Positions 1 through 23,522 of a DNA stretch of 23,522 nt are shown here, piece after piece. The stretch is from a virus: IMG/VR virus record IMGVR_UViG_3300017963_000754, positions 1-23,522 of that record; one strand, 5' to 3'. Position 1 is the first letter of the stretch. Each line of letters begins with the position of its first letter. Under the pieces are notes generated by a model. The model was given only the letters and a program-made list of their open reading frames with translations. It ran no database searches and was not told where the DNA came from. The position numbers were made by a program, and so were the translations under genes.

Positions 1-1
1 C

Positions 2-316
2 CGATTTTATATGCTGGCAAAAGAGCAGCTGTACAAACGTGACGTCATCCCGGGCCCGATCGGCATGCTAGCCATATTCGAGTTTGAGCGGCCCAAAAGC
101 CATTTCGGCACCGGGAAAAACGCCGGTAAGCTGAAACCTTCGGCGCCCGGGCATCACATCAAAAAACCGGACGGCAGCAATCTCGTCAAGTTCGTTGAGG
201 ACGTGCTAAACGGGTTGGCCTGGGCGGACGATAGCCAGATCGTCGATCTTACGGTCGTCAAGCGTTTTGCGCCGCAGGCGGCCACAACGCTATACATTAC
301 AGAGTTGGGGGATTGA
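2..316 (+). CDS. RusA-like Holliday junction resolvase, 5' truncated by window edge
   Basis: The reading frame is open from base 2, before the first ATG at 11, and family alignment expects more N-terminal sequence, so the start probably lies outside the window. The C-terminal half carries the RusA signature: KPDGSNLVKFVEDVLNG, then WADDSQIVDLTVVK, and an ending TLYITELGD close to the end of E. coli RusA. RusA enzymes resolve four-way junctions as dimers using acidic residues in a D-x-D-N motif and a later DD. Here the motif reads D-G-S-N, so the second aspartate (D72 of E. coli RusA) is serine, while the later DD is kept. Activity may be reduced or changed. A resolvase just before the terminase genes fits clearing branched DNA before packaging. 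The next gene starts 3 bases after the stop. Confidence 0.85.
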   Translation, partial: RFYMLAKEQLYKRDVIPGPIGMLAIFEFERPKSHFGTGKNAGKLKPSAPGHHIKKPDGSNLVKFVEDVLNGLAWADDSQIVDLTVVKRFAPQAATTLYITELGD

Positions 317-319
317 GAA

Positions 320-529
320 ATGGATTATGAAGCAGGGATGTTTGTCTATAAAATTTTCGGTACGGCTTTGGCTTTAGGGATTGTCGGCGTTATTGTGGGC
401 GTTATTGTGGGCGTTATTGTGGGCCTAATTGCGATCAGAAGCGAGCTTAGGCTTTTACGAAAAACCATCTCAAAACAACAGGAGAAAAGCTATGAGAGCA
501 CATTCACATATCACATCGTTGCCATGTGA
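320..529 (+). CDS. Small single-pass membrane protein with GVIV repeats
   Basis: This 69-residue product has one strongly hydrophobic segment (about residues 12-40) made of repeated Gly-Val-Ile-Val units, followed by a basic, heptad-like tail (SELRLLRKTISKQQEK). That predicts one membrane helix plus a short coiled tail, probably in the host inner membrane. The ATG at 320 follows the RusA stop by 3 bases, with a purine-rich GGGGGATTGAGAA ribosome site. The end overlaps the next gene by 38 bases. No family is recognised. It could be a small lysis-accessory (holin-like) protein or an exclusion protein, but nothing in the sequence proves either. Confidence 0.6.
   Translation: MDYEAGMFVYKIFGTALALGIVGVIVGVIVGVIVGLIAIRSELRLLRKTISKQQEKSYESTFTYHIVAM
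386..421 (+). repeat. Three perfect 12-bp tandem repeats inside a membrane-protein gene
   Basis: The unit GGCGTTATTGTG occurs three times in a row and encodes the Gly-Val-Ile-Val units of the membrane helix. Because 12 is a multiple of three, copy changes by slippage would lengthen or shorten the helix without breaking the frame. Confidence 0.9.
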
Positions 530-734
530 CGATGTTTACATCGACGGCGTTCACGTGATTCGGATGCCGGCGGCGGAACTTGCCGCTTACGCAGATCGGC
601 ACCGTTACCGGCCGACGTTTCATTCCAGGTCGCGGTTTCAGGTTTTTAACCATGCGTGGTGGATACGGCACCGGTTTCGGCAGCATTATCTGAAACGCTG
701 CGAGCTCGACGTCTATGCGCATCTTGGCGGATAA
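492..734 (+). CDS. Small basic hypothetical protein
   Basis: This 80-residue protein is rich in His, Arg and aromatic residues (RFQVFNHAWWIRHRFRQHY). An upstream TTG could extend it, but the ATG at 492 is preferred because ACAGGAGAAAAGCT places an AGGAG site at good spacing. It overlaps the end of the membrane-protein gene by 38 bases and is the last rightward gene before the terminator at 733-771. The family is not recognised. The net positive charge would suit nucleic-acid binding, but that is only an inference. Confidence 0.55.
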   Translation: MRAHSHITSLPCDDVYIDGVHVIRMPAAELAAYADRHRYRPTFHSRSRFQVFNHAWWIRHRFRQHYLKRCELDVYAHLGG

Positions 735-771
735 AAAAAGGGCCGGATTTTGTTTCCGACCCTGGTTTTTT
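733..771. terminator. Bidirectional rho-independent terminator between convergent genes
   Basis: An A-run (733-739) is followed by a hairpin: GGGCCGG (740-746) pairs with CCGACCC (756-762) with one C-A mismatch and a 9-base loop. A T-run follows at 766-771. Read leftward, the stem is followed at once by seven T, so it is stronger for the regulator operon; read rightward it has a TGG gap before six T. It sits between the stops of the convergent genes ending at 734 and 776. Confidence 0.75.
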
Positions 772-775
772 CCTT

Positions 776-958
776 TCACACCGCTGGCCATTTGACCGGC
801 TGCTTGGGATCCGGTTCGCCTGTAAAGGGCATAAACCGGTCCGTTAGGGTTTTTATTATCATATTGGACCTACTCCGGACCTCTTCATTCGCCTTTTCGT
901 CGATGGCCGCGAGAAGGTCATCGGAGATCCGAATCATGATCTGCCTCGAAACTGACAT
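776..958 (-). CDS. Ribbon-helix-helix (CopG/Arc-type) DNA-binding protein
   Basis: This protein of about 60 residues has a short beta strand (RQIMIRIS) followed by two helices (DDLLAAIDEKANEE and SRSNMIIKTLTDRF), the usual layout of a ribbon-helix-helix repressor that binds DNA as a dimer through the strand. Two ATGs are adjacent at the start. The second (958) is preferred because GGAGGTAAAATG leaves better spacing from the strong GGAGG. It is the distal gene of a leftward pair and ends at the bidirectional terminator. Likely roles are autorepressor or regulator of a phage promoter. It could also be an antitoxin, but its partner does not look like a known toxin. Confidence 0.75.
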   Translation of the reverse strand: MSVSRQIMIRISDDLLAAIDEKANEEVRSRSNMIIKTLTDRFMPFTGEPDPKQPVKWPAV

Positions 959-1008
959 CATTTTACCTCCTTTCCAGCAGTTTATTGACTTGCCGAGGTC
1001 GTTAGAAG

Positions 1009-1287
1009 TTAGTTTGATTTGATTTTGCGCGGATCGCTATATCGTTCATCAACGTCATCGGTGGATCCGTAGCGGGTGTAAACAGGTTTTTCCGGTGTCT
1101 TAATTTTGTTTCCGACTTGGTACAACTCCCTTTCTTCGTTTTCCCACCTTTCCAGCACTTCGTTGTTGTAATGTTCACTGACAGCCTTGTACACACCCGG
1201 GACCGTCAATAGAACGGCCGCATCTTCTTTCACGATTTGCGAAAGGACACGGTCAAAATCGTCTTGTGTCATTTTTGAATAATCCAT
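1009..1287 (-). CDS. Small acidic phage protein of unknown function
   Basis: This 92-residue protein starts at the ATG at 1287, chosen over an upstream ATG at 1335 because AAGGAGGTAAGT gives an ideal ribosome site. The body, FDRVLSQIVKEDAAVLLTVP then GVYKAVSEHYNNEVLERWEN, is acidic and helical and resembles short hypothetical proteins often seen in phages and prophages. The C-terminal third is charged and probably disordered. It is the first gene of the leftward operon driven by the promoter at 1331-1359, with the ribbon-helix-helix gene 50 bases downstream. Function is not assigned. Confidence 0.7.
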   Translation of the reverse strand: MDYSKMTQDDFDRVLSQIVKEDAAVLLTVPGVYKAVSEHYNNEVLERWENEERELYQVGNKIKTPEKPVYTRYGSTDDVDERYSDPRKIKSN

Positions 1288-1330
1288 ACTTACCTCCTTG
1301 GTTTGGGTTAAAATTTTACCTGGCATAGAC

Positions 1331-1359
1331 AACATATATCAAAAGTAAACGGTTGTCAA
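1331..1359 (-). promoter_or_regulatory. sigma70-type promoter for the leftward operon
   Basis: On the minus strand a perfect -35 TTGACA (1354-1359) is followed after exactly 17 bases by TATGTT (1331-1336). The -10 ends 43 bases before the ATG of the 92-residue gene, leaving room for a short leader and its GGAGG site. Confidence 0.75.
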
Positions 1360-1388
1360 GAGGAAAGTTTAAAAAAGTAAAATAAATT

Positions 1389-1417
1389 TTGTCCATGGTT
1401 CGAGTCCAAGCTATAAC
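1389..1417 (+). promoter_or_regulatory. Candidate promoter for the late (terminase) operon
   Basis: TTGTCC (1389-1394) and TATAAC (1412-1417) are separated by 17 bases. The -10 matches five of six consensus bases, the -35 four of six. It lies about 190 bases upstream of terS and diverges from the leftward promoter, so both could be governed by one regulator. Confidence 0.4.
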
Positions 1418-1605
1418 CTGATGTTATATTTTCCTTGACATTTGGGCTGAAGTATGCACAAGATACTTAATCATGGTTCGACAGGTTTTTAAAATTTATT
1501 ATCTGCAACGTGAGGCAGCGAATGTGAGGCGATCGTCGCCGGGCAGGTAGTCCGGTAGGGTTCTGGAAAAATCGTGGCTTAAATCATAGATGAGAGCGTT
1601 TCGTT

Positions 1606-2163
1606 ATGGGAAAAAAGAAACCGGCGGTTGATTTTAATATTGTCAACGGCAAGAAAAAGCGCGGACCCGGGCAGCCGACCAAATTAACGCCTTCGGTGAA
1701 AGAAAAAATTTCGTTTTTGTCCCGGAAAGGCTTTACTGATGCCGAAATGGCGATGTGTGTTGATGTCACTGAACAAACATTCAACAACTGGAAAAAACAA
1801 CAGCCTGCATTCTTTGAGTCCCTAAGTGATTGGAAAAAAAAGCCAAACAAAGAAGTTGAGCGGTCTCTTTTCGAGCGCGCCTGCGGTTATGAGCATCCCG
1901 AGACAAAATCACAATATGTCGCCGGCGAGGGTTGGCAGCAAATTACAGTTACCAAACATTACCCACCGGATCCGACCAGTATGATCTTTTGGCTGAAAAA
2001 CCGGCAGCCGGCCAAGTGGCGCGATAAAACAGATCTTGATTTAAATCAAACAGTTGACCTTAATTTGTCCGAAAAAGACAAGGACCTTTTCCGCAAGGCG
2101 GCCAAGGAAATCAGCCAAAGGGTGATCAGCGCTACCGTGAAAAACAGGGCGAAAAAGAAATGA
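1606..2163 (+). CDS. Terminase small subunit
   Basis: This 185-residue protein recognises phage DNA and recruits the large terminase for packaging. A basic N-terminus (GKKKRGPGQPTKLTP) leads into a helix-turn-helix at about residues 42-64 (GFTDAEMAMCVDVTEQTFNN). The middle holds RSLFERACGYEHPE and YPPDPTSMIFWLKNRQPAKW, a pattern typical of one broad TerS family in which an oligomerisation region precedes the large-subunit interaction tail. The C-terminus is highly basic. The ATG at 1606 has only a weak upstream GAGAG. The stop overlaps the large-subunit start as ATGA, the usual coupling of terS and terL. Confidence 0.88.
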   Translation: MGKKKPAVDFNIVNGKKKRGPGQPTKLTPSVKEKISFLSRKGFTDAEMAMCVDVTEQTFNNWKKQQPAFFESLSDWKKKPNKEVERSLFERACGYEHPETKSQYVAGEGWQQITVTKHYPPDPTSMIFWLKNRQPAKWRDKTDLDLNQTVDLNLSEKDKDLFRKAAKEISQRVISATVKNRAKKK

Positions 2164-3794
2164 CAGCCAGCGCAGCAGCATTAAAGACGCTCGAAGACGG
2201 CGACCCATCGGTGATGATGTCGGTCGACCCCTGGAGTTGGTGCTACTATAACAAACTGCGCCTGGCCGGCGGCCGCTATCAGGTTTTCGGCCATGAGTTT
2301 CAGCGCGATGTTCTGCAATCGACCTACCGGCGCCAATGCGCTAAAAAGTCCCCCCAAATGTTCGGCCTGACCGAGATTATGGTTATCCGCGCATTACACG
2401 GCATGAGATACGGCCACTATCCTCAAGGCGTTTTGTATTTGTTCCCCACCGATGATGAGGTTGGTGATTTTTCAAAGTCAAGGTTTAAGCCGTTTTTATC
2501 TAATAACCGCGATGCCATAGGACGTTATGTACGCGAGACCGATACGGCATCGGTCAAGCGCGTCGGCAATGCGTTTTTGTTTTTCCGCGGTGCGCGGCTC
2601 AAAGACATCGAGGGCTCTCAAAAATCATCCTCAAAGCTAAAAGCCTTGCCAGTGGACGCGCTTGTTGGTGATGAGGTCGACGAGATGGATCCCGGGGCAA
2701 TCGATTTGGCCAAGGGCCGGATGGACCATTCACTGGTCAAAGACGAGTTTTATCTGGCCAACCCGACGGTTCCCGACTACGGCATCGACAAGATGTACCA
2801 GGACAGCGATCAGCGGATTTGGATGATCGAGTGCCCGGCCTGCGGCCGCGAAAACAACCTCGAACTGCAGTTTCCGAATTGCCTGCGCCGGTTGAAGGAT
2901 CGTTCCGTTATCCGGGTGTGCCGCAAGTGTGGCGGTGAGCTCAACCCTCGGTTTGGCTACTGGGTCGCCCAGTTTCCGGATAAGAGCGATGATATGGTCG
3001 GGTGGTGGATTAGCCATCTCAATTCGATGTATACCGATCCCAAAGATATCCTCGAAGAATACGAAAGCCCGGATACCGATATGGTGCGATTTTATAACCG
3101 GCGCCTGGGTATGGCATACATCAAGGCCGAAGACCGGCTGACCAAAAACGATGTGTATAATTGCTGCGGACCAGATGCGATGTCGCTGCGAGACAGCGGG
3201 CCGTGTTGCGCCGGTGCTGATGTCGGTGGCCGTGAGCTGCACGTGTTGATTGCCCGGAAAATCCACGATGTCGGGCTGAAGATTGTCAAGATAGCCCGGG
3301 TGCCGGGTTTTCCGGATTTGTGGGATTTGTGCCAGCAGTTTAACGTCAGATCGATTGTGATGGATTTAAAACCCGAAATCCATAGTGTCCGCGAGTTTTG
3401 CACCAAGGCCCCGTTTAAGGCGTTTGGGTGTGATTACTCCGAGGAGTCCAAGGGCGTTGCAGTCTGGAACGACGGCAACAAGGTCGTGACGGTCAACCGG
3501 ACGGAGATTTTCGAGGCTTCGCACAAACAGATTACAGTTTCCGGCCGGACGGTGATTCCTCGAAAAGACGACGAAGTGGAAGAGTTCGCCAAGCAGATGA
3601 TCGCGGTCGCCAAGGTTTTAGAGGACCGCAAGGCCGGCGGCTCTGTCATCGGCAAGGTTTACCGGTATCGAAAACTGGGTGCGGACCATTACCGCAACGC
3701 ATTGAATTATTTGATTTTGGCCGCGCAAAGGGCGCCGGTTGTCACCTCGCGGCTTGCCGGGCCCGTCAAACAGGTTGAATTTTATTATGGGTGA
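2160..3794 (+). CDS. Terminase large subunit, GpA family
   Basis: This 544-residue packaging motor has an N-terminal ATPase and C-terminal nuclease. The GpA-like start (WSWCYYNKLRLAGGRYQVF) is followed by a degenerate Walker A, KKSPQMFGLTE (62-72), with no GKT/S, then a Walker B-like DALVGDEVDEMD (166-177). A CX2C...CX2C zinc site sits at C225, C228, C254 and C257. The RNase H-like nuclease has acidic candidates D354 (AGADVGG), D402 (VMDLKPE) and D509 (GADHYRNAL). Length is somewhat shorter than lambda GpA (641). The start overlaps terS by 4 bases. It docks on the portal, encoded two genes downstream, to pump DNA into the prohead. Confidence 0.92.
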   Translation: MTASAAALKTLEDGDPSVMMSVDPWSWCYYNKLRLAGGRYQVFGHEFQRDVLQSTYRRQCAKKSPQMFGLTEIMVIRALHGMRYGHYPQGVLYLFPTDDEVGDFSKSRFKPFLSNNRDAIGRYVRETDTASVKRVGNAFLFFRGARLKDIEGSQKSSSKLKALPVDALVGDEVDEMDPGAIDLAKGRMDHSLVKDEFYLANPTVPDYGIDKMYQDSDQRIWMIECPACGRENNLELQFPNCLRRLKDRSVIRVCRKCGGELNPRFGYWVAQFPDKSDDMVGWWISHLNSMYTDPKDILEEYESPDTDMVRFYNRRLGMAYIKAEDRLTKNDVYNCCGPDAMSLRDSGPCCAGADVGGRELHVLIARKIHDVGLKIVKIARVPGFPDLWDLCQQFNVRSIVMDLKPEIHSVREFCTKAPFKAFGCDYSEESKGVAVWNDGNKVVTVNRTEIFEASHKQITVSGRTVIPRKDDEVEEFAKQMIAVAKVLEDRKAGGSVIGKVYRYRKLGADHYRNALNYLILAAQRAPVVTSRLAGPVKQVEFYYG

Positions 3795-3798
3795 TCAC

Positions 3799-3963
3799 AT
3801 GGCATCGTTTTGGCAACGAGCGTTTAATATCCTGGTGGTGATATTGGCCTTGTATTTTTTCTGGTTGACAGCCAACTACCGGGCGATGTGGACCATTCAG
3901 CAACGACTCGACGCAGAGCAGAGTGAAGCAATCGTTAATCTCATCCGAAAAACAGGGGTTTGA
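3799..3963 (+). CDS. Small single-pass membrane protein
   Basis: This 54-residue product has one hydrophobic helix (ILVVILALYFFWLTANY, about residues 9-25) and a short soluble tail. ATGs occur at 3787 (8-base overlap with terL) and 3799. The latter is preferred because GGGTGATC lies just upstream. The stop lies immediately before the portal start. The location between terminase and portal is stable in form but gives no function; a virion or membrane accessory protein is possible. Confidence 0.5.
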   Translation: MASFWQRAFNILVVILALYFFWLTANYRAMWTIQQRLDAEQSEAIVNLIRKTGV

Positions 3964-3965
3964 CC

Positions 3966-6053
3966 ATGGAGCAGATCCAGCCATATAACGATACCGCCTC
4001 CAACAGCAAGGGCCTCGTCATGGTCATGAACAACAGTCAGCTTGACCGTTACAACCAGGCCATGCAAAACGCCGATGCCACGCAGGCCCTCCCGTTTGTA
4101 ACCGGGTTGGCTTCCCATGTCTCCAAATGCTGGTCGGCCAACAAGACCGCCAAGCAGCCGATCGAAAGGGTTTTGCTTGAGTGCCTGCGCCAGCGAAACG
4201 GCGAGTATGAGCCACAAGCGTTAGAGCAGCTGCGACAGCAGGGCGAACCCGATCCGATTTTTATGATGATCACAGACATCAAATGCCGCGCAGCGATTGC
4301 CTGGATCAAGGATGTTTTGTTGCCGGCCGGCGAAGTTCCTGCCCATTTCAAGCCCACCCCCATTCCCGACATGCCCCCGGAAATGATGCAACTGGCCAAG
4401 GTCAAAGCCACCGCGGCGTTACAACAACACATGATCGAATCTGGCATCGATATCCGGCAACTCAGCCAGGAGCCCGAGAAAATCAAAGAAATCATGGAGC
4501 AGGTCCGCGATGAAATCAAGCAACTTGTCAACGAAATGGCCACAGAGGACGCCGACAATATGACCCGCGAAGTCAACGATGAGATGGTTGACGGCCTTTG
4601 GTACGAAGCCATGGATAGCTTTATCGATGATTTTGTGACCTACCCATCGGCTTTTCTCGAAGGTCCGGTCAGGAAAAGAAAGAAAAAGATAGCCTGGCGG
4701 CCGGGTCCGGACGGCAAAAGCATGCCGGAGGTCATAACCGATACGATCCAGGAGTATAACTGGATCAGCGCATTTGACGTGTATCCGTCATCTGGCGCCA
4801 AAAGCCTAAATGACGGCAACCTCATTCTCCATAAACGCATGAGCCCGAAAAACCTGCAGCAAATGATTGGCGTGGAAGGATTTGACGAAGAATCGATCAG
4901 AAAGGTTTTGGACCTGTATTCAGTCGGCGGGTTGCGCGAATGGTTATCGGTGGACAGTTCACGAGATTACCTGGAAGACCATCACGCATCGATTTCCGAT
5001 GGCGAACCGCAAATAGACGTCTTAAAGTTTTTCGGCGATGTTCCCGGGAAACTGCTGCGCGAATGGGGCATGGACGAAACGGAGATTCCGGACGAGTCTC
5101 TCAGCTACCCGGCGATTGTCTGGAAAGTCGGTGATTACGTGATATCCGCCCGTATCAACCCGCATCCGCTCGGCAAGAGAAACGTTTATACAGCATCGTT
5201 TATCAAGAAAAACGGTTCGATATGGGGTCGCGGTATTCCGCAAACCATGAAAGACATTCAGCGGATATGCAACTCTGCCGCCCGGGCCTTGCAACGCAAT
5301 ATGGGTATCGCCTCCGGCCCGATGGCCTGGGCTTTAGAAGACAAGATGCACCCCTCCATGGATTTGACGATGTTTCCCTGGAAGATTTTCCGGTTTACAA
5401 CCGAGCAGATGGGCGGATCCGGCCAGCGCAACTTGCCGATGGGATTTTTCCAGCCGCGGGTGATCGTCCGGGAATTGCTTGAAATCTATCAAAAGTTTTA
5501 TGATCAGGCATCCGAAGTGACCGGTATTCCGGCGTATGTTTACGGGTCTGAAAAGATCGGCGGCGCCGGCGAGACCGCTTCCGGCCTCTCGATGCTTATG
5601 AACGCGGCCTCCAAGGGGTTAAGGGCCTCTGTCATCCACATCGACCAGGGCGTTACGAAACCAAGCTGGGAGGAACACTGGCTGACCATCGTTTTATCCG
5701 GTGACGGGCGGTCATTCGGCGATGCCAAGCTGGTGGCCCGCGCTTCCGACTATCTCATGCAAATCGAGCAGCTGCAGGCGGCCTTGGCCGATGCGCTTAG
5801 CCGAACGGCCAACCCGGTTGACATGGAGATCATCGGGCTGGAAGGCAGGGCGGAAATGTTACGCGAATATTTCAAACGGCTAAAAATACCGGTGGACAAG
5901 ATCGTTCCGAACCGCGAATCAATCATCAACAAAAGCGCCAACCAAAAATTTCAGCAACTTGTTACCAACCTGGCCGGCGCCCTTAAAATCGAACCGCAGC
6001 AGTTAATCGCAATGGCGCAAGGAGCGCCGCCCGCGGTGCAGGAGGCCGCATAA
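3966..6053 (+). CDS. Portal protein (P22-like, podovirus type)
   Basis: The 695-residue product is near the length of P22 portal (725). The portal is a dodecameric ring at one capsid vertex through which DNA enters and leaves. Recognisable stretches are GRGIPQTMKDIQRICNSAAR, a conserved helix in this class, and VTGIPAYVYG followed by GAGETASGLSMLMNAASKGL, the portal-core turn and helix. The C-terminus is Gln/Ala-rich and helical, like the barrel of P22-type portals. The start is placed at ATG 3966 with AGGGG upstream rather than at TTG 3960. Its position after terminase and before scaffold and coat fits. The stop shares one base with the next start. Confidence 0.88.
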   Translation: MEQIQPYNDTASNSKGLVMVMNNSQLDRYNQAMQNADATQALPFVTGLASHVSKCWSANKTAKQPIERVLLECLRQRNGEYEPQALEQLRQQGEPDPIFMMITDIKCRAAIAWIKDVLLPAGEVPAHFKPTPIPDMPPEMMQLAKVKATAALQQHMIESGIDIRQLSQEPEKIKEIMEQVRDEIKQLVNEMATEDADNMTREVNDEMVDGLWYEAMDSFIDDFVTYPSAFLEGPVRKRKKKIAWRPGPDGKSMPEVITDTIQEYNWISAFDVYPSSGAKSLNDGNLILHKRMSPKNLQQMIGVEGFDEESIRKVLDLYSVGGLREWLSVDSSRDYLEDHHASISDGEPQIDVLKFFGDVPGKLLREWGMDETEIPDESLSYPAIVWKVGDYVISARINPHPLGKRNVYTASFIKKNGSIWGRGIPQTMKDIQRICNSAARALQRNMGIASGPMAWALEDKMHPSMDLTMFPWKIFRFTTEQMGGSGQRNLPMGFFQPRVIVRELLEIYQKFYDQASEVTGIPAYVYGSEKIGGAGETASGLSMLMNAASKGLRASVIHIDQGVTKPSWEEHWLTIVLSGDGRSFGDAKLVARASDYLMQIEQLQAALADALSRTANPVDMEIIGLEGRAEMLREYFKRLKIPVDKIVPNRESIINKSANQKFQQLVTNLAGALKIEPQQLIAMAQGAPPAVQEAA

Positions 6054-6484
6054 TGACAGAAAATCAATCAGAATACCAAGGCGATCAAACCATCGGCAAT
6101 ATGACATTAGAGGAAGTCGGACTGCATGATTCCGAAATGTTTAATGCCGTTATCAAAAACGCCAAAAGATACACATTTGTTGATCCGAACACCGCCATAA
6201 AGTTTGTTTCCGGGTGTATCGGGGCGACATTGGATTACCTTGGCATCGGCAGGGCAACACAGCTTCCAGTAAAGGTGCTGGACGAAATCCAAAGGCAAAA
6301 GGGGATCGTTATCGAGCACCGCAAACATTTTACTGGAGAAGATGTCTGGAAAAACGGGATTTACATCTACAAAAAAGATATCATGGTGTCGTTTATATCC
6401 GATATCTTCGCACCGACTCAAAACCCGATACTGGTAAACCCGGTCATGGAGCAGTGGATCGTTTTTACCAACGCGAGGATCTGA
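6053..6484 (+). CDS. Hypothetical protein downstream of portal
   Basis: This 143-residue soluble protein has no recognised family. The segment DPNTAIKFVSGCIGATLDYLGIG looks helical and amphipathic, and the C-terminal half has alternating strands (NGIYIYKKDIMVSFISDIFA). Its ATG overlaps the portal stop by one base and its stop overlaps the next start by one base, so it is translated in step with the portal. A head-assembly accessory role is possible from position only. Confidence 0.6.
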   Translation: MTENQSEYQGDQTIGNMTLEEVGLHDSEMFNAVIKNAKRYTFVDPNTAIKFVSGCIGATLDYLGIGRATQLPVKVLDEIQRQKGIVIEHRKHFTGEDVWKNGIYIYKKDIMVSFISDIFAPTQNPILVNPVMEQWIVFTNARI

Positions 6485-6762
6485 TGATAAGATATCCGGA
6501 TTGGGAAGCAAGGGCTTGTATAAACCTGGCCTCTGAACTGCACGATATTAAAAATAAAAACAAGACGTTTGTTGCTTTTCTTGTCGAAACGCTGCGCACG
6601 CTGGACAGCAAAAACAGAACCGAAACCAACGAAGTTGTTTTCAGGCAGCAACAGGGCGCTTGTCAAGCCGTAAACGATATTTGCCGGATGTTGGAAAATT
6701 CACGTGGCGAATTTGCCAGATACAAAGAATTCGCCGAAAAGTCTGTGACCGGCGGCTCATAG
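6484..6762 (+). CDS. Small helical hypothetical protein
   Basis: This 92-residue protein starts at ATG 6484 within TGATG of the preceding stop. It is predicted helical throughout (WEARACINLASELHDIKNKN, FVAFLVETLRTLDSK, QQGACQAVNDICRML). No family is recognised. It sits between portal and the structural beta-repeat protein, and its last 20 bases are loosely duplicated in the following spacer (6764-6784). Confidence 0.6.
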   Translation: MIRYPDWEARACINLASELHDIKNKNKTFVAFLVETLRTLDSKNRTETNEVVFRQQQGACQAVNDICRMLENSRGEFARYKEFAEKSVTGGS

Positions 6763-6808
6763 GGAGTTTGCCAGGTACAAAAACCCGTTCACATAAGGAG
6801 ATTCAATC

Positions 6809-7753
6809 ATGGCATGGAGAGAAGACGCAAGTTTTGGTAAGGTTAGAGTGAGACATTCGCTGATAGGCGGAGTCGATAATGTCCCGGCATCCGGAAAGTG
6901 GGGTTACGCCTCTGGAGCACTTTTGTTTCTTAAAAAACCGGTTCTCGGACAAAGTTTCATGTGGCGCAACATGGGAACGGCGGGATCGTGTTTGTTCGTT
7001 CCCGAGGGGCCGCAGATAGGCTACGGGTTTGTTGCGGCCGGTGGGCCAGTGGACTGCACGACCGGATCCGCAACCCAGCGGATAGCCTACGATATGGTAA
7101 ACCCCGCTGACATTGCCTTTGTCGGGCACGCTGTTTCAGACGACAACGATCAGATTTGCGCAGCGATCGCCGAAGCTGCCAAGAGCAACATTTTGATCAC
7201 AGCAACAGCCGACCCCTTGACCGCCCACGACTATGTATGGGCGGCATTGAGAAATCAGTGTGTGCCGACATGGGACGTTTTTACAGCGTTTAGGCACACA
7301 ACCGTTGGTGGCAATGCGGCCGAAGCGATAACGGTAACAGGCGTTTTGGCAAGCGATATCGCGTTTGCCTGCACCAGCACCACAGACGACACGGACCTCA
7401 TCAGTGATGTGGCTTGTACGGCCAATACGGTGACAGTCACGTCGAGCGCCGATCCATCGACGGCCCACGCATGGGATATTGTCGTTTTACGGCCGCGAGG
7501 CACGTTTAAGCCCTCGCACTATGTCGCATACGCCGGCAACTACACTGCCGTTGCAGGCGATACCACAACCGTAGCGATTACCGTAACCGGGGCGCTGGCA
7601 ACCGATATTTTGATGATCAACTACGCTGAGACCGATGATACCGATACTCTGGTAAAATCGGTTCTAACGGCTAACACGTTGACGCTGACCGTATCCGCGG
7701 ACCCGGTAACAGACCATAGTTGGAACTACGCCCTTTTAAGGGCCTATAGCTAA
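6809..7753 (+). CDS. Virion-like protein with three beta repeats
   Basis: This 314-residue protein has an N-terminal region (1-95) followed by three related units at about residues 98-148, 176-228 and 258-311. Each reads roughly (A/T)xDIxF...DDxD...(T)xNxxxxTxSADPxTxHxWxxxxLR. The Thr/Val/Ala-rich alternating pattern predicts beta sandwiches such as capsid decoration or fibre modules. AAGGAG lies 8 bases before ATG 6809. It precedes the scaffold and coat genes, so a surface head or neck protein is the best guess. No named family is claimed. Confidence 0.65.
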   Translation: MAWREDASFGKVRVRHSLIGGVDNVPASGKWGYASGALLFLKKPVLGQSFMWRNMGTAGSCLFVPEGPQIGYGFVAAGGPVDCTTGSATQRIAYDMVNPADIAFVGHAVSDDNDQICAAIAEAAKSNILITATADPLTAHDYVWAALRNQCVPTWDVFTAFRHTTVGGNAAEAITVTGVLASDIAFACTSTTDDTDLISDVACTANTVTVTSSADPSTAHAWDIVVLRPRGTFKPSHYVAYAGNYTAVAGDTTTVAITVTGALATDILMINYAETDDTDTLVKSVLTANTLTLTVSADPVTDHSWNYALLRAYS

Positions 7754-7763
7754 AACTTTTAAC

Positions 7764-7787
7764 CCGGGAATACCGCAAGGCTCCCGG
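7764..7787 (+). promoter_or_regulatory. Intercistronic hairpin before scaffold
   Basis: CCGGGA (7764-7769) pairs perfectly with TCCCGG (7782-7787) around a 12-base loop. No T-run follows, so it is more likely an mRNA-stability or processing element than a terminator. Confidence 0.4.
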
Positions 7788-7830
7788 CATGGAAGCGGAA
7801 GACCGTAAAGACGGCTCCGAAGGAGAAAAC

Positions 7831-8832
7831 ATGACAGGATTACCGCAACAGGTTGATCAGGCTGGCAAACGTTCGGAAGACCTCTTAAAGCTTCACCAGG
7901 AAGGCAAAGGACCTGACGACGAAGGGGCTCCGGAAAAAGACCAAGACCGGCAACCGGAACAAGGCGATCTTCAAAAACAACTGTCTGATTTACAGGCCAA
8001 ATACGATGTCCTGAGCGGAAAGTACAAAAAGGAGATCGAAAACGCCGATCTTAAAGACTTGCAACGGCTTCAAAACGAAGTGGTTAACCTGAAACGGCAA
8101 AACCAGGAGTTGACGGCTGCCGTAAAATCCAGTGAAAACCTCGTCAAAGAAGTCCGCGAAGAGCTTGAGAAGAAAAAGACCGAACCCGAACCGGTCAACG
8201 TCGAAGCGGTGTTAAGCGAGGAAGAACGGGAATATCTGGAAGCCGAGGATTTGGGCGGAAAGACTCTCGAAATCCTGCTGAAATTATCGCGGGCAGCCGG
8301 CGGGACCACGGTTGAAGGGCAGTTGAAAGATATCGCCAACCAGGTAAAGGCAACGGCAAAACGCATCGAGGAAAGCGAAAAACGCATCGACAGAAGCGAA
8401 AGAACCCAAACCGAGGTTACACTAAAATCAGTTATCCCGGATTTTGAAAAAGTAAATTCGGACCCGAAGTTTCACTCCTGGCTGGACGATCCGGTCAGCG
8501 AGTTTTCACCGCGAAAAAAACGGGATGATTTGCAGGAAGCACTTGGGGCAGGCGATTTTGATTCTGTCAGGCGCGGCATCGACGCGTTTAAAAAAGAAAC
8601 CGGCTGGGGCAAAGCAGAAAAGCCAAAGCCAAAAACCCACATTGAACCCGATGAATCTTTTACCGGTGGAGAGGGCGCTGTAAGCGTCAAACGTGATTAC
8701 ACCATGAAAGAGATCAACGATTTTTACATCGGTCAGACAAAGGGCAAGTGGGCAGGAAGAGAAAAGGAAGCGGCGGCGATCGATCGTGACATTCAGTTGG
8801 CGATTGCCGAAGGACGAATCAAACAACAATAA
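7831..8832 (+). CDS. Capsid scaffolding protein
   Basis: This 333-residue acidic/basic protein is directly upstream of the coat gene, the usual place for a scaffold that guides prohead assembly and is later removed. ATG 7831 is preferred over 7789 because GAAGGAGAAAAC supplies a good ribosome site. After a disordered N-terminus (EKDQDRQPEQ) comes a long coiled coil at about residues 45-125 (LQKQLSDLQAKYDVL, LKRQNQELTAAVKSSENLVK). A second helical stretch follows (KATAKRIEESEKRIDRSE). The C-terminal part is charged and ends in YTMKEINDFYIGQ and a basic tail, where scaffolds often bind coat. No protease domain is seen. Confidence 0.8.
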   Translation: MTGLPQQVDQAGKRSEDLLKLHQEGKGPDDEGAPEKDQDRQPEQGDLQKQLSDLQAKYDVLSGKYKKEIENADLKDLQRLQNEVVNLKRQNQELTAAVKSSENLVKEVREELEKKKTEPEPVNVEAVLSEEEREYLEAEDLGGKTLEILLKLSRAAGGTTVEGQLKDIANQVKATAKRIEESEKRIDRSERTQTEVTLKSVIPDFEKVNSDPKFHSWLDDPVSEFSPRKKRDDLQEALGAGDFDSVRRGIDAFKKETGWGKAEKPKPKTHIEPDESFTGGEGAVSVKRDYTMKEINDFYIGQTKGKWAGREKEAAAIDRDIQLAIAEGRIKQQ

Positions 8833-8904
8833 CCAGGTTCGACGGACGAAAGCGGAGGCGGCCCGGTAGCGCCTCCGGCCTGGTCAGTTCCTTTCCGGGA
8901 AGGA
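8832..8904 (+). promoter_or_regulatory. Structured leader between scaffold and coat
   Basis: Nested pairings are visible: outer ACCAGG (8832-8837) with CCTGGT (8879-8884); inner CGGAGGCG (8853-8860) with CGCCTCCG (8870-8877), a perfect 8-bp stem; then TCCTT (8889-8893) with AAGGA (8900-8904). No T-run follows. The coat ribosome site AAAAGGAA (8912-8919) is just outside. The structure could protect the abundant coat mRNA from decay coming from upstream, or mark a processing site. Confidence 0.5.
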
Positions 8905-8926
8905 CAAATAGAAAAGGAATTGACAA

Positions 8927-10582
8927 ATGGCCTATCCAGTAGCATCTGGTGGAGTGACCAGTATGTCAGGTTCGTATATCCCTAGCCCATAATTTGGGGA
9001 TGTAAAACCACTTCTAAATAACTGGAATCGGACTTAGGGTGCCGAAACCAGAGGGAACGGCTAAAAAACAACACGCGCAGTTCAAGGAAATTGGCCTTAT
9101 GAAGCGTTTAAGTTGGAAATACATAGCTGGTTTAGTAGACGGCGAAGGATGTATAGACGCAGTTTTGAACAAGAGCAGTAGCAAGGCAATGACAAAAACA
9201 ATTATACCAAGAATAAGAATAACGCTCGTTGAGAACTGTTATTTTTTGCTTGATATATTAAAAGTAAACCATGGCGGATGGATAAATAAGCGTCATTTCA
9301 ACAACCCAAAATGGCAAGATCCCATCACATGGACATTGCAAGGAAAAAAGCTCCGCTCTTTTCTGCAAAATATCGCTAACCACTTGACCATCAAGAAACA
9401 GCAGGCATTATTGGCCATCTGGATTCAAGATCATTTAAGACATAAGGGCATGCCGCAATCCGAAGAAGTAAAGCAGGGCGCCATAAAAGAAATGAAGGCT
9501 ATGAAAACCGACCCGCAACGACTAAGCGAAGTGGCGATCCGAAATATTAAAAATCTCCCAGGATTTCATGGGCATTGGTCAGCAACCACAAATCAATGCC
9601 TTGATTGTGGAGAAACATCTCGGAAGCATGAAGCAAGAGGTTTGTGCACAAGGTGTTATAAAAAGTATCAAAGATCGGATCGATGCGATAGTCTGGCCGT
9701 CTAAGATGACGGTGGGAAATATGGTCCCTCAAAACTTTGGTTAAGTTCTACACCGCAACCGTATTCGGCGAAATCGCCAATACGGACTATGAAGGTGAAA
9801 TCCAAAAACACGGCGACAAGGTGCAGATCAGGGTCGTCCCCGATATTACCATTCGGGATTACACTATCGGCCAGAAACTCGTCCGCGAGCGGCCGGCCAC
9901 AACGAAAATCACCCTCGACATCGACAAGGGCAAATATTATTCAATGTCGATCAACATGGTGGAGATGAAGCAAGCCGACATTGCCTATGTCGAAAAGTGG
10001 ACAGACGATGCCGGCGAGCAGCTTAAAATCGCCATTGACTCCAACATCCTGGCAAACGTTTATTCGGATGCCCACGCCTCCAACGCCGGCGCCACTGCCG
10101 GCTATCGGTCAAGTTCCTATAACATGGGAGTTTCCGGCACACCTTACGGTCTGGACAAAACCAATATCTTGGATTTCATCGTTGATATGGGTTCGGTCTT
10201 AGACGAGCAGGACGTTCCTGAGAATGACCGAAAATTGGTGTTGCCGACACTGCTATGCGGTATGATCAAAAAGTCTGATCTTAAAGATGCCTCGCTGACA
10301 GGCGACGCCGTGACTCCTATGCGAAACGGAAGAATCGGTATGCTGGATAGGTTCCAGGTGTTTCGTAGCAACCAAATCGCAACGGCATCAAGCGGCGGCG
10401 AAACGGCCTACGAGATCATTGCCTGCCACAAAAGCGCAATTACGTTTGCAAGCCAGCTGACCGATCAGCGGACCATCCCGAATCCGGATGATTTTGGTGA
10501 TTTGATGGAAGGGCTGCAGGTTTACGGTTACAAAGTAATCAAGACCGAGGCGCTGGTCCATGGGCACGTTTACAAGATGTAA
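8927..10582 (+). CDS. Major capsid (coat) protein, P22-like, split by group I intron: join 8927..8983, 9716..10582
   Basis: The coat protein builds the icosahedral shell. Exon 1 (19 codons) ends SGSYIP; exon 2 begins EIWSLKTLVKFY. Joined, they give the conserved P22-type opening YIPEIWS...VKFYxATVFxxIANTDYEGEI, and a 307-residue product. Without splicing, translation meets TAA at 8991 after a few intron codons. Family features in exon 2 include GDKVQIRVVPDITIRDY, the DIDKGKYYSMSI strand, a long helix with DIAYVEKWTDDAGEQLKIAI, and a C-terminal QVYGYKVIKTEALVHGHVYK. AAAAGGAA lies before ATG 8927. Gene finders would probably report only a TTG-started fragment from 9737. Confidence 0.88.
8984..9715 (+). 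ncRNA. Self-splicing group I intron in the coat gene
   Basis: The core can be drawn by hand. P1: exon AUCCCU (8978-8983) with guide GGGGAU (8996-9001), ending in the required U.G pair at the 5' splice site. P3: CCACTTC (9008-9014) with GAAGTGG (9528-9534). P4: CTGG (9022-9025) with CCAG (9048-9051). P5: TCGG (9028-9031) with CCGA (9042-9045), with AA joints. P6: GGG (9053-9055) with CCC (9512-9514). P6a: CGG (9058-9060) with CCG (9508-9510). P7: GACTA (9520-9524) with TAGTC (9689-9693). P8: CGATCCG (9535-9541) with CGGATCG (9676-9682). P9: GCCGTC (9696-9701) with GACGGT (9708-9713). The last intron base is G9715. A short P10 (GAA with UUU at 8993-8995) is possible. Subgroup was not assigned. 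Confidence 0.92.
9099..9704 (+). CDS. LAGLIDADG homing endonuclease with C4 zinc ribbon
   Basis: This 201-residue intron-encoded endonuclease would cut intronless coat genes and so spread the intron. One LAGLIDADG motif is present (IAGLVDGEG, residues 9-17), so it should act as a homodimer. DNA-contacting strands follow (IIPRIRITLVENCYFLLDIL, WTLQGKKLRSFLQNIA). At the C-terminus C167, C170, C183 and C186 form CX2C-X12-CX2C, an extra DNA-binding zinc ribbon. ATG 9099 with AAGGAAA upstream is preferred; an in-frame GTG at 9039 would lie inside P5. Codons 138 onward double as P6a', P6', P7, P3', P8 and P7', and the TAA lies in the P9 loop. Base use is more AT-rich than neighbouring genes, which fits later arrival. 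Confidence 0.9.
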   Translation: MKRLSWKYIAGLVDGEGCIDAVLNKSSSKAMTKTIIPRIRITLVENCYFLLDILKVNHGGWINKRHFNNPKWQDPITWTLQGKKLRSFLQNIANHLTIKKQQALLAIWIQDHLRHKGMPQSEEVKQGAIKEMKAMKTDPQRLSEVAIRNIKNLPGFHGHWSATTNQCLDCGETSRKHEARGLCTRCYKKYQRSDRCDSLAV

Positions 10583-10631
10583 TTTGTAGGCGTTTTGATT
10601 TTAATTTAATTTGACATAAGGAGTTTTTATC

Positions 10632-11111
10632 ATGCCAACTTTAGACTACACCGGAAGCGCTGCAGCCGGGGCAATGCCTGTCAGTTTTTTTCATCAAAAG
10701 GCTGCTCCGACGGTTTTGCATCGGAGGCTTAAAGTTTCCGACATCATTGCCGCGGATGCTACCATGACCACAAACGGGTATATCGCTCTTAACGATATTA
10801 TCCAGGCGATCCATGTTCCGATCGGCTTTAGCTTGGATTACGGTGTTTTGCGAATCATCACTGCACACACCGCGACTGTAACGGCAGAGGTCGGCCTTGG
10901 CGGCGGCGCGGAGATAATCGGTTCGACGCCGGTTGATATGGCAGCCGCTGCAGGAACGTGTTATCGCACCGTCGAGGCTGACTCATACGATCTTGGCCAT
11001 GTTTTTACGGCGGCCGACACCATCGACATCCAATATCTTATTGCCAACGTTGTCGTGGGCGATTCAGAGCTGTTTGTCATGGGGCATATGTTGTATGTGT
11101 CTTCAGCCTAA
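10632..11111 (+). CDS. Head decoration-like protein following coat
   Basis: This 159-residue Ala/Thr/Val-rich protein has a predicted all-beta body (AIHVPIGFSLDYGVLRIITA, ATVTAEVGLGG, HVFTAADTIDIQYLIANV). The pattern of a 'VP' strand, a Gly-rich turn and 'AADTID' near the end is shared by small proteins encoded right after coat genes in many phages and suspected to stud the capsid. AAGGAG precedes ATG 10632. It is followed by a strong hairpin, which may cap the high-expression capsid block. Confidence 0.6.
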   Translation: MPTLDYTGSAAAGAMPVSFFHQKAAPTVLHRRLKVSDIIAADATMTTNGYIALNDIIQAIHVPIGFSLDYGVLRIITAHTATVTAEVGLGGGAEIIGSTPVDMAAAAGTCYRTVEADSYDLGHVFTAADTIDIQYLIANVVVGDSELFVMGHMLYVSSA

Positions 11112-11129
11112 ATTTTAACCCTTTGACCT

Positions 11130-11165
11130 TCTTCCGGGCCTGGCTGCCCAGGTTCGGAAGATTTT
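11130..11165 (+). terminator. Strong 14-bp hairpin with short T-run after capsid block
   Basis: TCTTCCGGGCCTGG (11130-11143) pairs with CCAGGTTCGGAAGA (11148-11161), including two G.U pairs, around a CTGC tetraloop, followed by TTTT (11162-11165). The T-run is short, so this is probably a partial terminator or mRNA-protecting hairpin that lowers expression of the tail genes relative to coat. Confidence 0.6.
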
Positions 11166-11181
11166 ACGGAGATCGGCTGTT

Positions 11182-11706
11182 ATGGACAAGCCAAAGCAGT
11201 TAAGAAGCACCGAATCCGGGCGGGTGTTCTCGTATACCGAAGAGCTTGCAAAACGATCCGACATGGTTGCGATTGCCGATTCAGGCGAAAGCCTGGGACC
11301 CTGGAAAGAAACCAAAGACAAGCCCTCGAACGGTCTTAAAGTCGATGACGTTTCCGACAACCTGAAGGTACAGTTGCGGCAAAAGGACAGAATCATTTTA
11401 CGGCTGGAAAAGGACCTGGCTGTCTTATCAAGTGAAAACTCCACACTGCTGGACCGTATAGCGGCCCTCGAAGCGAACGACACACCGGATGCCGAGCCCG
11501 AAGAAGCAAAAACCGAATCCGAGGTTTCCGAACGGCTTGAATCGCTGACCGCAGCGTGCCTAAAAATGATCATGTCCGACAATCCCAACGATTTCACCGG
11601 AAGCGGGCTGCCTAGGATCGAGCGCCTCGAAGAATTGTCCGGCATATCGGACGTTAACGCCAAGGAAAGAACAAAGGCGTTTGAAAAAGCAAAAGAGCTA
11701 ATGTAG
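11182..11706 (+). CDS. Coiled-coil phage protein with C-terminal helix-turn module
   Basis: This 174-residue protein starts with LRSTESGRVFSYTEELAKRS, a motif seen at the start of small phage proteins encoded after capsid genes. A coiled coil follows at about residues 58-96 (LRQKDRIILRLEKDLAVLSS). The C-terminal region (NPNDFTGSGLPRIERLEELS) matches the 'W/FTxxGxPxxxxLExxxG' pattern of modules in phage head-completion neighbourhoods. Function is not established; a head or neck accessory role is inferred from position between coat and adaptor genes. Confidence 0.6.
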   Translation: MDKPKQLRSTESGRVFSYTEELAKRSDMVAIADSGESLGPWKETKDKPSNGLKVDDVSDNLKVQLRQKDRIILRLEKDLAVLSSENSTLLDRIAALEANDTPDAEPEEAKTESEVSERLESLTAACLKMIMSDNPNDFTGSGLPRIERLEELSGISDVNAKERTKAFEKAKELM

Positions 11707-11715
11707 GGGGGAGCC

Positions 11716-12408
11716 ATGACAGTTTTAGCGTCAACCCTTATCGAAGAGTGCGCAGCGGACTTTGACACAGACTACGGCAGGTGGAGTCAAGACAATTGGC
11801 TGGATTACATCAACGCCGGGGAGCGCCAGATGGTTTATCTAAAGCCATCATCGTATACCCTCGACACGCCCTTTCAACTTGTTGAAGGGATACTGCAAAG
11901 TTTACCGACAGGCGGAATCGAGCTAATCGACATCCCACGTAATATGGGGACAGACGGCCTGACACCCGGAGCAAGTATTTTTAAAACAAACCCAAAAGAC
12001 CTCGACGACACAATCCCCGGCTGGCGCAGCACGACCGCCGCGGCAACAGTCGTTCATTTCATGTTCGATCCCAACGACCGTAAAAAATTTCACGTCTACC
12101 CACCGCAGCCGGCAGTGTCGATGGGGTATGTCCAAGCGGTTTATTCAGCGGTGCCCCCTGTGATTACAAAGTCCGGTGACAGCTACGCAGTGGCAATAAA
12201 CCTAAGTGACGAATACGCCGAGCCCTTAAAGAGTTATATGCGATTTAGGGCCAATTCGGTGGATTCTCAGGTTTCGCAATTCGCATACCAGCGAGCCGTT
12301 GACGCATGGAACTTGTTTTTAACCCAAATTGGCCGCAAGGATTTAATCGAATCCAGGTTGCCGGCAAAAAGAGGTCAGCATGGCAGTGTTAATCAGCCAG
12401 TTTCGTAA
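11716..12408 (+). CDS. Head-tail adaptor protein (DUF6682-like)
   Basis: The 230-residue product follows the pattern of the podoviral DUF6682 'phage adaptor' family: W(S)QDNWLDYINAGERQMVYLKP, then QSLPTGGIELIDIPRNMGTD, TPGASIF, a W-containing loop, FMFDPNDRKKFHVYPPQP, and a C-terminal helical part with SYMRFRANSVDSQVSQFAYQ. Such adaptors form a ring under the portal and connect it to the tail. GGGGGGAGCC immediately precedes ATG 11716. The end overlaps the next gene by 29 bases, suggesting coupled synthesis of two connector parts. Confidence 0.75.
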   Translation: MTVLASTLIEECAADFDTDYGRWSQDNWLDYINAGERQMVYLKPSSYTLDTPFQLVEGILQSLPTGGIELIDIPRNMGTDGLTPGASIFKTNPKDLDDTIPGWRSTTAAATVVHFMFDPNDRKKFHVYPPQPAVSMGYVQAVYSAVPPVITKSGDSYAVAINLSDEYAEPLKSYMRFRANSVDSQVSQFAYQRAVDAWNLFLTQIGRKDLIESRLPAKRGQHGSVNQPVS

Positions 12409-13048
12409 CAGGCTATTGGCCGAAGTCCCGGGGTGCCCGATTCCCAGGGTGGATCTGGCCGTTTTAAACGCTATTCGTCAAATGTGCGAGGATACTTACG
12501 CATACACAAAATCTTTCGAGGAAGAGGACTTCGATTACACAACCATTGACGACACCGACAATGATGCTATCACGATCACATTGTCGACATATTTTGCGGA
12601 CGCCGATCCTGTAGCACCCCTGATGCTTCAAATTGACGGCGCCGACTGGAATTTGCGGGAACTGATCCTCGAAAACGACAATTCCAATCTGACCAACATC
12701 GAAATCCAAGGCGTAAAATTTTTCAGCTTCCCGACACTCACCACAATGAAGATATTTCCGTTTACGGGGCAAACGGCCAATTTTGACATATTTCTTAAAT
12801 TAGCGGTTAAACCGGAACGCGGGCTATCCTCGGTCGAAGACAAGTTTTACAATGACGATGACTGGTACGAAGGTATTATTCATTGCGCGGCCTATCGTTT
12901 GCAGATGATCACGGGAAGACCGTGGAGCAACGAGCGACAGGCTGGGTACAACAAATCAAGGTATGAGCATTACATGGGCCGGGTAAAAATCGATACTGCC
13001 ATGGGTGGATCCGCGGGAACTGTTTTTATCCAAGGAGGGTATTTTTAA
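12380..13048 (+). CDS. Putative tail connector/tail completion protein
   Basis: This 222-residue protein starts with IPRVDLAVLNAIRQMCEDTY, followed by an acidic beta region (DDTDNDAITITLSTYFADAD) and a C-terminal helix AAYRLQMITGRPWSNERQAG. This mix of an N-terminal helix, a beta body and a Trp-containing C-terminal helix is seen in connector genes located after the adaptor in related phages. ATG 12380 has AGAGGTC upstream and lies inside the adaptor gene. Role inferred from context; family name not claimed. Confidence 0.55.
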   Translation: MAVLISQFRNRLLAEVPGCPIPRVDLAVLNAIRQMCEDTYAYTKSFEEEDFDYTTIDDTDNDAITITLSTYFADADPVAPLMLQIDGADWNLRELILENDNSNLTNIEIQGVKFFSFPTLTTMKIFPFTGQTANFDIFLKLAVKPERGLSSVEDKFYNDDDWYEGIIHCAAYRLQMITGRPWSNERQAGYNKSRYEHYMGRVKIDTAMGGSAGTVFIQGGYF

Positions 13049-14056
13049 ATGGATTTAAAGTTCACCAATTTTGCGACATCAACGATAGCTGACGTTGGCG
13101 GTATCGGCGCCGGCGATTTAACCGTCAACGTCCAGCCGGGCGACGGCGCATTATTTCCCTCTTTGGCGGCCGGCGAGTATTTTTACGCCACTATGATTAA
13201 GACAACCGGTGCCCGGGAAATCGTAAAGGTCACGGCCAGAGCGACCGATGCTTTAACCATCGTTCGCGCCCAGGATAATACGATCGCCTTGGTATTTGAC
13301 GAGGACGACAAGATAGAGCTTCGGCTAAATTCCGCCGCCTTGGAGGCAATATCCGATTATTTTGTCGGGTTTTATCGGCGGTCATTGTTTACATGGGCCA
13401 GCGTGGACACCATCACGGTTGGCGGAGGCTTATACGAAGTAAGTGGCAAACTTGCCAAAATAACCAGCGAATTGACGACTGTCGCTCACGGCGTTTCAAG
13501 TCCGGATTGGGCATATCTTTACATAGATTATTCCGCAATACCGGCAACCGGTATCTTGACCCAATCAGAATTGATATGGTCCACAACGGAGCCCACTTGG
13601 AGCCATTCAAAAATTGGGTGGTACAATGGCGATGACAGGTGTATTTTTGCCGGGTATGTACCGTCCGCTGATGAATTGGAAGAATTTTGGCATAACGGCG
13701 ATACTGTTTTTATGCCTTATCTTTCGGTTGTGGGGCTAACTTCTTTCGTAACAGCTTTTGCAGCCATATCCACCGGATTTAAAATTCCTTCATTTGCAAA
13801 TATTTGTTATGCGCTCATAGTCTATGATGCCAATGGCGATACTGCGACGAGGGCATACGTTTACCGGCCAACCGGATCGTCGGAAGCGTTCGGGATGGTG
13901 CTTGATTACACCGACGAGGATATCCGGCCGGAGTTTTATTCAAAAGCCAAAATAATCACCGGTACAGATAAAAAAATAGATATCAGATGTGCCGATGGGT
14001 CCACGAGCAGGATACAAATCACTCAATACGGCTACGAATTGCCGAAAGGGATATAA
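13049..14056 (+). CDS. Tail fibre-like protein with virion-anchoring N-terminal domain
   Basis: This 335-residue protein opens with a domain of about 95 residues: FTNFATSTIADVGGIGAGDL, then GDGALFPSLAAGEYFYATMI and REIVKVTARATDALTIVRAQ. This is widespread at the N-terminus of phage tail fibres and appended proteins and attaches them to the tail. The rest is beta-rich (WAYLYIDYSAIPATGIL, RCIFAGYVPSADELEEF) and may reach the host surface. GGAGGGTATTTTTAA precedes ATG 13049, one base after the upstream stop. No hydrolase motif is recognised. Confidence 0.7.
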   Translation: MDLKFTNFATSTIADVGGIGAGDLTVNVQPGDGALFPSLAAGEYFYATMIKTTGAREIVKVTARATDALTIVRAQDNTIALVFDEDDKIELRLNSAALEAISDYFVGFYRRSLFTWASVDTITVGGGLYEVSGKLAKITSELTTVAHGVSSPDWAYLYIDYSAIPATGILTQSELIWSTTEPTWSHSKIGWYNGDDRCIFAGYVPSADELEEFWHNGDTVFMPYLSVVGLTSFVTAFAAISTGFKIPSFANICYALIVYDANGDTATRAYVYRPTGSSEAFGMVLDYTDEDIRPEFYSKAKIITGTDKKIDIRCADGSTSRIQITQYGYELPKGI

Positions 14057-14226
14057 TGCCAGTAATAATTACAGCAGGCGACATAGACCGGGATGAGGTT
14101 TGGGTAACGCTAAACATTAAGATGACGTTGAAAGACTGGAAAAAATTTTACCAGGAACTACCCGTGCTGCCGATTTCAACCCAGGTAAAGGACGGACTTC
14201 AGACCGTGTTTCAGCAAATAAAATGA
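14056..14226 (+). CDS. Small hypothetical protein in tail cluster
   Basis: This 56-residue protein (VIITAGDIDRDEVWVTLNIK, then WKKFYQELPVLPISTQVKDG) starts at ATG 14056, overlapping the fibre-gene stop by one base, and ends with an ATGA overlap with the large tail gene. Tight coupling on both sides and a balanced composition support a real gene. No family is recognised. Confidence 0.6.
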   Translation: MPVIITAGDIDRDEVWVTLNIKMTLKDWKKFYQELPVLPISTQVKDGLQTVFQQIK

Positions 14227-16112
14227 AAGTCCAATTCGATACATTTAAAGGCGAGCTTCCCAAGCTGGCCGACCATAGGTTGCCGCATACTTACGCTAAA
14301 CTTGCGCAAAACTGCAAATTCGACAAGGGTGATTTGCGCTCTTTCAAAGAACTTTCCCGGGAGCAGGCGTTTACCCTAACCGCAATACAGTCGATTTACA
14401 GATATGAAGAAAACAGCAACCAAAATTGGGTAGAGGCGGCAGAAGTCCGGCATTACGTCAAAAGCATGATCGCAGGCGATGCTTATGAACGGGTCTATTA
14501 CACAGATGGTGTTCAGCCGTGTTTTTTTTCAAACAACAACATTTCCGGCGGCGGATTCGACTTTACAGCCGATTTTTACAAGCTGGGGATCCCGGCGCCA
14601 ACCACAGCCCCGACAGTCGGATCGGCGGGCGGTGGAGCTACCTACAAGGGATATGTTTATTCTTTTGTAAATTCATATGGGGACGAGGGGCCTCCGAGTC
14701 CAATTGATTCGATTTCAGACTACAACGCAGGCAATGTAACGCTCGAAGATATCGAGGCTGCTCCGTCCGACAGGGCGATTGACAAAATTTATGTCTACCG
14801 AACCAATGCAAGCGGCACTGGTACAGCTGAGTTTCAATATGTCTTAGAAGCGACATGGTTTAGCGAAACCGTTGATTACGCAGTCGGCGATTTCGTCATT
14901 TATTTAACCGATCTTTATAAATGCACAACGATCCATCCGGCGGCCGCCTGGAACGCGGGGCATTTTACTGCCGGCGACGATGTGGCCGACGCCGATCTTT
15001 TGTCCGTTTTTCCGAAAACAAATTTCGATCTTCCGCCGGCTACGCTAAAGGGGTTAATTGGTTTGTCAAACGGCAGCATGGCCGGTTTTGTCGGAAATCA
15101 GCTGTACCTATCCGAACCGTATTACCCGCACGCCTGGCCGACTGATTATATTATCGGATTTGACGCTGATATTGTAGCGATTTCAAATGATGACAATCTG
15201 ATCACGGTTGCGACCACGGCCAACCCGTACACTGTTTACGGCACCCACCCGTCCACGATGCAGAAAAAGAAAAATTCCAGTATTTACCCGGGACTCAATA
15301 TCCGGTCTATCACAAGCGGAAACGGCGGTGTTTTTTTCGTCACGCATAATGGGTTGATTTTTAGCGGCCCCGGCGGAATGGTTAATATCACCCAGCAAAT
15401 AATGGAACCCGCGGACTGGTCTGCCTATAATCCATCAAGCCTTTTGGTCGATTATTTCGAAGATAAATTGTTTGCCTTCGACAGTATCGGAAACGACGGG
15501 TTTTTTATCGATTTTTCAACAGATCCAATTCAAAAAGTATCTTTATCAATCTTTGCCCATGCGTCGGTCGTTACCGATGACGGCTATTTTTTTATCGTTG
15601 CCGACGATACGGATATCGTCGATGAAAACGATCCCCCCGAAACGATGCCGTTGGCGCTAAAAAAATGGGAAGGCGCCGACAACGACTATTTGTTGTTTAC
15701 TTGGCAATCGAAAGAAATCCTGCTTGACAACAATACCAATTTTTCAGTTGCAAAAGTAATACTGGACCAGGATTTTTATGATGCAGTGATCGCATCTTTG
15801 GACCTGGCCGCTTTAAACGCCGCTGTTTTTGCGGCGGGCCTGACCGGGGCCCTTGGCATTGACGGACCCCTGGCCGGTGGTCATGAGCTGGCGAGTGACG
15901 AAATGTATAGCCTGGCGACAGTCCTTTTATCGTCTGAAGTGACTTTTAACCTTTATGCAGACAACGAATTAAAAAAAAGCAAAAACATCGGTTCGATAAA
16001 GAGTGTTTTCAGACTTCCAGGAGGGTTTTTGTCAGACAGGTATTACATCGAAATAACCGGATACATACCTGTTAAAAAAATCGTTTTGGCAACATCACCG
16101 GACGAATTATGA
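14223..16112 (+). CDS. Large beta-rich tail hub/nozzle-like protein with carbohydrate-binding-like insertion
   Basis: This 629-residue protein has an N-terminal region LADHRLPHTYAKLAQNCKFD common to podoviral tail proteins. A fibronectin-III-like stretch (YVYSFVNSYGDEGPPSP ... IDKIYVYRTNASGTGTAEFQ) follows, and then repeated beta blades (GLIGLSNGSMAGFVGNQLYL, DNLITVATTANPYTVYG, GGVFFVTHNGLIFSGPGG) that look like a propeller. At about residues 211-253 a segment with VDYAVGDFVIYLTDLYKC and AAWNAGHFT resembles CBM5/12-type chitin-binding modules and appears inserted. The likely role is the tail hub or nozzle contacting the envelope. The start overlaps the previous gene and the stop overlaps the next (ATGA). 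Confidence 0.65.
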   Translation: MKVQFDTFKGELPKLADHRLPHTYAKLAQNCKFDKGDLRSFKELSREQAFTLTAIQSIYRYEENSNQNWVEAAEVRHYVKSMIAGDAYERVYYTDGVQPCFFSNNNISGGGFDFTADFYKLGIPAPTTAPTVGSAGGGATYKGYVYSFVNSYGDEGPPSPIDSISDYNAGNVTLEDIEAAPSDRAIDKIYVYRTNASGTGTAEFQYVLEATWFSETVDYAVGDFVIYLTDLYKCTTIHPAAAWNAGHFTAGDDVADADLLSVFPKTNFDLPPATLKGLIGLSNGSMAGFVGNQLYLSEPYYPHAWPTDYIIGFDADIVAISNDDNLITVATTANPYTVYGTHPSTMQKKKNSSIYPGLNIRSITSGNGGVFFVTHNGLIFSGPGGMVNITQQIMEPADWSAYNPSSLLVDYFEDKLFAFDSIGNDGFFIDFSTDPIQKVSLSIFAHASVVTDDGYFFIVADDTDIVDENDPPETMPLALKKWEGADNDYLLFTWQSKEILLDNNTNFSVAKVILDQDFYDAVIASLDLAALNAAVFAAGLTGALGIDGPLAGGHELASDEMYSLATVLLSSEVTFNLYADNELKKSKNIGSIKSVFRLPGGFLSDRYYIEITGYIPVKKIVLATSPDEL

Positions 16113-16375
16113 GCCTTGGCATAATAGACATACCGGACGCGCCTTCAAGAAGCGGGAGTCATTTTGACCGGGCCGTGAAAGAAAAGCTGGATTCGGCGCA
16201 ACCGGTGAAATTGCCAATTTTTACCACGCAGCAATTAAATTCGCTTACAGCCCGATTGTTTGCAGGCTATATCGTTCGGTGCAGCAACGGTGATGCCGGT
16301 GATGAGTGTATCGCTTATTGCAACGGATTTACCTGGAAAGTGTTACAACTCGGAGACAACATCGCATTGTCATGA
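16109..16375 (+). CDS. Small tail/fibre-associated protein
   Basis: This 88-residue protein has a C-terminal part (KLPIFTTQQLNSLTARLFAG, then IAYCNGFTWKVLQLGDNIAL) resembling the short module at the end of many phage tail fibres, whose general form is LPxFTxxxLP...GxxxxxxDG..W....D..I. Here it is encoded alone after a proline-rich N-terminus. It overlaps its neighbours as ATGA at both ends. It may be a fibre tip or small tail subunit. Confidence 0.55.
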   Translation: MSLGIIDIPDAPSRSGSHFDRAVKEKLDSAQPVKLPIFTTQQLNSLTARLFAGYIVRCSNGDAGDECIAYCNGFTWKVLQLGDNIALS

Positions 16376-16869
16376 TTAAGGTCATACCATACGCGCACCA
16401 TGACGGTATCCCAACCATGAGGGATTCAGAAATCAGAACGCTATACGATCTCATGGAACGTGACGGGACAAACAGCCTTGTATTTTTCGATGGGCACATA
16501 AACAACGCAAATGATTTTTGCAATTTTATGAAATCTTCCGAAAATATTTTATTTGTGGCTTTTGACGATGACGACCCTGTTGCTTTCGGTTGGTTAAGTA
16601 ATTTTAAATATAAAACAGCCCAAGCGCATTTTTGTTTGTTTTCGAAAGTTTGGGGAGAAAGGTCTGTAGAAATCGGCAAAGCGCTAGTAAAAAACGCATT
16701 GGCCACAACCGGTCTTGACATGTTGATCGGATATGTTCCTGGGTTTAATCCGGTGGCGACAAAATTTGCCGTCAAATGTGGTGCTGTTAAACTGGGTAAA
16801 TTACCCTGTGGCAGTGTAGACAAAAACGGAAATTCTTATTCCACAACGATAGTTTATTATACGAGGTAA
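16372..16869 (+). CDS. GNAT-fold acetyltransferase-like protein in tail cluster
   Basis: This 165-residue protein has the strand-helix order of the GNAT fold: NILFVAFDDDDPVAFGWLSN (beta4-like), VWGERSVEIGKALVKNAL (pyrophosphate-loop helix), then LIGYVPGFNPVATKFAVKCG and AVKLGKLP (beta6 and C-terminal helix, with the N-x-x-A pattern). The acetyl-CoA loop reads WGERS rather than RxxGxG/A, so activity is uncertain. Similar GNATs sit next to tail and ejection genes in podoviruses. A role may be modifying virion or host proteins. ATG 16372 overlaps the upstream stop by 4 bases. Confidence 0.7.
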   Translation: MIKVIPYAHHDGIPTMRDSEIRTLYDLMERDGTNSLVFFDGHINNANDFCNFMKSSENILFVAFDDDDPVAFGWLSNFKYKTAQAHFCLFSKVWGERSVEIGKALVKNALATTGLDMLIGYVPGFNPVATKFAVKCGAVKLGKLPCGSVDKNGNSYSTTIVYYTR

Positions 16870-16874
16870 AAATT

Positions 16875-17861
16875 ATGGGCGGCGGCGGTCAAGGATCTAC
16901 AACAACAACGGTTGATCCGGTCTACAACGCCGGGATGCTGGAACTTTCACAAGAACAGCAGCAATGGGCCTCTGAGATGTTTAATATGTTTAAATACGGG
17001 GTGTCCTACGACCCGAGCGAACAGGTTTTGGATCCGTCAAAAGTTACGGAAGGAACCGAACGGGTCCAGACGGGTACACGAAGACGGCGGGTACGAAACC
17101 CGGATTACCGCGGTCCGGATGCCGGCGGTGGAGAGCCCTGGATATGGAAAGAAGAACCGGTCTATGAAACACGCAATATATCCGAGCAGGACCCGAATGC
17201 CTGGACCACAAGAGGCGAGCTGGAAGGATACGATCCAGAGGCACAAATAAGCGAAATGCAGTATCTACAAAACCTGGTGGAAGCAAACCAGGGCCTTTTG
17301 ACGAGCAGAAGCGGGGCAGAAAGCGCCCAGCTTGCCCTTGAAACCCAACAGGCAAATGCCGCCGCCGGGTTAATCCCTGCCCAAACAGAAGCCGCCCAAA
17401 CAGGATATGAATACACTACAGGTGCCAACAGAGCGGCAACCGGATTGCTGCCGTACCAAACAGAGGCGCAAAGAACAGGATACGAATATACCACGGGACT
17501 TAACACTGCACGCAGCGGGTTGTTGCCGGCGCAGTCGAATCTCGCCAAAAGGCAGATCGGCGCCCAAACCAGTTTTATCGAAGAGGCACAAAAGGGCGTG
17601 GACGCAAAAGGGTGGATGAATGAAGCGCAAGCCGGTGTTCAGCATGGATACAAATTGGCGAACGAGGCGCTCCGCAAAGACATTTCAAGCTACGGACTTG
17701 ACCCGGGATCGGCCCGGTATGCTTCACAAAACCGGGATTTAAGGATGCGCGAAGGCGCAGATATCGCCGGCGCCCGCACAGTGGCGCAAAGAGCAGCAGA
17801 ACAGGAAGATTTTAACCGCAAAAAGGCGGCGGCCACAGGGCTGACAATACCAAGTATTTAG
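16875..17861 (+). CDS. Putative internal virion/ejection protein with tandem repeats
   Basis: This 328-residue protein starts with MGGGGQGSTTTTVDPVYNAG and QQQWASEMFNMFKYGVSYDP, an opening seen in podoviral proteins encoded just before ejection proteins. The middle has 25-residue repeats (residues 166-190, 191-215 and a partial third) rich in Thr, Tyr, Gln and Ala. The C-terminal part is helical and charged (QRAAEQEDFNRKKAAATG). GAGGTAAAAATT precedes the ATG. Context suggests a capsid-internal protein released with DNA, but the biochemical role is unknown. Confidence 0.6.
   Translation: MGGGGQGSTTTTVDPVYNAGMLELSQEQQQWASEMFNMFKYGVSYDPSEQVLDPSKVTEGTERVQTGTRRRRVRNPDYRGPDAGGGEPWIWKEEPVYETRNISEQDPNAWTTRGELEGYDPEAQISEMQYLQNLVEANQGLLTSRSGAESAQLALETQQANAAAGLIPAQTEAAQTGYEYTTGANRAATGLLPYQTEAQRTGYEYTTGLNTARSGLLPAQSNLAKRQIGAQTSFIEEAQKGVDAKGWMNEAQAGVQHGYKLANEALRKDISSYGLDPGSARYASQNRDLRMREGADIAGARTVAQRAAEQEDFNRKKAAATGLTIPSI
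17370..17534 (+). repeat. Two 75-bp tandem repeats plus start of a third
   Basis: Units at 17370-17444 and 17445-17519 encode LIPAQTEAAQTGYEYTTG.../LLPYQTEAQRTGYEYTTG..., each 25 residues, and 17520-17534 begins a third (LLPAQ) that diverges. The DNA copies have drifted at third positions, so the duplication is old and the protein pattern is under selection. Confidence 0.8.
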
Positions 17862-17870
17862 GAGAACGAC

Positions 17871-18158
17871 ATGCCTGGATTACGGATACCGCAAGGCGGC
17901 GGATTTTGGGATATGGGCCAAAGACACGCGACCAGGGCCATAAATGCCTATGGAAGTTTGGGCCAAAACCGCAAAACAGAAATCGAAGCGCCGGATAAAA
18001 CTGCCAGTGGCGGTCTTATGGCCGGCGCCGGAATGGGCGCTGCAGGATATTCGATTGGATCGTCAATGGCCGCTTCGGGTGCTGCCGGGGCCTCGGCCGG
18101 TCCGTGGGGCGCTGCGATCGGTGCCGGTATCGGATTGGCCGCCTATCTTTTATCTTAG
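17871..18158 (+). CDS. Glycine-zipper membrane-active protein
   Basis: This 95-residue protein has a C-terminal half of Gly/Ala-rich hydrophobic sequence with small residues spaced like a glycine zipper (GGLMAGAGMGAAGYSIG, then GPWGAAIGAGIGLAAYLL). Such segments insert in membranes and are common in small ejection proteins of podoviruses. AGGAG precedes ATG 17871. The gene lies within the ejection cassette, so a role in building the channel across the host envelope is proposed. A holin-like role cannot be excluded. Confidence 0.6.
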   Translation: MPGLRIPQGGGFWDMGQRHATRAINAYGSLGQNRKTEIEAPDKTASGGLMAGAGMGAAGYSIGSSMAASGAAGASAGPWGAAIGAGIGLAAYLLS

Positions 18159-18169
18159 GAGAAAATGTC

Positions 18170-19555
18170 ATGGTTGACAGATGGGGACGTTTAACATTTG
18201 ACGACGGTTTGCAGATTGCGCAGACAGCCCAGTATTTCAAACGCGATTACGAACGCGAACAGGACCGCAAAGCCGAAAAAGACGCTTATAAAGTAGCCGA
18301 TGCGATCAGAAACAAAGACGACATCTCGCAGTTTAGCCCGGAAGCACGATACAAAGGGTCAAAGCTGTATTGGGATGACGAATTCGGCAAGGTCAGAACG
18401 CAAACGTATCAAGCGCGCAATGAAACCGAGGCGATCCAACAAAAAAGTGCAAAATTGAAACTGAATCTCGACCAGGCGGCTGAAAAACTAAGGGTTTATA
18501 AATCTGCCCGGAGATCCGGAAACAACGCGCTTGCCAAACAGTTGGCCGTTCAGATCAGCAACGAGCATATGTATAACGGGCGCTACATCGAAGGTCCGGA
18601 AAGGGGAGAGCCCGGATATAAAGTAACGAACTGGGACGGCAGCAAACAAGTCGTCAGCGACATGCCGATTGAGCAAGTCGATCAACTGCTGGGTGCTTAC
18701 TTCGACAGGCCGCAAGATGAAATCATGCAATGGCAAATGAGCGCCGAAGCGTTACGGGCGCAAAAAAACGAAGAAATATTGTCAAAAGCAGAGCCCTACA
18801 TAAACGAGAAAACAAATCAAGTGATTTATCGAGTACCGGCCGGAACGTGGGATCCACAAACAGGCAAGCCAAGGGGCGCTTTTTTCGTCGACAGCCCGAC
18901 AGCGGAAACCGAAATACCTAAAAGCCAAACAAAAGGCTTTACAAAATTTAATGTTGCAGTCGCAAAAGCGGGGTTAAGGACCGAGCGATTAAGGTCTAAA
19001 AAAGCCGAAAAAGATCTTGGCAAACCAGATATCGTTTCACCCGGAAGCCTTGTACCCGGAAAAGGCGGTCAGGTCGGCGTTATCACTTCCGGTCCCCAGC
19101 GGCCGGCCGGGCAGATTGACGAAACTGGTGCTATCGATGAAACCGCACCATCCGGCGGCTTGCAGTTTCAAGCGATCCCGGGGCTTGGCCAAGGGGCGAT
19201 ACCCGGTGGAAAGGGAGCGCCAACCGCAAGCCAACAATATAACCTGATGGTTAAACAGCTTGAAACCGAATTGATGCCGTTTATTGATAAGGGTCAATCC
19301 GCGATCGATCCGGAAACGCTTCAAATCACAAACAGCGGTAAAAATGCGCTTATGAACGCAATAAAATTAGCGCAAAAATACCAGTCGGGCCCCACTGATC
19401 TTACCGATGAAGAAAAAGCGATTGCGCAAAATGCGGTTCGTGCAGTTCAGATTTATCAATCAATCAGCGATGTTAACAAGCAATCATTTGGGTTGCAAAG
19501 CCCACAAGCGGGACAATCGATAGCCGCTCCGCCGCCGGGCTTTATAATGGATTAA
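18170..19555 (+). CDS. Putative ejection/internal virion protein
   Basis: This 461-residue mostly helical, charged protein starts with WGRLTFDDGLQIAQTAQYFK and a coiled stretch (EREQDRKAEKDAYKVADAIR). The middle has a compact region (GPERGEPGYKVTNWDGSKQV) and the C-terminal third is Pro/Gly/Gln-rich with low complexity. The ATG at 18170 is chosen for AGGAG at nine bases; the out-of-frame ATG at 18165 is ignored. It lies between the glycine-zipper protein and the polyvalent-type gene, the usual position of ejection proteins carried inside the capsid. No enzyme motif is seen. Confidence 0.6.
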   Translation: MVDRWGRLTFDDGLQIAQTAQYFKRDYEREQDRKAEKDAYKVADAIRNKDDISQFSPEARYKGSKLYWDDEFGKVRTQTYQARNETEAIQQKSAKLKLNLDQAAEKLRVYKSARRSGNNALAKQLAVQISNEHMYNGRYIEGPERGEPGYKVTNWDGSKQVVSDMPIEQVDQLLGAYFDRPQDEIMQWQMSAEALRAQKNEEILSKAEPYINEKTNQVIYRVPAGTWDPQTGKPRGAFFVDSPTAETEIPKSQTKGFTKFNVAVAKAGLRTERLRSKKAEKDLGKPDIVSPGSLVPGKGGQVGVITSGPQRPAGQIDETGAIDETAPSGGLQFQAIPGLGQGAIPGGKGAPTASQQYNLMVKQLETELMPFIDKGQSAIDPETLQITNSGKNALMNAIKLAQKYQSGPTDLTDEEKAIAQNAVRAVQIYQSISDVNKQSFGLQSPQAGQSIAAPPPGFIMD

Positions 19556-19557
19556 CA

Positions 19558-21393
19558 ATGCCGCAAACAGCAACAAATCCGCAAACCGGCGAAAAAGTGA
19601 TCTGGACCGGAAATGAGTGGAAGCCCTACGACGAAGAGGACTTTCAGCGTTGGTACGGACAGCTATCTCACGAAGTCGGCATTAACGACAACCCAGATGA
19701 TCCTCAGCATCAATACGATTATCGCGCTGCCTATGCCGCCGATGCCGGCCCGTTAGATGACCCGTCCGGCCATTGGCCGCCGGAATTTAAGTCCCCGACC
19801 CATCCAAACCGGTATGTCAACGGGATCGATACCATTAGCGGCAAAAAAGCAAAAACAGCGACCAACCCGGAAACCGGCGAAAAGGTTTATTTTCATGAAG
19901 GGTTTAACAGGTGGGAACCGTTCACACCGGAAGTTGAAGCGGCCCCTGCAGGCGTTGGGCGCATCATCAAAAAAGCGGGTCGATCGGCATTGGCCGGAGT
20001 TGGGTCAACATTAAAGGGATTGGCCGTTAGCCAGCAGCTCGACGAAAAAGAACGCGATAAGTTCAAAGACATACGTGCTGCAGGTGTTATCGCTCCCGGT
20101 GGGTATCTCGAAACAAAAGCGATTGAAGCTGTTAAAAAATTATCCGGTGCCGATATTTTTCAAATGCCGGAAAAATACGCCAAACCTTCAGGCAGCGGAA
20201 AGATTTACCAGCTGTTAGAAGATGCGACCAGCGGAATGGCCGCCTTCGGCCCCAGCATGGCATTGACTGCAGTTAACGCTCCGGCCGGCGCCGCCTCGAT
20301 GTATTTTCAAATCCTTGGAGATGAGTTTACATCCCGGGAGGGCAGAACCGATGATAACCGCAACCTTTTAGCCTCTTCGCTTTCGGCTGCCGTCCAAACC
20401 CCTATCGAGCTTGTCGGGACGCTGTTTGAGTTAAAGGCGTTAAGCCGCATATTGTCCGGCAAAGCGTCCAGGTTTATATGGTCACTGACGCAAACGGCCG
20501 GGGCAGAAGGAACGGAAGAATACCTGCAAAAATTTCCATCCCTCGCCGCCGATATTTACACCGATAACCCCGATCTTAGCGCCGATGAGCTTGCCGGGGA
20601 ATTTTGGAAGCATGTAAAAAGCCCTGAATTTCAAAAACAAGCCGGGTACGAAGCACTGGCGGGTGCAACCGGCGGTTTGCTGTTTGGTCTTGGCGGAAAA
20701 GTCGCTGCTCAGGGCTTGCGGTTTGCAGATTATAAATCTCAAAAACAAAAAGACATCGATGCCGCCAAACAAAAAGATCTTTTAAAACCGGAAGCAAAAA
20801 AGCCGGAAGTTGAAATACAGCCCTTGTTTGCGCCTCACACCGCAGCAGAAGGCGCGGCCATGCAGGCCGAGATCAAAGCCCAGCAACGAAAAGAAGTGCA
20901 GCCCGAAGCGCAAGAAGTTGACCTTATAACAGCAGCCCGTCAAAAAAGACAGGCTAAAATAGATCAGATTGCCGAGCAGGAACACCAGGTCACCATGGGC
21001 CGTACCGGCCTGGTGGTGCCTGAAATACGGGGACGTGAGGTTGATGTTGAGCAACAACAGCGTGAAATAGCGCAAAGACAGCAGTTGACGCGACCTGCAA
21101 AAGAGTTTGTTCCGCCATTGTTCGAACCGCACACGGAAGCAGAAGGCGTGGCCATGCGTGCGGCCATAACCCGCCAGCGCGGCGGCGGGCCCCTTGCAGT
21201 TCCCGGTCCGGGATATGACATTGACGCCGAACGGGCTAAAAAGCTCGCGGCTGACCGCGCATTTTTTGAAAGAGAAGCAAGGCGTCTTGGCCTTGAAGAA
21301 CCGGCAGGATTACAAATTGCTCCACGTGAAACAAAGGAGGTTAAGAGTGCCAGAGGCATACGAGAAGATGAGAGACAAGTTTTACCAACATAA
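19558..21393 (+). CDS. Polyvalent/ejection protein, N-terminal part (ends at TAA 21391-21393)
   Basis: This 611-residue protein is of the type placed at the start of giant phage ejection proteins. Residues 4-24 and 100-120 are related (TATNPxTGEKV...WxPf). They flank a domain with DFQRWYGQLSHEVGIND, YDYRAAYAADAGPLDD and HWPPEFKSPTHPNRYV. Residues about 215-385 form a hydrophobic, helix-rich region (YFQILGDEFTSREG, AGAEGTEEYLQKFPSLAADI, GGLLFGLGGK) resembling associated domains of large polyvalent proteins. The tail has a duplicated motif PLF(A/E)PHTxAEGxAM (residues 422 and 520). The frame stays open beyond the TAA for at least 2.1 kb, so this could be one half of a longer protein. Confidence 0.65.
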   Translation: MPQTATNPQTGEKVIWTGNEWKPYDEEDFQRWYGQLSHEVGINDNPDDPQHQYDYRAAYAADAGPLDDPSGHWPPEFKSPTHPNRYVNGIDTISGKKAKTATNPETGEKVYFHEGFNRWEPFTPEVEAAPAGVGRIIKKAGRSALAGVGSTLKGLAVSQQLDEKERDKFKDIRAAGVIAPGGYLETKAIEAVKKLSGADIFQMPEKYAKPSGSGKIYQLLEDATSGMAAFGPSMALTAVNAPAGAASMYFQILGDEFTSREGRTDDNRNLLASSLSAAVQTPIELVGTLFELKALSRILSGKASRFIWSLTQTAGAEGTEEYLQKFPSLAADIYTDNPDLSADELAGEFWKHVKSPEFQKQAGYEALAGATGGLLFGLGGKVAAQGLRFADYKSQKQKDIDAAKQKDLLKPEAKKPEVEIQPLFAPHTAAEGAAMQAEIKAQQRKEVQPEAQEVDLITAARQKRQAKIDQIAEQEHQVTMGRTGLVVPEIRGREVDVEQQQREIAQRQQLTRPAKEFVPPLFEPHTEAEGVAMRAAITRQRGGGPLAVPGPGYDIDAERAKKLAADRAFFEREARRLGLEEPAGLQIAPRETKEVKSARGIREDERQVLPT

Positions 21394-21535
21394 GCGGGAA
21401 TCATGGAACCGGCGGCATCCCAACGGCCAGATGTCGAAGCAGCAAAGAGACAGCCTGTACGACCGGGCGCAGAGCAAGGCCGCCGCGATTTACAACTCCC
21501 GGAACAAGAAAAACCCGGTGGGCAGAAACCACTAA
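21347..21535 (+). CDS. Small basic KAAxIYNS-type phage protein overlapping two long genes
   Basis: This 62-residue protein starts at GTG 21347, chosen because ACAAAGGAGGTTAAGA is one of the best ribosome sites in the window. The sequence (PEAYEKMRDKFYQHKRESWN, then AQSKAAAIYNSRNKKNPVGR) matches a recurrent small phage protein with MRDxF and KAAxIYN motifs, usually free-standing. It overlaps the last 47 bases of the upstream long gene and the first part of the downstream one, in a different frame. Function unknown; a nucleic-acid or capsid-interior role is possible from its charge. Confidence 0.7.
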   Translation: MPEAYEKMRDKFYQHKRESWNRRHPNGQMSKQQRDSLYDRAQSKAAAIYNSRNKKNPVGRNH

Positions 21536-23522
21536 CCAAAAAAGACAGATCGCTTAGAGCGTACAACAAATACGTCGACTCTCTGACAGACGAACAAAGG
21601 CAAACCGCCGCCGATCTAATAGAAGAAAAACCGGCATCGCCTTCGCTTAAAATGAAAGCGATTAAAGAGCGTCTGGCTGAAAAACCGAGCGAACGTTCGG
21701 AAAAACAAATAGCCGAAGAAAACGTCAAAAAGGCATCAAAATACAATATCAAAGTTGATGCGATCGGCGAAGAGGGCACCACTTTACCGGAAGGCCATGT
21801 CCAGTACACCGTCCACGACGAATCCTCATCAATTCACAAATGGACAATGCAATCGAAAAACACCGTTGAAGCGATCAAGACCCGGATAGCCGAAGCCGAG
21901 AAACAACGGGCCGATGCTTTGGCGAAGGAGAAACCGCCTGCCGAAGAGCCCAAGGCCAAAAAGCCCAAGAAAAAGGGTGCCGCTCCTTTGGCCATAGAAG
22001 ATGTCAAAAACTTAGGCGGCGCCATCCGCAAGTTGAAAAACGGCGGGATCAACCTCGGCGCCATGAAAGGTGAGGCCAAGGAATTTCCGGTCGCCTGGAA
22101 ATATCTTTTCAAAAACAGCGGCGAAAGCCTGGACATCGCAGAACCGATTTTACGGGATGCCGGGTTTCTCGGCACCAATGAAAACATCTTGGACTTGGCC
22201 CGGGATGCCAATAATTTAAAACGCAGCCGGCTGACTGCCGATATCTTGGAGAAAAAAGGCTACGAGCTGCCCGAAGCCGAGCGCAGGGTAAAAGAAGAAA
22301 TCGAGCATGAGGAAGAAGTGCCGCCTACAGGCGAATACGTCACGATGGAAGCCGAGGACCTGCCCGAAGGAAAAAAGCTGACGCTGATTGAAGGCGAAAG
22401 CCGCCGGGGATGGGACGTTTATGAAATCCAAGAAAAAGATCCTTTTGGTATTACGTTAAAAGACGGCGTTACCATCGAACTGAAACCCGGTGATAAGGTT
22501 CAGGTTTTAAAGAAAGATTTGGGAGAAGCGAAAAAGACAGATGAGCCTGATGAAAAAATAGATGTCGCAGATATCGTCAAAAACACTAAGTCGAGATACC
22601 GGATAGAATATGCCCTTTATAACAATTATCTTGATTCGGAGCGAAAAGAAACAGACGGCGCATGGGACAGGTCTACTGTCAGCAATTATGCAAAAACGTT
22701 TATAAGACCGCTTGCGAAACAAATAGCAAAAAAAGACTGGCAAACTTCAGCCGAACTTCGGGATGCCACCGGTGCATATAAAAGAGCAGGGGCAAATATC
22801 GCCAAAGATCTTAAAAAGCTGGTTGCCATCGGTGATGTCCAGATCGCCTGGGACAAAGAAGGTATGCCGCATTATGCGCTTTCGGGTGTTGAGCGCGGTG
22901 ATCTTATGACCGAGGCCGAGATTGACAAGTTTGTTGCCGACCAGGAGGCCAAGCAACCCGCTGAGAAATCATTCCGCAGAGGATCTGAACTCGCAAATGC
23001 GATGAGCAATATCAGCGGCATCAGCAAAGCGCATTTGCAGAAATACCCAAGCGGAAAATGGGGATATGTCGGCAGTGTCGATGCTCGCCTGATGTTTGTA
23101 AAGAAAGACGGGTCCGAACTAACAAAAGAAGACTTGGATTACATATCCAAAGCCCAGTCGCGGGCAATGGCAATGAATATACGCGGCGTTAAATCGCTTG
23201 CGTGGGATACGAGGGAAGACGCCATAAAGGCCGCGCAAGAATTGGGCATTACTGTCTACGAAAACAACAAGCCTATTGAACCCGGAAAACCCACCCTCGA
23301 ACTAAAAGGCGAAAAAGCCATGCCGCCCAAACAGGCCGAGTTGAGCGCCAAGAGGCGAACGCAATCAGCCGGCCGGCAGGAATCATTGGGCCTTAGAGAA
23401 AAAGCCCCGAAGGGTGATTGGTTTAAGGGTGAAAAAGCGGGTAAGAAAGAGGCGGCGGCGTTTGAGAAAAAGACCGGTAAGCTGGAAGATTTTGGTGAAA
23501 AGATAGGCGGGGCAAGGAAAGA
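21403..23522 (+). CDS. Large polyvalent/ejection-type protein, 3' end outside window
   Basis: The frame is open without stops from 21394 to the window end (over 700 codons). ATG 21403, nine bases after the preceding stop, is the first start and would suit reinitiation. ATG 21652 is the next but lacks a ribosome site. Visible segments: a KAKKPKKKGA basic linker; IRKLKNGGINLGAMKGEAKE with LDIAEPILRDAGFLGTNENI, a pattern of domains found in phage polyvalent proteins; a wHTH-like part (SAELRDATGAYKRAGANIAK); YPSGKWGYVGSVDARLMFV; and, at the edge, DFGEKIGGARK, a motif shared by such proteins. These proteins are thought to be injected with the DNA. The enzymatic modules, if any, lie downstream. Confidence 0.65.
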   Translation, partial: MEPAASQRPDVEAAKRQPVRPGAEQGRRDLQLPEQEKPGGQKPLTKKDRSLRAYNKYVDSLTDEQRQTAADLIEEKPASPSLKMKAIKERLAEKPSERSEKQIAEENVKKASKYNIKVDAIGEEGTTLPEGHVQYTVHDESSSIHKWTMQSKNTVEAIKTRIAEAEKQRADALAKEKPPAEEPKAKKPKKKGAAPLAIEDVKNLGGAIRKLKNGGINLGAMKGEAKEFPVAWKYLFKNSGESLDIAEPILRDAGFLGTNENILDLARDANNLKRSRLTADILEKKGYELPEAERRVKEEIEHEEEVPPTGEYVTMEAEDLPEGKKLTLIEGESRRGWDVYEIQEKDPFGITLKDGVTIELKPGDKVQVLKKDLGEAKKTDEPDEKIDVADIVKNTKSRYRIEYALYNNYLDSERKETDGAWDRSTVSNYAKTFIRPLAKQIAKKDWQTSAELRDATGAYKRAGANIAKDLKKLVAIGDVQIAWDKEGMPHYALSGVERGDLMTEAEIDKFVADQEAKQPAEKSFRRGSELANAMSNISGISKAHLQKYPSGKWGYVGSVDARLMFVKKDGSELTKEDLDYISKAQSRAMAMNIRGVKSLAWDTREDAIKAAQELGITVYENNKPIEPGKPTLELKGEKAMPPKQAELSAKRRTQSAGRQESLGLREKAPKGDWFKGEKAGKKEAAAFEKKTGKLEDFGEKIGGARK

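Follow-up and report, generated by a model that had tools for sequence, protein, structure and literature searches.

A probable mobile group I intron encoding a LAGLIDADG endonuclease in the major capsid gene of an uncultured phage

Results and Discussion

The major capsid gene in the window, by which is meant the whole 23,522-nt stretch analysed (IMG/VR record IMGVR_UViG_3300017963_000754), appears to be interrupted by a mobile group I intron that carries a homing endonuclease gene (HEG), a reading to which we give a probability of about 95% from sequence comparison. Comparison with relatives establishes the structure of the intron, its insertion site and its membership of a family, and it is identified as a group I intron in a major capsid gene by covariation, by the restored reading frame, and by relatives that have either the identical insertion or an empty site. 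An earlier sequence-only reading of the window was correct in proposing the intron, but incomplete, as it missed the endonuclease open reading frame (ORF) at 9099-9704 and the intron family. These two account for much of what makes the locus interesting.

The interrupted capsid gene

8927-10582, plus strand: major capsid gene, intron-interrupted.
8927-8983, plus strand: exon 1, 19 codons, MAYPVASGGVTSMSGSYIP; homologous N-termini are found in uninterrupted relatives.
8984-9715, plus strand: group I intron, 732 nt, terminal G9715; same insertion in L001-L027 and among 56 distinct introns, with covariation.
9716-10582, plus strand: exon 2, EIWSLKTLVKFY... to the stop; phrog_267 (1.2e-52, spliced protein) and HK97-fold model m41fff05833d7.

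Joining 8983 to 9716 gives MAYPVASGGVTSMSGSYIP^EIWSLKTLVKFY..., a single open frame to the stop at 10582, and of the 307 residues of the spliced capsid, exon 1 encodes 19 and exon 2 the other 288. Relatives without the insert encode ..YTPEIWSGKTLIKFY.. or ..IPEIW.. gap-free across the junction (L028-L030, coats 67-68% identical). The restored frame and the uncut relatives thus agree with the junction 8983^9716 and the length of 732 nt that had been read from the letters alone. The intron ends in G, as had also been proposed (G9715), and a G precedes exon 2 in the relatives.

The endonuclease and the distribution of the family

9099-9704, plus strand: LAGLIDADG homing endonuclease ORF of 201 aa, from an AUG to a UAA in the P9 loop; PF00961, I-CvuI and AlphaFold matches.

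This ORF, to which the intron owes its length of 732 nt, matches LAGLIDADG_1 (PF00961, E 1.6e-5) and I-CvuI (3.5e-5), and a profile of the endonuclease family finds I-CreI, I-CvuI and I-MsoI. The AlphaFold model (pLDDT 86.8) matches the I-CreI/I-CvuI fold (4.9e-9). With a single LAGLIDADG motif that includes the acidic residue, and the I-CreI fold, the protein is of the I-CreI type and is predicted to be a homodimer. Its C-terminal part is zinc-ribbon-like (CxxC..CxxC). This cysteine-pair extension, housed in the P8 loop, is found in the window (9536-9700) and in L057, L062, L064, L065 and L070, and is lacking in most relatives. A promoter search for the HEG found nothing above chance.

In a first IMG/VR scan with the endonuclease protein, 27 loci were found (L001-L027), and all 27 share the position of the insert, at the start of a capsid gene. 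A second round, with a profile, found 154 relatives, the best 80 of which were kept; some contigs are common to both scans. From these, 56 distinct introns were extracted, the window's included, and those of the second round that were read lie within ~10 nt of the same FIPEIW codons. Among 102 capsid loci sampled with capsid queries, two (L146, L147) have the intron at this site; nearly all the rest are uninterrupted there, including eight entries flagged by script that proved uninterrupted on reading, and L184 apparently has an intron further down. Empty sites are found in close relatives. Cellular genomes yielded only 9 distant HEG matches, thus the family looks viral, and isolated phages yielded only partial HEG matches (28-35% identity). 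A HEG-less version was sought in the coat loci with the covariance model R1, which gave only split-half matches to members and one further weak match (15.7 bits), in the second intron of L092.

Two loci carry more than one intron. The capsid gene of L128 (2380-3900) has two tandem introns, apparently with a 3-nt exon between them (GAAATCT^intron^GGT^intron^CTGATGAA, which restores EIWSDE), and both encode LAGLIDADG proteins. In L092 (~3040-4100) a second LAGLIDADG-bearing intron, different from the first, lies ~45 nt further downstream, after KLVEKF.

The predicted endonuclease would cleave the joined FIPEIW codons in co-infecting phages whose capsid genes lack the intron, and repair of the break would copy the intron in. 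The relatedness of HEG and coat conflicts both ways, as expected for a homing element: L102 and L112 are 98% identical in the HEG and 74% in the coat, and L068 and L027 are 41% identical in the HEG and 70% in the coat. Partly vertical descent, however, would account for the overall correlation between HEG and capsid similarity (r = 0.81), and the intron may still splice while its endonuclease no longer homes, being a passenger or kept for interference competition, in which its cutting damages co-infecting phages, as with gp210 of PhiPA3; interference by an intron endonuclease has been demonstrated in another phage (PMC11620839). We regard such a loss of homing as unlikely, as the endonuclease ORF is intact in the relatives read, the LAGLIDADG acidic residue, one Lys and one Gln are all invariant, and the patchy occurrence (2/102 sampled capsid loci) and the conflict of HEG with coat suit movement between phages. 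Interference and homing can also coexist.

Structure and covariation of the ribozyme

8978-9001, plus strand: P1, exon AUCCCU 8978-8983 with GGGGAU 8996-9001; U.G invariant (29/29), two-sided changes at three pairs.
8990-8992, plus strand: in-frame UAA in the P1 loop, at which translation of the unspliced capsid message ends; relatives nearly always have it.
8993-8995, plus strand: P10 5' side UUU, partner exon-2 GAA 9716-9718; 96.6% of cells paired, two-sided changes at two pairs.
9008-9014, plus strand: P3 5' strand CCACUUC, with 3' strand GAAGUGG 9528-9534 within the ORF; complementarity test.
9022-9051, plus strand: P4 (9022-9025/9048-9051) and P5 (9028-9031/9042-9045); 92.7% of cells paired.
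9053-9055, plus strand: P6 5' strand GGG, with 3' strand CCC 9512-9514 within the ORF; compensated in relatives.
9518-9534, plus strand: P7 5' strand (A9518, bulged C9519, GACUA 9520-9524), J7/3 and P3 3' strand; P7 100% and P3 99.5% of cells paired.
9535-9682, plus strand: P8, CGAUCCG 9535-9541 with CGGAUCG 9676-9682, the loop encoding the zinc-ribbon-like C-terminus of the endonuclease (CxxC..CxxC); covariation.
9689-9694, plus strand: P7 3' strand UAGUCU; covariation of the P7 helix.
9696-9713, plus strand: P9 hairpin GCCGUC...GACGGU; covariation, fold z -4.04.

The insert has the P3-P8 and P4-P6 core of a group I intron with the P3/P7 pseudoknot, and all helices pair and covary. A U.G pair stands at the 5' splice site within P1 (29/29), the intron has a terminal G, and P7 has a bulged base and a G-C guanosine-binding pair. 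Covariation was scored on a trimmed core alignment of 29 distinct members with P1, P3-P9 and P10 written in (46 pairs). With a structure chosen from the same sequences and trimming on core anchors, which favours the proposed structure somewhat, 97.5% of cells are paired (78.2 +/- 0.7% when shuffled, <=45.3% with a slid partner), two-sided changes are found at 30/46 pairs (236 two-sided cells, against 61.8 shuffled), and the covariation score is 0.490 (0.138 shuffled, <0.1 slid). The gap to the slid and shuffled controls is so wide that neither the choice of structure nor the trimming alters the conclusion.

P3, P4, P5, P6, P7, P8 and P9 therefore pair as first claimed, and a P10 pairs as well, all with covariation across the 29 distinct relatives, and P1 has the proposed form, with U8983.G8996 at the splice site. 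The further helix P6a (GAAC/GUUC) is rejected, as its pairing is broken in several relatives. P3 is the clearest case of covariation, with 17/20 distinct strand combinations perfectly complementary (shuffle mean 2.4, maximum 8, 10,000 shuffles). In P7, C9519 is bulged, the G9520-C9693 pair is invariant, and the adjacent pair covaries over four types. P8 reads CAAUCCG/CGGAUUG in L057. The GGG/CCC of P6 is compensated in L131 (GAG/CUC), L129 (AGG/CCU) and L027 (GCG/CGU), which places the ORF in the P6 loop. In L102, L103, L105-L107, L109, L112, L113 and L121 the intron is found 10 nt further downstream, after UUUGGU, and both P1 (UUUGGU/GCCAAA) and P10 (CAG/CUG, CUG/CAG) are re-matched to the new exons.

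Rfam RF00028 gave no match to the window, even at E = 10, or to the intron alone, nor, at its gathering threshold, to the family intron in the 16 HEG-bearing relatives scanned. The sequence-only reading had named such a miss as grounds for giving up the intron and, taken literally, this is what was found, but it is outweighed by the comparative evidence. A match to RF00028 is a detection test, not a defining property of group I introns. The model misses the intron because the endonuclease ORF splits the ribozyme core, and since the core is cut in two by ~450 nt the miss is not decisive. The same detection problem, with cores separated by a long HEG loop, is reported for the introns of Bastillevirinae (PMC11878797). 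The absent Rfam match, and the stop within the insert that breaks the capsid frame, would also fit a HEG inserted without a functional ribozyme into what is now a broken capsid gene, perhaps of a decaying prophage. This is very improbable, as it is largely contradicted by a complete group I core that covaries throughout; the boundaries are also identical in tens of contigs with intact capsid exons, and P1 and P10 are re-matched where the insertion site has shifted.

One RF00028 match was found in the scanned set of relatives, a group I intron in the capsid gene of L031 (394-692, 83 bits) that lies at another site, after NTEYEG, and differs from the family intron; the FIPEIW site of L031 is empty. 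L046 and L184 also appear interrupted nearby. An Rfam sR32 match at 13102 in the window (17.9 bits, threshold 40) is regarded as chance.

Shared coding and protection of the core

9084-9098, plus strand: AAGG..CCUU hairpin that covers the Shine-Dalgarno of the endonuclease and directly adjoins AUG 9099; supported at family level.

From its start in the P6 loop, the HEG frame extends across P6 3', P7 5', P3 3', P8 and P7 3' into P9. Protein frame and ribozyme overlap by ~190 nt, and the HEG frame supplies the 3' half of the core: the 3' strands of P3 and P6, the P7 5' strand and both P8 strands lie inside the ORF, which had gone unseen before. The position of the HEG stop varies among the relatives read: some frames close at the end of P8/J8-7, some on the UAG that belongs to P7, and some within P9 or close to it, thus these frames traverse P6 3', P7 5', P3 3' and P8. 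Variable 3' ends were predicted by Edgell and colleagues, who coined the term 'core creep' (PMC3073962).

In the 17 nt 5' of the HEG start codon (40 distinct segments), stems lie directly against the AUG, and the Shine-Dalgarno falls within the loop or close to it. The stems have a mean of 4.3 bp, against 2.5 when shuffled and 2.8 with re-dealt halves (maximum 3.4 in 2,000); the window's own hairpin is weak (-2.6 kcal/mol, z -0.17). In T4 introns such a hairpin bars ribosomes from the core (PMC2988022). Here it probably limits HEG translation and would thereby protect splicing.

From the sequences we infer splicing, cutting and homing, together with roles for the P1 stop and the hairpin. After transcription the RNA would fold around P3-P8 and bind guanosine at P7. 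Cleavage is predicted to follow U8983, the base that P1 holds in the U.G pair, and ligation of the exons at U8983^G9716, with G9715 as the last intron base, would yield an intact capsid mRNA of 307 codons. The in-frame stop in P1 would exclude capsid-translating ribosomes from the core.

Identity of the capsid protein

The spliced protein matches phrog_267 (major head protein, residues 8-300) with 180.5 bits, against 166.6 for exon 2 alone. The coat exons of six divergent intron carriers are also phrog_267 major head proteins (all six tested), and several of these coats share only ~25% identity with the window's capsid. An HK97 fold is supported for the capsid, as its sequence and fold matches are HK97-fold capsids, with mycobacteriophage Che8 gp6 and cyanophage A4 at the top. 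The 'P22-type' affiliation proposed earlier is rejected on Pfam, NCBIfam, sequence and fold matches: there is no match to the P22 coat family with exon 2 in Pfam or with the spliced capsid in NCBIfam, and P22 entries are absent from the best 50 fold matches of the capsid model. Mechanical ORF calling puts the start of exon 2 at TTG 9737, but a capsid translated only from exon 2 (from an internal start near 9737), with the upstream ORF as a separate leader peptide, hardly seems credible, as relatives that lack the insert have a capsid N-terminus homologous to exon 1, and the addition of exon 1 gains 14 bits in the phrog_267 profile.

Elsewhere among the structural genes of the window, 16306-16869 may encode a small acetyltransferase-like protein (weak Pfam match, E 0.21).

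Relationship to known introns

The introns probably form a large and apparently undescribed group I family of uncultured phages that has specialised in HK97-fold capsid genes, at their FIPEIW codons. In this family the HEG frame would be the 3' half of the ribozyme, starting in a covarying hairpin and stopping at several places in P8-P9; one clade would have gained the zinc-ribbon-like domain in the P8 loop, and a move of ~10 nt would have been accompanied by re-matching of P1 and P10. In the open-licence PubMed Central literature, no account was found of the family, of its preferred site or of how far its coding is shared with the ribozyme. Capsid-gene introns (LittleE, Tuc2009) and core-overlapping ORFs are already known; what appears to be new is the family itself.

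Pope et al. 2013 (PMC3706429) used RT-PCR and protein sequencing to show that an intron in the major capsid gene of mycobacteriophage LittleE is spliced. As here, the exon ends in U, the intron ends in G, and an I-CreI-related LAGLIDADG gene is present; however, the LittleE endonuclease gene is on the opposite strand, and the intron type was left as most likely group I (PMC3706429). No LittleE record is found among the isolate-phage matches to the window HEG. A capsid-gene intron of Tuc2009 enters this comparison through its citation in PMC3706429.

The T4 td intron with I-TevI also has its HEG in the P6 loop, the 3' end of the frame inside the core, and the start region in an RNA hairpin, which in T4 limits translation and protects splicing (PMC2988022, PMC3073962), but it encodes a GIY-YIG enzyme, lies in the td gene and has an overlap of only 20 nt. 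In the Synechococcus lividus LSU rDNA intron a LAGLIDADG frame likewise overlaps P6/P7/P3/P8/P9 (Table 1, PMC3073962), although the host gene is an rRNA gene, the ORF is listed as a P8 insertion and the overlap is 81 nt (PMC3073962). I-CreI, I-CvuI and I-MsoI, which share the single-motif LAGLIDADG fold, are the best matches by sequence, profile and structure, and I-CreI is also a group I intron endonuclease (PDB title). The window endonuclease has ~20% identity with them and a different target, and its zinc-ribbon-like C-terminus falls outside the matched region. The introns of Bastillevirinae are also HEG-bearing phage group I introns in which a long loop splits model matches, and there too several are found per gene, with a small internal exon (PMC11878797). 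They differ in interrupting polymerase, terminase and reductase genes, and the word 'capsid' is absent from PMC11878797.

Implications

Few phage proteins are usually made in larger amounts than the capsid protein, thus splicing must be efficient. Gene callers will mis-start capsid genes split by these introns, and the Rfam group I model also misses the family. Two questions can be put to the family, which offers tens of divergent members, empty alleles, shifted sites and tandem introns: how a homing intron follows a conserved protein motif over capsids that are only ~25% identical, and how one stretch of RNA serves as both ribozyme core and protein-coding frame. If the family reading is true, these introns would lend themselves naturally to testing the 'core creep' hypothesis.
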